Positions 1 through 64,000 of a stretch of DNA of 64,000 bases are shown in pieces. A program made the position numbers and the translations under genes. Source of the stretch: Leptolyngbya sp. PCC 6406. Lineage in GTDB: Bacteria; Cyanobacteriota; Cyanobacteriia; Phormidesmidales; Phormidesmidaceae. The DNA is taken from contig NZ_KI913949.1 in NCBI RefSeq assembly GCF_000332095.2, positions 3,702,876-3,766,875 on the forward strand. The letters run 5' to 3'. The notes under the pieces were generated by a model. It saw nothing but the letters and a program-made list of their open reading frames with translations. It had not been told where the DNA came from and ran no database searches. Every line of letters begins with the position of its first letter. The stretch's first letter is position 1.

Positions 1-256
1 GGTGACAGGTGTTAGGAATTTTAAGTTTTAAGTTTTAAGTTTTGAATTTTGAATTGAATTACCCGTAGGGGCGCGGTTTCCGCGCCCAATGCAGGGGTTG
101 GCAGGTGACAGGTGACAGGTGACAGAAACGTAGGGTGGGCAATGCCCACCTATCCAGGGATTGTGCTATTCCGAATAACAGTGTCGTAGGCAAATTGACC
201 CAGGCTATATAATTCATTTGAACTAACTCTGAACTCACTTCCCTTCATGGCCTGCT
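1..256. repeat. Repeat-rich gene-free left edge
   Basis: No gene is visible here. Positions 19-53 are a heptamer array (TTTTAAG three times, then TTTTGAA twice). Positions 65-87 hold the palindrome GGGCGCGGTTTCCGCGCCC preceded by GTAG. Positions 102-122 are CAGGTGA three times, and 134-150 is the palindrome GGTGGGCAATGCCCACC. The block from about 65 to 182 recurs inverted and nearly identical at 8424-8534. The first part (about 40-95) recurs directly at about 4698-4755. These look like dispersed non-coding repeats; I see no clear promoter for the gene that follows. Confidence 0.75.
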
Positions 257-1021
257 ATGCCTGAGGACACCCACCAACTGCTGCTGTTTTCTGTGAGTGA
301 TTACCAGATGCCACTACCTGACTACGATGTGCGGGAGAGTTCCCGTGCCCGCCATGTCTCTCTCCGGGTTTCGTTCCAGGGGACGCTGGAGGTGGTGGTG
401 CCACCGGGATTTGATCGGGGGGAGATTCCCAAGATTTTGGATCGGCGGCGGGATTGGATTGCCCGTACTATCCAGCGCATTGAACACCAGCGGCAGTCAC
501 TCCCCGCTGACCATCAGGCGGAAAAGCCTGACAGTCTGGAACTGCGATCGCGCCAGCAAACTTGGCAGGTTACCTACGAGGTTCGTTCTGATAGTGCCTT
601 GACCCTGACCCAGAGTGGGGATTTCGACCTCATTCTGGCTGGCCCGGTGCAGGATGCGATCGCGTGTCGCGATCTGCTGCGTAACTGGCTTCAGCGACAG
701 GCACGGGCGGAGTTGGGACCGTGGTTGCAAACCCTGAGTCAGCGCTGTGATCTGGCCTATAGCCGCTGTTCAGTACGGGGGCAGACTAGCCGCTGGGGTA
801 GTTGCTCTTCTCGACAGGCGATTAGCTTGAATTACAAACTCCTGTTTTTACCACCACCGATGGTGGACTATGTGCTCATCCATGAACTGTGCCATACGGT
901 CCATATGAATCATTCCCCCGCCTTTTGGAATCTGGTACGGCGCTATTGCCCTGAGTGCGATCGCATCAGGGCTGACCTGAAAAAAGCATGGCAGTACGTG
1001 CCTCACTGGGTTGATGCCTAG
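257..1021 (+). CDS. YgjP/WlaX-like zinc metallopeptidase (M48-type, DUF45)
   Basis: A 254-residue protein of the YgjP-like metal-dependent hydrolase family. The zinc site HELCH is at residues 209-213, followed by a third probable ligand in NHS (His219). The family block around residues 176-185 (QTSRWGSCSS) is also present. No signal peptide or membrane segment is seen, so it is probably cytosolic. Length and architecture fit the family. The substrate is unknown; related proteins are annotated only as putative metalloproteases. The start is the ATG at 257, without a strong ribosome-binding site. Its stop overlaps the start of the tocopherol cyclase gene, which suggests co-transcription. Confidence 0.85.
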   Translation: MPEDTHQLLLFSVSDYQMPLPDYDVRESSRARHVSLRVSFQGTLEVVVPPGFDRGEIPKILDRRRDWIARTIQRIEHQRQSLPADHQAEKPDSLELRSRQQTWQVTYEVRSDSALTLTQSGDFDLILAGPVQDAIACRDLLRNWLQRQARAELGPWLQTLSQRCDLAYSRCSVRGQTSRWGSCSSRQAISLNYKLLFLPPPMVDYVLIHELCHTVHMNHSPAFWNLVRRYCPECDRIRADLKKAWQYVPHWVDA

Positions 1022-2171
1022 TTCCTCCTCGACCCCCATGGACCAGTTATTCTGGACGCCCCACAGCGGCTACCACTGGGATGGTGCCCCAGGGCGTTTT
1101 TTTGAGGGCTGGTACTGCCGCCTCACGCTGCCAGCGGTGGCCCAGAGTTTTGCCTTCATGTATTCCATTGACGATCCGGCGGGGGCTAGCATTCTTGATT
1201 CTTCCAGCACCCCCGATCTCAGCGGCGGCGCGGCTCAAATTCTCGGCCCCGATGAGACCTATCTGTACTGCCCCTTTCCCAACGTGGCGGGATTTTGGGC
1301 GTGGCGTGGCCATTTGGGACTAGGACACTGGGGTCAGGTGGCAGGTTCTGGAACAGTGGTATATCCTCCCCGGTACTTAGAGGCCGACCGCTTTCGGGCG
1401 GGAGTAAGTCAGGGCTACCAATTGACTGCTACCCACCACCAGGGACAGGTGCAGGATCCGCAGACGGGGCTCCAGGCCCGCTGGGACTACACCGTAGTTC
1501 CCCGATATGGTTGGGGCGGGGATCACGAACCGCCCCGACCCACAGCGGGGTGGCTGTCCTATTTGCCCATTTTTGAGCCCGGTTGGCAGGTGCTCATGGC
1601 CCATGGCTGGGGGACGGGCTGGATCGAGTGGGGGCGCGATCGCTATGACTTTCACCAAGCCCCGGTTTACTGCGAAAAGAACTGGGGCCACGCATTTCCA
1701 GAAAAGTGGTTTTGGATCCAGTGCAATGCTTTTGCTGACGAGCCGGATCTGAGTCTGACGATGGCGGGGGCGCGGCGACAGGTGCTCACCCATCAAGAAA
1801 CGGTAGGACTTGTGGGACTGCACTACCGGGGGCAGTTTTTTGAGTTGAGTTCTCTCAGGGGGCAAATACAGTGGCAGGTCACCCCCTGGGGCGACTGGTG
1901 GGTCAGCGCCCTTACCCATCGCTATCGCTTGGAACTGCGGGGGACTTGTGACGCGACCCCGGCCCAAGTGCGCGTCCCCACTCGCGAAGGACTCCAATTT
2001 CGCTGCTGGGACACCACCCACGGCCATCTGACGGTCAGCCTCTGGGCGAGATCTCCTGCGGGGCGGGACTGCCCTTTTCAGGAGAGCCTGATCCTCCAAG
2101 CGGAAAGCACCCTGGCAGGGCTGGAAGTCGGTGGCCACGACTGGCAACACCCCTGGCAATATTCCGGCTAA
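1014..2171 (+). CDS. Tocopherol cyclase family protein
   Basis: A 385-residue protein matching cyanobacterial and plant tocopherol cyclase (VTE1 family), which closes the chromanol ring of tocopherols from the phytylquinol precursor. The N-terminus carries the family block TPHSGYHWDG..RFFEGWYCRL and then FAFMYSIDDP. Later Trp-rich stretches (CEKNWGHAFPEKWFWIQCNA) are also characteristic. No transmembrane helix is evident. The start could be TTG 1011, ATG 1014 or ATG 1038; ATG 1014 overlaps the upstream TAG at 1019-1021, giving likely translational coupling with the peptidase. A clean terminator hairpin follows the stop. Assignment rests on recognised sequence blocks. Confidence 0.88.
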   Translation: MPSSSSTPMDQLFWTPHSGYHWDGAPGRFFEGWYCRLTLPAVAQSFAFMYSIDDPAGASILDSSSTPDLSGGAAQILGPDETYLYCPFPNVAGFWAWRGHLGLGHWGQVAGSGTVVYPPRYLEADRFRAGVSQGYQLTATHHQGQVQDPQTGLQARWDYTVVPRYGWGGDHEPPRPTAGWLSYLPIFEPGWQVLMAHGWGTGWIEWGRDRYDFHQAPVYCEKNWGHAFPEKWFWIQCNAFADEPDLSLTMAGARRQVLTHQETVGLVGLHYRGQFFELSSLRGQIQWQVTPWGDWWVSALTHRYRLELRGTCDATPAQVRVPTREGLQFRCWDTTHGHLTVSLWARSPAGRDCPFQESLILQAESTLAGLEVGGHDWQHPWQYSG

Positions 2172-2196
2172 GGAACCCGGATCTTCCATTAAAAAA

Positions 2197-2219
2197 GCCT
2201 TCGGAGATTCTCCGAAGGC
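2197..2219. terminator. Bidirectional intrinsic terminator
   Basis: A 9-bp perfect stem GCCTTCGGA/TCCGAAGGC with loop GATTC. It is flanked by an A-run at 2191-2196 and a T-run at 2224-2228, so it can terminate both the plus-strand cyclase gene and the convergent minus-strand CHRD gene. Confidence 0.85.
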
Positions 2220-2264
2220 GAATATTTTTCGGTTAGCCAATGTTGGCGTCAACAGTTGTAGCCT

Positions 2265-2915
2265 TTAGCCTGCAACTAAGCTCTCTTTGCGTCGACGAGA
2301 TACCGTCAAACCCAGAGCAGCAGCACTCATTAGAGCTAGACCTGTAGCTGGTTCGGGCACAGTTGCAGCATCTTCGTCAAACTCAATTTGCCCGCGAATT
2401 TCTCCAGGAGCGGCAAACTCAGGGGTATTTGAGTGCAAATTGAAATAGTACTGCCCTGCCAAAAAGCGATTGTATACGACGCTGGGATTGACCCCAGCGG
2501 CAGTCACATCCGCAGCCGTCCAGCTACCGGCGAAACTACCGCTGGTAACGCCTGTATTGACTGGTGCATTGTTCAGGTCATGCACCACAGGCCCTGTTTG
2601 CTGGGTGAAGGGCACGCCATCGGGCATTGCAGACAAGTGGATGTGGGCCAAAATCAGCTCTGCGGCTAATCCTGAAAAGCTAACATCGTAGGTAAATTCC
2701 CAGCTATCTGGATCGCCAACTAGGGAGCCTGTAACCAATCCGGTGGCGGTACTATCGTTAGCGGGGACTTCATTCATGCCGTTGAGTTCAGAGAAGTAGC
2801 TAAAGGAAGCTGCTTCAACAGCGACAGGTGCGAGAACTGCGATCGCACTCGCAAATCCTGCCATAGAGAGTGTTTTAAGCATTGACATGGGGTAACTTTG
2901 GATTCTAAACAACAT
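2265..2915 (-). CDS. CHRD-domain protein with PEP-CTERM sorting signal
   Basis: A secreted 216-residue protein. An N-terminal hydrophobic signal segment lies at about residues 13-35, ending near VEAAS. A CHRD-like domain follows (FSYFSELNGMNEVP..., ILAHIHL, YYFNLHSN, GEIRGQI). The C-terminus is a textbook PEP-CTERM tail: VPEPA at residues 186-190, a hydrophobic helix, then SRRRK. Exosortases recognise this tail, and a cyanoexosortase B gene lies 11.7 kb away at 14594-15493, so this protein is a plausible client (inference). The biological role of CHRD domains is not well defined. The start could be the ATG at 2915, 2888 or 2882; none has a good ribosome-binding site. It converges on the tocopherol cyclase gene through a shared terminator. 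Confidence 0.88.
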   Translation of the reverse strand: MLFRIQSYPMSMLKTLSMAGFASAIAVLAPVAVEAASFSYFSELNGMNEVPANDSTATGLVTGSLVGDPDSWEFTYDVSFSGLAAELILAHIHLSAMPDGVPFTQQTGPVVHDLNNAPVNTGVTSGSFAGSWTAADVTAAGVNPSVVYNRFLAGQYYFNLHSNTPEFAAPGEIRGQIEFDEDAATVPEPATGLALMSAAALGLTVSRRRKESLVAG

Positions 2916-3022
2916 TCAACTGTGAGCAATAGGTGCTCAGTGCAAGTACGAGGAGCTGCCCCAATTGGATTTATGAAAACCGTAAAAATACCAGAACCAT
3001 CAAAGCTGGCTAGGAATAACCG

Positions 3023-3088
3023 TTCACATCCCCCCTACCTTCGAACCAGGGATCAAGGGTTGTAGCGGTTTAGCCGGGGGGATGTGAA
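3023..3088. repeat. 13-bp perfect inverted repeat between divergent genes
   Basis: Arms TTCACATCCCCCC (3023-3035) and GGGGGGATGTGAA (3076-3088) are perfect complements separated by 40 bases. They lie in the 223-bp spacer between the divergent CHRD and pirin genes. It could be a small mobile-element remnant or a structured leader of the pirin mRNA; the sequence alone does not decide. No T-run follows, so it is unlikely to be a terminator. Confidence 0.8.
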
Positions 3089-3138
3089 TTATTGCGGCTA
3101 GGATGTGTGGCTTTGGCCAATTTGCTACGGTAACGGGA

Positions 3139-4053
3139 ATGAAATCCTTTGACTCTGCCATTGTTCAACACCTGTTGGTTCCAGAGACCAAAGATCTAGG
3201 GGGCTTCACAGCGCGGCGGTTGTTGCCCAGTGACGCATTGCCCATGGTGGGACCCTTCATTTTCTTTGACCACCTAGGGCCTGCGGTCTTTCCCCCCGGT
3301 CAAGGCATTGATGTGCGACCCCATCCCCACATCAATCTGGCCACAGTGACCTACCTGTTTGAGGGGGCAATCCTCCATCGCGACAGTCTGGGTACGGTGC
3401 AGGAGATCCGGCCTGGGGCGGTGAACTGGATGACGGCGGGGCGAGGCATCGTCCACTCAGAGCGATCGCCAGAGGCCGAGCGACAGAGCGCCGCCCGCCT
3501 CCACGGCATTCAAACTTGGTTGGCACTGCCCCCAGAGCATGAGGAAACGGCTCCTGGGTTTTGCCACCATCCCAGTGCCAGTTTGCCTACGTGGGAGGAT
3601 CAGGGTGCTCAGGTGAAGGTGATCGCGGGGAGCGTCTATGGCCATCACTCCCCCGTGCAGACCTTCTCTCCCACGCTCTACTTGGATGTGCAGTTTCCCG
3701 AAGGAGGACAGTTCACGATTCCCCCTGAGGTGGCGGAGCGGGGGGTCTACAGTGTTACGCCGGGGCTAACGCTGGGGGATAACCCTCTGTCGCAACATCG
3801 GCTAGCGGTTTTGGCGGCAGAGCAGCCGGTGACGGTGATGGCAGAGTCGGGAAGTCGCTGCATTGTGATTGGGGGAGATCCCGTCGGTCCCCGCATCAAG
3901 TGGTGGAATTTTGTCTCTAGTCGCCGCGATCGCATTTCCCAGGCTAAAGTCGATTGGCGCTCGGGACGGTTTGACCCCGTCCCGACGGAAACTGAGTTCA
4001 TTCCTCTGCCTGCGGATGAGGCGGTGCTGGAGGTAAATGCGGGGGTGGATTAA
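3139..4053 (+). CDS. Pirin family protein
   Basis: A bicupin protein of about 304 residues in the pirin family. The first cupin contains DHLGP...HPHINLATVTYLFEGAILHRDS, with the His residues that bind iron in pirins, and then WMTAGRGIVHSER, a hallmark of this family. The second cupin (residues about 170-290) includes YLDVQFPEGG and the conserved GGDP near the end. Known members act as redox-sensing regulators or quercetinase-like dioxygenases; which applies here is unknown. An upstream in-frame start exists at 3103, but ATG 3139, preceded by GGGA, better fits family N-termini. It is transcribed alone and converges on purN. Confidence 0.88.
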   Translation: MKSFDSAIVQHLLVPETKDLGGFTARRLLPSDALPMVGPFIFFDHLGPAVFPPGQGIDVRPHPHINLATVTYLFEGAILHRDSLGTVQEIRPGAVNWMTAGRGIVHSERSPEAERQSAARLHGIQTWLALPPEHEETAPGFCHHPSASLPTWEDQGAQVKVIAGSVYGHHSPVQTFSPTLYLDVQFPEGGQFTIPPEVAERGVYSVTPGLTLGDNPLSQHRLAVLAAEQPVTVMAESGSRCIVIGGDPVGPRIKWWNFVSSRRDRISQAKVDWRSGRFDPVPTETEFIPLPADEAVLEVNAGVD

Positions 4054-4071
4054 CCCTCGCAACGTATTGCC

Positions 4072-4650
4072 TCAATCTATTGCTGAGAACCCACTCGCGG
4101 CCAGCGCGATCGCGGCGGGATAAATGCGGTGCTCCTGAACCTGGATCCGAGCCTGAAGGGTGGCAGGGGTATCGGTGGGGAATATGGGAACCGCCGCCTG
4201 CATAATAATCGGGCCGCTATCCACCACCAATTCCACAAAATGCACCGTGCAACCCGTCACCGTCACCCCCGCCTGGAGCGCCTGCTCCACCGCCCGCACC
4301 CCAGGGAAACTGGGCAATAAACTGGGGTGGATATTCACCATGCGGCGGGGGAAGGCGTCGAGTAACACCGCCGTAACCCGCCGCATCCAGCCCGCCATCA
4401 CCACCCAGTCCACCCAATGCTGTTTCAGGGTGGCGACGAGTGCCCCATCTAGATCTTCCCGTGTGGGGTGGTCGCGATGGTTGTGCAGCACCGTAGGGAG
4501 ACCATATTTCTCCGCCTGTGCCACGATCCCCGCCCCTGGGTTGTTGTAAATTACGACGGCAATCTCAGCGTGGAGTTGGCCGGTGGCAATAGCCGCCGCG
4601 ATCGCGGCCATATTGGTGCCATTGCCGCTGGCGAGGATGCCTAAGCGCCA
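4072..4650 (-). CDS. purN: Phosphoribosylglycinamide formyltransferase, start codon missing
   Basis: PurN transfers a formyl group from 10-formyl-THF to GAR in purine synthesis. Catalytic-site blocks are intact: VNIHPSLLPSFPG (Asn and His) and VVDSGPIIMQ (Asp). The first ATG in frame (4611) would remove the first strand and the GAR-phosphate loop. However, the frame stays open upstream and encodes WRLGILASGNGTN (positions 4612-4650), which is clearly the real N-terminal fold. It remains open to a TAA at 4714-4716, yet contains no ATG, GTG, TTG or CTG. A heptamer/palindrome repeat begins at about 4690, exactly where a start would be expected. The coordinates here cover the visible homology only. 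Initiation at a rare codon (ATC or ATT), an assembly error, or a repeat-damaged gene are all possible. Confidence 0.85.
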   Translation of the reverse strand, partial: WRLGILASGNGTNMAAIAAAIATGQLHAEIAVVIYNNPGAGIVAQAEKYGLPTVLHNHRDHPTREDLDGALVATLKQHWVDWVVMAGWMRRVTAVLLDAFPRRMVNIHPSLLPSFPGVRAVEQALQAGVTVTGCTVHFVELVVDSGPIIMQAAVPIFPTDTPATLQARIQVQEHRIYPAAIALAASGFSAID

Positions 4651-4689
4651 GGGCTGGGGCGATCGGGGTAGGGGATCGGGGATGGGGGG

Positions 4690-4746
4690 AGTTTTGAGTT
4701 TTGAATTTTGAATTTAATTTCCCGTAGGGGCGCGGTTTCCGCGCCC
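4690..4746. repeat. Heptamer array plus GC palindrome abutting purN
   Basis: GTTTTGA occurs twice (4691-4704), then ATTTTGA, followed by CCCGTAGGGG and the palindrome GGGCGCGGTTTCCGCGCCC (ending at 4746). It matches positions about 40-95 at the left edge of the window. The rest of the 4714-4974 spacer shows no gene. Confidence 0.75.
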
Positions 4747-4974
4747 AATGCAGGGGGTGGGTGGGGTGGATGCAGTTTGTGCGCCCAATGTAGGCGTGGC
4801 TTCGGACTGGGCATTCGTGAGTGCTTTAGCAGCCTACCGTTTTTTGCTGAATGGATTGGATGAGTTGACCGGGTTGACCGTTGGGTGGGGTTGTCGTGGT
4901 AAGTGTTTAGAGGCTCCCATTTTGCTCAGCTTTTGGCCTGGAGCTGGTCCTATCTGTCCTCTGTGTCCGATGCC

Positions 4975-5679
4975 ATGGCTCTTAACGCGGTTTTTTTTGA
5001 ACTGAGCGGTGTCATTATCAATGATGGAGCCCTGCGTCAGCGCCTTCTGGATGAGTTGCTGATCGGAGAAAATTTGCGCCCGGATCCGGGAGAATTTGAC
5101 CAAGTCTGTCGAGGGCGAGGGGATCGCACCTGTCTGCAAATGCTATTGTCGCGGCGGGGGCGGGTAATGGGTGCTGAAGGTCTGAAAAAACTTCTGGAGC
5201 TGCGATCGCAGCGCTACCAGGAAGGGCTAGCCAGCTTGGATCGGTTGCCGCTGTATCCAGGGCTAGAGGACTTCTTGTACCAGCTCAAGGTGGCCCAGAC
5301 ACCGTTAGGCATTGTCAGCGGGGCGCAGCGGGGAGATGTGGACTGGGTATTGCAGCGGGCCAAGTTAGCAACAGCCTTCAGTATCCTTGTGACGGCAGAA
5401 GACCTATCCCCAGGGGGGGACAAGCCCGCTGGGGAGGGGTATGAAGTTGCTATTGCTCGCCTTCAGGACCAGTACCCCGATCGGTTCATTTCCCCAGAGA
5501 CCTGTCTAGCGGTAGAATCTTCCTTCGCCGGGATTGCAGCGGCCCAAGCCGCAGGGGTACCCGTCGTGGGGGTGGCCCATCAGTACCCCTATCGGATGAT
5601 GCAGCGGCGGGCGGATGTAGCGGTGGATTATTTGAACGAGTTGGACTTGGACTGGCTAGGACGGTATTACAGGGATTGA
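4975..5679 (+). CDS. HAD-superfamily protein with altered catalytic motifs
   Basis: A 234-residue protein with the overall plan of HAD subfamily I phosphatases: motif I region at residues 5-13, helical cap at about 20-90, motif II Ser115 (LGIVSG), motif III Lys150 (GGDKP) and motif IV at 178-183. Motif I reads AVFFELSGV. Where active enzymes have DxD, it has Glu9 and Ser11. Motif IV reads VESS, so the second acidic residue of the usual ED pair is Ser182. The nucleophile, the general acid and one Mg ligand are therefore changed, and it may be a non-catalytic or repurposed HAD protein (inference). Start ATG 4975 gives the usual family N-terminus; an upstream in-frame start at 4903 adds residues without similarity. 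A heptamer repeat array follows immediately. Confidence 0.8.
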
Positions 5680-5680
5680 C

Positions 5681-5837
5681 TTTTACCCTTGTACCCTTCA
5701 CCTTTTACCCTTGTACCCTTCACCTTTTACCCTTCACCTTTTACCCTCTACCCTTCACCTTTTACCCTCTACCCTTCACCTTTTACCCTCTACCCTTCAC
5801 CTTTTACCCTCTACCCTTTACCTTTTGCCCTTTACCT
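5681..5837. repeat. Tandem array of 21-22 bp units built from heptamers
   Basis: Units of TTTTACC + CTCTACC (or CTTGTACC) + CTTCACC repeat about seven times; the 21-bp form is three heptamers in a row. It resembles the short tandemly repeated repetitive (STRR) sequences described in cyanobacteria. It fills the spacer between the HAD gene stop and the fumC ribosome-binding site. The array is open in the fumC frame but contains no ATG there, so I treat it as non-coding. Confidence 0.9.
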
Positions 5838-5860
5838 TTAATTCCCAGGGAGTAATTGCT

Positions 5861-7255
5861 GTGGTCAAGACTCGTACTGAAACCGACAGTATGGGGCCGA
5901 TTCCGGTGGCCTGCGATCGCTATTGGGGTGCCCAGACCCAGCGATCGCTCCATTACTTCGCCATTGGTGAAGACACCATGCCTCGGGAAATGATTCGAGC
6001 CTTTGGCATCTTGAAGCGGTCAGCGGCGGTGGTAAATGGGGATCTGGGCACGCTGACGGAATACCAGGTCCAAGCCATGGTGCAAGCGGCGGACGAAGTG
6101 ATTGAAGGGGAACTGGATGATCATTTTCCGCTGCGGGTGTGGCAGACCGGCAGCGGTACCCAGACGAATATGAATGCCAATGAAGTCATAGCCAACCGGG
6201 CCATTGAGATCCTGGGGGGCGAGGTGGGCAGCAAGACCCCGATTCATCCCAATGACCATGTGAATCATGGCCAGTCCTCGAATGACACCTTTCCCACGGC
6301 GATGCATATTGCCACGGTAGAGCAGATACACCATGCCCTGATCCCTGCGGTGACCCATCTGCGGGATGCCCTAGCGAAGAAGGCGGAGGATTTCGAGGCG
6401 ATTGTCAAAATTGGCCGCACTCACCTCATGGATGCGGTGCCCCTCACCCTAGGGCAGGAATTCTCTGGGTACGTGGCCCAGGTGAGCCAGGGGTTGCGGC
6501 GCATTGAGGCGATGCTGCCGGAACTGGGGGATCTGGCCATTGGCGGGACGGCGGTGGGTACGGGGCTCAACACCCATCCTGAGTTTGCCAAGCGGGTAGC
6601 CGCCGAGATCGCAGCCTATACCCAACTTCCCTTCCGCGCCGCTCCCAATCCCTTCGCCGCCCTGGCTGCCCACGACGCCCTAGTGGCCACCAGCGGCACC
6701 CTCAAAACCCTGGCGGTGGCCCTGATGAAAATTGCCAATGACCTCCGTTGGCTAGGGTCTGGCCCCCGCTGCGGCCTGGGGGAACTGCATCTGCCCGCCA
6801 ATGAACCGGGATCATCGATCATGCCGGGAAAGGTGAACCCGACCCAGTGTGAGGCGATGACGATGGTGTGTGTGCAGGTGATGGGCAATGATGCCGCGAT
6901 CGCGATCGCGGGCAGTCAGGGCAATCTTGAACTGAACGTGTTCAAACCCGTGATCATCCATAACCTGCTCCATTCCATCCGCCTGCTCACCGACGCCTGC
7001 CGCAGCTTCACCGATCACCTTGTCCTAGGCATCGAACCCAACCGGGCTCAGATTCAAACCTTTGTGGAAAACTCCCTGATGCTGGTGACAGCTTTGAACC
7101 CTATCATCGGCTACGACAAAGCGGCCCAAGTGGCGAAGAAAGCCTATACCGAAAACACCACGCTGCGGGATGCCTGCATTGCCCTTGGCTTCCTCACCGG
7201 AACCGACTTTGACCAGCAGGTCCGTCCCGATCAGATGACTCACCCATCCCGCTAA
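5861..7255 (+). CDS. fumC: Class II fumarate hydratase
   Basis: Interconverts fumarate and malate in the TCA cycle; a soluble homotetramer in the family. From GTG 5861 the protein has 464 residues, close to the 467 of E. coli FumC. The N-terminus ([22 protein letters not shown]), the [17 protein letters not shown] block, and the superfamily signature [15 protein letters not shown] at about residues 316-330 are all present. GTG 5861 is chosen because AGGGAG at 5847-5852 is well placed; a longer frame runs back into the tandem repeat and is not expected to be translated. C-terminal residues [14 protein letters not shown] match fumarases. Transcribed alone. Confidence 0.95.
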
Positions 7256-7289
7256 TCCCCAGAATGGGGTGATGGGGTGATGGGGTGTT

Positions 7290-7349
7290 GGCGAAGCCTG
7301 CCCGTTGGCGATGAGCCTGCCTTTGGCATAGGGCTTAGAGGTGATGGGG
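7290..7349 (+). repeat. 60-bp repeat, left arm of an inverted pair
   Basis: Begins GGCGAAGCCTGCCCGTTGGC and ends GGTGATGGGG. The exact reverse complement is at 8534-8593. The two arms enclose a MITE, one minus-strand gene and other repeats. Confidence 0.85.
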
Positions 7350-7450
7350 TGTTGGGGGGCGGTTATACCAGCTCTCTGGGTATTGGCTACAAATAGGCAT
7401 CCCGTAGGGGCGTGCGGCTGCACGCCCAGGGCAAGATCTGTCGCAATGAC

Positions 7451-7588
7451 GGGTATCAACGTAAGCCGAGACAATATTGGTTCCGAGGAATTCAGTAGTC
7501 AGGAGCCAGAATCCAGTACCCTCCTAGATTCTGGCTCCTAGCTCCTAACTCCTCCCCACGAGATTTGTCCCGCTTTGAGTTGATACCC
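7451..7588. mobile_element. MITE-like element, copy 1 (138 bp)
   Basis: Ends are imperfect 24-bp inverted repeats starting GGGTATCAAC and ending GTTGATACCC (about 19 of 24 match). An internal hairpin pairs GGAGCCAGAA with TTCTGGCTCC. A second, inverted copy is at 61286-61416 and carries an 8-bp target duplication; this copy does not. No transposase is encoded, so mobilisation would be in trans. The rest of the 7256-7652 gap holds short G-rich direct repeats and no gene. Confidence 0.8.
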
Positions 7589-7652
7589 AGTATTCCTTCT
7601 AAAAAATCATCCCCTGAGTGGGGTAAAAGGGGCAGATCGGCAGCTCTGGACC

Positions 7653-8345
7653 CTATTCATTGCTAACGGCTACCGTCGGAGCCAGGAGCACCACTTCGCT
7701 GCTATCTACCATAAAGGCCGTAACCCTGCCGCTGAGCTGTTGCAGGGTCGCTGCGGCGGTCTGGACATCACCACTATAGATCGCCAGCAGATAGGGCCGC
7801 TGGCGATAGACGGCTAATCCCACGGGTTTACCTAGGGTGGATTGGATGGCGGATGCGATCGCGGGATCAGTGCCATAGTCCACCAGCACCGCGTATCCCT
7901 CCCCCAAAAGCTGGGGCGCATAGCCCCCACCGGCAGTACTGGGGGAGGAGGATCCGGAGTCCGCATCCAGGTCAGAGGGCAGAGGGGCGGCGGTCCCATC
8001 ACTGGCAGGACGAGCAACAAAGGCTTGAGCCCCCTCCACCTCCGTCAGGTACTGTGCCCAGGCATTAGCGTTTTCGAGGCTGCTGAAGCCCCCCGCCCGC
8101 ACCACAGGCTCGGACAGATACTGGCACACCATGACGTTTGTGCTGGTGGGCAGTAGGGACTGGATTCGATTGCGCTCCACCTCCGTGTTGCCCTGGATCA
8201 GAAGTAAATATTCCGTTGGGGCCGGAGGAGGGCAAGGGGGAAAGGTTTGGGCCACCGCCGCCGTGGGTGCGATTGCGCCCACGACCGCCATCAGTATCCC
8301 CCATTGCCAGCGTCGGTCCCCATAGAGTTCATTGATCCCAGCCAT
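7653..8345 (-). CDS. Predicted exported protein with two similar halves, unknown function
   Basis: About 230 residues from ATG 8345 (a GTG at 8360 is the alternative start). An N-terminal signal segment ends near AVAQTF. Two domains follow. The first runs YLLLIQGNTE... to ...ALVARP-like FVARP, and the second runs YAVLVDYGTD... to ...VVLLAP. They are joined by a Ser/Gly/Pro-rich linker (about residues 130-155 of the mature part). Each half has an alternating beta-alpha-beta pattern and a Tyr/Leu-rich middle, reminiscent of SPOR-type peptidoglycan-binding domains, but I cannot confirm that. It is not a family I recognise by name. It lies between exact 60-bp inverted repeats (7290-7349 and 8534-8593). 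Confidence 0.65.
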   Translation of the reverse strand: MAGINELYGDRRWQWGILMAVVGAIAPTAAVAQTFPPCPPPAPTEYLLLIQGNTEVERNRIQSLLPTSTNVMVCQYLSEPVVRAGGFSSLENANAWAQYLTEVEGAQAFVARPASDGTAAPLPSDLDADSGSSSPSTAGGGYAPQLLGEGYAVLVDYGTDPAIASAIQSTLGKPVGLAVYRQRPYLLAIYSGDVQTAAATLQQLSGRVTAFMVDSSEVVLLAPTVAVSNE

Positions 8346-8423
8346 CACACGCAAGACCACTACAGAACATAATTAATTGCAGAAACCGCGCCCCTACCCC
8401 AATGAGGGTGTGAGGGATGAGTA

Positions 8424-8534
8424 GCTGTTATCCGGAATAGCACAATCCCTGGATTGGTGGGCAATGCCCACCCTACATTTCTGTCACCTGTCACCTGCCA
8501 ACCCGTGCATTGGGCGCGGAAACCGCGCCCCTAC
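8424..8534 (-). repeat. Dispersed palindromic repeat block (inverted copy of 65-182)
   Basis: Read on the minus strand, this repeats the left edge of the window: GC palindrome (8512-8534), CAGGTGA heptamers (about 8481-8498), then GGTGGGCAATGCCCACC (8456-8472) and GGGATTGTGCTATTCCG. A further partial GC palindrome is at 8382-8396. The 8346-8637 spacer contains no gene. Confidence 0.8.
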
Positions 8535-8593
8535 CCCATCACCTCTAAGCCCTATGCCAAAGGCAGGCTCATCGCCAACGGGCAGGCTTCGCC
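8534..8593 (-). repeat. 60-bp repeat, right arm of an inverted pair
   Basis: Exact reverse complement of 7290-7349. It directly abuts the dispersed palindromic block. Confidence 0.85.
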
Positions 8594-8637
8594 TTTCTTG
8601 AATGCCGTTAGGCTATACACCCCACCACCCCATCACA

Positions 8638-8976
8638 TTAGGATGCTACAGTCTCCAGGGAAGCCAAAGGCTCAGGAATGGAGTCCGACGGAGCCGTAAA
8701 TTCCCCTGTGATCACGAATTCTATCCGCAGTTTCAGCCAGGTGATCAGAGTCTTTTCGGTGGAGATGACCGCTGCCGCCGGTTGGGGACAGCGGGCTTTG
8801 ACCGCCGCCAGTTCAGGCGCATCTAGAAAAGCGGGGGATTTCACCAGCCAAAAATCCAAGGCTTTTTCCTGCTCTTGGTAGTAACGAGTGCGCTCCCGCA
8901 GCACTTCATCCAGAGGTTCTTCCTCTAGAAGAAACTTCTGGCTAGCGGCGAGGTAGTAGTAGGTTTGGGTAGACAT
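8638..8976 (-). CDS. ycf54: Ycf54, Mg-protoporphyrin ester cyclase subunit/assembly factor
   Basis: A 112-residue protein matching cyanobacterial and plastid Ycf54. Key blocks: YYYLAASQKFLLEEEPL, ERTRYYQEQEKALDFWLVK, then CPQPAAAVISTEKTLITWLK and the C-terminal FVITGEF. Ycf54 is needed for the aerobic oxidative cyclase that makes protochlorophyllide, by stabilising the AcsF/CycI enzyme. It is soluble and probably acts in complex with AcsF at the membrane. The ATG at 8976 matches the family start. It sits downstream of pdxJ on the same strand with a 70-bp gap, so co-transcription is possible. No acsF gene lies in this window. Confidence 0.92.
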   Translation of the reverse strand: MSTQTYYYLAASQKFLLEEEPLDEVLRERTRYYQEQEKALDFWLVKSPAFLDAPELAAVKARCPQPAAAVISTEKTLITWLKLRIEFVITGEFTAPSDSIPEPLASLETVAS

Positions 8977-9046
8977 AGGACGTTCTCAAAATTCAGATAT
9001 TCAACAACAGCGTATTCCGAATAGCTTATTCAAAATCAGCATGACT

Positions 9047-9769
9047 CTAGGATTGACCACAAATCAACTGTTTCATTTCCCGCACTGCCCGCTCTAGACC
9101 CACGAGGGCCGCCCGACTGATGATGGTATGGCCGATATTTAACTCCTCCATGCCGTCAATCCGGGCAATTGGGGCGGTATTCCAGTAGGTGAGGCCGTGG
9201 CCCGCATTCACCCGTAGCCCCAACCGCCGCGCCTGCTGGGTTCTCGCCCTCAAGGTAGCGAGTTCCTGAGTCTGCTGGGTTTCTGCTGCTGCCTCCGCAT
9301 AGCGCCCGGTGTGCAGCTCAATGAACTGAGCTGTCGTGTGGGCAGCAGCCTCAATTTGGGCGGCCTCAGCGTCAATGAACAAACTTACGGGAATGTCTGC
9401 CCCTTGTAAGGTTTTGACTACTTCAGTGAGGCGATCGCACTGTCCCGCCACATCTAAGCCCCCCTCTGTGGTAACCTCTTGCCGCTTTTCTGGAACTAGG
9501 GTGACGTAGTCAGGGTGAGTATCCAGTGCGATCGCAACCATCTCATCCGTGGCAGCCATCTCTAGATTCAGATGGGTGCGTACCGTTTGCCGCAGGATCC
9601 GCACATCGCGATCTTGAATGTGTCGGCGATCTTCCCGCAGGTGGACGGTAATGCCATCGGCCCCCCCTAGTTCCGCCAGCACCGCCGCCGCTACAGGGTC
9701 GGGCTCAACGGTACGACGAGCTTGGCGAATCGTGGCAATGTGATCAATATTGACCCCTAGGGTAGGCAA
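9047..9769 (-). CDS. pdxJ: Pyridoxine 5'-phosphate synthase
   Basis: Condenses 1-deoxyxylulose 5-phosphate with 3-amino-2-oxopropyl phosphate to make pyridoxine 5'-phosphate, the last ring-forming step of the DXP-dependent vitamin B6 pathway. A 240-residue TIM-barrel with the expected N-terminus ([17 protein letters not shown]), [41 protein letters not shown] and, near the C-terminus, [10 protein letters not shown] and [12 protein letters not shown]. The start is TTG 9769; a GGAGG lies about 13 bases upstream, and no in-frame ATG would keep the conserved N-terminus. Follows the polysaccharide locus on the minus strand with a 62-bp gap. Confidence 0.95.
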
Positions 9770-9831
9770 GGGTTCACGGCCTCCACAGCCTCAAACGTGC
9801 ATTCCCTAGTCTAACCTGCGACGTCAGCCTC

Positions 9832-12069
9832 CTAAAAGTCCACTGGTCCCATCACCGGGACTCGCTGCTGCTCGGGAGGATAGCTCTCTTCAACCTCAGG
9901 ATGACCGCTAGAGGGGGGATAACCAACGGGGGGATCCGTGGGATCTACCGTCTGGATGGGAATATCCGCGCCATTGATTACCGTACCCAAGACCCGGATA
10001 TCCTCTGACTCTTCAAACTGCTCTAGGACGGTTTGCAGTACTGGCTTCTCGGTGAGCTGCGGGCGGGTAACTAGCACGATACCGTCAGTGCGGCCCTGGA
10101 GCAGCATCGTGTCGTTACTGCCAGTGAGGTGGGGCGCATCTAGAATCACGAGGTCAAAACGGGCCTGGGCATCGGCCAAGAACCGGATCATTTCACTGGA
10201 GTCGATCACCATGGGGGCGTTACGTTGGGGGCCAGCACTAGGGGCGATGTACAGGTTCTCAACACCAGGAACCATCTGCACCGGGTCGGACAGGTATCCT
10301 CCGTAATATCGCAGGGGTTCCAGAATGGCTTGTTCATCGGGGGTAATGCCCAGGAGTCGAGCTTGGGAGTGAGATCGCAGATCGGCCTCTAAAATCAGTG
10401 TGCGCCGACCCGCCCGAGCAGCCGCAATAGCCAGATTGAAGGCGGTGATGGTCTTCCCTTCCTGATCCCGTGTACTCGTCACCATTATCATCTGAGGGGG
10501 CTTACCCGCCTGAAGCTGTGCTCCCGCCAGATATAGGTTGCTCCGTAGACGCTCGTAGAGATCCCCATAGGCCGAGTCGGGAGCCAAAATTAGAGGCGGG
10601 ATATGGCTGGAATGGGTTTGAATGAGGGGAATTATACCCAGCAGGGGAGCCTCCGCATCCCCCAGAAGCTTCTCCAGATCCTCATGGGTCCGCATAGTGC
10701 CGTCGAGCATATCCAGCAGCAGCACAAGGCCACCCCCCACCACTAGGCCCACCATGCCTCCCAGCAACAGCACCACGACGGGATTTTGGCTCTCCGCTAC
10801 AATTCTTCGGGTGGCAGGGGGGCTGGCGATGGTAATACTGCTGACAGTTTCCGCCTCCGCCGCCTGGGCGTCAATCCGCTTCGCCTGAATCTGGTCATAC
10901 AAGGCCCGCTTCAGCCCTACCTGCTGGGCTAAGCGATCGCGCTCTAGCTGCTTGTTGGGCAGGCTGGAATATTCCTCCCGCAGTTGCGCCTCCGACTGCG
11001 CCAGCAAAGCCTGCTGGCGGATCAGGGCATCTCGCTGCGTTTTCAGAGCAACCAGATAATTTGCCAACTCGGCGCGGGCGGGGTCCAAACTGCTGTCTTG
11101 CCGAACAACGTCGCCACTAGGCAGGGGCGCTAGCTCACCACCGCCAATCACCTCCCGTGCCCGCTCTCGCAGTAAGCGATCGTAGGCGGCTAGGCTTTGC
11201 CGTAGATCAATAATGGTGGGGTGAGCTTCTCGCAGGTTTTGGGTCAGAACCTGAAGCTGGCTCTCTGCCTGGTAAATCTGGCTCCGCAGTTGGGCAATAA
11301 TGGGGTCGGCGCTCAAGGCCGAAGAGGCATAGGCTTGCTCTGGGGTCAGTCCAAGCTGGGCCTGGAGGCTCTCCATCTCGGAATCCATGCCCGCCAAAGT
11401 AACTTGGTTTTGACGGCGTTGATTTTGGCTCCCGGAAATCGACCCCAGCAAACTACCATCTAGGGCAGCTTGAATCGCAGGCCCTTCAATGCGATCGTAG
11501 GCTTCCAGCGCCTGCTCCGCTGCCCGCAACTCTCCCTCCGCGTCGGGCAGACGTTCATCTAGAGCATTGACAATATTGCTCAGGCGCGAGCGGTTGGTGA
11601 TGCGACTAAACTCCACCATGCCCTGAAACAGCACCGAGAGAATTGCCTCCGCCTCTTCGCGATTGTCCCAATTGAAACCAATCGTGACCCGATCAAGCTG
11701 GTTGCCGCGATTCCGACCTCCATCACGGGCATCGATTTTGATCGTGGTATTTTTGCGAATGTCATCGGGGGAAACGGTGACGCCCTGAGTACTAAGCTGA
11801 TTGACGACTTCCCCTAGCAGCACATCGGCTAACAAGAAATCCTCGGTAATAATGCCTTGGCCTTCCTGTTGGAGTTGGACCCCGGTGGCGGTAAAGGACA
11901 CAACCGGCGTGTTTTGCACCAAAATCCCCTCAGATCGAAAGGTGTCTGGGGGGGTAGGCTGCACTGCAACAAAGCCAGAGGCTCCGAAAACCCCTAGAAA
12001 CCCGACGAGCCCAACCCACTTATAGCGGTTCAGGGCCATTGAGTAACGCTTTATGAATGCTGCTGCCAT
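9832..12069 (-). CDS. Wzz-type polysaccharide co-polymerase/BY-kinase fusion
   Basis: A 745-residue inner-membrane protein of the GumC/Wzc type, controlling chain length and export of surface polysaccharide. Layout: TM1 at about 18-35, Wzz periplasmic domain, long coiled coils at about 175-300 and 330-400, TM2 at about 429-452, then a cytosolic ATPase (about 490-690). The Walker A-like motif is STRDQEGKT (532-540) and Walker A' is LILEADLR, with Asp563. A Walker B-like VILDAP lies near 645. The C-terminal tail has a single Tyr (EESYPPEQ) rather than the Tyr-rich cluster used for autophosphorylation, so kinase cycling may differ from Wzc. It follows the Wza-like gene by 140 bp on the same strand, forming the export machine for the exosortase/EPS locus. 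Confidence 0.88.
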   Translation of the reverse strand: MAAAFIKRYSMALNRYKWVGLVGFLGVFGASGFVAVQPTPPDTFRSEGILVQNTPVVSFTATGVQLQQEGQGIITEDFLLADVLLGEVVNQLSTQGVTVSPDDIRKNTTIKIDARDGGRNRGNQLDRVTIGFNWDNREEAEAILSVLFQGMVEFSRITNRSRLSNIVNALDERLPDAEGELRAAEQALEAYDRIEGPAIQAALDGSLLGSISGSQNQRRQNQVTLAGMDSEMESLQAQLGLTPEQAYASSALSADPIIAQLRSQIYQAESQLQVLTQNLREAHPTIIDLRQSLAAYDRLLRERAREVIGGGELAPLPSGDVVRQDSSLDPARAELANYLVALKTQRDALIRQQALLAQSEAQLREEYSSLPNKQLERDRLAQQVGLKRALYDQIQAKRIDAQAAEAETVSSITIASPPATRRIVAESQNPVVVLLLGGMVGLVVGGGLVLLLDMLDGTMRTHEDLEKLLGDAEAPLLGIIPLIQTHSSHIPPLILAPDSAYGDLYERLRSNLYLAGAQLQAGKPPQMIMVTSTRDQEGKTITAFNLAIAAARAGRRTLILEADLRSHSQARLLGITPDEQAILEPLRYYGGYLSDPVQMVPGVENLYIAPSAGPQRNAPMVIDSSEMIRFLADAQARFDLVILDAPHLTGSNDTMLLQGRTDGIVLVTRPQLTEKPVLQTVLEQFEESEDIRVLGTVINGADIPIQTVDPTDPPVGYPPSSGHPEVEESYPPEQQRVPVMGPVDF

Positions 12070-12209
12070 CTTGTCTAACCTCTGATTGGACTCCGTCGTG
12101 AACGGGGGTCTCCTACATCAGCCTGAAATGTTTTTAGGCTAACATCTCGGCTTAAGATTCCTGGTAATTCTGCGGTTCTTGGGCGGGCTTCTTCACGAAT
12201 TATCCTTTT

Positions 12210-13556
12210 TTAGGGTCGGAATAGGTTTTCGGCGGAGTTGCTGAGGGAATCGAAGAACAGCAGGAATCCTAAAACATCTCGGAAGGGCTGGGTAAAGGTA
12301 TTTAGCCCATAGGTGAGACGGGCCAGGAAGGTGCGGTTCATGATGATCACGTCATTGTGCTGTAAGGGAGGATTCTGCACCGGATCGCCCCGAAAGGCAG
12401 CTCCTCCATCCAGGATTGTCGTCACCGCTTGTCCAGCCTCTTCATCAAAGCGGATCAGGGCAATTTGCCCGATGTTGGTGGAGTCGGGGCTGACACCGCC
12501 ATTTGCGATCGCATCAATAAACCGACTGCCATTGGGCAACGCCACGGTGGTGAGAGCCGAGCCCCGCCCACCCCCTGCGCCATAGTTCAGCACCCGAATC
12601 ACAATCTGGGCCTGGGCTAGGGTCGAACGTGACACGAGTGCCTGATCATATTCATCTAGCTGCCCCGGATCAAGGCGCTCCACAACAATGACATCCCCGT
12701 CCTGAAGGGCTACATCCGGTAAACTAAAGCCTTCTTTGAGGGGGGTAAAGAGATCAATGGTGTTCTCGATATATTCACCATTGAAGAGCTGCCGCTGGAT
12801 CCTCACTGCCCGCAAATCTGCCCGTCCCGTCGTGCCCCCTGCCGTCAGCAGGGCAGTGGAGATTTGGGGAGCACCGAGGGGATAGAACCCAGGACGCACC
12901 ACTTCTCCGAGGATCGTTACCTGCACCCCCCGTTGGGCCACTAGGGTGATGTTCACCCTAGGGTTGACGACGTATTGGTCATAGATCTGGGCGATGCGGG
13001 CTTCGGCTTGGGCTAGGGTGAGGCCATTGAAGGTCACGGCTCCCTCAAGGGGGACAATTATATTGCCCTGGATATCGAGGGTGGCTTGGAAACTCAGTTC
13101 AGGGAAGCGCGGTACGCTGACGAAGAAGCTATCCCCCGGTCCTAGGCGATAGGTGTCAAAGTCCCGCGTTTGGGCAGTACCGGGAAGGGGACTGAAGGGG
13201 GAAGGTGTCGGAGTTGGGGTGGTGGTTGCACCGGGCAATCGAGGGCTGGGTTGGGGGGTAGCCGCTGGGAGAGGTGCTGTCTCTGGGGGCGGCGGACTGC
13301 TGGGGGCCACCTCCGGTAAGGGGGCTGAAGCCGGAGACTCGGGGCTGGACTCTGGGGTTGGGGTGGCTTCAACCAGGGGCTCGGTAACCGGAGGTTCCGC
13401 GTTTGTAGAAGTCGTGGTCGGGCTTTGTCCCAGGGCGGGGATCCCTCCCCCCCCCAGCCATAGTCCAGTAGCACAGGCGAGCGCGGCTCCTGATTGACGC
13501 CAGGTTAGGAGATTGAATCTGGGTCTGGAGCTAGATTGTGAACTCAGCAAAGCCAT
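12210..13556 (-). CDS. Wza/GumB-like polysaccharide export protein with SLBB domains
   Basis: A 448-residue exported protein of the outer-membrane polysaccharide export family. A hydrophobic signal segment lies at about residues 22-45. A Pro/Thr/Ser-rich region follows (about 45-135), probably spanning the envelope. The poly-export domain begins at YRLGPGDSFFVSVPRFPELS, and SLBB-like blocks follow (VTILGEVVRPGFYPL; QLTAGG-like LLTAGGTTGRADL). No lipobox cysteine is evident at the processing site, unlike classic Wza. The C-terminus has two hydrophobic stretches. It lies between the exosortase-associated protein and the Wzz/BY-kinase on the same strand, consistent with one export complex. Confidence 0.88.
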   Translation of the reverse strand: MALLSSQSSSRPRFNLLTWRQSGAALACATGLWLGGGGIPALGQSPTTTSTNAEPPVTEPLVEATPTPESSPESPASAPLPEVAPSSPPPPETAPLPAATPQPSPRLPGATTTPTPTPSPFSPLPGTAQTRDFDTYRLGPGDSFFVSVPRFPELSFQATLDIQGNIIVPLEGAVTFNGLTLAQAEARIAQIYDQYVVNPRVNITLVAQRGVQVTILGEVVRPGFYPLGAPQISTALLTAGGTTGRADLRAVRIQRQLFNGEYIENTIDLFTPLKEGFSLPDVALQDGDVIVVERLDPGQLDEYDQALVSRSTLAQAQIVIRVLNYGAGGGRGSALTTVALPNGSRFIDAIANGGVSPDSTNIGQIALIRFDEEAGQAVTTILDGGAAFRGDPVQNPPLQHNDVIIMNRTFLARLTYGLNTFTQPFRDVLGFLLFFDSLSNSAENLFRP

Positions 13557-13724
13557 GGCGCAAGCAGTAGGGAATTCAGCACAAGGGAATCAGTCATACA
13601 TACATACCCCGACGTAGACCGTAGCAGTCTAGTTCAATATCTAGTTCAATATTTTATGGGAGGGATAAAGTTACAGCGGGAAAAAGCAATATCCCGCATT
13701 GGGCTAGAAGAGGGATAGGTCTCT

Positions 13725-14483
13725 TCACGACTCCTCCATGCCCTCAAATGGCCCTGCCATCAGCGCTGTCTGTACTGTAGTCCCAATTTCGCGGGCAAGG
13801 TCTTCATAGAGACGCGCATCCCCTACGGGCTCAATGGGCAGCAGTAGGCTGACGGCGATCCAGGGTTGGCGTTGATTGTGCTGCCACTGGCGTATTTGAT
13901 CGAGCCAAAACCATCGCCCCGGAGCTGGGTGACCGCCCTGGGGCCAGCTATACCACTGCATGACGGCGAAGGTTCTTTGGTCGCTGATACCCCGAAAATA
14001 ATTGACGGTGACGGTGGCACGATTTTCGGTGGAGCCTCCATGGCCGGGTTTAGGCACTTGAAAACTGAAGGTTCGCGAGTTGTCTACCCGCCATTTTTGG
14101 GAGCCGCGAAGATCCACCCATTCCACCTCGGGTTGGTTGGTATGCCAGGGCTGGGGGCGCATCAGCAACACAATGCCAGGAATTTCAGGAGTTGTAGGCT
14201 GGGCGGGCTGGTACTCGGCTAGGTGCCAGCGACTACGGCCAATGTTGACCTTCTCATCATTCATCAGGGTCCACCCCGGCAAAGACAGGGGATTGTCCAT
14301 GAGCCGCTGGATCTGATTGATGCGAGGCACCTCTAAAGGGGCACTCCAGGGCCAAGTGCCGCTGACGTAGTTGGGCAGGGCCGCGATCGCAACTAGCACC
14401 GCAAGACAACCGACTAGAATCCCTTGCCAAAGACGGCGGCGAGGTCGAGGGGTGGTCAGGGCTACGGGGACGGAATCGGTCAT
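13725..14483 (-). CDS. Cyanoexosortase B system-associated protein
   Basis: A membrane-anchored periplasmic protein of about 252 residues. After a basic N-terminus (RPRRRL) there is one TM helix (about residues 22-42), then LEVPRINQIQRLMDNPLSLPGW, a hydrophilic domain with IVLLMRPQPWHTNQPEVEWVD, and a C-terminal part rich in Trp and Arg. This pattern and its position next to cyanoexosortase B match the family of exosortase-B-associated proteins (EpsI-like in position). Its exact job is unknown; it probably assists sorting or polysaccharide attachment. An in-frame upstream start at 14516 is possible; ATG 14483 is preferred by position before the basic segment. Confidence 0.82.
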   Translation of the reverse strand: MTDSVPVALTTPRPRRRLWQGILVGCLAVLVAIAALPNYVSGTWPWSAPLEVPRINQIQRLMDNPLSLPGWTLMNDEKVNIGRSRWHLAEYQPAQPTTPEIPGIVLLMRPQPWHTNQPEVEWVDLRGSQKWRVDNSRTFSFQVPKPGHGGSTENRATVTVNYFRGISDQRTFAVMQWYSWPQGGHPAPGRWFWLDQIRQWQHNQRQPWIAVSLLLPIEPVGDARLYEDLAREIGTTVQTALMAGPFEGMEES

Positions 14484-14593
14484 GGGCTTTCTTTTTGAGA
14501 ATGGGTCCAAAAACATCGCTCGTTTTATATCGCTGGGGCCAATGTGCTGGGGACACCGGATCCCTTGTCTTGTCCTAACTAAACTAGGGACTG

Positions 14594-15493
14594 CTATACG
14601 GTCGAGTCGGGATTGACGCTGAGGGCGAGGCGAGCAGGGATGTATTGCTGAATGAGCCGGACTAACCCCACCAGTAGGAGGAGTGTTATCGCGGAGTACA
14701 CATCACCGCCCCAGCTTTCATGGAGCCATTCAAAGGCGGCATCATTGCCCGTGCCATGGAAATAGCTCAGGAGGGTATTCCGAATAATATTCCCCGCCAC
14801 ACTCAGAATGACAGTACTGATGCCCAAAACCCCTATCCGTAGTCGAGATCGCCATAGCCCCGTCCAATAACTCAGCATTAGGGCCACATAGAGGCTGGTG
14901 AACAACATCTTGAGCCCCGCACAGTGGGGCGCGACCTCCACCATTTGGTCATTGACCCTGAGGTAGATCTGATCCACGGTGACATCAATGCCACCCTGAA
15001 GCAGTAAGAAACCTGCCACCGTAGCGATGAAATGCTGTAACGGCAGGATGTAAGGTTCGATCAGGTAGGGCAACTGGCTAGGGGTGGCTAGCACCACTAG
15101 GGCTAACGGGAAGGCCATTTGTCTCAGACCGGGCAGTCCTTTCAAGCTGATACAGAGGCCCGCCAGCATCAACGGTAGAGAGAAGTTCATCCAATCCGTA
15201 AGGCCGCTGAGGTAGAGCACCGCCGCGATCGCAATCAGCGTTAACCCCGCCGGATGGGTCTGGTCCCTTAGCTCTTGCCAGCGCGATCGCTGTTCCCAGG
15301 CCAGATAGGCGGCAAAGGGCAGACCCAAAATGCCATGGCTAAAGTACTCGTGCTGGATGCTGATAGATTTGTTTAGCCAGCCATCGACCCAGTGCCACAG
15401 GAGAGGGCCATAGAGCAGAATCAACAGCCCCAGCAGGGCCAGGGAGAGGGGGGTAGGAATCCGCGATCGCAGAGAAAGACTGTTACTAGACAT
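14594..15493 (-). CDS. crtB: Cyanoexosortase B
   Basis: A 299-residue polytopic membrane protein (about eight hydrophobic segments) of the exosortase family, which cleaves and re-anchors PEP-CTERM proteins at the cell surface. The three catalytic residues are in place: Cys191 in EVAPHCAGLKM, Arg238 in NIIRNTLL, and His258 in LHESWGG. Context with Wza, Wzz/BY-kinase and an associated protein is typical of exosortase/EPS loci. Note that the symbol crtB is also used for phytoene synthase; this gene is unrelated. A candidate substrate, the CHRD/PEP-CTERM protein at 2265-2915, is in the same window. It is separated from the DegT gene upstream by a MITE-like element. Confidence 0.92.
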   Translation of the reverse strand: MSSNSLSLRSRIPTPLSLALLGLLILLYGPLLWHWVDGWLNKSISIQHEYFSHGILGLPFAAYLAWEQRSRWQELRDQTHPAGLTLIAIAAVLYLSGLTDWMNFSLPLMLAGLCISLKGLPGLRQMAFPLALVVLATPSQLPYLIEPYILPLQHFIATVAGFLLLQGGIDVTVDQIYLRVNDQMVEVAPHCAGLKMLFTSLYVALMLSYWTGLWRSRLRIGVLGISTVILSVAGNIIRNTLLSYFHGTGNDAAFEWLHESWGGDVYSAITLLLLVGLVRLIQQYIPARLALSVNPDSTV

Positions 15494-15572
15494 TAGGTAC
15501 TAGGCATTAGGGATTTATCAAGACATTTTCCGGAAGATGCACGGGGTTTCAGGCCACGGCTGTATTTTCAAC

Positions 15573-15620
15573 GCATACATCTCAACCCATACATCTCAAC
15601 GCATACATCTCAACGCATAT
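15573..15620. repeat. 14-bp direct repeats (3.3 units)
   Basis: GCATACATCTCAAC at 15573-15586, CCATACATCTCAAC at 15587-15600, GCATACATCTCAAC at 15601-15614, then GCATAT. The unit is two heptamers long. An inverted match GTTGAGATGTA is at 15688-15698 inside the adjoining MITE-like element, so a long hairpin can form. Confidence 0.88.
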
Positions 15621-15723
15621 AGCGGTTCTCACTCGGGTTAAGTACAGGCAAGGGGCTTAAGCCCCTTGTTCGCCAAAGTGTCATTAAGTTGAGATGTACC
15701 TCATACATTAGGGAACCGCTGTA
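15618..15723. mobile_element. MITE-like element with 11-bp terminal inverted repeats
   Basis: Left end TATAGCGGTTC (15618-15628) and right end GAACCGCTGTA (15713-15723) match at 10 of 11 positions when inverted. The centre holds the perfect 20-bp palindrome CAAGGGGCTTAAGCCCCTTG (15649-15668). No coding capacity. It lies five bases beyond the DegT stop codon, between that gene and the exosortase gene, and could end the DegT transcript. Confidence 0.75.
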
Positions 15724-15728
15724 CACCG

Positions 15729-16907
15729 TTATTGCACCGCATCCACGGGTTGACGCACAGCCTGGTGGAGAATCTGCGCGATCGCATCCACCACCTGATC
15801 GGCCTGGGCTAGGGTCATACCGGAATACATCGGTAAGGATAGGATTTCTTGGCTCAGAGCTTCCGATTGGGGAAAGCTGCCTGCTTGATAGCCCAGGGAT
15901 TGGAAAGCGGGCTGAAGGTGGCAGGGTACCGGGTAATGAATCCCCGTCTGGATGCCCTGTGCCTCCAAGGCCAATTGAAAACTGGTGCGATCCAGGGGAC
16001 TCGTGGGCGTAATACGAATTACATAGAGGTGATAGATATGGCCGGAGCCGCTGAGATTTCGGATGGGCAGAATTCCCATCTCTTCCAGAGAGGCGAGGCG
16101 CTGATCATAGTGACGGGCAATCTGATTGCGCGCTTGATTCCACTCTGGCAAGTGGGGCAGCTTGAGGTTCAAAATCGCCGCTTGTAGGGTGTCTAGGCGA
16201 CTATTGGTGCCCCCAGCCTCGGTATGGAAATACTTCCGCACCGCGCCGTAATTTCGCAGTGATCGCCCTGTCTGGGCAATCAACTCCTGCTGGGTCAGCA
16301 ACATACCCCCATCCCCGATGCAGCCCAGGTTTTTGGCGGGGTAGAAGCTAAAGGCCGCAGCAATACCTACGGATCCGGCCCGATAGCCCTCCCGCTCCGC
16401 CAAATGGGCCTGGGCCGCATCTTCAAAAATCAGCAGCTTGTGTTGGGCCGCAAGGCTCAAAAGGGCTGAGGGGGACACCATCTGTCCATAGAGGTGAACG
16501 GGCAAAATGGCGCGGGTGCGTGGCGTAATTGCCGCCGCCACTGCCCCTAAATCCATTAGCGCAGTGTCCGGGTCGCAGTCCACAAATACTGGGGTCGCCC
16601 CCGCCCGCACTACACCGATCAAGGTCGCTACAAAGGTATTGGCAGGCAAAATAACTTCATCCCCCGCTCCGATGCCACAGGCTTGGAGGCCCAGCGCGAT
16701 CGCGTCGGTGCCAGAGGCCATGCCAACACCATGGGCCGCACCAGAGGCGGCTGCAAAAGCAACTTCAAACTCTTGGAGCGCTTGCCCCAGAATAAAATCC
16801 CCTTTTTCCAAGACCGCTGCCACTGCCGCTAGGATGTCAGCCTGGAGCGGCCCATGCTGCGAAGAGAGATCAACAAAGGGAACACTGGAGGAAACAGGAT
16901 AGGACAT
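15729..16907 (-). CDS. DegT/DnrJ/EryC1/StrS-family PLP aminotransferase
   Basis: A 392-residue fold-type I PLP enzyme that aminates keto-sugar nucleotides for surface polysaccharide or glycan synthesis. Blocks seen: FVDLSSQHGPL near the start, GMASGTDAIALGLQA, DEVILPANTFVAT, PVHLYGQ, FEDAAQAHLAE, and the PLP-lysine region FSFYPAKNLGCIGDGG. The ...TNSRLDTLQAAIL block is also typical. ATG 16907 (MSYPVSSSVPFVDL) is chosen; the frame extends 77 codons further upstream with no family similarity. Placement beside the exosortase/export genes suggests it makes an amino sugar for that polymer (inference); its product sugar cannot be deduced. Confidence 0.9.
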   Translation of the reverse strand: MSYPVSSSVPFVDLSSQHGPLQADILAAVAAVLEKGDFILGQALQEFEVAFAAASGAAHGVGMASGTDAIALGLQACGIGAGDEVILPANTFVATLIGVVRAGATPVFVDCDPDTALMDLGAVAAAITPRTRAILPVHLYGQMVSPSALLSLAAQHKLLIFEDAAQAHLAEREGYRAGSVGIAAAFSFYPAKNLGCIGDGGMLLTQQELIAQTGRSLRNYGAVRKYFHTEAGGTNSRLDTLQAAILNLKLPHLPEWNQARNQIARHYDQRLASLEEMGILPIRNLSGSGHIYHLYVIRITPTSPLDRTSFQLALEAQGIQTGIHYPVPCHLQPAFQSLGYQAGSFPQSEALSQEILSLPMYSGMTLAQADQVVDAIAQILHQAVRQPVDAVQ

Positions 16908-17243
16908 GGCACATTCTGGAGCAACAAATACAGACTTGGGGGTACGGACTTGGGGTGATCCCCACTCTTTCACCAGTGTCTCGATTTCTAGAATGAATCG
17001 GGGCACATTTTGATGAAATCTCCATGAAGCTTCCGTGATGTCCCCTACAAGCAAGCCCCCCAAATCGTTCCTCCCAGTTATTTTCTGGATTTGGACGAAG
17101 GGTGACCCTAATGTGCATGGTGCCCTATGCTGCCCCAAGACTAACCAGGTGCTTTACCCTAGGAAAGCCCTAAAAGAAACCCGAGGTTTCTGAGAGGTTT
17201 CTGAGCGGAATTGCTGCGATCTCCTCATCACCGAGACGACTCT
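16908..17243. other. Divergent intergenic region without a gene
   Basis: This 336-bp spacer separates the minus-strand aminotransferase from the plus-strand small gene and should carry both promoters. I see no confident promoter pair, tRNA or repeat element; a short near-direct repeat AGGTTTCTGAG occurs at about 17183-17203. Confidence 0.5.
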
Positions 17244-17579
17244 ATGGACTTTCACACCGCCCGCCAGTCGATTCTGACCCAGACTGTGGCCCTCAACCCA
17301 GCGCAGCGCCCCTTTATCCACTGCCTACGGCAGGGAGTTCCGCCCATTCCCGGCCAAGTCACTTCGCTGTTGCTGGCTCTGCGAGTTTTGGGGGAAGGGC
17401 TCCGACAAGAACCCAGCCTGGATCGCACCCTCACCCATGCCTTCTTTGTCCTCACCTACGAAAGTCGCCAGCTCTACCTCCAGGGGCAAAAATCAGGGAT
17501 CGAGTGGCCTCCTCTGCTAGATGAGGATCTGGATCGCATTGCTAAGGCGGTACGGGATATTTTGGCCGATGAGGCATAA
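17244..17579 (+). CDS. Small conserved cyanobacterial protein (hypothetical)
   Basis: A 111-residue, mostly helical soluble protein: MDFHTARQSILTQTV, LRQGVPPIPGQVTSLLLALRVL, LTYESRQLYL, then WPPLLDEDLDRIAKAV. I recall similar short cyanobacterial proteins sometimes labelled dethiobiotin synthetase, but it is half that enzyme's size and has no P-loop, so that function is not supported. ATG 17244 is chosen over an in-frame upstream start at 17211 because it begins the conserved-looking part. It precedes the ABC ATPase gene by 88 bp on the same strand. Confidence 0.7.
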   Translation: MDFHTARQSILTQTVALNPAQRPFIHCLRQGVPPIPGQVTSLLLALRVLGEGLRQEPSLDRTLTHAFFVLTYESRQLYLQGQKSGIEWPPLLDEDLDRIAKAVRDILADEA

Positions 17580-17667
17580 GCACCCATCCCCGTTGAATTG
17601 CCCATATCCAGTTCATGGGGGCTATTCCCAGTAGCATAGGGAAGCCGACTAGGGGAGTAGGAACGCG

Positions 17668-18780
17668 GTGGCTGGCGTACGACTGGAGCAGATTACCCAG
17701 CGATTTGGCACAACCGTGGCGGTGCAGGGGGTGACCTTTGCGGTGCCAGATGGTGAGTTTTGGGTTCTGGTGGGGCCTTCGGGCTGTGGAAAATCAACCC
17801 TACTCCGTGCGATCGCAGGTTTAGAGTCCGTAACCGAGGGCGACCTATATATTGGCGATCGCCGCGTCAATGACCTGCCTGCCCGCCAGCGGGATGTAGC
17901 CATGGTCTTTCAGAACTATGCCCTCTATCCCCACATGACGGTGGCCCAGAATCTTGCCTTTGGTCTGCGGATGCGCCAGGTACCCGCGACTGAGCGGGAA
18001 TCCCAAGTCCTTCAGGTAGCTCGGTCCCTAGATATTGACCACTTACTCAACCGCAAGCCAGGACAACTGTCCGGCGGACAGCAGCAACGGGTGGCCCTCG
18101 GTCGCGCAATTGCCCGTCGGCCCCAGGTCTTTTTGTTAGATGAACCGCTGTCGAATTTGGATGCCCAACTACGGGATGGAACGCGGGCAGAACTCAAACA
18201 ACTCCATCAGAAATTTGGCATCACCACCCTCTATGTCACCCATGACCAAGTAGAGGCCATGACCTTGAGCGATCGCGTTGTCATGCTAGATCAGGGACAG
18301 GTGCAGCAGATCGGCACCCCCCAGGATCTCTACAGCCGCCCTGCCAATCGCCGGGTCGCCGCCTTTCTGGGTAGCCCGCCCATGAATGTACTCACCGCCA
18401 TCTTTGACGGCACCGGCTTTTGGATCAATGGTCAACCTTTGGCGATGCCAGCCCATCTCCCCCAGGCGGTCTCCCTCAGTTCCAATCAAGTGGTTTCCCT
18501 TGGCATCCGCCCCGAGCAGGTGTCCCTGGCCTTTGGTGATGAGATGGCCCTGACGGTGACCGTGCAAGTGGTGGAGCCCCTGGGGCGGGAAACCTTGATA
18601 CGGGGGATCATTCCAGCCCAGAACGATAGCCAGTCTCCCCAGTCCCTAGCGGTGCTAATGTTGCCCCACAGCCGCCCTATCCCCGGCGAGTCCCTGCGGA
18701 TTCGTATCGATCCCAATCACCTATTCCTATTTGATCTAGGCTCCGGCACCACCCTCTATCCACCAGAGAAAATGGACTAG
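17668..18780 (+). CDS. UgpC/MalK-type ABC transporter ATP-binding protein
   Basis: A 370-residue ATPase energising a carbohydrate or glycerol-phosphate type importer. Walker A GPSGCGKST at residues 36-44, Q-loop VFQNYALYPHMT, signature LSGGQQQR at 134-141, Walker B VFLLDEP ending at 160, D-loop SNLDAQLR and switch His in VTHDQ. The C-terminal third (from about residue 240) is a TOBE/MalK-like regulatory domain (MNVLTAIFDG..., LGIRPEQVSL). No permease or binding-protein gene lies nearby; in cyanobacteria one such ATPase often serves several dispersed importers, so the substrate is not deducible. The start is GTG 17668 with GGGGAG/GTAGGA upstream. Confidence 0.93.
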   Translation: MAGVRLEQITQRFGTTVAVQGVTFAVPDGEFWVLVGPSGCGKSTLLRAIAGLESVTEGDLYIGDRRVNDLPARQRDVAMVFQNYALYPHMTVAQNLAFGLRMRQVPATERESQVLQVARSLDIDHLLNRKPGQLSGGQQQRVALGRAIARRPQVFLLDEPLSNLDAQLRDGTRAELKQLHQKFGITTLYVTHDQVEAMTLSDRVVMLDQGQVQQIGTPQDLYSRPANRRVAAFLGSPPMNVLTAIFDGTGFWINGQPLAMPAHLPQAVSLSSNQVVSLGIRPEQVSLAFGDEMALTVTVQVVEPLGRETLIRGIIPAQNDSQSPQSLAVLMLPHSRPIPGESLRIRIDPNHLFLFDLGSGTTLYPPEKMD

Positions 18781-18799
18781 CCCTTAACGAGCGTGATTC

Positions 18800-18874
18800 A
18801 GTAGGACGGGTGTGTCGTACCTACCCCGCAAGGGCTCCCCGTTAATTGTCCACACGTCCTAAGTCCGCCCTACT
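18800..18874. terminator. Inverted repeat between convergent genes, probable terminator region
   Basis: AGTAGG (18800-18805) pairs with CCTACT (18869-18874); inside, GGAC pairs with GTCC and TGTG with CACA. The hairpin overlaps the pcxA stop codon and lies 20 bases past the ABC gene stop. No long T-run, so termination is inferred from position. Confidence 0.4.
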
Positions 18875-20240
18875 CATTCATGTTCTTGTAGGTCGCGACT
18901 GCCGAGGGGGAAATACGGTTTAAGTACCGGAAAATCCAGTATTTGAAGACCGTATCCAGGATCACTGGAAACGTAGCGATAAAGAGGAAGATAAAATCTC
19001 GATTGGCGGCAAAACCGAGGTGGCGGGACAATCCTTCCAGCAGAATCTCCCAGCCATGGGGAGAGTGGAATCCCACAAAGACATCGGTAAACAGAATAAT
19101 GATGAATGCTTTGGCGCTGTCACTGAGACCATAGACAACTTCATCCATGAAACCCTTTAGAGCCGCCACCTCCCGTTTTCGCGCAACCAGCAGTCCCGCA
19201 AAGGCAATGGCGGCCAGAATATCTGAAAAGACGTTTTTGACAGCGTCGGCGCTGCGAGAGCGATATTCCTCCTCAATATCCGTTGCCTTCTCTCGCACGG
19301 TCTGCTCGATGGCTAGCTCTGGCATGGGTTCGACCTTACCGATCAGTACCTCAAACCGCAGCCGCTCCTCAAACTGCTGCAACTCATGGAGGGCTTCCTC
19401 CTCCATTTCCAGGTTCAAGAAAACTGCGGCCTCAGTTTCCCCACGCACGTAGTCCACCATGGGGCCGATGATGAAGTTTTTAGTGAACTGCTGGGTTAAC
19501 AAGGGGATGATCAGGAGTAGCAGAATGAACTTGACAGCGGTGGTGGTTTTGCCCCGTGAGGCCCGAAAGTTTCGCATCACCTGTTCTTCTGCCTGGGGAT
19601 CTAGATCCTGACGGATGCGATCTACGGTGCGGAGGATGGATCGGGGGAGGACGTTAGCGCGATCTGATAGGGCATCGGCCCGGATGCCGGACTGAGCACC
19701 ATTATCACCGTTAACTAGAGCGCCTCGGCGCTCCCTCGGGTTCGGGGTACCGTTGGTAAGATTTGCCGCTAGGGTGCTGTTAGTGTTCTGGAGGGCCGTG
19801 GTGGGCTCCTTGACCATAACCACGGTGGCGGGGGTGGGGGCGGGGGAGCGATAGCGAGCAAGGACTTCATCGACAAATCGCAGCTTGCGGAAAAACAGGG
19901 CAGGTTTGTCGATTAGGTTCAGGGTGTAGCGGTCGTCGGTGGGGGTGTCTACCTGAATTTCGAGAATCCGGGGATCTGAGGCCCGTAGAATGGAACTACT
20001 GGCGCGAAATTCCGTCATTCGTATATCGATCAGGTTGAGATACTTTTTTAGTTCTCCTTGAAAGTATCGCTGGGCGCTCTGACCAAAGTTGCTGGAGGTG
20101 GGGGAGATGGGGTTACCCCCAAAGTGCTCATTTTCAATGGCCGCAATCATGCGGGCGGCTTCATAGGCTTGATCCAGGGCTCGTTCGGGGGTTTTCAGCA
20201 GCCATTGCTGGGCCTGTTGAAGAAAACTGGGGAGAACCAT
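18870..20240 (-). CDS. pcxA: Proton extrusion protein PcxA (CemA/CotA family)
   Basis: A 456-residue membrane protein matching cyanobacterial PcxA, needed for light-induced proton extrusion and pH/inorganic-carbon homeostasis; plastid CemA is homologous to its C-terminal half. The N-terminal ~220 residues are cytosolic with the family blocks TPERALDQAYEAARMI and YFQGELKKYLNLIDIRM, plus a low-complexity insert (about 140-195). The C-terminal half has four hydrophobic segments: FILLLLIIPLLTQQF, the segment around DILAAIAFAGLLVARKR, AFIIILFTDVFVGFHSPHGWE, and IFLFIATFPVILDTVFKYWIF. The terminal LNRISPSAVATYKNMNE is highly characteristic. ATG 20240. Probably monocistronic, convergent with the ABC ATPase. 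Confidence 0.94.
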   Translation of the reverse strand: MVLPSFLQQAQQWLLKTPERALDQAYEAARMIAAIENEHFGGNPISPTSSNFGQSAQRYFQGELKKYLNLIDIRMTEFRASSSILRASDPRILEIQVDTPTDDRYTLNLIDKPALFFRKLRFVDEVLARYRSPAPTPATVVMVKEPTTALQNTNSTLAANLTNGTPNPRERRGALVNGDNGAQSGIRADALSDRANVLPRSILRTVDRIRQDLDPQAEEQVMRNFRASRGKTTTAVKFILLLLIIPLLTQQFTKNFIIGPMVDYVRGETEAAVFLNLEMEEEALHELQQFEERLRFEVLIGKVEPMPELAIEQTVREKATDIEEEYRSRSADAVKNVFSDILAAIAFAGLLVARKREVAALKGFMDEVVYGLSDSAKAFIIILFTDVFVGFHSPHGWEILLEGLSRHLGFAANRDFIFLFIATFPVILDTVFKYWIFRYLNRISPSAVATYKNMNE

Positions 20241-20475
20241 CCGCTATATCACCTGTGCTGCAACAGTCTGTAATCGAAACTGTAGTCCAAATCCCAGGAG
20301 GGCTAGAAACTTCACTGGCGTAGGTGTGATGGTCTGTGATCAGACTTTGCCATTACAGTTTCTGGCATAACCTTTTCGAGCTAACGGCTCTTAGGGGAGC
20401 GGTCTGTGTTAAAACCAAGGCAAACCAGGGCTAGGATAGGCACCATCAGCAGCATCGGTTGAGTGAGGGTAGGCT

Positions 20476-21285
20476 ATGGGCGGTCAAATTTTGGGCGATC
20501 GCTACGAGGTAGAGCGTCAACTGGGCAAAAAATCCGGGCGATGGACCTTGAAGGCGCGGGACTTGCAAACCCAGACTGCTGTCGTTCTGAAGGTGTTGTT
20601 TCTGGATGACACCCTGGATGCGACGGATCTAAAGCTGTTTAAGCGGGAGATTGAAGCCCTAAAGCTGCTTCAACACCCCGATACGCCTCGGTATTTGGAT
20701 TATTTTGAAATCGGCCTGCCCCAAGATGGCCGTGCCTTGGCCTTGGCGCAAACTTTTATGACGGGTAAGTCCCTGGCCACCTATCTGACAGAAGGGCGAA
20801 CTTTGACCCAGGCAGAGGCAACTGCGATCGCACATCGAGTCTTGGCGGTGTTAGTGGAACTCCATGCCTACCAGCCCCCCTTAATTCATCGAGATATTCG
20901 CCCCAGCAACATTCTGCTGCGATCTGAGCCCATCAGCAACACCGCTGATATCGCCCTAGTGGACTTCGGTTCCGTTAAATCTTTAAATCCGGGCACCACC
21001 TCCTTTACGATGGTGGGCACCGACGGCTATATTCCCCCAGAGCAGGCCAGTGGTCGCGTTCTAGCAGTGTCCGATCTCTATGCCTTGGGGGCGACCCTAG
21101 TAGAAGTGATGACGGGTATATCCCCCACTCAACTGCAAACTCGGGGGCTTCGCATTGACTTTGAAAGCCACGCGGAAGTTAGTGCCGCTTTTGCTGACTG
21201 GCTCAAGCAGCTCCTGTCTCCCGGTTTGGAATACCGTTGGAGCTCTGCCTACGCCGCCCTAGAAGCCCTAGAAGCGATCCTCTAG
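20476..21285 (+). CDS. Serine/threonine protein kinase (Hanks type), minimal
   Basis: A 269-residue protein that is only a kinase domain, with no membrane or sensor module. Catalytic Lys in VVLKVL (about residue 39), the alpha-C Glu in FKREIEAL, the catalytic loop HRDIRPSN (usual Lys after Asp replaced by Arg), DFGSVK, and PPEQ in the activation segment are present. The glycine-rich loop is poor: LGKKSGRWTLKARD lacks the usual second and third glycines, so ATP handling may be weaker. Substrates unknown. ATG 20476 with GAGGG upstream. Its TAG stop is supplied by the left end of a small dispersed element at 21282-21336. Confidence 0.9.
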   Translation: MGGQILGDRYEVERQLGKKSGRWTLKARDLQTQTAVVLKVLFLDDTLDATDLKLFKREIEALKLLQHPDTPRYLDYFEIGLPQDGRALALAQTFMTGKSLATYLTEGRTLTQAEATAIAHRVLAVLVELHAYQPPLIHRDIRPSNILLRSEPISNTADIALVDFGSVKSLNPGTTSFTMVGTDGYIPPEQASGRVLAVSDLYALGATLVEVMTGISPTQLQTRGLRIDFESHAEVSAAFADWLKQLLSPGLEYRWSSAYAALEALEAIL

Positions 21286-21336
21286 AGGCTGCAGACAAGC
21301 GCCAGATTTCTGGTTATGGGGCGGTTACAGCCCCTA
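21282..21336. mobile_element. 55-bp TIR element overlapping a stop codon (copy A)
   Basis: Begins CTAGAGGCTG and ends CAGCCCCTAG. It shares GCCAGATTTCT-GGTTATGGG-CGGTTACAG with the copies at 46732-46790 and, inverted, 51208-51266. The TAG in its left end (21283-21285) is the stop of the Ser/Thr kinase gene. It folds into a hairpin and may act as a terminator. Confidence 0.75.
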
Positions 21337-21396
21337 GCACTTTGCGGTGTAAATACCCTAACCGTTCTTTTGTGCCTTTTGCAGAGCTGTGTCTAA

Positions 21397-22437
21397 TCAA
21401 CCGGACACCATATTCAGCGTAGGAGCCGAGGGCACCTCAGGCGGTGTCAGAGCATCCAGGGCGGTCCACACCTGCCGCTTGAGCTGCTCCAAATTGTGGT
21501 GGGTGGCGGCGGAAATGGGGAGCACTGGAACCAGGGCTATTGCCGCTAGATTCTGGACCAGATCTGCGATCGCATCCTCCGGCATCGCATCCACCTTATT
21601 CAGCACCAAGATTTGGGGGCGATCGCGAAGGCCCCGACCGTAGGCCATCAACTCCTGCTGGATCGTCCCATAGTCGGCAACCGGGTCTGGGGCAGTCCCA
21701 TCCACCACATGGAGCAGCAACCGGGTGCGTTCAATGTGGCGCAGAAATTCATGTCCCAACCCCTGTCCTTGGTGCGCCCCCTCAATCAGCCCCGGAATAT
21801 CGGCAAACACCGTACCGTCCCCCGTGGGCTTCCGCACCACCCCCAAATTGGGCACCAGGGTAGTGAAGGGATAGTCGGCCACCTTCGGACGGGCAGCGGA
21901 GAGGGCCGAGATCAGCGTCGATTTACCAGCATTGGGGAGGCCAATGATGCCCACCTCCGCCAGCAGCTTCAGTTCTAGGCGAATGCGGCGAGCTTCCCCC
22001 GGCAAACCGGGCAAGGCCCGCTCCGGGGCACGATTACGATTGCTGAGAAAATGGCGGTTTCCTAGCCCTCCATTGCCCCCCTTGGCCACGCAGAGGGTTT
22101 GACCTGCGGTGACCAAATCCCCTAGGGGAACCTCCGTTTCCGCCTCATAGATCATCGTGCCGCAGGGGACCGCCACATAGCGATCCTCCCCCGATGCTCC
22201 GGTGCAGTTGTTGGGACCGCCCCGTTGACCGTGGCCCGCCTTGAATTGGTGGGCGTAGCGAAAATCCAACAGGGTTTGCAGATTAGTTTCCGCCACCAGA
22301 TAGACTGAGCCCCCCGGTCCGCCATTGCCCCCAGAAGGCCCGCCAGCGGGGACATATTTTTCACGGCGAAAGGCGACTAGACCATCACCGCCGTCCCCAG
22401 CAATCACGTCTACTTCCGCAAGGTCAATAAATTTCAT
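21397..22437 (-). CDS. obgE: GTPase Obg/CgtA
   Basis: A 346-residue ribosome-associated GTPase involved in 50S assembly and stress signalling. The Gly-rich Obg fold occupies residues 1-158 ([34 protein letters not shown] split over several glycine-rich turns). The G domain follows: G1 [10 protein letters not shown]2 region DYPFTTL, G3 [10 protein letters not shown]4 NKVD and G5 SAAT. The Asp/Glu-rich C-terminal tail of some bacterial Obg proteins is absent, as in many cyanobacteria. ATG 22437. The 63-bp gap to the DUF4168 gene upstream allows co-transcription. Confidence 0.96.
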
Positions 22438-22500
22438 GGTGGGGGGAGCCTGGGGGGGGAGAATGCCTGGGGGGAAATATCTGGAATATCTCTGGACTAT

Positions 22501-23034
22501 CTATTGTGCCTGAAGACGGCTGAGTTCTTGACGAATGCGCTCCGCTAGGGCCTCATTTTCCCGGTGGGCAGCGGTAATCTCGTTGAAGCGCTGGGCAGTG
22601 AGGCCATTTTGATCCACGATGTCCCGAGCCCGATTGCAGTAGGTAATCATGATATTTTCCACCTGTCGCCGGACGCGACGGGTGACCCCCGGTAGATTGC
22701 TCTCGGAGCAGCCCAGGGTGACGGCACTCAGTTCAACATTTACCTCTAGCAGGAGATTCTTGATCTCGGTATAGGCTTCGTTGCGGTACCCGTCCATTTG
22801 CAAGACCGCTTGGGCATACTGAGTCACCTCTTGATTGGTGACGGTGGTTTGGGCCTGGGCGATAGTGATGCCCAGTTCCGGTAGCTGCTGTCCCCCGATC
22901 TGGGGCGCGATTTCCGACCCCCAGCCCATGATCCCCGCCATCAGCCCCACGGTGGCCAAGGTCCGTGTCCAAGACCGCAATCGGGGGGTCAGGTATAAAC
23001 GAAAAGTTGATGCCGTTAACTCAGGAGCAGTCAT
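22501..23034 (-). CDS. DUF4168 domain exported protein
   Basis: A 177-residue exported protein: a hydrophobic segment at about residues 22-40, then a linker and a helical DUF4168 domain (residues about 65-177), including YAQAVLQMDGYRNEAYTEI and, near the C-terminus, LTAQRFNEITAAHRENEALA. Two Cys residues (around GCSESNL and YCNRARDI) may form a disulfide in the periplasm. Members are common in cyanobacteria and have no established function. ATG 23034. It lies just upstream of obgE on the same strand. Confidence 0.75.
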   Translation of the reverse strand: MTAPELTASTFRLYLTPRLRSWTRTLATVGLMAGIMGWGSEIAPQIGGQQLPELGITIAQAQTTVTNQEVTQYAQAVLQMDGYRNEAYTEIKNLLLEVNVELSAVTLGCSESNLPGVTRRVRRQVENIMITYCNRARDIVDQNGLTAQRFNEITAAHRENEALAERIRQELSRLQAQ

Positions 23035-23133
23035 CGTTTTAAAACCTTTCTCTCAAAAATCTTGCGCTCAAAACCTGTAGATCATCCCAATCTGTGACGA
23101 GGGTGATTTTTTATTCTAGCCAGATGAACTGCT

Positions 23134-24138
23134 TTACCGTCCTCGACGAGACATTCCTGTTGTAAAGAGTTGGCAAATTTCGATCATTTTGGTCTGGAGG
23201 GTGGCGGTTTCATCCCGGCCCCGTTTGAGGGCTGCTTCTAGGGTTAACAGATGGCCCAGAGCCTGCTGTAAGCCGGTCAGAGAAAGGGCAGACACCTCCT
23301 TCTGGAGGATATATACCCGTTTAGGATTGCCAATTTCCGCCGCCTTGGCAATGGCTGAGGCATCCCGTTCTCCTGAGGTCATCATCATTTTGACCCAGAG
23401 CCAAGTGCGAAATTGCCCTACTAGGGTTGCCACAATCCGTAGGGCAGGCTCATTGCGTTGGAGCAGATCCGCCACGAGTCCCAAGGCTGTTTCCACCTTG
23501 CCCTCCCGCAGGGCGATGGCCAGTTGCAGGCTGCTCTGGGCGCTGATGGTTACTAAGGCTTCCACCGCTACGGCATCGATGGGGCCGGGACGATCGCCCC
23601 AATATAGGGCCAGTTTCTCCAGTTCCAGATTGAGCTGCCGCATCTGGTTACCCACCGCGATTACCAACAGGTCTGCGGCTTCTTCTGTGAGGGTCAAAGC
23701 GCGATCGCGGGCAGCTTGCTTCACTTGAGCCGCCAGTTGATCCGTCTGCCAAGGGGGTATGGTGTCAAAGGCTTTGATCTGCCCATGGCGCTGCACTAAT
23801 TTGGTAAACTTGGCCCGCCCGTCCGGTTTTTGGCCACTGGTGAGCAGTAGCAGAGTACTGTCAGGGAGTTGGGGTAAGGTGCGCTCAAATTCCTTCAGAA
23901 TGGGTTCGGGACATTTTTGCCCCAGGGTAGTGTTCACCAGCCACACTACCCGTTGCCCCGACCCAAAGGGGGGCGTCATGGCTTGGTTCAACGCCACCAG
24001 TGGTGCCTCTGCTATCTCCGGTGGAATTTTGTCGTAGTTGAAACTAACCCACGCCGCATCCAAGGCGCGATCGCGCAGGGCCACCACCGCTTGGCTTAAT
24101 CGAAAGTCGTCTTCACCCCAGTAGAAATAAAGCGGCAT
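23134..24138 (-). CDS. holA: DNA polymerase III subunit delta
   Basis: A 334-residue clamp-loader subunit (AAA+ fold without ATPase activity) that opens the beta clamp. The N-terminal block MPLYFYWGEDDFRLSQAV, then AMTPPFGSGQRVVWL, KCPEPILKEFERTL, TTLLLLTSG-like LLLLTSGQKPDGRAKF, and in the collar domain GNQMRQLNLELEKLALY are typical of cyanobacterial HolA. No Walker A motif, as expected. ATG 24138 gives the conserved start; an upstream start at 24159 adds seven residues. Probably monocistronic. Confidence 0.92.
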   Translation of the reverse strand: MPLYFYWGEDDFRLSQAVVALRDRALDAAWVSFNYDKIPPEIAEAPLVALNQAMTPPFGSGQRVVWLVNTTLGQKCPEPILKEFERTLPQLPDSTLLLLTSGQKPDGRAKFTKLVQRHGQIKAFDTIPPWQTDQLAAQVKQAARDRALTLTEEAADLLVIAVGNQMRQLNLELEKLALYWGDRPGPIDAVAVEALVTISAQSSLQLAIALREGKVETALGLVADLLQRNEPALRIVATLVGQFRTWLWVKMMMTSGERDASAIAKAAEIGNPKRVYILQKEVSALSLTGLQQALGHLLTLEAALKRGRDETATLQTKMIEICQLFTTGMSRRGR

Positions 24139-24478
24139 GGTGAGATGCAAAAAAATCAAAACTCAAACATTCCCCCCCCTCCACGCCCCCCCTCCACGCC
24201 CCCACAGCCACACCCGTAACCCACCCTGCCCTTCGGGCACCCCTTCCAAGAGGGGATGTTAGGAGGAGGTTCCTTGAGCACAGCCAAGGCAAGGGATTGC
24301 CCCTACGGATTCTGAACAATATCGGTCACCCGGCGCTGGGTAGGGCGGGTTTTGAGCCTTTTGTCCTGGATGCCCCAGGCAACCCGCCCCTACCGTTCAC
24401 ACCTGTCACACCCTGCATTGGGCGCGGTTTCCGCGCCCCTACCCCAATACCCCAACCCTCATACTCCCACACCCTCCC
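24139..24478. repeat. Gene-free spacer with palindromic dispersed repeats
   Basis: Contains one element with near-matching inverted ends GTAGGGCGGGTT / AACCCGCCCCTAC (24340-24393; a relative is at 27423-27487). It also holds a GC palindrome GGGCGCGGTTTCCGCGCCC (24420-24438, with CTAC after), and a half element AAGGGATTGCCCCTAC at about 24293-24306. It separates the divergent holA and cbiC genes. No gene or clear promoter seen. Confidence 0.7.
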
Positions 24479-25165
24479 ATGCCCCCCCTTCCCCAGCATC
24501 CCATCCTCCAGAAGAGCTTTGCCATTATTGATCGAGAAATGGGAGCACATGATCTGCCGCTGGAGGAGTACGCCATTCTACGGCGGATTATCCACAGCAC
24601 AGCGGATTTTGAGTTCCGTCACTGGTTGCGGATAGGGCCGGGGGCGATTCCTGTTGCGATCGCGGCGTTGCAACGGGGGGTGCCCATCATCACTGATGTA
24701 GGCATGGTGCGACAGGGCTGTCAGAGTATGGTCCGTCGCACCTTTGGCAATCGGCTGGTGGCGGCGGTGGATTTAGCGGAGACCGCCGAGCTGGGGCGCA
24801 CCCGCACGGAGACGGGAATACTGCGGGCCTGGGAACAGTTTCCCGGCGGAATCTTTGTGATTGGCAATGCCCCCACGGCTCTTCAGGCCCTCTGCGATCT
24901 CATTCAGGCAAAGCCGACTGTTTCTGTTCCAACGCCAACGCCAACTGTTCCAACGCCAACGCCAACTTCAATTCCTGCCCCAGCCCTAATTCCAGCCCTA
25001 ATTATTGGTGCTCCGGTGGGGTTTGTGGGCGTGGAGGCAGCCAAGGCCACCCTAGCAGCGACTCCGGTGGCCCAGATTCGTGTGGAGGGGCGCAAGGGGG
25101 GCTCCCCGGTGGCGGCAGCGATTGTAAACGCATTGCTGGTGTTGGCCTGGGAGGGGCAGCCATGA
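24479..25165 (+). CDS. cbiC: Precorrin-8X methylmutase
   Basis: CbiC/CobH moves the C-11 methyl to C-12 of the corrin ring in cobalamin synthesis. 228 residues. Substrate and catalytic region IIHSTADFEF (catalytic His39), then PIITDVGMVRQG, GRTRTETGI, and C-terminal APVGFVGVEAAK. Unusually, residues about 149-172 are a Pro/Thr low-complexity insert (PTPTPT repeats, encoded by direct repeats of CCAACG at about 24928-24970) placed between a helix and the IIGAPVGFVG strand. ATG 24479 has no clear ribosome-binding site. It overlaps cbiET by ATGA, so the two are translationally coupled. Confidence 0.92.
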   Translation: MPPLPQHPILQKSFAIIDREMGAHDLPLEEYAILRRIIHSTADFEFRHWLRIGPGAIPVAIAALQRGVPIITDVGMVRQGCQSMVRRTFGNRLVAAVDLAETAELGRTRTETGILRAWEQFPGGIFVIGNAPTALQALCDLIQAKPTVSVPTPTPTVPTPTPTSIPAPALIPALIIGAPVGFVGVEAAKATLAATPVAQIRVEGRKGGSPVAAAIVNALLVLAWEGQP

Positions 25166-26469
25166 TAGCCCCCAGAGAGACCCCCAGAGAGACCCCCAGC
25201 AAGGGTATAGCTGCTGCCGCACCCACCCCCACTCCCATTCAAGTCGTCGGCATCGGCTTAGACGGTGCAGCGGGACTAACCCCGGCTGTGGTGCAGAAAG
25301 TGCAGGGGGCGACGGTCCTAGTGGGCAGCGATCGCCACCTGAGTTATTTCCCTGATCTAAACTGCGATCGCTGGCCCTGGGTGGCCCTGGATCAGTTGGC
25401 GACAAACCTCCAATCCTGGTTGGGCAGGGCGAAACCAGGGAACTACCTGGTGGTACTGGTGTCGGGGGATCCCCTTTGGTTTGGCCTAGGGCGGTGGTTA
25501 TTAGCGGTTTGTCCGCCGGAGGCGATTACCTTTCATCCCCACCCCAGTTCAGTGCAGTTGGCCTTTAGCCGAGTCAAGCTACCCTGGCAGGAGGCCACGG
25601 TGGTCAGTCTCCACGGGCGCAGCCCGGAGCGCCTGATCCAGGCATTGAAGCAGGGGGCTGACCCCATTGCAGTGCTGACGGATGGCCTCTATACGCCGGG
25701 GGCCATCGCCCACCTAGTGCAGGATTTGGCCCTACCCCTGACCTATCGCCTGTGGGTGTGTGAAAATCTGGGGGGCTCTGAGGAACGGGTGCAGTCCTGG
25801 GATCTAGATGCGGCCCAAGGGGAACTCTTTGCCCCTCTGAATGTGGTGATTTTGCAGGGCATTCCGTCTCCGGTGAGGCCAGAACTGCCCCTTGTGGGTC
25901 TGGCCGACGGTGCCTTTCTGAGCTTTGCCGATCGGCCTGGATTGATCACCAAGCGGGAGGTACGGTTGCTGGTCCTGGCAGAACTGGCCCTCCAGCACCA
26001 GCAGGTGATTTGGGATATTGGGGCGGGAACGGGCAGTGTCAGCATTGAGGTGGCACGGCTGACACCCCAGAGCCAGATATTTGCCATTGAGCAGACCGCT
26101 GTCGGAGGAGAGCTCGTGCGGCAAAATGCCGAGCGCTTCCACACCCCTCAGGTCCAGGTGATTACGGGCACAGCTCCGATAGCCCTATCCCCCCTACCGG
26201 AGCCCGATCGGGTCTTTATTGGTGGCAGCGGGGGCAATTTAGCGGCAATTCTGGATGCCTGTGCCGCCCGACTGCGGCCCCAGGGCCGGATCGTCACCGC
26301 GATCGCAACTTTGGAGCATAGCGCCACCCTGACTCAATGGATTGCCCACCATCCCCAATGGCGTGCCCAAGCCCTGCAAGTGCAGATTTCCCGCTCCGCC
26401 ACCGTTGGCCCCCTCACCCGCTGGAGCCCCCTCAACCCCGTCACCCTCACCACCCTCACCCGCGCCTAA
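25162..26469 (+). CDS. cobL: Precorrin-6Y C5,15-methyltransferase (decarboxylating), CbiE-CbiT fusion
   Basis: Methylates C-5 and C-15 and decarboxylates the C-12 acetate in corrin ring synthesis. 435 residues: CbiE-like tetrapyrrole methylase (about 28-230: VVGIGLDGAAGLTPAV, LVSGDPLWFGLGR, TDGLYTPG, CENLGGSEERV) fused to a CbiT-like Rossmann methyltransferase (about 250-430: REVRLLVLAELALQ, DIGAGTGSVSIEVARL, FIGGSGGNL). The first 27 residues are a repetitive Pro/Thr/Ala extension (RETPRETPS) absent from the core fold. It starts inside the cbiC stop (ATGA, 25162-25165) and converges with the CPBP protease frame, overlapping it by four bases. Confidence 0.93.
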   Translation: MIAPRETPRETPSKGIAAAAPTPTPIQVVGIGLDGAAGLTPAVVQKVQGATVLVGSDRHLSYFPDLNCDRWPWVALDQLATNLQSWLGRAKPGNYLVVLVSGDPLWFGLGRWLLAVCPPEAITFHPHPSSVQLAFSRVKLPWQEATVVSLHGRSPERLIQALKQGADPIAVLTDGLYTPGAIAHLVQDLALPLTYRLWVCENLGGSEERVQSWDLDAAQGELFAPLNVVILQGIPSPVRPELPLVGLADGAFLSFADRPGLITKREVRLLVLAELALQHQQVIWDIGAGTGSVSIEVARLTPQSQIFAIEQTAVGGELVRQNAERFHTPQVQVITGTAPIALSPLPEPDRVFIGGSGGNLAAILDACAARLRPQGRIVTAIATLEHSATLTQWIAHHPQWRAQALQVQISRSATVGPLTRWSPLNPVTLTTLTRA

Positions 26470-27325
26470 GTTGACAATCGGGATAACCCCCAGATGGTGA
26501 GGGCTGTGCCCAGCAGCAACAGGCCATCCAACACCCCCGTTAAGGGCTGCTGCGGTCGCCCCATTAACCAAGACGGCCCCTTCCCTGTAACGCCAAGGGG
26601 CACCACCGCATCCAAGCAGGCCAATCCCCACACCCAACCCCCGTCAGTCCCCAGGCCAGCCCAATCTGGCCCTGATCCAGCCAACGGGCCAGCACTAGCA
26701 CCAGCCCCAATAGCCACAGTCCGGGCTGCTGCACCAGCCCCGCCCGTCCATCCCAGAGCAAATGGGCCAGGGCGAATAGGGAACTTGCGATCGCGGCGGC
26801 GATCCAGGGGGCTAGGGCGGTTTGCAATTGGGTTTGCATCCATCCCCGAAACACCAGTTCCTCAATGCCGCCGAGGAAGCCCGCCAGCGGTATCAAGGCC
26901 AGGGCAATCCCCAGCCGATGAAGCAGTCCCAACCTCGACGTTTCCTCTGGAATGGGGGCAAGCCAGCCCTGCCCTAGGCGTAGGGCTGTTATCAGCAGGA
27001 GCCCTGCGATCGCGATTCCCCAGCCTAGCCCGATCCCTCGGCCCAGATCGCCCCCATTCCCCAACCCCAGTTCTGCCCATCCCGTCCCCCGCCAGCGACT
27101 CCAGCCCCACAGCATCACCGGAGCCAGCCCATACAGAATGATCAACAGGGGTAGCTTTTGCCCCGGAGAGGCGGGCCGAAAAGGCTGCCACCCCAGCTTG
27201 ATACCCAGGGGAATGGCAAAGGGCAACCACAGCCCCACCCACACCAAGAGCCCCCCACCCACCTGAGCAACAGCAACAATAACAGCAATGACAGTAGCCA
27301 GCACGGCATCCCTACAGCACAGCAA
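26466..27325 (-). pseudogene. CPBP intramembrane protease, frameshifted near the third motif
   Basis: A CPBP (CAAX/Abi-type) intramembrane glutamic protease. The uninterrupted frame 27325-26564 encodes several TM helices and motif 1 EELVFRG (Glu155, Glu156, Arg160) and motif 2 FALAHL (His188). It then reads GLAWGLT and degenerates. A second minus-strand frame ending at 26466 continues with GGWVWGLACLD and VTGKGPSWLMGRPQQPL, which is the expected C-terminus. Joining them needs one extra base between 26644 and 26645: inserting C turns CTGACGGG into CTGCACGGG, restoring the conserved GLH. It is either a true pseudogene or a sequencing error. The start is TTG 27325. It overlaps the cobL stop by four bases. 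Confidence 0.82.
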
Positions 27326-27422
27326 TTCTCAGCAATCATCTCATGCCGCCTCAGTGCCCCTAGCTCGATGAGGGTAGGAGGGTGTGGGGGTATGAAGGTG
27401 GATGGGTGATGGGGTAAATCCC

Positions 27423-27487
27423 GTAGGGGCGGGTTTAGCTCGTATTGACTGGGAGATCCAGGATGGTAGGCTCAAAACCCGCCCTAC
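27423..27487. repeat. Inverted-repeat element (65 bp)
   Basis: Ends GTAGGGGCGGGTTT and AAACCCGCCCTAC are inverted relatives. Related to 24340-24393 by the shared ends and the central TCCTGGAT/ATCCAGGA and TGAGCC/GGCTCA blocks. Confidence 0.7.
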
Positions 27488-27522
27488 CCAGTGCCGGGAA
27501 ATCCAAGATTGAGGTTAATACC

Positions 27523-27706
27523 GTAGGGGCAATTCCTTGCCTGTCCTGAGCGGGTCGTATAGCCCTTCGGGCAATAGCCTCCGGCATGGCTACGCTAAGG
27601 CTAACGCTAGGGCAGAGCCTGCCCGGAGGGCATAGGGCAAGCCCTTCGGCTTCGTTGCTCCTCCGGAGCCGCTACGCGAACAGGACAGGCAAGGGATTGC
27701 CCCTAC
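27523..27706. mobile_element. 184-bp MITE-like element with 25-bp terminal inverted repeats
   Basis: The 25-bp left end (27523-27547, beginning GTAGGGGCAATTCCTTGCC) and the right end (27682-27706) match with one mismatch when inverted. The interior is rich in small palindromes such as GCCCTTCGGGC. No coding capacity. Half copies of its end (AAGGGATTGCCCCTAC) occur near 24293 and 55052. The whole 27326-27850 spacer (525 bp) contains this, other repeats and no gene. Confidence 0.8.
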
Positions 27707-27754
27707 AGAAAACAGGGGAGGCAGAGCCTCCGGCAGAGGTACCCTCACTGGATT

Positions 27755-27803
27755 GGTGGGCAATGCCCACCCTACGATTCTGAATTGGTGGGCAATGCCC
27801 ACC
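27755..27803. repeat. Two tandem copies of palindrome GGTGGGCAATGCCCACC
   Basis: Copies at 27755-27771 and 27787-27803, each followed by CTACGATTCTG. The same palindrome is at 134-150 and 8456-8472. Confidence 0.85.
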
Positions 27804-27850
27804 CTACGATTCTGTCACCTGTCACCCACCCCATCACCCCATCACTCCCC

Positions 27851-28267
27851 CTACGGCACCTTGATCACCAACACCGAGCAAGGAGCTGCCTCTAGCACCT
27901 GGCTACTGACGGATCCTTGAAGAATCCGCTTCAGCCCCGTCAGTCCCCGACTCCCCAGGATGATCAAATCCACTTGATAAATCTGGGCAAGGCGAATGAT
28001 TTCGGTGACGGGTTCTCCCTGGACGACCTCCGTTTGGCTGGGGCAGGGCAATAGGGCTTGGTAGTGTTGAAGACGCTCCTCCGCCTGTTGGGAATCAATA
28101 TCCATTCCAGAACGGGAGTGGGTGGCATCGGCATCCTGGGGGGGCGGAGCAATCACGTGGGTTAGCACCACCTGATGGGCCGCAGACAATTGAATTTGCT
28201 GAAAAACCGCCACTATCGCATCAGCGGGGGTGGAATCGTCCAAGGCTACTAAAATCTTTTCAAACAC
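27851..28267 (-). CDS. Universal stress protein (UspA family)
   Basis: A 138-residue single-domain USP. It starts MFEKILVALDDSTPADAI and ends with the ATP-binding motif GSRGLTGLKRILQGSVSSQVL followed by CSVLVIKVP, i.e. the G-2x-G-9x-G-S/T pattern, so it is probably ATP-binding. A short insert (residues about 44-60, Asp/Ser-rich) lengthens one loop. The start is GTG 28267. Cytosolic stress-response role by family; no specific partner is indicated. It precedes a repeat-rich spacer and lies 47 bp downstream of hisD on the same strand. Confidence 0.9.
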   Translation of the reverse strand: MFEKILVALDDSTPADAIVAVFQQIQLSAAHQVVLTHVIAPPPQDADATHSRSGMDIDSQQAEERLQHYQALLPCPSQTEVVQGEPVTEIIRLAQIYQVDLIILGSRGLTGLKRILQGSVSSQVLEAAPCSVLVIKVP

Positions 28268-28314
28268 GCCGCATCTTTAGCCAAATCCTATAGGGCCATT
28301 GTAGGGGGACTGCA

Positions 28315-29646
28315 CTAGGGGTTTTCCAGAGCCGGAGGGGAGAGGGGGCGAGAAGAGAACTGGGTCCGTAATTCGACAGAGGCCCCGTGGGAGGCCAGTC
28401 CCTCTGCCTTGGTCAGAACTGCGATCGCATCTGCTACCTGTCCCAATAGAGCTGGGGAATATTGAATCAGGCTGGAGTGCTTCATAAAGGTTTCCGTACT
28501 CAGGGCGGAGGCATAGCGAGCCGCCCCCGAAGTAGGCAGAGTGTGGTTGGGTCCCGCCAGATAATCCCCCACCGCTTCCGGAGTGGAATGGCCCAAGAAG
28601 ATAGCCCCGGCATGGCGAATTTGGTCCAACAATTCCCAGGGTTCTGCCACTTCCAACTCCAAGTGCTCCGGGGCGAACTCATTGGATAGTGCTACGGCAG
28701 TCGCAAGGCTATCCACTACAATGGCAACCCCGTAATGGGCGATCGCCTTTTCCGTCAGGGTTTGTCGGGGGTGGTCCTGCAACTGGCGATCCACCTCCTC
28801 CGTGACCCGCTGAGCTAGGGCAGCATCAGGAGTGATGAGAATGGCGGCAGCTAGAGGATCGTGCTCCGCCTGGGCCAACAGATCCGCCGCGACGTACACC
28901 GGGTTAGCTGTACTGTCAGCAATCACCAAGACTTCCGACGGCCCCGCCAAAGAATCAATGCCCACAGTGCCAAAAACCTGCTTTTTGGCCAGGGTGACGT
29001 AGATATTGCCCGGTCCCGTAATCACATCTACAGCAGGGATAGTTTCTGTCCCGTAGGCTAGGGCTGCAATAGCCTGGGCTCCCCCTACCCGATAAATTTC
29101 TGTAATCCCTGCCTCTTGGGCTGCCACCAACACCGCCGGATTGATTGTCCCCCCCGGTCCCGGAGGCGTCACCATGGCGATCCGAGGTACCCCTGCAACC
29201 TTGGCCGGAATCGCATTCATCAACACCGTACTGGGGTAGGCTGCCCTACCACCTGGCACATAGATGCCCGCCCGATCTACAGGAGTGTAGCGCTTACCCA
29301 GCACCCCTTCCCCCTCAAAGGTTACCCAACTGCGAGGAACGCGCTGACGGTGAAAGGCTTCAATATTTTTCTGCGCTAGACGCACCGCATCGATTAGCTC
29401 CTTAGAAACCTGCTGGTAAGCAGCGTCCAACTCCGAACCCCGCACCTTGAGGTCTGGGGCCGTGAGCACCAACTTGTCGAAGTCAGCGGTGTACTGGAGA
29501 ACCGCCGCATCTCCCTTGCGCTTCACCGCCTGCAAAACTTCCCGGACCGTGGCTTCCTTGTGGAAAACTTGGTCATCGTGGGTGCGAGCACAAATGCGTT
29601 GCAGCTCTGCCTGAGCCTCATTCAACTGGTTAATGATGCGCAGCAT
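28315..29646 (-). CDS. hisD: Histidinol dehydrogenase
   Basis: Catalyses the last two NAD-dependent oxidations of histidine synthesis. 443 residues from ATG 29646 ([15 protein letters not shown]), close to the family's usual 430-440. Blocks: [81 protein letters not shown] (with catalytic Glu/His), and [16 protein letters not shown]. The frame runs on upstream to 29811 without similarity, and that part overlaps the rpsT leader. Divergent from rpsT. Confidence 0.95.
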
Positions 29647-29781
29647 TCGGCATTGACCTGAATGAATAACCAACGCAGTCCAGCCCCGGTAGTCCCGGTA
29701 GCTGAGCCCCGCGAATATCTCTAAGGATGCCCACAAGATAGGCTGGACAGGGGCGCTGCGTACTCTGTGTGAATAGCTTAA

Positions 29782-30210
<429 letters not shown>

Positions 30211-30286
30211 CTCCTAGGTTGGGTTTAACTCAACCTTCGGGGTTTGCTCGGAGTCACGCCATTGCTTAGGAATTTTCGATCGGTCT

Positions 30287-31150
30287 ATGCGATTAATTGA
30301 CACCCACGTCCATATCAACTTTGACAGTTACCAGTCCGATTTGGACCAAGTGGCGGCGGCTTGGCGGGCAGCGGGAGTGGTGCATTTAGTGCATTCCTGC
30401 GTGGAGCCGGGGGAATTTCCCAAAACCCAGGCGATCGCAGATCGATACCCCGAGGTGTCCTTTGCAGTGGGACTCCACCCCTTGGATATGGATCAGTGGG
30501 ATGACACCATGGCCGATCGAATTGAGGCACTAGCCCGATGTGATCAGCGGGTGGTGGCCATCGGAGAAACCGGGCTGGACTTCTTTAAGGCGTCGAACCA
30601 AGCGGTGCAGCAAGCTGCCTTCTGGGCACAACTTGCGATCGCACACCGTCTGGAGCTCCCTGTCATTGTCCACTGCCGTGATGCGGCAGCGGATGCAGCA
30701 GCCTTAATCTCTCGATTCATCGACACCCAAGGTCCAGTACGGGGGGTGATGCATTGTTGGGCGGGAAGTCCCGAAGAAACCCAATGGTTTCTAGACCTGG
30801 GATTTTTCATTAGCTTCAGCGGTATTGTCACCTTTAAAAACGCCCATCAGGTGAAGGATGCCGCCCGCATGGTTCCCAACCATCGGCTGTTGATTGAAAC
30901 CGACTGCCCCTTTCTGACCCCTGAACCTCGACGGCAAGAGCGGCGCAATCAGCCCGCCCATGTGCGTCATGTAGCCGATTATCTGGCCCAACTTCGCCAG
31001 ACCACCCCAACTGCGATCGCGGATCAAACCACGCGCAACGCCATCGGGCTATTTCGACTGCCCCTTGACCCCGAGGCGGTCAGACCAAGGGAAGAACCCG
31101 TGGCACCCACCGCCACGCCATTAGTCCCCGTCGCGGAGGCAATAGGGTAA
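30287..31150 (+). CDS. tatD: TatD family metal-dependent hydrolase
   Basis: A 287-residue TIM-barrel metallohydrolase; family members act as DNases. Metal-site blocks: DTHVHINF (HxH), [11 protein letters not shown] (Glu), PVIVHCRDA (His), MHCWAGS (His), and [23 protein letters not shown] (Asp). A C-terminal Pro/Ala tail of about 25 residues goes beyond the fold. It lies between rpsT and rpoB, the usual position in cyanobacteria. ATG 30287. Confidence 0.93.
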
Positions 31151-31540
31151 AGACAACTCAAGAATTAGGAGCTTGACAAGCGTTCCGTTTTAAGTTCTTT
31201 TTATTAAGCTATTCACATATGCGAGACAGGCCGATTTGAGAAGGCGCTAACGGGTGACGGACAAAGGGATCACGCCAATGGCTGTCGTCAGCCTAGGCAC
31301 TGGCAAATGTCAAACCATAGACATGCATGCATATCCACCTGATTTAGAGCTGTATTTAGGGAGCCCGCCCCCTAGGGTAACTGGCGGTCGTGCTCTCGGT
31401 ATCAGCATCGATCTGAAGGGCTATGACGCAGACTGCTTTTAGCTGAAGAGCTGGGAATCGCTCTTCAGCCTTCGCCGTGTTTATTCCCAGACACGGCTCA
31501 CAACTGTAGACACGTGGGGCTAATCCACCTAAGGAGACGC
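31151..31540. promoter_or_regulatory. rpoB upstream region with two leader hairpins
   Basis: This 390-bp gap likely holds the rpoB promoter and leader. Hairpin 1: GCTGAAGAGC (31442-31451) and GCTCTTCAGC (31460-31469), perfect 10-bp stem, 8-base loop. Hairpin 2: CCGTGT (31475-31480) and ACACGG (31491-31496). The rpoB ribosome-binding site AAGGAG is at 31531-31536. A TTGACA is at 31173-31178 but no well-spaced -10 box is seen. A 62-codon frame starting GTG 31254 has no credible features and is not called. The hairpins could control rpoB by attenuation or mRNA processing (inference). Confidence 0.55.
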
Positions 31541-34840
<3,300 letters not shown>

Positions 34841-34850
34841 TTCCTCCCTA

Positions 34851-34873
34851 GAGCCTAGGAGCTACCTAGGCTC
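34851..34873 (+). terminator. Hairpin between rpoB and rpoC1
   Basis: Perfect 9-bp stem GAGCCTAGG/CCTAGGCTC with loop AGCTA, just past the rpoB stop. A short T-run occurs only at 34892, so it is more likely an mRNA stability or processing structure, or a partial terminator, than a full one. Confidence 0.5.
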
Positions 34874-34937
34874 CCTTATCACCCCAGAGCCCTTTTTACC
34901 TAACCCTTATTCCCCCGTCTGAAGGAAGTAGCTGAGC

Positions 34938-36812
34938 ATGCCTAAGCTGGAACAGCGTTTTGATTACGTCAAGATTGGTATCGCCTCCCCCGAGCGTATT
35001 CGCCAGTGGGGAGAGCGGACCTTGCCCAATGGCCAAATCGTCGGGGAAGTCACCAAGCCCGAAACCATCAACTACCGGACCCTAAAGCCGGAGATGGATG
35101 GCCTTTTCTGTGAACGCATCTTTGGTCCCGCCAAGGACTGGGAATGCCACTGTGGCAAGTACAAGCGGGTGCGGCACCGGGGTATTGTCTGTGAGCGTTG
35201 CGGCGTTGAGGTGACAGAATCCCGAGTCCGTCGCCATCGCATGGGTTATATCAAGCTAGCCGCCCCCGTGGCCCACGTTTGGTATCTGAAGGGCATCCCC
35301 AGCTACATTGCCATTCTCCTAGACATGCCCCTACGGGATGTGGAGCAGATCGTCTACTTCAACGCCTATGTGGTGTTGGATCCCGGCAATGCTGACAACC
35401 TCAGCTACAAGCAGTTGTTGACGGAAGATCAGTGGATTGAGATTGAAGATCAGCTCTATGACGAAGAGTCACAGCTTGCGGGGGTCGAGGTGGGCATTGG
35501 AGCGGAGGCGCTCCAGCGGCTCCTAGAGGATCTAAACCTGGAGGAATCTGCCGAAAAACTTCGGGAGGATATCGCCGTTTCTAAGGGCCAGAAACGGGCC
35601 AAGTTGATCAAACGGCTCCGGGTCATCGATAACTTCATCGCCACTGGCTCCAAGCCTGATTGGATGGTGATTAACATCATTCCCGTTATCCCCCCCGATC
35701 TGCGTCCCATGGTGCAATTGGATGGGGGTCGGTTTGCCACCTCTGACCTGAACGATCTTTATCGCCGGGTGATCAATCGCAACAACCGTCTGGCAAGGCT
35801 TCAGGAAATCCTGGCTCCAGAGATCATTGTCCGTAACGAAAAGCGGATGCTCCAAGAGGCGGTGGATGCGCTGATTGACAATGGTCGTCGAGGCCGCACC
35901 GTGGTGGGGGCTAACAACCGTCCCCTCAAGTCCCTTTCGGACATTATTGAGGGTAAGCAGGGACGCTTCCGGCAAAACCTCTTGGGCAAACGGGTCGATT
36001 ACTCAGGCCGTTCTGTGATTGTGGTCGGCCCCAACCTGAAAATCCACCAGTGTGGCCTGCCTCGGGAAATGGCCATTGAGCTGTTCCAACCCTTTGTGAT
36101 TCATCGTCTGATTCGTCAGGGTTTGGTGAACAACATTAAGGCGGCTAAGAAGCTAATTCAGCGCAATGATCCCCAGGTATGGGAGGTGCTGGAGGAGGTG
36201 ATTGAGAGTCACCCAGTGATGCTCAACCGAGCCCCTACTCTGCACCGTCTTGGCATTCAAGCTTTTGAGCCAATTCTGGTAGAGGGGCGGGCAATTCAGC
36301 TCCATCCCTTGGTGTGCCCTGCCTTTAACGCTGACTTTGATGGTGACCAGATGGCGGTCCATGTACCTCTTTCTTTGGAAGCCCAGGCAGAGGCACGACT
36401 GTTGATGCTGGCCTCGAACAATATTCTTTCTCCAGCGACGGGACGGCCTATTATCACCCCGAGCCAGGATATGGTGCTGGGGTGTTACTACCTCACAGCG
36501 GATAATCCTGCCCAACAAAAGGGGGCTGGACGCTATTTCCGCAGTATGGAGGACGCCATTATGGCCTTTGAACAGGGTTTGGTTGGCATTCATGCGCAGG
36601 TCTGGCTGCGCTATGACGGTCTGGTGGACTCGGATGTGAAGGAGCCAAAACTACTGGAGGAAAGCCGCAGTGAGGATGGCATCACAACCCGCGTTTATGA
36701 GGATCGCCGTGTGCGGGAAGACGCGGAGGGCAATCTAGTTTCCCAATACATCAAGACCACCGCTGGTCGCATTATCTACAACAAAACCGTACTGGATGCC
36801 TTGGCGAGCTAA
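34938..36812 (+). CDS. rpoC1: RNA polymerase subunit gamma (beta' N-terminal part)
   Basis: 624 residues; in cyanobacteria beta' is split and this is the N-terminal part. Zn-binding block [44 protein letters not shown], and the catalytic NADFDGDQ at about residues 463-470, whose three Asp residues hold the active-site Mg. It ends after [19 protein letters not shown] 34938 is preceded by GAAGGAAG. The rpoC2 gene follows after 95 bp. Confidence 0.98.
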
Positions 36813-36838
36813 TCCACCGAATGGATGTTAAAGGACTG

Positions 36839-36857
36839 AACTGCTGAGTTAGCAGTT
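36839..36857 (+). other. Hairpin between rpoC1 and rpoC2
   Basis: Stem AACTGCT (36839-36845) / AGCAGTT (36851-36857), loop GAGTT. No T-run. Possibly an mRNA processing or stability element. Confidence 0.4.
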
Positions 36858-36907
36858 AGTAGTACGTAAACCACTAGACAACACCTGACGAAGGGCGGAG
36901 AGACGCA

Positions 36908-39900
36908 ATGGCAGAGCAAGGGTCTAATCAATCCCCGATGATCTTTAGAAACCGAATTATCGACAAGAAGCAGCTTAAGAAGCTGATGTCTTGGTCCTTT
37001 GAAAACTTCGGGACGGCCCGCACGGCCCAGATGGCGGATGAGGTCAAGGATCTGGGTTTTCACTATGCAACCCGAGCGGGGGTCTCCATTAGTGTGGAGG
37101 ACTTGCAGGTTCCCGAGTGTAAGCGGGCGATGTTGCAGGATGCGGATGAGGAGATTCGCGTTACGGAGGAGCGCTACACCCGAGGCGAAATCACGGAGGT
37201 GGAGCGATTTCAAAAGGTAATTGATACCTGGAACAGTACCAGCGAGTTGTTGAAGGACGAGGTGGTAAAAAACTTTCGCCGCAATGATCCTTTGAACTCG
37301 GTGTACATGATGGCCTTCTCGGGAGCCCGAGGAAACGTCTCCCAAGTGCGTCAGTTAGTCGGGATGCGGGGCCTAATGGCCAACCCCCAGGGAACCATTA
37401 TTGATCAGCCGATCCGGACCAATTTTCGGGAGGGTTTGTCGGTTACGGAGTATGTAATTTCTTCCTACGGGGCGCGAAAGGGTCTGGTGGATACGGCGCT
37501 ACGGACGGCGGACTCGGGCTATCTGACCCGGCGTCTCGTGGATGTCTCTCAGGATGTGATCATTCGGGAAAATGACTGCGGTACGGAGCTGGGTATTCCG
37601 GTGCGGAGCATGATGGCGGGCGATCGCGTTTTGATCCCGATCTCTGACCGCCTTTTGGGGCGTGTGGCGGCCCGGAATGTCGTGCATCCCGAGACTGGGG
37701 AAGTTCTGGTGGAGCGCAATCAAGCGATCTCGGAAGCCGTAGCAGAGGCGATCTATGCCGCAGGGGTCGAGGAGGTCTATGCCCGTTCGGCGCTCACTTG
37801 TGAGGCTACTCGTTCTGTGTGTCGCCATTGCTATGGTTGGAGCTTGGCCCACTCGAAGATGGTGGATTTAGGGGAAGCGGTGGGCATTATTGCTGCCCAG
37901 TCGATTGGAGAACCGGGTACCCAGCTCACGATGCGGACGTTCCACACTGGGGGCACCGTTACTGGGGAGATGGCACCCCAGATTCAATCTAAACACGATG
38001 GGACGATTCAACTGGCTAAGCAGTTTCGGGGTCGGAGTTTCCGCACCCGCCATGGGGAGGATGCGCTGATCCTGGAGACTAATACGGATCTGGTGATTGC
38101 TGGGGAGGGCAAGCCCCAGAAGGAGGCTCTGCCCCAGGGAACGATTTTGTTTGTCCAGAATGGCGATCACGTTGTCAAGGGGCAACTTGTTGCGGAATTG
38201 CCCACGACGAGCCGGATCCAGAAGGTGACGGAAAAAGCCACCAAGGACGTAACCAGCGATCTTTCGGGCGAAGTGAAATTTTCTGGTCTTGTCCAGGAAG
38301 AGAAAAAGGATCGCCAGGGTAACACCACTCGTCTTGCCCAACGGGGGGGACTGCTGTGGGTGCTATCTGGGGAGGTGTATAACCTGCCCCCCAATGCTGA
38401 GCCCGTGGTGAAGAATGGTGACCATATTGATGCTCAGGGGGTTTTGGCAGAAACTCGCCAGATTACGGAGCGTGGTGGCTTGGTGCGTCTCCCGGACAGC
38501 ACTGATAACAAGGGGGGGCGTGAGGTAGAGGTGATTACCTCTTCCGTACTGCTTAACCAGGCAGCAGTGAAAATGGAGAGTGCTCAAGGGGGAGAACATT
38601 ATGTCATTGAGACCTCTAATGGCCAGCGCTTTTCCCTGATTGCGACTCCCGGTACTAAGGTGGCTAACCATGCGGTGGTGGCGGAACTGGAGGATACCCA
38701 GTACCACACCCAAACTGGGGGTATCATCCAGTATTCCGGCGTGGAAGCCACTAAAAAGGGCAAGGGTAAGCAGGGCTATGAGGTGACGAAGGGGGGCACG
38801 CTGCTATGGATTCCGGAGGAATCCCATGAGGTTAACAAGGATATTTCCCTGTTGCTGGTGGAAGATGGCCAGTATGTGGAAGCGGGCACCGAGGTGGTGA
38901 AGGATATCTACAGCCAGAATAGCGGGGTGGTGGAAGTCACCCAGAAGAACGATATTCTGCGGGAAATTGTGATCAAGCCGGGAGATCTGCACATGGCGGA
39001 TGCACCGGAGGCGTTGATGGAGCGCGATCGCAGCATTATCCCGCCTGGTGAAGAGCTGATGCCGGGGCTAAGCACCGACCGCCTCTGCTACATGGAATAT
39101 GTAGAGACGCCGGAAGGCCCTGCCATTTTGCTCCGCCCGGTGGAGGAATACACCGTTCCCGATGCTCCCCCGGTACCCAGTCAAGATTCCATCAGCGACA
39201 ACGGTAGTAACATTCGCCTCCGAGCCGTCCAGCGGATCTCCTTCAAGGATGGAGAACGGGTTAAAGCTGTCGAAGGGAAGGAACTGGTTCGGACCCAATT
39301 GGTGCTGGAAATTGAGGAGGAAGCCTCCCACTTAGAGGCGGATATTGAGCAGGTTCCGGATGAGGATAATCCCGAAATCATGCGCCTCCAGTTGGTGATT
39401 CTGGAATCCATTGTGGTGCGCCGCGATGTGGTGGCGGACCAGACCCAGGGCAGCACTAGCACCCGCCTACTGGTGGAGGATGGTCAGCAAATTGAGCCCG
39501 GTGCTATTGTGGCTCGGACTGAAATTCAATGTAAGGAAACCGGGGAAGTGCGCGGCATCCGTGAGGGTGACGAGGCGATTCGCCGGATTCTGGTCACGCG
39601 GGACGCTGACCGCATTCTTGTCGATCTGCAAGGTCAACAGGCCCACGTAGCGGAAGGGGATCTGGTGGTGGCCGGCAGCGAAGTTGCTCCTGGCGTTTTG
39701 CTGGACGAATCAGGGCAGGTGATTCAAATCACCGATACCCATTTGGTGTTGCGCCTTGCCCGCCCCTATCGGGTCTCGACTGGAGCTGTGCTGCATATTG
39801 ACGACGGCGACCTAGTGCAGCGGGGGGATAACCTGGTGCTGTTGGTGTTTGAGCGGGCCAAAACTGGGGATATCATCCAGGGTCTACCCCGAATTGAGGA

Positions 39901-40873
39901 ATTGCTAGAGGCCCGTAAACCGAAGGAAGCCTGTGTCTTGGCGGAGCGTCCTGGTACGGCTCAGGTTCACTTCCTGGACGATGAAAACATCGAGGTGAAG
40001 GTGGTGGAAAATGATGGCGTGGTCACCGACTACATCATCACTGCGGGGCAAAATATGCTGATCAGCGATGGTCAAGTAGTGGATACTGCTGAGCCGCTGA
40101 CGGATGGTCCTCCGAATCCCCACCAAATTCTGGAGATCTTTTTCAACTATCACTTGGCTCAAGGGCTTGGTACCCATGAGGCGGCGATGAAGGGACTCCA
40201 GGCGGTGCAAACCTTTTTGGTGAATGAGGTGCAGTCGGTATACCAATCCCAGGGGGTGGATATTTCCGACAAGCACATTGAGGTGATTGTGCGCCAGATG
40301 ACCTCAAAGGCTCGCATTGATGATGGCGGAGACACCACCATGCTCCCCGGTGAGCTGATGGAGATCTACCAAATTGAGCAGGTCAATGAGGCCATGTCTA
40401 TCACGGGGGGAGCCCCGGCTCAGTACACCCCCATGCTATTGGGGATTACCAAGGCGTCCCTGAATACCGATAGCTTTATCTCCGCCGCCAGTTTCCAGGA
40501 AACCACGCGGGTTCTTACGGAAGCTGCGATCGAGGGCAAGTCGGACTGGCTGCGAGGACTGAAGGAGAATGTCATCATTGGACGTCTGATCCCAGCGGGG
40601 ACTGGGTTCAATGCCTATGAAGAAGCCTCTCATCCTGAAGTGGACAGTGCAGCCTATGACGGTGACCTCATTGATGACAATGTGGCTCGGGATGTGGTTT
40701 TGGATGACAAGACTGCCCGTACCTATGAGCTAGAGGCGGGCCTGGGCATTCTGCCTGATGATGAGGACATTATTGGTCTTCAGATTGAGGGCAATGGCTC
40801 CCTCGGGCTTCCCAATGGTGAATCTCTAGATGATGATGATCTGCTGATTGATGACAACACCACTGCCCCCTAG
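36908..40873 (+). CDS. rpoC2: RNA polymerase subunit beta' (C-terminal part)
   Basis: 1321 residues; the C-terminal part of beta', with the large cyanobacterial insertion (sandwich-barrel hybrid repeats, about residues 340-980) inside the trigger loop. Early blocks: [23 protein letters not shown] (bridge-side), [62 protein letters not shown] in the bridge-helix/trigger region. A Zn site [13 protein letters not shown] follows, then [21 protein letters not shown]. The C-terminus ends in an acidic tail. ATG 36908 with GGCGGAG upstream. Ends shortly before a dispersed repeat and a terminator. Confidence 0.97.
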
Positions 40874-40902
40874 TGGTCTGCGGTGTACATACCCTAACTT
40901 AT

Positions 40903-41011
40903 CGTGGTACACCTCGGCCCCTCACCCTAGCCCTCTCCCACGGGGAGAGGGGACCAGAAAATGTGGGGCTGACGCGACAATAGTGGGCTGATTTACGCCC
41001 TGCGGTACTAG
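40903..41011. repeat. ~110-bp dispersed repeat, copy 1
   Basis: Starts CGTGGTACACCTCGGCCCC, contains the CCCTCTCCC/GGGGAGAGGGG hairpin and GACCAGAAAATGT, and ends near GCGGTACTAG. A second copy in the same orientation is at 46147-46257. Confidence 0.8.
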
Positions 41012-41043
41012 TGGTCTGTCAATCTCAAATTTGTGGGTAACGC

Positions 41044-41075
41044 AGAAAGAGGGCGCGAAATCGCGCCCTCTTTCT
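41044..41075. terminator. Bidirectional terminator after rpoC2
   Basis: A 15-bp stem AGAAAGAGGGCGCGA (41044-41058) with TCGCGCCCTCTTTCT (41061-41075). Each arm has an A- or T-rich foot. It lies between the plus-strand rpo genes and the minus-strand BON-like gene. Confidence 0.85.
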
Positions 41076-41126
41076 GTATGACTAGGGGTATGGCAGGGAA
41101 TCTTCTGTAGTGCTGAGATGCTCCGA

Positions 41127-41513
41127 TTAGGCAAAGGCAGGGTTGATCCCCATCGATACCAGCCCCGTAGGGACATACTCAATGCCACACAACTCCACTT
41201 GGGCAATCCCTTCCACCATCAGGGCTATCTGGACGATCTGCTGGAGTTGGGTAGGGCTGGTAACCCGGCCATGGAGAATAATTACGCGCCCCCGTTGAAG
41301 AATCGTCAAGTCCGCGATCGCATTCGCCCCTAGGCAATTGCGCAGATGACATTCCACCCGCTTTTTGAGGCCATAGTGGTCGTACTCCCCCCCGAGACCT
41401 ACCCGCTCTGGGGGAATGGATTTGAACCACCGGGCTTGGCCTTGAGGGGCCGGCGGCGGGTTGGGAGAACTCAGACGATGAGTAAAGAACGAGATCTGAT
41501 TTAGAGCACCCAT
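41127..41513 (-). CDS. BON-domain-like small protein
   Basis: 128 residues. The N-terminal 45 are Pro/Ser-rich and variable; the rest is a compact alpha-beta domain: ERVGLGGEYDHYGLKKRVECHLRNCLG, IADLTILQRGRVIILHGRVTS and a helix LQQIVQIALMVEGIAQVEL. That order (helix, strand, turn, helix, strand) is typical of BON domains, which bind membranes or phospholipids. I recognise the pattern, not a named orthologue. Two Cys residues sit in the first helix. ATG 41513. Convergent with rpoC2 over a strong terminator. Confidence 0.65.
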   Translation of the reverse strand: MGALNQISFFTHRLSSPNPPPAPQGQARWFKSIPPERVGLGGEYDHYGLKKRVECHLRNCLGANAIADLTILQRGRVIILHGRVTSPTQLQQIVQIALMVEGIAQVELCGIEYVPTGLVSMGINPAFA

Positions 41514-42050
41514 TGATTCTGCACCTTGAACATTGCTGGTGTAGCTGTGAGCCCTGGGAGAGGCAGTGGCGTGGGGGCTACGCCCAACCCCAAGGGGGGC
41601 AAACCCAGGGGCAACCTCAACACAGAATTGGCTTCAAGGAATCTTCACACGTACCGGATGGAATTTATGCGTACTAGATGAATTTTATGCGTTTACGGAT
41701 GGAACATTGCGTATTTTCAACGACATACTTAGAAGAAAGATACTTCAGGATAGAGCTTACTTCCGTAAGATGAGCCAGTTTTGCGGAAATGTGAGCCAGG
41801 GAAAGGGCTGAAAGCTCAGGGTTTAATTTCCGGGGTACCTAGGGAGTAGACCCCCTCAGACATCGTCAGTTCCCCGGAGAGACAAATAAGCCTTGTAGGG
41901 CACTGCCCACCCTTTGGGAACATGCTGTTCGGAAATTACCTAAGGATATAGAGATCAAATAACGTGGGATAGCCGTCCCGGCTGTCCATGGTCAGGCAAG
42001 ATGCCTCACCCACAAGAATTGCATGTTAAAGGATCCGGGTTCCTAAGGCT
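41514..42050. other. Long gene-free stretch
   Basis: 537 bp without a believable gene. It contains a GGATGGAAT/TTTATGCG-type direct repeat at about 41657-41705 and a dispersed hairpin repeat at 41969-42038. An 81-codon open frame at 41566-41811 has no recognisable features. No tRNA or riboswitch was recognised. Confidence 0.6.
41969..42038 (-). repeat. ~70-bp dispersed hairpin repeat, copy 1
   Basis: Contains ATAGCCGTCCCGGCTGTCC, then a hairpin TCAGGCAAGATGCCTCA, then ACAAGAATTGCAT and GGATCCGG. The copy at 53376-53446 is inverted, but its hairpin loop is in the opposite relative orientation. Confidence 0.8.
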
Positions 42051-42530
42051 CTAGGCTTGAGTCAGTAATGCCACTGCATAGGCGGCAATCCCTTCTTCTC
42101 GACCTGTGGGGCCGAGCTGTTCATTGGTAGTGGCCTTGACCCCCACCTGTTCTGGTTCAATCTGGAGGGCCTGGGCTAGGGTGGCCCGCATCGTGGCAAT
42201 GTGAGGCTTAAGTTTGGGCCGCTCTGCCACAACGACGCTGTCAATGTTGACTACTAACCAACCGCGATCGCGAATTAACCGATCCACCTGCTTCAGCAAT
42301 TCCACGCTGTTGGCTCCTGCCCACTGGGGATCATCAGGGGGAAAGTACAGGCCAATATCCCCCAGACTCAGGGCTCCCAAAAGGGCGTCCATAATGGCAT
42401 GGGTCAAAACATCAGCATCGCTGTGGCCCACTAAACCAAGGGGATGTTCTAGCCGCACCCCGCCCAAAATCAGGGGACGATCGGGTCCAAGGCGATGAAT
42501 ATCGTAACCGTTGCCGATGCGAATAGTCAT
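42051..42530 (-). CDS. ispF: 2-C-methyl-D-erythritol 2,4-cyclodiphosphate synthase
   Basis: Makes MEcPP in the MEP isoprenoid pathway. 159 residues, from ATG 42530. Signature blocks: [12 protein letters not shown], the metal and substrate region [68 protein letters not shown]. The frame extends upstream of ATG 42530 without similarity. It follows trmD on the same strand after 147 bp, an order seen in other cyanobacteria. The product feeds carotenoids, phytol and quinones, including the tocopherol made with the cyclase at 1014-2171. Confidence 0.96.
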
Positions 42531-42677
42531 AGCTATAACAACCAGTATTATCTTGCAAATTTCCGTGATTTTGCGCAAAGATTCAACATAAGTTTATACG
42601 GTATCCGCAAAATCACTGGATTAGTGTCGATTTTTGGCGGGGCAGGACGATTGTGGTCAATACACAGCCCTACGCTC

Positions 42678-43490
42678 CTAAGGAGATTTCTGGTTTGACG
42701 CGGGGGGGTCTAATTCTGATGGCGTATTAGGGATAGACTCAGGATTTGCTTCGCCCTGCTGCTGAAGCCAGCGCTGGTAGAGATCGGGGCGGCGGGTGGC
42801 CGTGCGATGGAGTTGCTGCTCATGTCGCCATTGGGCGATGGCCCCATGGTTGCCCGACCGCAGCACCTCTGGCACCTCCCAGCCCCGAAATATTGCCGGA
42901 CGGGTGTATTGGGGATAGTCCAGGAGGGGGGTCTCGAAGCTCTCGTACTTGAGGGAGTCCGCCTTGGCCACCGTGCCGGGGCGCAGGCGGATCACCCCAT
43001 TCAGCAGGGCTAGGGCAGGAATTTCCCCACAGGTCAGGACAAAATCCCCCAGGGATACTTCTCGGGTGATCAAGTGCAGCACTCGATCATCTACCCCCTC
43101 ATAGTGGCCGCACACCAGTACCAGTTGATCGTAGTCACGGGCTAGGGTGTGTAGCAGGGGTTGGGCCATGGGTTCCCCCTGGGGAGTGAGTAAAATTACC
43201 TCTCGACGTGCCTTCTGGGGCAGGGATTCCACGGCGGCAAAGAGGGGTTCTGGTTTCATCAGCATTCCTACGCCACCGCCATAGGGCTCGTCATCGACCT
43301 TATGGTGTTTGTCGGTGGCGAAGTCCCGAGGATTGGTGAGGTGAACTGTAGCAATGCCTCGATCTAGGGCTTTGCCTAGTAACCCCGATTGCAGGGGAGA
43401 AGTAAAAAAATCTGGAAATAGGGTGACGATATCAAAGCGTAAGGGTTCAAAGCGTAAGGGTTCAGAGCACAAGGAATCGGAGGAAGCCAT
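42678..43490 (-). CDS. trmD: tRNA (guanine-N1)-methyltransferase
   Basis: Methylates G37 of tRNAs to prevent frameshifting. 270 residues; a SPOUT knot enzyme. RFDIVTLFPDFF, DDEPYGGGVGMLMKPEP, LLTPQGEPMAQP, VCGHYEGVDDRV, then GDFVLTCGEIPAL, where the Gly often seen before GE is Cys, and LLDYPQYTRPA and LRSGNHGAIAQWRHEQ. The last 20 residues are a Pro/Ser/Asn tail. It begins eight bases after the TPR gene stop, so it is part of the sigma-like/TPR/trmD cluster. Confidence 0.96.
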   Translation of the reverse strand: MASSDSLCSEPLRFEPLRFDIVTLFPDFFTSPLQSGLLGKALDRGIATVHLTNPRDFATDKHHKVDDEPYGGGVGMLMKPEPLFAAVESLPQKARREVILLTPQGEPMAQPLLHTLARDYDQLVLVCGHYEGVDDRVLHLITREVSLGDFVLTCGEIPALALLNGVIRLRPGTVAKADSLKYESFETPLLDYPQYTRPAIFRGWEVPEVLRSGNHGAIAQWRHEQQLHRTATRRPDLYQRWLQQQGEANPESIPNTPSELDPPASNQKSP

Positions 43491-43497
43491 TACACGT

Positions 43498-44544
43498 TTA
43501 CTCGCGACCCTGGAATCGCAGCGCCTGTAACCGATTCATCAATACCGCTTCCTGGGGCTTGATTTCCAGTTGTCGGGCCAAGCTGAGAGCTTGTTCGTAG
43601 GCTTCCATGGCGGCGATGGTCTCGTTGGTCTGGGCGTAGTATTCTCCCAAGCGGGTGAAGGTTAGCATCTGCTGGTAGGGAGAGGTGCTGCTACTACTGG
43701 TCAGGGCCAGCCGCTCTTCGATAAATCGCCGGACCTGGGTGAGGTCGTTGCGCGATTGGTAGACCTCCACCAATCCGTCTAATGCCCGGAGTAAATTGGA
43801 AATATCTCCGCTTTGTCGGGCGGCATCCCGTGCCACCAAGTAAGCTCCCAGCGCCTGACCCGATTCCCCTAGGCCGTAGTAGATGGCTCCTAGGGTGTTA
43901 TTGGAGTTTGCCTCTCCGGCCAGATCTCCGGCCCGGAAGCGGTATTCCGCTGCCGCTTCGTAGTATTTGCGGGCATCATGGAGGTTGCTTTGGCTGCGGG
44001 CCACTAGCCCCAGATTGCTGAGGGAGAGGCCGATTCCGGCGTTATCCCCCACATCTAGACCAATGGCTAGGGCGGTTTGAAACGCCTCTTGGGCGGGAAT
44101 CAACTGCCCCCGCTGCACGAAAATTGTGCCTAGATTATTCCAGCCCCGCACCTGCCCCAAAAAGTCGTGGTTGTCCTGAGCGACCGCCAGCCGTCGCCGC
44201 AGGGTGTCTTCTGCTTCCCGGTATTGGGTCAATTGGGCATAGGTGAGGCCGATGTAGTCGTAGGCTATGCCGGCAGTGGTGAGGTCTCCCAGGGCGTGGT
44301 AGATGTCGATGGCCCGGTACCAAGCCGCGATCGCACGGTCATAGTTGCCTGCCTGCCGCTCTTGACTGCCGAGACGCAGGAGTTGGTCTGCCACATCCCG
44401 AGGTTGTCCCTGGGTAGCGTTGTTGGGACGAATATCAAGCTGGCGTTCGAGTTGCTCAAGGCCATGGGCCACCGAGGGTGATAGCAAGCCCCCCACCAAG
44501 CACAGGGCCAAGAGTGCAGCCGTTGGAGTCGGACGAGGAGTCAT
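43498..44544 (-). CDS. Exported tetratricopeptide-repeat protein
   Basis: 348 residues from ATG 44544. A signal peptide (about residues 8-26, ending SVAHG) is followed by six or more TPR units, e.g. ADQLLRLGSQERQAGNYDRAIAAW, GIAYDYIGLTYAQLTQYREAEDTL, GWNNLGTIFVQRGQLIPAQEAF, LTFTRLGEYYAQTNETIAAMEAY. The repeats suggest a periplasmic protein-interaction scaffold; partners unknown. It lies 28 bp downstream of the sigma-like gene and eight bp before trmD, all on the minus strand. An upstream in-frame start would overlap the sigma-like gene and is rejected. Confidence 0.85.
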   Translation of the reverse strand: MTPRPTPTAALLALCLVGGLLSPSVAHGLEQLERQLDIRPNNATQGQPRDVADQLLRLGSQERQAGNYDRAIAAWYRAIDIYHALGDLTTAGIAYDYIGLTYAQLTQYREAEDTLRRRLAVAQDNHDFLGQVRGWNNLGTIFVQRGQLIPAQEAFQTALAIGLDVGDNAGIGLSLSNLGLVARSQSNLHDARKYYEAAAEYRFRAGDLAGEANSNNTLGAIYYGLGESGQALGAYLVARDAARQSGDISNLLRALDGLVEVYQSRNDLTQVRRFIEERLALTSSSSTSPYQQMLTFTRLGEYYAQTNETIAAMEAYEQALSLARQLEIKPQEAVLMNRLQALRFQGRE

Positions 44545-44572
44545 GGGGTTGCGGGGGGTAGGGAGGCTGGGG

Positions 44573-45280
44573 TTACTCAAGGGGAGACGAAGCCAATTCC
44601 GGTAGGGGACTGCGATGGCCCCTAGAGGCCGGTCCCTGACCATTGCGAGGGGCCAAGGTGGTCAAGGCTTGGATGTAAATCTGGTAGATGTCCTCGGGGA
44701 GGGCTTGTTCCAAGTGACGACAGGCCACCCGCAGGCGGTTAGCGACTTCAGAGGGGGAAATGCGTTCTCCCTCTGCTTGCAGGTAGGCCGCGATGCGGGT
44801 ATCGCTCCAGTGGAAGGTGCGGGCCATTACCAAAATCAAGCGCTCCACGGGTTCCATGCTGTCCAGTGCCCGCTCTACATAGCACCAGAGGGGGGGAGAA
44901 GCTTCCTCTAGGGCGTAGTGGATTTCCTCCACCTCTGGCAGTATGGCCTGATTAATACAGAGGGCGGTGACGTTGATCAGCCAACTCTGGAGGGAGAGAG
45001 ACCGTTGGGGCGTGGCATCTTCGGCGGGGAGATCAAGGCCCCCCAGTTCATTCAAGATGTGTCGCCAAGTGAGGGCAAAGAGATAGTCTGCCTGCACTGG
45101 AGACCGGGCAGAATGGCGAATCAGACTATAGACAATGGGACTGTAGCGGCAGAAGATAGCCGTAAAATATCGGCCAGAGGTGGGCTCGGCCTTGAAGCGC
45201 TGGAGCAGTTCGCGATCGCTCAGGGGCGCTAACTGCTGCACAAGCTCGTGACTACATTCAGGGAAGCTGGGGATTTGCAC
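44573..45280 (-). CDS. Sigma-70-family-like regulator (cyanobacterial)
   Basis: 235 residues. The N-terminal LSDRELLQRFKAEPTSGRYFTAIFCRYSPIVYSLI resembles sigma region 2, and SPVQADYLFALTWRHILNELGGLDL follows. The C-terminal half has LDSMEPVERLILVMARTFHWSDTRIAAYLQAEGERISPSEVANRLR, which resembles a sigma region 4 helix-turn-helix. I recall this as a conserved cyanobacterial protein annotated as sigma-70 family; it is atypical and its promoter targets are unknown. The extreme C-terminus is a Pro/Arg/Ser-rich tail. Divergent from the VOC gene across a 251-bp promoter-bearing gap. Confidence 0.6.
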   Translation of the reverse strand: MQIPSFPECSHELVQQLAPLSDRELLQRFKAEPTSGRYFTAIFCRYSPIVYSLIRHSARSPVQADYLFALTWRHILNELGGLDLPAEDATPQRSLSLQSWLINVTALCINQAILPEVEEIHYALEEASPPLWCYVERALDSMEPVERLILVMARTFHWSDTRIAAYLQAEGERISPSEVANRLRVACRHLEQALPEDIYQIYIQALTTLAPRNGQGPASRGHRSPLPELASSPLE

Positions 45281-45531
45281 TGGAATCTAGGACAATGGGA
45301 CGCAACAGCCATCAAAGTTGCTCATACTATAACCACAGATTTTTGAAGAAAACCGATTTTTTTACAAAATCCAGTGGAGTTGTCCCAATTTGGGGCTATC
45401 CCTGAGGGCAAAGACGATCCAGGCTCATGGCACCTCGTTCCCCTTGATACACTAGTTAAGGAAGCGGGGATACTGACTATATACTTCTTGCAATCTATTT
45501 TTCTCAACCGACTGAGTCAAGTGATCTGTCT

Positions 45532-46113
45532 ATGAGCACCATTGTGGACCTATGGCAGGGGAGTCCGTCCCCGATATTAAGCTGGCTAGGGTTGCCAGTG
45601 GATGTCTTTTCCACCCAGGGCATCATGGTGATGCTGCTGGTGGCCTATGCCGGGGCTATGTGGATGTTCCTGAGCAGCGCACCTAAGGTCCATACGGTGA
45701 TGGTGTCTGATCTGGAACTGGCCCGCCGCTTTTATGAGGGGATGTTGCGGCTTCCGGCGGCGGATGTGCCTCTGCACTATTACTACAACTATGAGCAAAC
45801 GCTGGGGACTGCTGGGTTAGATCCAATGCTAGCTGCAAGTAATTTTGGTGGGCAGGGGACTCCCTACAACAGTCCGGATGGTCTCTGGTATCAGCTTAAA
45901 AAGAACACCCAACTCCACATTGTGGGTGGGGCCAGTCGGGGCCACGGCAATCGCGATCGCCATGTTTGTTTTGATCATGATTGTCTAGAACAATTGCTAA
46001 TGCGGGTGCAAACACGGGGGATTCGCCATAAAATCCGCCGGGAGCAACCCCTTAATTTTCTGGTAAAGGACTATGACGGTCAGGTCATTGAGATGGCGGA
46101 AATTTCTGCCTAG
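45532..46113 (+). CDS. Membrane-anchored VOC (glyoxalase-like) protein
   Basis: 193 residues. One hydrophobic helix at about residues 29-49 (GIMVMLLVAYAGAMWMFL) precedes a VOC-fold domain: KVHTVMVSDLELARRFYEGMLRL, QLHIVGGA, DRHVCFDHDCLEQLLMRVQTRGI, and FLVKDYDGQVIEMAEI. His and Glu at fold positions that can bind metal (H in KVHTVMV, H in RHVCF, E in IEMAE) are present, but a substrate cannot be named. ATG 45532. A dispersed 110-bp repeat follows. Confidence 0.8.
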   Translation: MSTIVDLWQGSPSPILSWLGLPVDVFSTQGIMVMLLVAYAGAMWMFLSSAPKVHTVMVSDLELARRFYEGMLRLPAADVPLHYYYNYEQTLGTAGLDPMLAASNFGGQGTPYNSPDGLWYQLKKNTQLHIVGGASRGHGNRDRHVCFDHDCLEQLLMRVQTRGIRHKIRREQPLNFLVKDYDGQVIEMAEISA

Positions 46114-46146
46114 TACTGGGCAACGGAAATACCCTGGCCGTTCCAT

Positions 46147-46257
46147 CGTGGCACACCTCGGCCCCTCACCCTAGCCCTCTCCCGCGGGGAGAAGGGACCA
46201 GAAAATGTTGGGCTGGTGCGGCAGAATCGTAAGCCTATTTCTGCCAAGCAGTACTAG
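46147..46257. repeat. ~110-bp dispersed repeat, copy 2
   Basis: Same orientation as 40903-41011; shared core ACACCTCGGCCCCTCACC, the CTCTCCCGCGGGGAGA hairpin and CAGTACTAG at its end. The whole 46114-46468 gap (355 bp) has no believable gene. Confidence 0.8.
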
Positions 46258-46468
46258 TCATACCCCTGTTTCTATTGCTTTCAGCGTGGGTAGGCTGTCT
46301 TGGTTTTTGGGGGTTGCTCCACTTCTGGGTGGGTGCTGGATGTCTAGAAGTTCTGAACTATGGGTAGACCCCAGGAACCTGGGCCGTTATGGTAGCTAAC
46401 AGGAAGTCTTCTCTCGCGACGCTGCCCTAGAGCGGGGACGACTGCCAGCCCATAAGCTACCCAGCCCC

Positions 46469-46735
46469 GTGACACCCAAGCGATCGCTACCCGAGACTAC
46501 TGCCTATGTCCGTATCACTTACCAGTCCTGGCACCAAGGGCGTTTGGTGGGGGAGGTGCGGGCTAGTGAATATGCGTGGCAGTTTCAATGGCAGTTTCCC
46601 AAGGGCCAACTCAGCATCGAACCTTCTCTGGGTCGCGCCCTGATTCGTGAACCTCTGGGACGGTTTTTAGAACGCTTTGATTATCAACTGGAACCGGGCG
46701 GCGATTATTCTTTCACTATTCGCGCCAAGATTTAG
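46469..46735 (+). CDS. DUF3146 family protein
   Basis: 88 residues, GTG 46469. LPETTAYVRITYQSWHQG, GEVRASEYAWQFQWQFPKGQL, IEPSLGRALIREPLGRFLE, and the terminal YQLEPGGDYSFTIRAKI match the small cyanobacterial DUF3146 family. All-beta, soluble, unknown function. Its TAG stop (46733-46735) lies inside the left end of the dispersed element 46732-46790. Confidence 0.75.
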   Translation: MTPKRSLPETTAYVRITYQSWHQGRLVGEVRASEYAWQFQWQFPKGQLSIEPSLGRALIREPLGRFLERFDYQLEPGGDYSFTIRAKI

Positions 46736-46790
46736 GGGCTGTGGACCATCAAAGCCAGATTCTTGGTTATGGGCCGATTACAGCGCCTAG
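46732..46790. mobile_element. 59-bp TIR element overlapping a stop codon (copy B)
   Basis: Begins TTAGGGGCTGTGGACCATC and ends TTACAGCGCCTAG. Same family as 21282-21336 and 51208-51266. Its first bases contribute the TAG stop of the DUF3146 gene. Confidence 0.75.
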
Positions 46791-46852
46791 CTTTCTTTCG
46801 TAGGGCAGGCGTAGTTATGCTGACCCTGTAAAGGTTTCCTCGCTAAAGAATA

Positions 46853-48610
46853 TTAGTCTCCAGTCTGTTTTCCCTTAAACCGCAGTGGAATTGTAATTCC
46901 GAACGTGGCACCTTGGCCCTGGATGGAGTCACAGGTTAGTTGGCCGCCGTGTTTGCCAACAACGATTTCTTGGCTGATGGAGAGCCCCATACCTGTACCC
47001 CGTCCGACGGGTTTGGTGGTAAAGAAGGGGTCAAACAAGCGATTGCGAATATTTTTCGGGATGCCAGAGCCATTATCCTGGACTTGAATACGGACCCGTT
47101 GGCCATCTACGGGTTCGGTCCGAATAGTGATGGTGGGTGGGGCGGAAGGCTGACCATTTTGGGCTGCTACGGGAGCGGTGGCCATGGTTTCCTCTAGGGC
47201 ATCAATGGCATTGCAGAGGAGATTCATAAACACCTGATTTAATTGTCCAGCGGAACATTCTACTGGGGGAATTTGGCCATAGTCGCGCACGACTTGGATG
47301 GCGGGATGTTCGGGGCGGGCCTTGAGGCGATTTTGCAAGATCATCAGGGTGCTGTCGATACCCTCGTGGAGATCTACCTCTTTCACCTCGGACTCATCCA
47401 TGCGGGAAAACACCCGCAGGGACTTGACGATGTCGCGAATGCGGCTGGCTCCCACCTGCATAGATTGCAGCAATTTGGGCAAGTCTGTCTGGAGAAACTC
47501 TAGGTCTATGTTATCGATCTCGTCTTGAATGACGGGGTCGGGGTCGGGGTAGTGAGTTTGGTACAGGCGGATCAGGGTGAGGAGATCCTGGATGTATTCA
47601 TCGGCGTGGCTGAGGTTGCCGTAGATGAAATTCACCGGGTTATTGATTTCGTGGGCTACCCCCGCCACCAGTTGGCCTAGGCTCGACATTTTCTCGCTCT
47701 GCACCATATGCATTTGCATGTGCTGCATCTCTTGCAGCGCCTGCTCTAGGGCCTTAGATTTACTGCGTTCGCGAGTTTCACTTTCCCGTAGTCCGGCCTC
47801 AACTTTTTGGCGGTGGGCGATTTCTATTTGGAGCTGGTTGTAGGCTTCAAGCTGGCGAAAAACCTTGTCGAAGGACCGTCCTAAAAAGTGAATTTCGTGG
47901 CTGCTCAGGGCGGCGGGCATGGTAAAGGTGCCGGTTTCCTTACTGGCTTCCACTGCTTTCTTCAGGTCTTCAATGGGTTGCAGTACTAATCGTCGCACCA
48001 GCATCCCCATCAGCATGAGGATGGCTGTGGCTCCCAGCAGCAGGGTGAGGGTGGAATGGGTGAAGGTGCGTTGGGCATCTTGCTGCAATTGGTTCAGATC
48101 GAGGACTGCGATCGCAGCTCCTCGACCGCCCGTGCTGCCAAACATGGTGCTGCTGAAGGGCAGCAGGGTGACAAGAGCGGGGCGGCCATTGATGGTGATC
48201 GGCACTTGCAACGTCGTGCCGCTGGCCATAGCTGCTTCCACCTGAGGGATAAGGTGGGGATAGCGATCTAGAAAGCTATCCTGGGCGGTGGTGTTGGGGC
48301 CTTGGGCCAGGGTCTGTCCCTGGGGGTTGAGCAGGAAAATTTCAACCACCGCTGGCAGGGTGGAATAGTTCTGCACCATCCGATTCAAGGCGGTAATATT
48401 TTCGCCTTGGATCAGACTTTCCGCTGAAAATTCCAGGGTTTCAGTAATGGCCATCGCCCGCACCCGCACCTGGGTATCGAGGTTTTGGCGGATCAATCGG
48501 TAGTTCACTCCCAGGGTGACCAACCCCACAGTGATGATTGAGCTGCCAAATCCTAGGAGAAGCTGTTGGGAGAGGCTCCAGTGACGTTTTTTCGGGTTTG
48601 CATCCGTCAT
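46853..48610 (-). CDS. Membrane histidine kinase
   Basis: 585 residues. TM1 at about 16-39, a periplasmic sensor region (40-186), TM2 at about 187-207, a HAMP-like linker, a coiled coil (about 255-310), then the phospho-acceptor VAGVAHEINNPVNFI with His320 and an extended dimerisation region. The ATPase domain has the N box (NQVFMNLLCNAIDAL), G1 DNGSGIP, F box FDPFFTTKP and G2 GTGMGLSIS. No receiver domain; no response regulator gene is adjacent. It begins inside the stop codon of the upstream binding-protein gene (ATGA, 48607-48610). That coupling suggests the lipoprotein feeds the kinase (inference). Confidence 0.9.
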   Translation of the reverse strand: MTDANPKKRHWSLSQQLLLGFGSSIITVGLVTLGVNYRLIRQNLDTQVRVRAMAITETLEFSAESLIQGENITALNRMVQNYSTLPAVVEIFLLNPQGQTLAQGPNTTAQDSFLDRYPHLIPQVEAAMASGTTLQVPITINGRPALVTLLPFSSTMFGSTGGRGAAIAVLDLNQLQQDAQRTFTHSTLTLLLGATAILMLMGMLVRRLVLQPIEDLKKAVEASKETGTFTMPAALSSHEIHFLGRSFDKVFRQLEAYNQLQIEIAHRQKVEAGLRESETRERSKSKALEQALQEMQHMQMHMVQSEKMSSLGQLVAGVAHEINNPVNFIYGNLSHADEYIQDLLTLIRLYQTHYPDPDPVIQDEIDNIDLEFLQTDLPKLLQSMQVGASRIRDIVKSLRVFSRMDESEVKEVDLHEGIDSTLMILQNRLKARPEHPAIQVVRDYGQIPPVECSAGQLNQVFMNLLCNAIDALEETMATAPVAAQNGQPSAPPTITIRTEPVDGQRVRIQVQDNGSGIPKNIRNRLFDPFFTTKPVGRGTGMGLSISQEIVVGKHGGQLTCDSIQGQGATFGITIPLRFKGKQTGD

Positions 48611-49644
48611 TGTTTCCAGGCTTGAATCGCGTTTTCCACGGGTTTGGGGTTGATCTCTAGGTCTTCACGAATCACTCGGCCATGGCGGGGATCCTGCTCC
48701 AGGAAGCGAACAATTTCTGCTTGGACGGCTGCCAGCCGATCTTGGCCCAGAAACATCCGTTCATGCATAGCGATGTCGCCTTTTTTTAGCCCCCCATAGT
48801 CGGCGGCGAAATCCTCTGGAGCTTGTCCCAACTGCTCTCCTACCGCCTGGAAGACCTCTTCCGGTGTCTCATCTACCGCCTGCATAATGTCAAACCAGGA
48901 CAGGATGAATGCCTCGACTTCTGCCGCATTGGTCTCTAGGTAGCTGGAGCGGGCAATCAACCCATCTACCACATGGCTATCCACATCTGCCGTGGTGAAG
49001 AGGACTTTGCCGTCAATGGCGGTGGCAGTCTGCCCCAGCATGGGCTCCCAAAGGACGGCGGCATCCAGGCTGCCCGCTAACATTTCGGCCTCTGCCTCCT
49101 CATTAGTGATGTCGGCAATGTTCACCTCCAAGGGGTCTACCTGATGGGCCGCTAGGGCTTCTAGAAAAATCAGATGGTTAACGCTGCCCAACTTGGCGGC
49201 CACGGTTTTGCCCTTGAGATCGGCCACGGTATCAATATTGGGCTGGGCCACCACACCATCGGACCCGTAGGACACATTGGTGACCATGATGTAGGCGGGG
49301 TTTTCCTCGCCGGGATCGGCCTGCATCGCATCCCACAGGGAGACAAAGGCTAGGTCGAGAGAGCCCCGTAGCAGCGCCCGCACGGTGTCTTGGGCTACAT
49401 CAAAGCGAACGAACTCCACGTCTAGTCCCCGGTTGGCAAAGATCTCGGAGGTCTGTCCGTAGAGGGCGATATCAAATCCCGGCCAGGTATTGAGGCCAAC
49501 CTTCAATAGTTTGGGCTGATTATTAGCGGTGCAACTGGCGATAGCGATGGTGGCTACCAGTGCCATGCCAAAAAGGATGAGTGCCTTCAGGGGGGAGCGA
49601 GAATGCTTCAAGGGAGCATAGATCAAGCGAAGTAGGCGTTTCAT
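48607..49644 (-). CDS. Substrate-binding lipoprotein, NMT1/SsuA/TauA-like
   Basis: 345 residues. A lipoprotein signal ends at IASC (Cys38). A two-lobed periplasmic binding-protein fold follows: LKVGLNTWPGFDIALYGQTSEIF, VEFVRFDVAQDTVRALLRGSLDLAFVSLWDAM, LKGKTVAAKLGSVNHLIFLEAL, and LDAAVLWEPML, typical of importers of nitrate, taurine, sulfonates or thiamin precursors. No permease or ATPase gene is adjacent. Instead a histidine kinase gene starts within its stop codon. It may present ligand to that kinase (inference). ATG 49644; a 20-bp palindrome lies at 49839-49858 upstream. Confidence 0.88.
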   Translation of the reverse strand: MKRLLRLIYAPLKHSRSPLKALILFGMALVATIAIASCTANNQPKLLKVGLNTWPGFDIALYGQTSEIFANRGLDVEFVRFDVAQDTVRALLRGSLDLAFVSLWDAMQADPGEENPAYIMVTNVSYGSDGVVAQPNIDTVADLKGKTVAAKLGSVNHLIFLEALAAHQVDPLEVNIADITNEEAEAEMLAGSLDAAVLWEPMLGQTATAIDGKVLFTTADVDSHVVDGLIARSSYLETNAAEVEAFILSWFDIMQAVDETPEEVFQAVGEQLGQAPEDFAADYGGLKKGDIAMHERMFLGQDRLAAVQAEIVRFLEQDPRHGRVIREDLEINPKPVENAIQAWKQ

Positions 49645-49838
49645 GGCAATAGCAATAGGCTGTTACATAGGGATTAGGCGGCAGGGAACATCAGGTTAAA
49701 GATTCGGATCACTCGAATCCAGGGTGCCCAACCTCGCGCCTCTCTCAACCAGGTGCAAGGGGCAGATTAGAACTGGGGCTGTTCTGTCAATGGGGGTGAG
49801 ATCACCCAAGGCCGATCAAAGACCATCGCCCATACGGT

Positions 49839-49858
49839 TTTGAACAAATTTGTTCAAA
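49839..49858. promoter_or_regulatory. 20-bp perfect palindrome, candidate operator
   Basis: TTTGAACAAATTTGTTCAAA. It lies in the 313-bp divergent gap between the binding-protein gene (49644) and the first MscS gene (49958). This size and symmetry suit a dimeric transcription factor; no regulator gene sits beside it. The rest of the gap shows a small hairpin (GATTCG/CGAATC, about 49697-49716) and no gene. Confidence 0.6.
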
Positions 49859-49957
49859 TTTGAATAGGATGGCGGCCTCAAACTCTTGCCCTTTGAGGGA
49901 GGCGGGCTTTGGGTGGGTTCGATACACTGTGGGCACTTTTTAGAATCTTGTGGCGGT

Positions 49958-51061
49958 ATGTGGGATTCCTATTTGGGGCTGGCGGTTGAAAGTCCGACCC
50001 TGTTTTGGCTGATTTTGGCGGGGGTAGCGGGGGGCATGGCCCTCATCTTTGGTCAGGGCGTCCCTTTGCTAATTCGCTGGGGGTTGCAATGGCTGCGTCC
50101 AGAGGATGCCTCTGGCTTCTACGGTCGGGTGATTCAACCCCAGCGATCGCTGCTGGTGATGCTGGGGGCGCTGCTGCTGGTGGATCTGGGCGGACTGATT
50201 TTGCTCCAGGGTATTTGGTATGTGCCCTGGTTTAATCGCTTTGAATTTCTAGTTACCTTGACGCTGACGGGGGTGCTGGGGCTGTTTCTGGTCCGCTGCT
50301 TCCATACTTATTTCGACACCTATCTAATCGATGCGGCACTCCAAGGGGGGCGCAAGACCAATAGTGAACTGTTGCTCATTGGGCGTTTTTTGGCCAACTT
50401 TGGCATTGTCGTAATCCTAATTGTGCTGTTTGGTCAGACCCACGCCATCAATATTTTTGGCATTGTGGCCAGTCTGGGGGTGGGGGGAATTGCGATCGCA
50501 TTCTCGGCCCAAAAGGTCTTGGAGCAACTTTTGGGGGGCGTAGTGATCTATGTAGATCAGCCCTTTAAGGTGGATGACTATGTGGGGCTACCGGATGGTA
50601 CCTTTGGCCGGGTGGAGGCTATTGGTTTGCGATCCACCAAGATCCGAACTTCGGGGAAAGGAACCCTAGCGGTCGTGCCCAATAGCTTGATTATTCAATC
50701 CACGGTGGAAAATTTCTCTGGGGCCAGTAAGGTGATGGCAATTGTCCATCTCAACCTGTACCGCACCGTGGGAGAAGAGGAGCGCGCCCTGATTCGCCAG
50801 GTCATTCAAGACAGCACCCGCGATATTTTTGGCATCGACGATCGCAGTACGGCTATTGCCTTTCGGGCACTGGACGGGGGCAGACTAACCCAGGTGCAGA
50901 CCACCCTCTTTATTCTGGGGGCCAGTGGTGGCTCCATGGAAATTCGGCGGCAGTTGCTGGATGTGGCGAATCAAAAGATGACCAAACGCCTTAAGAGCTA
51001 CGGTATCTCCTTTGATATTGAGGAGCCCACGATATATATAGACTCGCCGATCACGGTGTAA
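49958..51061 (+). CDS. MscS-family mechanosensitive channel (1)
   Basis: 367 residues from ATG 49958. Several N-terminal helices, then the pore helix/beta block FGIVASLGVGGIAIAFSAQKVLEQLLGG and the beta domain PFKVDDYVGLPDGTFGRVEAIGLRSTKIRT...VPNSLI, and a C-terminal alpha-beta domain. Releases ions or osmolytes under membrane tension. The frame extends back to 49886, but that overlaps no conserved part. It pairs with the next gene as a tandem paralogue. Confidence 0.92.
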   Translation: MWDSYLGLAVESPTLFWLILAGVAGGMALIFGQGVPLLIRWGLQWLRPEDASGFYGRVIQPQRSLLVMLGALLLVDLGGLILLQGIWYVPWFNRFEFLVTLTLTGVLGLFLVRCFHTYFDTYLIDAALQGGRKTNSELLLIGRFLANFGIVVILIVLFGQTHAINIFGIVASLGVGGIAIAFSAQKVLEQLLGGVVIYVDQPFKVDDYVGLPDGTFGRVEAIGLRSTKIRTSGKGTLAVVPNSLIIQSTVENFSGASKVMAIVHLNLYRTVGEEERALIRQVIQDSTRDIFGIDDRSTAIAFRALDGGRLTQVQTTLFILGASGGSMEIRRQLLDVANQKMTKRLKSYGISFDIEEPTIYIDSPITV

Positions 51062-51132
51062 CACTGATCCCGCTTGGATTCAGTTTGGCTCAGGCTTTGG
51101 ATACGGTGTAGCGCTGATCCCGCTTGGATTCA
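51053..51132 (+). repeat. 30-bp direct repeats at 50-bp spacing
   Basis: Copies at 51053-51082 and 51103-51132, 28 of 30 identical (ACGGTGTA...CTGATCCCGCTTGGATTCA). The first covers the end and stop codon of the first MscS gene, so this is probably a small tandem duplication of the gene's tail. Confidence 0.8.
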
Positions 51133-51207
51133 AACCAGGGCGTGTGGACCATTAACGGGGAAACCCTTGTAGGGTAAGCATGACCACGCCCGACCGACGG
51201 AATCAAG

Positions 51208-51266
51208 CTAGGGGCTGTAGCCGACCCATAACAAGAAATCTGGCTTTGATTGTTCACAGCCCCTAG
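51208..51266 (-). mobile_element. 59-bp TIR element (copy C), perfect 11-bp ends
   Basis: Ends CTAGGGGCTGT (51208-51218) and ACAGCCCCTAG (51256-51266) are perfect inverted repeats. Related to 21282-21336 and 46732-46790 but inverted. Lies between the two MscS genes. Confidence 0.8.
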
Positions 51267-51326
51267 ATCTGGCTTTGGATGAGGACCGGGGTATGGGCAC
51301 GTCAGGGAAAACGGAGTAGATAGGGC

Positions 51327-52454
51327 ATGCTGGATAGACTGAAAAGGCTGTGGGAGGTGGAGGGGTTAGGCGCGATCGCGCAGACTCCTACCCTGGTCAT
51401 TTTTTTGGTGCTGCTGCTCTTGGCCTTAATCGTAGGGCGCTGGACCCCCAATGTGGTCAGGTTTACGGTACGGCGGTTTTTTCCCACTCCGGTGGTGGTG
51501 GTCTACGACCAAATGATGGAGCCGATCCGAGGTACGTTACGCACCGTCGGCACCTTGCTCCTGATGGCCCTCGCCCTGGGCTGGCTAGAGGAAGATCATC
51601 CTAATATCTATGACCTCCTGACTCCCCTGATAGACTTGGCAGTTATTGTGGGCATCGCCTGGTTAGTCTCCCGCCTGTTTCGCCAAGGGGTCCGCATTTA
51701 TGGGGTAGACCTGATCAAACGGATGGGTCTGGAGGTGGATGAACTGCTGCTAGTGTTTGAAACTATTGCCAATAGTGTTATTGGTTTAATTGCGGTGTTG
51801 ATCTACGCCCAGAGTCAGCAGTTCAACCTATTTGGCCTCTTCGCTAGCCTGGGGGTGGGGGGACTTGCGATCGCATTTGCTGCCCAAAAGATTTTGGAGC
51901 AATTGCTCAGCACCATCGTGCTGTATCTGGATCGACCCTTTATTCCCGGCGAGTACATTCGCTTGAGCAACGGCCAATTGGGCCGGGTGGAATCCATCGG
52001 TTTGCGCTCCACCAAAGTTCGCACCGCCGCTAAAAGCACTCTGATTATTCTGCCCAACTCCAACTTGGTGACCATGGAGATCGAGAATGTCAGCCGCGCC
52101 AAGAAGGTGATGGTGATGCTCTATCTAGACTTTACCCGCGCCCTAGCAGACGAAGATGCCGCCCTAGTGCGGCAGGTGGTGAACCAATGCACCGATTCTG
52201 TGTTTGGCGTTGATCCCGGTAGCACCAGTATTGTCTTCACCCCAGCGGGGGACGAAAATGGGGCTCGGGGTCAGGGAATGCGGCGGGCGCGGGTGACCTT
52301 TTTCATTCTCGGGTCCAGCGACAATTCCATGGATTTGCGGAAGCGGCTCTTAGTGCTAGCGAACGAAAGTATCGCCCAACGTCTGGACAGCTACGGCATC
52401 CAGTTCACCACCCAAGACCCCACGGTCTATGTGGAGTCCCCCGTCACGCTTTAG
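51327..52454 (+). CDS. MscS-family mechanosensitive channel (2)
   Basis: 375 residues; a paralogue of the first channel. GLFASLGVGGLAIAFAAQKILEQLLSTIVLYLDRPF and NGQLGRVESIGLRSTKVRT...LPNSNLV are shared blocks. ATG 51327 with GGAG upstream. Tandem arrangement suggests gene duplication. The stop overlaps the convergent tyrA gene by 11 bases. Confidence 0.92.
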   Translation: MLDRLKRLWEVEGLGAIAQTPTLVIFLVLLLLALIVGRWTPNVVRFTVRRFFPTPVVVVYDQMMEPIRGTLRTVGTLLLMALALGWLEEDHPNIYDLLTPLIDLAVIVGIAWLVSRLFRQGVRIYGVDLIKRMGLEVDELLLVFETIANSVIGLIAVLIYAQSQQFNLFGLFASLGVGGLAIAFAAQKILEQLLSTIVLYLDRPFIPGEYIRLSNGQLGRVESIGLRSTKVRTAAKSTLIILPNSNLVTMEIENVSRAKKVMVMLYLDFTRALADEDAALVRQVVNQCTDSVFGVDPGSTSIVFTPAGDENGARGQGMRRARVTFFILGSSDNSMDLRKRLLVLANESIAQRLDSYGIQFTTQDPTVYVESPVTL

Positions 52455-53298
52455 GGTCTGTTTCGACAAACCCTGGTCGGGCCTCATGGCTGGCCCGCAA
52501 TAGGGTGGTTAATGTCTCCCACTGCTCTTGTTCGATGAGATCCGTCAGAGTGGCTAATTGCTTCTGATAGAAGCGGAGCGATCTCAGAATTTCTGCTCGG
52601 TTATAGCGGGCCATCATCAGCCCCAGTTCGGGGTTGCCGCCCCCCACGCGACTAGTATCGCGAAAGCCAGAGCTGGCCAGGTGCTGGGCCAACTCCCGCA
52701 CGGGGGTGTCGGATTCCTGGAGACAGGCTTGGATCAGGCTACTGCTGACCATGACGGGCAGGTGGGAAATCCAAGCCACAGCACGATCGTGGGCCTCTGG
52801 GGTACAGATAAAGACCTGGGCTCCGAGGGATTCTGCTAGGGCGTGAACGGTTGCGATCGCATCTGGATCCGTTGTCTCTAGGGGGGTGATGCCGTAGGGT
52901 CGTTGGCGAAAGAGGTCGGCTTCTGCCGCCGCCAGCCCCGCCTCCGCCTTACCCGCCATGGGATGCCCCCCGACAAATCGGGGCCACAGGGGACTCACCG
53001 CCTGCACCACCGCCCCTTTGACAGAGCCCACGTCGGTGATGATAGTGTCGGCAGCGAGGTGGGGGGCAAGCGCCTGGACCGTAGGTGCGATCGCGGCAAT
53101 GGGAGTACAGATTAGAACTATCTCCACCGCCGCCAGACTGGCTAGATCCGTCGTCGCTCCATCCACCATGCCCCCCATCACCGCCGCCGCACAGGTATCC
53201 GCCCGCCGCGCCACACCATACACCTGATGTCCTTGGCGACGCAGATCCAGCCCTAGGGAGCCGCCAATCAACCCCAAACCCACAATGCCAATTTTCAT
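52444..53298 (-). CDS. tyrA: Prephenate/arogenate dehydrogenase
   Basis: 284 residues. N-terminal NAD(P) site GLGLIGGSLGLDL, ITDVGSVKG, GGHPMAGKAEAGL, and SSGFRDTSRVGGGNPEL in the helical C-terminal domain. Cyanobacterial members usually prefer arogenate and NADP, making tyrosine directly; that cannot be told from the sequence here. ATG 53298. Convergent with the second MscS gene, overlapping it by 11 bases. Confidence 0.94.
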   Translation of the reverse strand: MKIGIVGLGLIGGSLGLDLRRQGHQVYGVARRADTCAAAVMGGMVDGATTDLASLAAVEIVLICTPIAAIAPTVQALAPHLAADTIITDVGSVKGAVVQAVSPLWPRFVGGHPMAGKAEAGLAAAEADLFRQRPYGITPLETTDPDAIATVHALAESLGAQVFICTPEAHDRAVAWISHLPVMVSSSLIQACLQESDTPVRELAQHLASSGFRDTSRVGGGNPELGLMMARYNRAEILRSLRFYQKQLATLTDLIEQEQWETLTTLLRASHEARPGFVETDPKA

Positions 53299-53375
53299 AA
53301 CCCCGAGGAAGCGTCTTGCATTGGAAACCGCATCATCCCATCATCCACTGATGCTTACCGACTTATCTCAGGAAT

Positions 53376-53446
53376 CCGGATCCTTATAATGTGCAATTCT
53401 TGTGGGTCAGGCAAGATGCCTGACCCTGGACAGCCGGGACGGCTAT
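53376..53446 (+). repeat. ~70-bp dispersed hairpin repeat, copy 2
   Basis: Contains the hairpin GGGTCAGGCA-AGA-TGCCTGACCC (53404-53426), then GGACAGCCGGGACGGCTAT. Inverted relative to 41969-42038. It lies in the 234-bp gap between the divergent tyrA and leuB genes. Confidence 0.8.
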
Positions 53447-53532
53447 ATTGGCGGTGGGGTCGCTGGGTAGGATAATACGATGTGTCTTTTGTCTCTTGTG
53501 CGCCGCCTAGCGGTGGTGATCTCTGTATACCC

Positions 53533-54615
53533 ATGACCCAATCCTTTCGTATTACCCTGTTGCCTGGTGACGGCATTGGCCCTGAAATCATGGCGGTGGC
53601 CGTAGAGGTGCTGAAGCTGGTGGGCAGCCAACTGGACCTTCAGTTCGAGTTTCAGTCGGCCCCGATGGGGGGGGTGGCTATTGATGAAACCGGCAGTCCC
53701 CTACCGGAGGCCACCCTAGCCGCCTGCCGCCAGAGCGATGCGGTGCTGCTGGCGGCCATCGGTGGCTACAAGTGGGATACCCTACCTCGCCATCTGCGCC
53801 CTGAGACGGGTCTACTGGGTCTGCGGGCTGGGCTGGGGCTGTTTGCTAACCTGCGTCCGGCTACGATTTTGCCTCAGCTCATTGATGCCTCTTCTCTGAA
53901 GCGGGAGGTAGTGGAAGGCGTTGACATTATGGTGGTGCGGGAACTGACGGGGGGTATCTACTTTGGTGAGCCCAAGGGGATTTTTACCGCTGAAACTGGG
54001 GAGCAGCGGGGGGTGAATACCATGGCCTACACGACTAGCGAAATTGATCGCATTGGCCGGGTCGCCTTTGAAACCGCCCAAAAGCGGGGTGGGCGGCTCT
54101 GCTCTGTGGACAAGGCAAATGTACTGGAGGTGTCGCAATTATGGCGCGATCGCATTACTGCCTTGGCCCCGGATTATCCTGACGTGGAACTATCCCATCT
54201 CTATGTAGACAATGCCGCCATGCAGTTGGTGCGGTGGCCCAAACAGTTTGACACCATCGTTACGGGAAATCTGTTTGGCGATATCCTCTCCGATGCCGCC
54301 GCCATGCTCACAGGCAGCATCGGCATGTTGCCCTCCGCTAGTTTGGGGGCCGATGGGCCAGGGGTCTTTGAACCCGTCCACGGCTCTGCCCCGGATATTG
54401 CGGGACAAGATAAGGCGAATCCTCTGGCCCAGGTGCTCAGCGCTGCCATGATGTTGCGCTATGGTTTGAATCAGCCAGAGGCTGCCGATCGCATTGAAAC
54501 AGCAGTACTATTGGTATTAGATCAGGGATACCGAACTGGGGATATTATGGCGGAAGGCATGACCCCAGTGGGGTGCAAAGCCATGGGGGAGGCGCTACTC
54601 AAGGCATTAGGTTAG
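53533..54615 (+). CDS. leuB: 3-isopropylmalate dehydrogenase
   Basis: Third step of leucine synthesis, NAD-dependent. 360 residues from ATG 53533: [127 protein letters not shown]. An upstream in-frame start at 53482 lacks homology. Downstream lie a small unknown gene and pilD. Confidence 0.96.
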
Positions 54616-54751
54616 GGGCATGGACCCCTAGGATGGGAAAAATCGATTACAGTTTTGCCATATTTATTGAAATAGGGGTTCTTAAGTCGTGCACAGCTAT
54701 CATCAGCCACTTCCCCCTGCCCCGCTGCCCCCCCGGCCTGACCCCATTGGC

Positions 54752-54964
54752 ATGGCCCACATCTTTGATCCGGCTCTGCTTAAGGCAGCGCGGCATATTT
54801 ATCGAGCCTATTACGAAGTCCATCCTGACGACATTCACCGCCCGATTGGGGTCGCGATTGGGCGTAAAACCCGGCGCGGCAAACTGATCTTTGGTGGTCG
54901 CCCGGTACTGCTTCCCAGTGAGTGCTTTATCCCTCTGCACCAGATCGAGCCTGATATTCACTAA
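54752..54964 (+). CDS. Small hypothetical protein
   Basis: 70 residues from ATG 54752 (a GTG at 54689 would add 21 Pro-rich residues). MAHIFDPALLKAARHIYRAYYEVHPDDI, RPIGVAIGRKTRRGKLIFGGRPVL, then PSECFIPLHQIEPDIH. It looks like a folded small basic protein, but I do not recognise the family. In the same direction as leuB and pilD; the 149-bp gap to pilD includes a partial copy of a dispersed repeat end (AAGGGATTGCCCCTAC, about 55052). Confidence 0.45.
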   Translation: MAHIFDPALLKAARHIYRAYYEVHPDDIHRPIGVAIGRKTRRGKLIFGGRPVLLPSECFIPLHQIEPDIH

Positions 54965-55113
54965 TCCTTCCGGCATTCCCTCAGGGACGGGCAATTCGTA
55001 CCATGACATAACACTTCACCACCAGACCAATATCATCCACCGGGCAACCACAAGGGATTGCCCCTACGGATGGGACTTTATTTCTATGCAAATCCCCTAT
55101 GACTGAGTAGGCT

Positions 55114-55932
55114 GTGGCAGCTTGGGTGTTTCCATTTTTGATGTTTTGGGTGGGGGCGGCGGTCGGCAGCTTCCTGAATGTGGTGGTGTACCGAATTCCA
55201 GCGGGCCTATCCCTACTCCATCCCCCCTCTCACTGTCCCAAATGTCACCACCGCCTTCAGGCCCATGACAATGTGCCTATCCTAGGCTGGTTGTGGCTGC
55301 GGGGCCGTTGTCGGTATTGTCGAACTGCGATCTCAGTTCGTTATCCCCTTGTCGAAGCCCTCACGGGCGGACTATTCCTCACTGCCTTTCTTCAGTTTGG
55401 CCTCAGTCTAGAGACCCTAGCGGCATGGCTGCTGATCAGTTGGCTGCTGGCCCTAGCCTTTATCGACTTAGACACCTTCACACTGCCCAACAGTCTTACC
55501 CAGTCGGGCCTAGGGGTGGGTTTAATCGCGCAAGTCATCCTGCTGCATCCCCTCAACGAGGGCTGGGGAACCACTGCTGAGGCGCTGATGGGGGGCATTG
55601 TGGGGGCCGTTCTGGGGATCTGGATCTTTGACGGTTTGGTTTTTTTCGGGGCCATCCTCCTGGGGCAACCCGCTATGGGGGGCGGCGATGGCAAGCTGGC
55701 GGCACTGCTGGGGGCGTGGTTGGGATGGCAAGGCATGGTCCTTAGCGGATTTTTGGCCTGTGCCCTGGGGGCATTTTTTGGGGGGGGTGCGATCGCGCTA
55801 GGTCTCCTCAGTCGTCGAGATCCGATTCCCTTTGGCCCCTTTCTGTCAGTGGCAGCCCTAGTAGCCCTGTTCTGGGGAGAAACCCTGATCCATCTCTATC
55901 TCCGCCTTTTCTTTCCCCTCGGGGTCAGTTAG
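55114..55932 (+). CDS. pilD: Type IV prepilin peptidase/N-methyltransferase
   Basis: 272 residues, GTG 55114. N-terminal methylase-like part with two CxxC pairs (CPKC and CRYC), then polytopic membrane protease. The two catalytic Asp regions are FIDLDTFTLPN and GGGDGKLAALLGAWLG. Processes prepilins for pili, motility and DNA uptake. No pilin genes are nearby. Convergent with the Cys-rich gene by 11 bases. Confidence 0.94.
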   Translation: MAAWVFPFLMFWVGAAVGSFLNVVVYRIPAGLSLLHPPSHCPKCHHRLQAHDNVPILGWLWLRGRCRYCRTAISVRYPLVEALTGGLFLTAFLQFGLSLETLAAWLLISWLLALAFIDLDTFTLPNSLTQSGLGVGLIAQVILLHPLNEGWGTTAEALMGGIVGAVLGIWIFDGLVFFGAILLGQPAMGGGDGKLAALLGAWLGWQGMVLSGFLACALGAFFGGGAIALGLLSRRDPIPFGPFLSVAALVALFWGETLIHLYLRLFFPLGVS

Positions 55933-55943
55933 AAGGTCGGACG

Positions 55944-56432
55944 TTACGGTTGGGGAGGCCAGACCGACTCCCAGTCTGAGCACTTTTCATCCTCGGGACC
56001 ATAGGGATGCATGGCGCAGATCAGCAGGTGCCCCCCGTGGGCTTGGCCGTAGTAATGGCGGCAACCGATGCAGGCAGGATGCTCATTCACCCAGGGATCG
56101 ACGGTGTTGTTAATGGGGGTCGAGAGCGCCTCGAACCAGACTTCTAGACTGGCAACTAGGGGGGTGACAATGGGGGTCATCACCTCGGTGATCTCCGCCG
56201 CCATCCGCTCCGCCTCGGCATCCAACTGAGTCTCTAAGGGCTCTATGGCTTTGTGTAAGTCCGTCGCCCAGTCCTCTAGGGTCGGACCAACGCGCTGTTC
56301 GATTTCATCTGCGATCGCATCCGCCGCCTTTAGGGTGGTATCCAGGGTTTGGGTCAGCCATGATTCCGTAATGCGGGTGCTCACCTGGAGAAATTCACTG
56401 ACCTCTCGAACCCAATCCTCTGGGGTGCTCAT
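55944..56432 (-). CDS. Helical protein with C-terminal Cys cluster, unknown
   Basis: 162 residues. Residues 1-115 are amphipathic helices with long heptad-like stretches (LEDWATDLHKAIEPLETQLDAEAERM). The C-terminus is a compact HPACIGCRHYYGQ...LLICAMHPYGPEDEKCSDWES with four Cys and several His, a likely metal- or FeS-binding knuckle. I do not know the family. Its start overlaps the phasin-like gene's stop (ATGA, 56429-56432), indicating translational coupling. Confidence 0.7.
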   Translation of the reverse strand: MSTPEDWVREVSEFLQVSTRITESWLTQTLDTTLKAADAIADEIEQRVGPTLEDWATDLHKAIEPLETQLDAEAERMAAEITEVMTPIVTPLVASLEVWFEALSTPINNTVDPWVNEHPACIGCRHYYGQAHGGHLLICAMHPYGPEDEKCSDWESVWPPQP

Positions 56433-56806
56433 GATTGCTGTTGCTTTAGGGCTTCTAATTGTTCTCGCAGGGCCGCGACTTGCTGGCGTAGGGCTTCCGC
56501 CTGTTGCTCTTCTGCCGTCATCTCTGTTGGCTCTTCGTCTTCTAGAATCTCAATGCGCCGGGGCTCGGAGGCCGTTGTGGTAGACGCTGCGGGAGAAACC
56601 TGCTCCTGAGCCCGCTGCATCATATCGTTAATGACCTTCTGGGCCTCTTCCGCCGTCATTTCCCCACGGGCCACCAGTTCGTCCAAAATCTTTTGGGCCT
56701 GGACGCGGGCATCTTTGACGGTGTCCCCTGCCTTCTCTCCCGCATAGGAGGCGATACCGACGCCCAAATAAAATGCCTTTTGCACCAAATCACCAAAACC
56801 AGCCAT
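56429..56806 (-). CDS. Phasin-like helical protein
   Basis: 125 residues from ATG 56806, preceded by TAGGAGATCG. MAGFGDLVQKAFYLGVGIASYAGEKAG, then an extended helix (LDELVARGEMTAEEAQKVINDM) and a C-terminal coiled coil (about residues 92-125). This pattern resembles cyanobacterial phasin family proteins linked to polyhydroxyalkanoate granules or membranes. No PHA synthase lies here, so function is uncertain. The frame extends upstream to 56911 without similarity. It is coupled to the Cys-rich gene. Confidence 0.65.
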   Translation of the reverse strand: MAGFGDLVQKAFYLGVGIASYAGEKAGDTVKDARVQAQKILDELVARGEMTAEEAQKVINDMMQRAQEQVSPAASTTTASEPRRIEILEDEEPTEMTAEEQQAEALRQQVAALREQLEALKQQQS

Positions 56807-56910
56807 GGATCGATCTCCTAGGATGCCATTGTCTATAGGATAGGGGCTGACTTCCGTCAATGCCCACCCTCCACCGTTATCCCTATCAATGGGCATTAGT
56901 TCAACGGGCA

Positions 56911-58926
56911 TTAGTCCGTCACTGGCGATCGCTTGCCTAGGAGTTGGTCCCGGAGGACTTTAATGCGATCGCGGTATTTGCCCGCCTCTTCAAACTCCAG
57001 GTTTTTGGCCGCTGCCTTCATCTGTTTTTCCAATTGCCCAATCAGCTCAGGAATATCCTCTAGGGACAGATCCGCCTTGTGGTCATAAACCGTCTCCAAC
57101 TCCTGCACATTCAGACGGCGAGACACCTCTAGGAAAGACAGAATGGCATTGCTGCGGGGGCGAATCGTGAATTGGGGCGTAATGCCGTGCTGCTCGTTAT
57201 GGGCTTGCTGGAGGGTGCGGCGACGTTCGGTTTCACTAATGGCCCTAGCCATGCTATCGGTGAGCTTGTCGCCGTAGAGGATGGCCTTGCCCTGGACGTG
57301 GCGGGCAGCGCGACCAATGGTCTGAATCAGCGATCGCTCCGCCCGCAGGAAGCCCTCCTTGTCCGCATCCAGAATTGCCACCAGGGACACCTCTGGCAGA
57401 TCCAACCCCTCCCGTAGCAGGTTGACGCCGATCAAAACATCAAAGCTGCCGTCCCGCAGGTCTTGCAGGATCTCAATCCGTTCAATGGAGTGGATCTCCG
57501 AGTGCAGATAGCGCACCCGGACTCCGTGTTCTTGAAAGTATTCGGTCAAATCCTCCGCCATGCGCTTAGTCAACGTCGTGACCAACACCCGCTCATTGCG
57601 GGCAGCGCGATCGCGGATTTCCCCCAGCAGATCGTCCACCTGGCCCTCGGTGGGGCGGACGAAAATTTCTGGATCTAGAATCCCAGTGGGGCGAATAATC
57701 TGCTCCACCACCCGGTCCTCAGAAATCTCCACCTCCCAGTTACCGGGGGTAGCAGAGACAAAGACGCACTGGTGTACCTTGTCCCAAAACTCCTCCGCCT
57801 TCAGGGGGCGGTTATCAGCGGCGCTGGGAAGGCGGAAACCATGGTCAATCAGCACCGTCTTGCGGGCGCGATCGCCGTTATACATCGCGTGGATCTGGGG
57901 AATGGTGACATGGGACTCATCAATCACCAACAGCCAGTCCTTAGGAAAATAGTCAATCAAACATTCCGGCGGCGACCCCGCTTCACGGGCTGCCAAGTGG
58001 CGGGCATAGTTTTCCACCCCATTGCAATACCCCACCTCCTTCAGCATCTCCAGGTCATAGCGAGTGCGCTGCTCTAGACGCTGGGCCTCTAGTAACTTGC
58101 CCTCTTTTTCCAAAACCTCTAGGCGATCCCGTAGCTCCTGCTCAATGGCTTGACAGGCCGCCTCAAGTTTGTCGTCCGGGGTAACAAAGTGCTTAGCAGG
58201 GTAGATATTCACCGCCTCCAGACTTTGCAACGTGGCTCCCGTTACCGGATCCACATAGCGGATAGCGTCAATCTCGTCCCCGAAAAATTCCACCCGGATA
58301 ATGCGGTCTTCGTAGGCGGGGCCGATTTCCAGAACATCCCCCTTAACCCGAAACCGCCCCCGCCCCAAGTCCAGATCATTGCGGGTGTATTGAATCGTAG
58401 CCAGCTCCCGCAATACCTGCCGCTGGTTTACCTCTCGCCCCACCTGGAGCGGAATCGAGGCTTTCAAATATTCCGAGGGAATGCCTAGACCATAGATGCA
58501 GCTAATGGAGGCCACCACAATCACATCTCGCCGTTCAAACAGCGATCGCGTGGCTGAGTGACGCAGCATATCAATCTCTTCATTAATCGAGGCCGTCTTG
58601 GCAATATAGGTATCTGTGACGGGGATATAGGCTTCCGGCTGGTAATAGTCGTAATAGCTGATGAAATATTCCACCGCGTTGTCGGGGAAAAACTCCCGCA
58701 ACTCATTGCACAACTGGGCCGCCAAGGTCTTGTTGTGGGCCAGCACCAACGTCGGCTTACCGATCTGATCAATCACCCGCGCCATGGTGTGGGTCTTGCC
58801 CGTCCCCGTAGCCCCCAACAACGTCTGGTAGCGGTGGTTATCCCGCAGATTTTTCAGCAACGCTGCGATCGCCTTGGGCTGATCGCCCTTGGGTTCAAAA
58901 GGGGCCTGAATATGGAAGTCGCCCAT
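56911..58926 (-). CDS. uvrB: UvrABC excinuclease subunit B
   Basis: 671 residues from ATG 58926 ([20 protein letters not shown]). Nucleotide-excision repair helicase that verifies damage. Walker A GATGTGKT, the beta-hairpin region [28 protein letters not shown], and helicase motifs such as IGRAARH. The C-terminal UVR domain that binds UvrC is present ([28 protein letters not shown]). Cytosolic. Upstream in-frame TTG/ATG codons are possible but weaker. Confidence 0.97.
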
Positions 58927-59057
58927 GTTGTCCCACCACCACAATTCACTCGCTCTATCATGACGGATCTTTACAAAGGAGGGAAAGGATTACCCTCTGC
59001 CTCCGTTCCGCCAAACAGCCTTTAATCGGGGCAGTGCAGTGCTGTAAAGTGAAAAAT

Positions 59058-59840
59058 ATGTATGATGACGACGACCTAATCCCCCTAGACCTTGAGGCGG
59101 AACTAGCCGATCCCCTCGATCGCTTTGAAGTCGCCAGCGATGCCCCCGAGTCTCCCCTACCGGACCCGGCGGCAATGTTGGCGCTGTTGTCGTCATCGGT
59201 GACCCAGCAACGAATGCTAGCAGCTCGGGCCTTTTGCGAAATTCAAGATCAGCGAGCCGTGCCGCTGCTGGTCACCCTCTTGCAGGATGACTGTCCCCTT
59301 GTGCGCGTGAGTGCCGCCTATGCCCTAGGACGCAATGGGGATCCCAGCATCCTGACACCAGAGGAACAATCCACCATTCTTGCCCCCCTGATTCAGCAGC
59401 TTCAGGACTGGAATGGCTATGTGCGTAAGGGGGTGATCTGGGCCTTGGGTAACACCAAGTCCACAGCGGCAATTCCCCCGTTAATTGAGGCATTAAAAAC
59501 AGATATTCCCGCCGTGCGCCTGTGGGCCGCCAGCGCCCTAGCCCAGATGGTGTCCGTGGACTATGAAGCGATTGTGGTCGCCATCCCCCCCCTGATCGAG
59601 GTGATGCGCCGGGATGCCATCCCCGCAGTGCGCAGTAACTGCGCTTGGAGCTTGGGGCAACTCTGCAAGGAACTGCCCTCAAATGTGGTTTACGCCACCG
59701 CCATCGATGCCCTGATTGAAGCCTTTGCCGAAGAGAAGGATCTAGGAGTCCGCGAAGACGCCCGCACCGCCATCCTCCGCGTCGGTGACACCCGTGGATT
59801 ACAGGTGATTGAAGAACTCGAACAGGACGGCTGGTTCTAG
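59058..59840 (+). CDS. HEAT-repeat protein
   Basis: 260 residues from ATG 59058 (MYDDDDLIPLDLEAELADPL). After an acidic N-terminus there are about five HEAT units: QQRMLAARAFCEIQDQRAVPLLVTLL, CPLVRVSAAYALGR, NGYVRKGVIWALGNTKSTAAIPPLIEAL, IPAVRLWAASALAQMV, AIPAVRSNCAWSLGQL and GVREDARTAIL. HEAT proteins in cyanobacteria include phycobilin lyase partners (CpcE/NblB type), but no lyase motif can be claimed. Divergent from uvrB, convergent with glmU. Confidence 0.85.
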   Translation: MYDDDDLIPLDLEAELADPLDRFEVASDAPESPLPDPAAMLALLSSSVTQQRMLAARAFCEIQDQRAVPLLVTLLQDDCPLVRVSAAYALGRNGDPSILTPEEQSTILAPLIQQLQDWNGYVRKGVIWALGNTKSTAAIPPLIEALKTDIPAVRLWAASALAQMVSVDYEAIVVAIPPLIEVMRRDAIPAVRSNCAWSLGQLCKELPSNVVYATAIDALIEAFAEEKDLGVREDARTAILRVGDTRGLQVIEELEQDGWF

Positions 59841-59853
59841 ACGGTTTTTCAGG

Positions 59854-61245
59854 CTATTGGGGGCTATCAGGCGTAGCGCGACGAGGGGCGGGACGCCAGC
59901 CGGGGAGGGTAATTTGCTTGGCACGGGCGACCACCAGACAGTCATCCTCTACATCCTTGGTGACCACAGAGCCTGCCCCCACTGTCACATCGCTGCCCAG
60001 GGTGACGGGGGCCACTAGGACGCTGTTGGATCCGGTTTTAGTGCGATCGCCGATGACCGTAGGGTGTTTCTGATAGCCGTCGTAGTTAGCGGTAATGGTG
60101 CCTGCGCCGATATTGACGCGGTCTCCCAGGGTGGCGTCGCCAAGGTAGGACAGGTGGGCAGCATTCACGCGATCGCCCAGGGTGGATTTCTTGATTTCGA
60201 CAAAATTTCCCACCCGACAGCCCTGGCCAATAGTGACCTGTCCTCGCAGGTGAGCATAGGGACCAATGCGACTATCCTTCGCCACCGTGCTATCGCTAAT
60301 GACGGAATAGAGCACCGTTACATTTTCCCCCAACTGGCTATTTTCAATCAAGCTACCGGGACCAATGCGACTGCCACACCCCACCTGAGTCTGTCCCCGC
60401 AGGTGGGTTTGGGGCTCGATCACGACATCTGGAGCTAATTCCACCGTGGGATCAATGGTGATGCTGGCGGGGTTGATCAGGGTCACCCCTGCGGCCATCC
60501 AAGCATCCTTAATGCGATCTTGTAGAATATCGTAGGCAGCAGCCAACTGTTTGCGATTGTTGATGCCCTGAATTTCCTCCGGGTCCGCCACATCTACCGC
60601 CATCACTGGAGCCAGATCCTGCACCACATCGGTCAGGTAGTACTCATTCTGGTCATTTTCCGCCTTGAGATGGGGCAGTACCGCCTCTAGGGCGGGCCAG
60701 CTAAAGCAATAGACTCCGGCATTGATGCGACGATTCTGACGCTGGCTGTCGGTGCAGTCGCGATGTTCAATGATTTCCGTTACCACATGGTCATCGGTGC
60801 AGAAGACCCGCCCATAGCCAGTGGGGTCGTCAAACTGGGCTGTTAGCAGGGTGGCGGCGTTACCCTGGCGGCGGTGGACAGTCCACAATTCTTCTAGGGT
60901 GCTGGGGCGTAACAGGGGCACATCGCCATTCAACACCAGTAGATCGCCGTCAAAGCCTGCCAGATGGGGCAACACCTGCTGCACCGCATGGCCCGTGCCC
61001 AACTGCTGGGTCTGTTCTACAAAGGTAATCTGGGGACGGTGGGCTAGGGCGGCCTTTACCTGATCGGCCCCGTAGCCGACAATCACCAGTTGGTGGCTGG
61101 GGGTGAGGGTGCCGAGACTGTCGAGGGCACAGTCCACCAGGGATCGTCCTCCGAGGGGGTGCAGCACCTTCGGCAAGCTGGACTTCATACGGGTCCCTTT
61201 ACCAGCTGCCAAGACTGCTACCGCTAGCTTCGATCCCATGCCCAT
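59854..61245 (-). CDS. glmU: Bifunctional UDP-GlcNAc pyrophosphorylase/GlcN-1-P acetyltransferase
   Basis: 463 residues from ATG 61245 ([26 protein letters not shown]). The N-terminal uridylyltransferase has the G-x-G-T-R-M-K loop and [10 protein letters not shown]. The C-terminal part is a left-handed beta-helix of hexapeptides ([48 protein letters not shown]). It supplies UDP-GlcNAc for peptidoglycan and surface glycans. A TTG at 61263 would add six residues. Confidence 0.96.
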
Positions 61246-61285
61246 TTCCCCGCTAATTGACAATATTTGGTCCTTAAATAATCAG

Positions 61286-61416
61286 GGGTATCAACTCAAA
61301 GCGGGACAAATCTTCTGGGGAAGAGTCAGGAGCTAGAATTCAGTACCCTCCTGGCTTCTGGCTCCTAACGCCTGAATTCCTCGGAGCCCATATTGTCTCG
61401 GCTTACGTTGATGCCC
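61286..61416. mobile_element. MITE-like element, copy 2, with 8-bp target duplication
   Basis: 131 bp; ends GGGTATCAAC and GTTGATGCCC. It is the inverted counterpart of 7451-7588 (shared GACAATATTGG/CCATATTGTC region, and the GGAGCTAGAA and TTCTGGCTCC hairpin). ATAATCAG is present directly before (61278-61285) and directly after (61417-61424), a perfect 8-bp target duplication, so this was a genuine insertion. No transposase inside. It fills most of the 61246-61514 gap. Confidence 0.88.
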
Positions 61417-61514
61417 ATAATCAGGGTTTTAGCCAGTCCTCTATGGCTCCTGATCAAACCTGCGTTTGGGAGTATACCGTGCCTCGATGGTACGCAGCTA
61501 GCAGGGCAGCAGAG

Positions 61515-63872
61515 TCAGGGTACCCTGGCTCTGCCTAAATTCGGGTCATTCCCAGGGGGCTCCAGGGTGGTGGCACTGGGGGCGGGAGATCGGTGGGGCG
61601 TGGGCGTCAAGGAAGTCAGCGGTGGGAAAACCCGAGTTTGGGGTAGTCCCAATCGGGAGCGGGCTTCAGCAATGGCGGCTTCTGGGTTAACCGCAATCCC
61701 TGGGATCGCAATCTCTGGGCTAGAGGCCACTGCCATCGGGCCGACCAAGGGCTCGCCGTAGGGGGCAATGGTTCCTGGGAGGGGGGAACTGGGGGCGACC
61801 TCTGCGGGTAGGTCATCTACTGGGCCGTTCGCTGGGGGTGTCATTTCGGGTAAGAGGGCTTCCCCGGCTTCAGGAATGGGGATAAACCGCTCTTCTCCTG
61901 GTGCATGTTTCGGTCCCCACTCCTGTAGGGTGTCTTCGGGGATGACGGGAACCATGGGGGTCTGCCCATCCGTTTTAGCCGGTTCCTGGAATGGGTCACT
62001 GGCTTCCCCAGGGGAGGTCGGAGCCGGGAGGGAGGGGTCTGCCTCTAGCGTTTCCGGTGTTTTCCAGGGAGCCTCTGTCTCGGGGAATCGGGCAGGATTG
62101 GTGGGATCGACTCCCTCATCAATAAAGGAGTCGCCGGCGGGACTGGATTCGGGGGGTGGGGCGGTGGGTTGGAGATCTAGGACAATGGAGGCGGGCATGG
62201 GCTCGGGGAATTCCTGGGAGGCGGCTTTAACCCGCTGGAGGATGGCTTCTGCCTCAGGACCACTGACCTCTTGGGGTTGGCCATTTTGAAGGGCGATGGG
62301 AATTAGATCTACCTTCATTTTGCGATCGCGCAGAGAGACCTGAAGGATAGCGGCCCCCTCTGAAGGGGTGGAGGCCGGGGGGCTAAAGATAAAATCCCCC
62401 AGGGAATAGGCGATGGGTCTGCCCTTGTAGATTTCTGTGCCTTGGAGTTGGGTGGGATGGTGGCCCACCACCACATCGGCCCCCTGATCAATGGCGAGGC
62501 GGGCTAAGTTGGTTTGCCAGTCGGCGGGGCGTTCTGGTAGGTCTGCACTCCAACGATAGTTAACAATCAGCCAGTCCACCTCTTTACGCAGAGCGCGGAT
62601 GTCCTCCACTAGGGCTTGGCGGGCTAGGGCATTGATGCCCCCCGTATTGCCGTAAGCCCGTACGAGATCGCCCTGGTTATAGCTGAGGTAGGCAATGCGT
62701 TGACCCTTGACATCCAGAATCTCAGGGCGACGGGCTTCCTGTTCATTACGTCCGGCCCCCACTCGATAGACGCCGTTGCGGTCGAGGGTTTCTAGGGTTT
62801 CCACCAATCCACTTTCCCCAAAGGCCATGGTATTTTCCCCAGCCAAGTCAATGATGTCTACGCCCCCAGCCTTGAGGAGATTGACAACATCAGGACGTTG
62901 GCGATCAATGAAGTTTTCCTGCAAGGTGGTGGCGGCGGTGGCTAGGGAGTTATTGAGGCTGACCATGGCCACATCGGCTTGCTGGTAGGCGCTGACCCCC
63001 GCCAAGAGTTGGCCGTTGGGTTGTAGGGCGCTATGGGGCAGGGCGTCGAGGTCTACCTGGCCACCAAAGACCAGGGTAACGGTGGGATCGGTGGGGAAGG
63101 GGATTTGATCGTGGGCAATGACGGCTACGGGTTCTAGGGCAGCATTGACCACATGGGAGCGCTCTGGGGACCGGGGGGCGAGGGGGGCGGTGGTGGAGAC
63201 CACTTGGATCACCTCTGGGCCACGAGGGGGGGTAACTGATGCTTGTTTCTGGAGAGGGAGGGAGGGACCGGGGGCGGTGGAGAGGGCAATTTCCACTAAG
63301 CAGCCGAAGATAAAGGCTGCGACCGCTGAGCCGGTGAGCATCATAGCCCGAAGGGTTTTGGCGGTTTGGGGTAAGACTGTGGATACAGGTTTACGGCGGG
63401 GGCGCTGCAATCGGGGCGGTAGGCCGGAGGTTGGGGATGGTTTGGAACTGCGATAGTCAAAGGCCGGCCCTTTAGGGCCAGTACGCCTTTGGCGTAGGGC
63501 TGGAGTCATGATGCGGACTCGCCGTTCCCAGGCCACTTGGGGGCTGCCAACGGGGCGCACAGAAAGGTGAATTCCCTCGATTAGAGCCGAGTTAAGGTGC
63601 CAGATGCGGTGACAGATGAACCGGGTTAGGTCATCGGCCTCCGGTGGGTGCTCGTATTCCACCCGAATTTGTAGGCAACCTGTGTTGCTAGCAGCCTGCA
63701 CCTGGGCATAGAGTCCACGCTCCACTAGGGATTGGTTAAGCCACAGGGCAATGGCCCGAAAATGCCCCAGTGCTGCCAGTTCCTTGGTTGTCGGTACGGT
63801 TGAGGATACTGAATTGGGCACGGCGTAGGGAATTGCCGTCATGGGGGGAGTGGGGCAGGCAAGGCTCGTCAT
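61515..63872 (-). CDS. CapA-like membrane protein with altered metal-site residues
   Basis: 785 residues. N-terminal cytosolic region (about 1-170), TM helix (about 176-198), then a CapA (PGA-synthesis metallophosphatase-like) domain (about 264-540), then a long Pro/Glu-rich tail to the end. Typical CapA landmarks are recognisable but altered. LVFGGQVDLDAL stands where a GD is expected, and IDLAGENTMAFGESGL where ANNHxxDYG is expected. IVNYRWSADLPERP stands where HWG-E is expected. GHHPTQLQGTEIYKGRPIAYSLGDF is close to normal. Metal binding may be lost or reduced. ATG 63872. Confidence 0.82.
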   Translation of the reverse strand: MTSLACPTPPMTAIPYAVPNSVSSTVPTTKELAALGHFRAIALWLNQSLVERGLYAQVQAASNTGCLQIRVEYEHPPEADDLTRFICHRIWHLNSALIEGIHLSVRPVGSPQVAWERRVRIMTPALRQRRTGPKGPAFDYRSSKPSPTSGLPPRLQRPRRKPVSTVLPQTAKTLRAMMLTGSAVAAFIFGCLVEIALSTAPGPSLPLQKQASVTPPRGPEVIQVVSTTAPLAPRSPERSHVVNAALEPVAVIAHDQIPFPTDPTVTLVFGGQVDLDALPHSALQPNGQLLAGVSAYQQADVAMVSLNNSLATAATTLQENFIDRQRPDVVNLLKAGGVDIIDLAGENTMAFGESGLVETLETLDRNGVYRVGAGRNEQEARRPEILDVKGQRIAYLSYNQGDLVRAYGNTGGINALARQALVEDIRALRKEVDWLIVNYRWSADLPERPADWQTNLARLAIDQGADVVVGHHPTQLQGTEIYKGRPIAYSLGDFIFSPPASTPSEGAAILQVSLRDRKMKVDLIPIALQNGQPQEVSGPEAEAILQRVKAASQEFPEPMPASIVLDLQPTAPPPESSPAGDSFIDEGVDPTNPARFPETEAPWKTPETLEADPSLPAPTSPGEASDPFQEPAKTDGQTPMVPVIPEDTLQEWGPKHAPGEERFIPIPEAGEALLPEMTPPANGPVDDLPAEVAPSSPLPGTIAPYGEPLVGPMAVASSPEIAIPGIAVNPEAAIAEARSRLGLPQTRVFPPLTSLTPTPHRSPAPSATTLEPPGNDPNLGRARVP

Positions 63873-64000
63873 AGGTCAATATGAAGCTGTATTTAACGGG
63901 TGCATTCCAGCTTTACAAGGGTGGGACCAGGGGAATGTCTTGCTAGCGGGCAGGCAGAATATCGGCACGACCCAGGGAAGCTCATCGGTTTTGAGTGCCT
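63873..64000. other. Right edge, no gene
   Basis: 128 bp upstream of the CapA-like gene; no feature beyond a probable promoter region can be supported. Confidence 0.4.

Follow-up and report, generated by a model that had tools for sequence, protein, structure and literature searches.

Loss of the purN start codon at a genome-specific repeat in Leptolyngbya sp. PCC 6406

The window analysed here, a stretch of 64,000 nucleotides from Leptolyngbya sp. PCC 6406 (contig NZ_KI913949.1, positions 3,702,876 to 3,766,875), carries on its minus strand a frame of 213 residues (4713-4072) which in a profile search scores 221.7 bits against the PurN family of GAR transformylases (TIGR00639), exceeding the curated cut-off of 150.1 bits. 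The protein body is full length and resembles PurN in all invariant columns, but the start and the first codons that are present in the purN genes of relatives are missing. A scan of the frame found no ATG, GTG, TTG or CTG between 4713 and 4612, and hence no standard start ahead of the phosphate loop; apart from the ATT with which the open frame begins, the codons to be considered are ATC 4683-4681, ATC 4638-4636 and the first ATG at 4611-4609, and a product translated from the latter would miss the phosphate loop GILASGNGTN. An earlier, sequence-only reading of this DNA had given both the coordinates of the frame and the lack of these four codons upstream of ATG 4611 exactly, and its statement that a start at ATG 4611 deletes the phosphate loop is borne out, as GILASGNGTN is encoded upstream of that position. 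By eye, no Shine-Dalgarno-like sequence precedes any of the three candidate rare starts (ATT 4713, ATC 4683 and ATC 4638), a search of 4600-5050 gave neither a sigma-70-like promoter nor a terminator, and the window has no match to any Rfam family. The purN leader is predicted to fold strongly (z -2.82).

Table 1. Features at the purN locus, in coordinates of the window
Feature	Position	Strand	Basis
Conserved purN body with short retained tail PPIPDPLPRSPQPW	4072..4689	-	PurN 221.7 bits; aligns to the closest sister (G001) from 4689 down; 43/43 invariant columns
CCCCCCA, possible -1 slip heptamer at the overlap of the ATG 4814 and purN frames	4683..4689	-	sequence and frames
Frame beginning at ATG 4814-4812 (or TTG 4748), without a stop across the repeat and shifted by one frame against purN; candidate ancestral start	4641..4814	-	frame analysis
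Composite repeat, palindrome GGGCGCGGAAACCGCGCCC then heptamers (AAAACTC/AAAATTC), at the place of the purN start in the sisters	4690..4760	-	94% identical to 31-101
ATT, first codon of the open purN frame, possible rare start	4711..4713	-	frame analysis
In-frame TAA stop closing the purN frame upstream, inside the repeat	4714..4716	-	frame analysis
Degenerate second copy of the palindromic unit	4772..4797	-	81% to the reference
ACACTTACCACG, 12-nt block upstream of purN, common to the window and G001	4895..4906	-	sequence comparison
Divergent neighbouring gene, same arrangement in G001	4975..5679	+	alignment, orthologue search

Ordinary purN starts, by comparison, are found in two sister species. 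In the closest sister genome (G001) the gene begins as ATG-SAALIS-PPLPQPLPRSPQPWRLGI and in a second one (G002) as ATG-TVALIS, whereas the window retains PPIPDPLPRSPQPWRLGI only, the first seven residues being gone; the peptide PPxPxPLPRSPQPW is common to the purN genes of G001 and the window, and in G001 it is preceded by ATG-SAALIS. At the DNA level, the homology between the window and G001 breaks exactly at the six-C run of the minus strand (4689-4684), with 77% identity over 600 nt on the purN side, while the divergent neighbour, which we take from its sequence to be phosphatase-like, aligns to G001 at 69% up to its own ATG. The composite repeat occupying the position of the purN start is 71 nt long, and a copy at 31-101 matches it at 94% identity. 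The sequence-only reading had recognised this repeat also near 40-95, had proposed that its insertion or expansion removed the original 5' end of purN, and had recommended a comparison with close relatives. The second copy is confirmed, and the proposal is supported by the ATG starts in G001 and G002 and by the resumption of homology at the C run.

Further upstream, the distance from the block ACACTTACCACG to the start is 76 nt in G001 and 80 nt to ATG 4814 in the window, which is one of two ATGs in 275 nt. The comparison suggests that ATG 4814 may be the ancestral purN start, with the insertion a few codons behind it: from this ATG to the C run there are 125 nt in the window versus 21 in G001, a net gain of 104 nt that is not a multiple of three. 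The frame of ATG 4814, to which the sequence-only reading makes no reference, is open to a stop at 4643 and overlaps the purN frame at CCCCCCA. It has no match in Pfam, and since the stretch 4814..4692 has a codon score of -0.03, compared to 0.25 for purN, this stretch does not resemble selected coding sequence. The idea that an intact original 5' end persists upstream of the repeat was rejected, as ATG 4814 lies at the expected distance but the LIS residues do not follow it, and 4766-4990 is not repeated elsewhere in the genome. Likewise rejected as the source of a +1 slip was the third upstream frame (position mod 3 = 1), which after its last stop at 4828 contains no ATG, GTG or TTG but only CTG 4753 and CTG 4651.

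With respect to the distribution of the repeat, a query slightly longer than the composite itself (4685-4765) gave 66 matches in the whole genome, 30 of which were examined as individual copies. Because the full-length composite is confined to this genome among the 19 searched, the 18 relatives showing shorter or weaker pieces only, and because the purN copy has a single mismatch in 48 positions to the consensus of the remaining 29 examined copies, the repeat would most likely have reached purN after the split from G001. When the flanks of the 30 copies were scored for codon usage, the flank at purN alone was typically coding (0.24, the next being 0.14), as judged against real coding windows, for which the median is 0.27 and the 20th percentile 0.17; three right flanks were unscorable, and no score was assigned to flanks interrupted by stops in all six frames. 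Most likely, then, the composite repeat does not normally adjoin coding sequence directly.

In its tandem 7-nt units, its hairpin-forming palindrome and its many copies dispersed in the genome, the element is like the short tandemly repeated repetitive (STRR) heptamers and the small palindromic dispersed repeats of cyanobacteria, and as with STRR its copies apparently lie mostly away from coding sequence. In Nostoc PCC 7120, an STRR with the capacity to fold into a hairpin has been described from the promoter region of hoxW (PMC2670836). The window repeat differs from STRR in that it has taken the place of the first codons of a gene and in that the full-length composite is genome-specific within the set searched; among the titles returned by literature searches there was no recognisable paper on this element. 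Related palindromic repeats in inverted orientation are found in the flanks at window positions 65-181, 7290-7350 and 8425-8593 (76 nt at 93%, 54 nt at 98%), including an inverted pair of 61 nt at 100% identity (7290-7350/8533-8593). A separate tandem array of 7-nt units (ACCCTTC/ACCTTTT...) at 5679-5853 almost reaches the start of the next gene, the plus-strand frame 5660-7255, presumably fumarase-like to judge from its sequence, for which GTG 5861, preceded by AGGGAG, could still provide a normal start.

To place the missing start in a wider context, 128 purN loci, drawn partly from whole genomes and partly from named genome contigs, were entered into a census, and the phosphate-loop motif was found in 127 of them (the exception being L128). 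Judged by their first 60 residues 103 loci are distinct, and only one of these, the window's own, has no ATG, GTG or TTG between the upstream stop and LGILASG; the absence of a standard start is more than chance. The tail ahead of the loop contains an (L/I)(I/V)SP-like motif in 83 of the 103. Excluded from the census were L034, which is the same locus as L004, and L033, the G002 contig, which carries a frameshift, the G002 gene itself having a normal ATG before TVALISPLLPDPW. The frame changes within the gene on L033 (1500-2300) are probably draft-assembly errors.

The body of the gene has been well preserved. In an alignment of 48 cyanobacterial sequences, the window purN has lost none of the 43 invariant and none of the 65 near-invariant columns, and pairwise comparison with G001 gives dN = 0.146 and dS = 1.128. 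Of the amino-acid changes that could be polarised, 7 fall to the window and 6 to G001, while 26 were left undecided. Mild signs in the other direction are a slightly longer tip branch (0.180 for the window, 0.122 for G001) and an identity to other purN sequences that in 37 of 46 cases is lower for the window than for G001. The intact body fits a recent loss of the start as well as a gene still in use with residual PurN.

The genome also encodes a complete alternative. PurT is present at full length with an ATG start and 576.3 bits (cut-off 502.15), and PurU is present with 390.5 bits (cut-off 285.95), so that, as known here from the genes, the formate-dependent PurT/PurU bypass is matched in both components and no difference from it was seen. 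In the account of single purN deletions of E. coli in PMC3261824, FGAR is still formed via PurT and PurU. Across 59 genomes including this one, PurT exceeds its cut-off in 36, and a PurN-level match was counted in 56; the raw profile tally is 58 at E 0.001, but the hits in G011 (3.3e-8) and G038 (1.5e-5) were not counted, being as weak as those of related formyltransferases elsewhere. Two genomes, G003 and G038 (the latter 97% complete), have PurT over the cut-off and no PurN-level match. The sister G003 was, however, rejected as evidence of gene loss, as the neighbouring gene is also absent at the orthologue level (only 6.4e-8) and the genome is 87% complete, so that a contig may be missing. 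Because of the intact PurT and PurU genes, the E. coli precedent and the genomes with PurT but without PurN, purN would not be expected to be essential here. The sequence-only reading had considered a hypomorphic essential gene and had itself named an intact purT as an observation that would speak against its view; with purT found intact and PurU also present, essentiality is not supported.

The reading we favour, at a probability of roughly 0.6, is that a lineage-specific repeat removed the start of purN in a recent event, that the loss is tolerated via PurT and PurU, and that PurN is made very little or not at all. After the split from the known sisters, a copy of the genome-specific palindrome-plus-heptamer repeat would have inserted into the first purN codons or spread across them; the comparison with these sisters shows that the conserved MxxxLIS residues are gone and that the remaining frame lies behind a TAA, without a usable start codon. 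The loss of the start would be tolerated by way of the other GAR transformylase route, in which PurT, supplied with formate by PurU, is presumably in use, both genes being intact. PurN would now probably be produced in very small amounts or not at all, and the start may have been lost recently enough that the body of the gene has not decayed.

In E. coli, infC and pcnB are known to be initiated at codons other than AUG, and as in these genes and in cvfC1, an AUU/AUC-type start would be needed by purN if the enzyme were still made at a low but useful level from ATC 4683, ATT 4713 or ATC 4638. This possibility, which the sequence-only reading had raised for the same three codons and which we regard as improbable, is compatible with a frame open from 4713, with an intact and constrained purN body and with the existence of bacterial AUU and AUA starts such as those of cvfC1 (AUU) and infC (AUA) in Staphylococcus aureus (PMC13009471). 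However, the S. aureus cases described there are conserved and have an extended Shine-Dalgarno sequence (PMC13009471), while a start at purN would be accidental, with no such sequence seen by eye before its candidates and with no second locus among the 103 distinct ones lacking ATG, GTG and TTG. Slightly less credit is given to -1 ribosomal slippage at CCCCCCA out of the ATG 4814 (or TTG 4748) frame, which would yield a PurN whose N-terminus is extended by residues encoded in the repeat. The overlapping frames do hold a slippery heptamer of the form X XXY YYZ (4689-4683), ATG 4814 is at the expected place, and its frame crosses the repeat without a stop until 4643. Yet an open frame says little here, given that the repeat itself is open in two of its three frames; the codon score of the upstream frame is far from that of purN, no stimulator of slippage was identified, and the arrangement is not conserved in relatives, which have in-frame starts. 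The broader notion that the repeat now belongs to purN itself, with the gene kept by either -1 slippage from a surviving upstream ATG or an AUC/AUU start, so that PurN would be a low-level enzyme with a repeat-encoded N-terminus and PurT would carry the flux, has a small but real chance of being correct.

The purN and ATG 4814 frames meet at a homopolymer of six bases, and a changed run length would join them; if sequencing or assembly had given the C run a false length, purN would be read in frame from ATG 4814. Such a slip at the C run is unlikely, and we give this explanation little weight, because the repeat by itself accounts for the lost start and no indel is needed. Homopolymer clipping as a general assembly fault was rejected, as the window has G/C runs of 7, 8 and 9 at 25.0, 7.8 and 1.6 per 100 kb, no fewer than in relatives. 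A codon-based scan for frame changes over 464 kb (the window and twenty 20-kb stretches of this genome), which recovered 69 of 80 planted single deletions, yielded 39 candidates, only four of them without a start codon near the change, and stray indels are therefore rare. Of the four, two are copies of a single transposase (HTH_32/DDE_3), one is an operon junction (ferredoxin-thioredoxin reductase/SufB) and one is a short frame. The two transposase copies belong to one insertion element (L175:2341-3561 + and L187:9576-10796 +), in which the gene is split into HTH_32 and DDE_3 frames that overlap, the second without a nearby start, as in elements with frameshifted transposases.

On the favoured reading, in which the repeat removed the purN start and PurT and PurU made the loss tolerable, the locus would clearly illustrate the removal of a gene's start by a small non-coding repeat, with the protein body left pristine and a parallel enzyme route also encoded. 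Automatic annotation could put the start of purN at ATG 4611, within the active fold, and caution is warranted in this respect. Should the N-terminus of PurN be encoded by the repeat after all, purN would be a natural example of a housekeeping gene between the loss of its start and its death. The locus offers a testable system for translation without ATG, GTG or TTG in cyanobacteria.

Follow-up and report, generated by a model that had tools for sequence, protein, structure and literature searches.

A MITE Copy Upstream of a glmU-Like Gene

Within the window, the 64,000-nucleotide stretch of Leptolyngbya sp. PCC 6406 DNA that we analyzed, a noncoding element of 131 bp (61286–61416) lies between perfect 8-bp repeats of ATAATCAG (61278–61285 and 61417–61424), just upstream of a minus-strand gene (59854–61263) that we take, from inspection of the sequence by eye, to be glmU-like. 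The element is bounded by inverted, imperfect ends, GGGTATCAACTCAAAGCGGGACAA and GGGCATCAACGTAAGCCGAGACAA. Its left end (GGGTATCAACTCAAAGCGGGACAAA; 61286–61310, plus strand) is the counterpart of the 5' end, and its right end (GGGCATCAACGTAAGCCGAGACAAT; 61392–61416, minus strand) the counterpart of the 3' end, of the DUF6399 elements described below. The interval between them (61311–61391, plus strand) is a palindromic core of degenerate heptads of the GGAGTTA / GACTCCT type, the number of which produces 7-bp length steps among copies.

Because the bases ATAATCAGGG are common to both sides around the ATAATCAG repeats, the exact cut is ambiguous from this copy alone, and the 8-bp register was fixed from the MITE family. 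The window holds a second, inverted copy of 138 bp (7451–7588, minus strand), whose flanks agree at just three of eight positions and which therefore lacks a target-site duplication. The sequence-only reading had described the two copies in these terms, as a non-autonomous MITE with a perfect 8-bp duplication and an inverted copy without one, and both descriptions hold.

In a congener (G002) that lacks the MITE at this place, a TATACT box lies in the region before glmU, some 40 bases ahead of the ATG. A similar GGTATACTCC is found in the window on the far side of the MITE from the glmU-like gene, so the insertion was probably within the leader of the predicted transcript of this gene. No base-by-base alignment of an empty ATAATCAG site was found in the congeners, in which the leader does not align and the coding DNA is about 74% identical to that of the host. 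At another host locus (G000:C1 about 133964), 235 bp including a MITE correspond to 55 bp between aligned flanks in a congener (G003), consistent with the latter being a putative empty site, with a spacer unalignable base by base.

A Dispersed Family with 8-bp Target-Site Duplications

The 131-bp element, used as a query against the host genome, scored at 40 places. The end pattern, with at most three mismatches, occurred 140 times (69 forward and 71 reverse), compared with no occurrences of the reversed pattern used as a control; the recurrence of the ends that the sequence-only reading proposed to look for was thus confirmed, and the ends match DUF6399 elements as well. Among the fetched loci, at least 59 two-ended copies were legible, and the copy numbers for the host are to be read as lower bounds. 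The duplication was perfect over 8 bp in 18 of the 59 and agreed at seven or more of the eight positions in 24, against 0.06% of control pairs mixing different copies, and these figures uphold the earlier claim that the duplication records a real transposition. Agreement at four or fewer positions was seen in 28 copies. In-register duplications of 5, 6 or 7 bp were found in none of the 59, and one of 9 bp was found once.

The element at 61286–61416 is short, lacks coding capacity and has terminal inverted repeats as its bounds; it has many dispersed copies with target-site duplications (59 two-ended, 18 perfect), and its ends are common to an autonomous transposon, the DUF6399 elements of relatives. 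It belongs to a genuine MITE family, ordinary in kind. Prokaryotic MITEs, including the cyanobacterial Nezha, have been described before and are likewise short, noncoding, bounded by inverted ends and presumably mobilized in trans (PMC10969869); they are set beside the present family by general description.

The nearest-neighbor identity of the host copies had a median of 96%, with no identical pairs, and the mean divergence from the consensus was 0.066 for copies with intact duplications and 0.076 for those without (p = 0.045), figures that would fit an old, inactive family. Copy lengths were 81, 88, 117, 124, 131, 138, 145 and 152 bp, with a few others, and 51 of the 59 equal 5 modulo 7. The gain or loss of whole heptads by replication slippage is probably the simplest reading of these steps.

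Some loci are more complex. At one of them, near 391.6 kb of G000:C1, a MITE copy has another partial end, GGGTATCAACTCC, immediately ahead of its GGGTATCAACTC, which suggests a nested or tandem insertion. Another region (G000:C1:127500-138500) packs four copies into about 7.6 kb; two of these lack most of the core and measure only 81 and 88 bp. Sibling MITEs were seen in congeners (loci L032, L050, L035 and L044; genomes G003 and G002) and in other genera (L033, L043 and L047; G019 and G009); the heptad core and the arrangement GCGGGACA..core..TTGTCCCGGCTTAA are retained in these, but the outer ends have diverged.

DUF6399 Elements Have Matching Ends and Duplications

The first 25 bases of the MITE recur in related genomes, where they border longer repeats, and the longer repeats with MITE-like edges were traced to DUF6399 proteins (PF19936). 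In Nodosilinea and Leptolyngbya, the DUF6399 elements are about 1.75 kb long and have 24–25-bp ends similar to those of the MITE and perfect 8-bp duplications. The genome of Leptolyngbya sp. PCC 7375 (G005) contains a 1.75-kb element in many near-identical copies, and perfect 8-bp duplications flanked all seven copies that were read at both ends. Of 63 genomes in the order, 17 have a match to PF19936. When 84,980 species were scanned with one genome each, 44 DUF6399 loci came up, every one of them in a record with a cyanobacterial title; at most of the intact loci, the two ends were separated by about 1.75 kb and the 8-bp duplication was perfect.

The ends closest to those of the MITE belonged to the DUF6399 elements of one genome (G051) and two further loci (L203 and L239). 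For the G051 element, 22 of 24 bases matched both left to left and right to right, compared with 19 and 21 when the sides were swapped; for several other elements, the match was not clearly side-specific. Past base 24 the similarity ends (2–8 of 20), and because only the ends are common, the MITE does not represent a known element shortened by simple internal deletion. DUF6399 transposons such as those at G051:C4, G064:C320, L203 and L204 thus resemble the MITE in their 24–25-bp ends and 8-bp duplication but are 1.75 kb long and encode a protein of ~533 aa, whereas the MITE lacks the coding part and has an unrelated heptad core. Its ends fit the GGGTATCAAC..AAGCSGRGA type of the DUF6399 transposon family, as defined here, and it shows the 8-bp target duplication of that family; encoding no DUF6399 protein, it is placed as a derivative working with the family and not as an autonomous member.

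The gene is also carried by a plasmid of the gammaproteobacterium Candidatus Thiodictyon syntrophicum, with 26% protein identity. A blind search for inverted repeats around this copy gave GGCCTTGATCATAAATCCGG and GGCCTTGATCATCGTTCCGG as the best pair (17/20, starting with GG), and the duplication on its flanks, GTCCAACC, is perfect over 8 bp. The same kind of search around the plasmid copies of Crinalium and Acaryochloris gave no clear pair, and a search of viral contigs found no DUF6399.

Two further loci have parts resembling these elements. In Leptolyngbya sp. PCC 7375 (G005:C5 about 8155324), a DUF6399-type 5' end and first codons are followed by masked bases and a different transposase-like frame, an arrangement that resembles a chimera or an insertion. 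An ISAs1-type IS adjoining a similar end in another genome (G006) was set aside, its likeness to DUF6399 elements being confined to its 5' part.

A DUF6399 Relic in the Host Genome

A PF19936 search of the host genome and a profile built from eight DUF6399 proteins found no intact DUF6399 gene, and the profile gave weak matches only. The genome does hold a relic of ~110 bp (G000:C1:4438731-4438840), in which DUF6399 coding sequence (residues ~122–152) is joined to a transposon end, GGGCATCAACTTAAGCCGAG. The coding part is read in two overlapping frames, as AQAEDCQPTEGRGVWGP.. and ..LGADETFFGLPN, and the inverted end GGGCATCAACTTAAGCCGAG follows directly, so that a segment with the DETFFGLP coding motif is fused with a 3' transposon end. 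It is a decayed DUF6399 element with its 3' end still attached. An open frame that resembles an EAL-domain gene runs into the relic at its 3' end, its final codons being transposon DNA. In the congener G002, a decayed N-terminal part of DUF6399 contains three stops.

Apparently unpaired ends in the host were mostly those of MITEs whose partner end had diverged, and at the loci read none of them bounded a full-length element with MITE ends. The full-length IS with the same ends that the sequence-only reading suggested searching for was accordingly not found in the host, where the DUF6399 relic is the sole trace. Its proposal of an unlinked transposase is supported with one correction: the genome contains, in place of an intact DUF6399 gene, a relic on one transposon end. 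As the host keeps this relic but no intact gene, the MITE family is probably orphaned and seems to have outlived its parent.

The DUF6399 Protein as a Candidate Transposase

Neither Pfam nor NCBIfam gives DUF6399 a transposase name; database records for these proteins read "DUF6399 domain-containing protein," and the family is listed as being of unknown function. No mention of DUF6399 was found in the literature searched, and the matches listed for GGGTATCAAC were all unrelated. Against ISL3 models the proteins scored weakly, with 15.4 and 14.4 bits, far under the cut-offs; DDE_Tnp_ISL3 (PF01610) reached 14.4 and 10.8 bits, below the Pfam cut-off of 23. An hhalign comparison of DUF6399 with ISL3 proteins of the same genomes gave a faint, colinear alignment (E 0.0021, probability 13%), pairing GADETFF and ADLFHALRAL of DUF6399 with GIDEIAL and ADRFHV of ISL3, and an EGxN motif lies further along in both. 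The two families differ at the N terminus, where the ISL3 profile has CxxC pairs and DUF6399 an HTH-like stretch. Two AlphaFold2 runs were unreliable in the presumed catalytic region, which one model left unfolded (pLDDT <50 at 129–173 and 183–217), so the models do not establish a DDE/RNase H fold, and a fold search of the PDB with a model unreliable in this region gave no significant match. Our best guess, which is not a result, is that DUF6399 is a DDE transposase with a distant relation to ISL3.

Taken jointly, the following picture has, in our judgment, somewhat better than an even chance of being right in full. DUF6399 would be the transposase of an IS family not yet named as such, whose elements measure about 1.75 kb, start with GG at their ends, leave 8-bp duplications and occur across several cyanobacterial orders as well as in gammaproteobacteria. 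The protein would combine a distant relation to ISL3, an HTH-like N terminus and, ahead of an EGRN motif, a long segment that is mostly helical, and a MITE family widespread among cyanobacteria would have arisen from this IS family.

Origin of the MITE Family

The host has recurring ends, dispersed copies, duplications and the relic, and DUF6399 elements match the MITE in ends and duplications. Together these findings point to a family that a DUF6399 (PF19936) transposon mobilized in trans through its transposase, the autonomous element having since decayed in the host; we assign this reading a probability of roughly 0.87. One counterpoint is that the MITE and the proposed parent have only their ends in common. 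The duplication size by itself is compatible with other parents. The families IS256 and IS66, named as possible parents by the sequence-only reading, leave 8-bp duplications, as seen in the MITE, but the elements found with MITE ends encode DUF6399, and for the tested DUF6399 proteins neither Pfam nor NCBIfam gives a hit to an IS256 or IS66 model. No IS256 or IS66 element with MITE ends was found among the elements examined, in a search of these families that was non-exhaustive, and we consider parentage of this type the least probable of all.

ISL3 elements, too, make 8-bp duplications, and the host has about ten copies of an ISL3-family IS, with ten intact 423-aa transposase frames, that might have mobilized the MITEs; the faint similarity of the ISL3 and DUF6399 profiles, with colinear D and FH motifs, speaks for the same possibility. 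The ends decide against it. The right end of the host ISL3 is ...CCGGAAGAGCC, or GGCTCTTCCGG when inverted, with no likeness to GGGTATCAAC, and the ends of a host copy, GGCTCTTCC, are unlike those of the MITE and DUF6399 elements. We therefore rejected the host ISL3 as the parent, a scenario only slightly more credible than the IS256/IS66 one. Host ISL3 copies (e.g., at G000:C1 425328, 2182082, 2625765, 2782256 and 2882296) have equal family scores and 423-aa frames, and the five compared share sequence throughout, ending ...CCGGAAGAGCC, so the IS was probably recently active. Neither ISL3 nor "8 bp" appears in the text of a review on MITEs (PMC10969869).

A different kind of explanation is that the repeat, instead of being a plain mobile element, is retained for its own function, such as a structured RNA leader or a regulatory hairpin. 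The whole element folds as one long hairpin (z −5.9), and the copy at 61286–61416 probably sits in the 5' leader of the glmU-like gene. Among 19 copies of equal length, however, 4 compensatory cells stand against 43 pair-breaking ones, so there is no sign of selection on the pairing, and with covariation absent we rejected a hairpin maintained by selection. An Rfam search of the MITE gave no match of note, and the target duplications indicate insertion. We judge retention for function very improbable, if marginally less so than parentage by ISL3.

Under mobilization by DUF6399, the enzyme would have recognized the 24–25-bp inverted ends of the MITE and made staggered cuts at insertion, giving the 8-bp duplication, as the 8-bp repeats suggest. 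The autonomous element would later have decayed to a fragment in the host; since it did, the copies are probably immobile now, with duplications that may be eroding by drift. The heptad core does not derive from known DUF6399 elements and changes in length by whole heptads, probably through replication slippage. Because an intact gene is absent from the present genome, the role of DUF6399 is a reconstruction of past events, in which transposase activity, action in trans and the present inactivity of the family are all presumed.

Through the analysis, DUF6399 passes from an unannotated protein family to a probable transposase whose ends and target size are defined, a proposal that is testable and with which annotators may find more copies. 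In Leptolyngbya sp. PCC 6406, the MITE family has seemingly outlived its parent, whose remains stay legible in the same genome.
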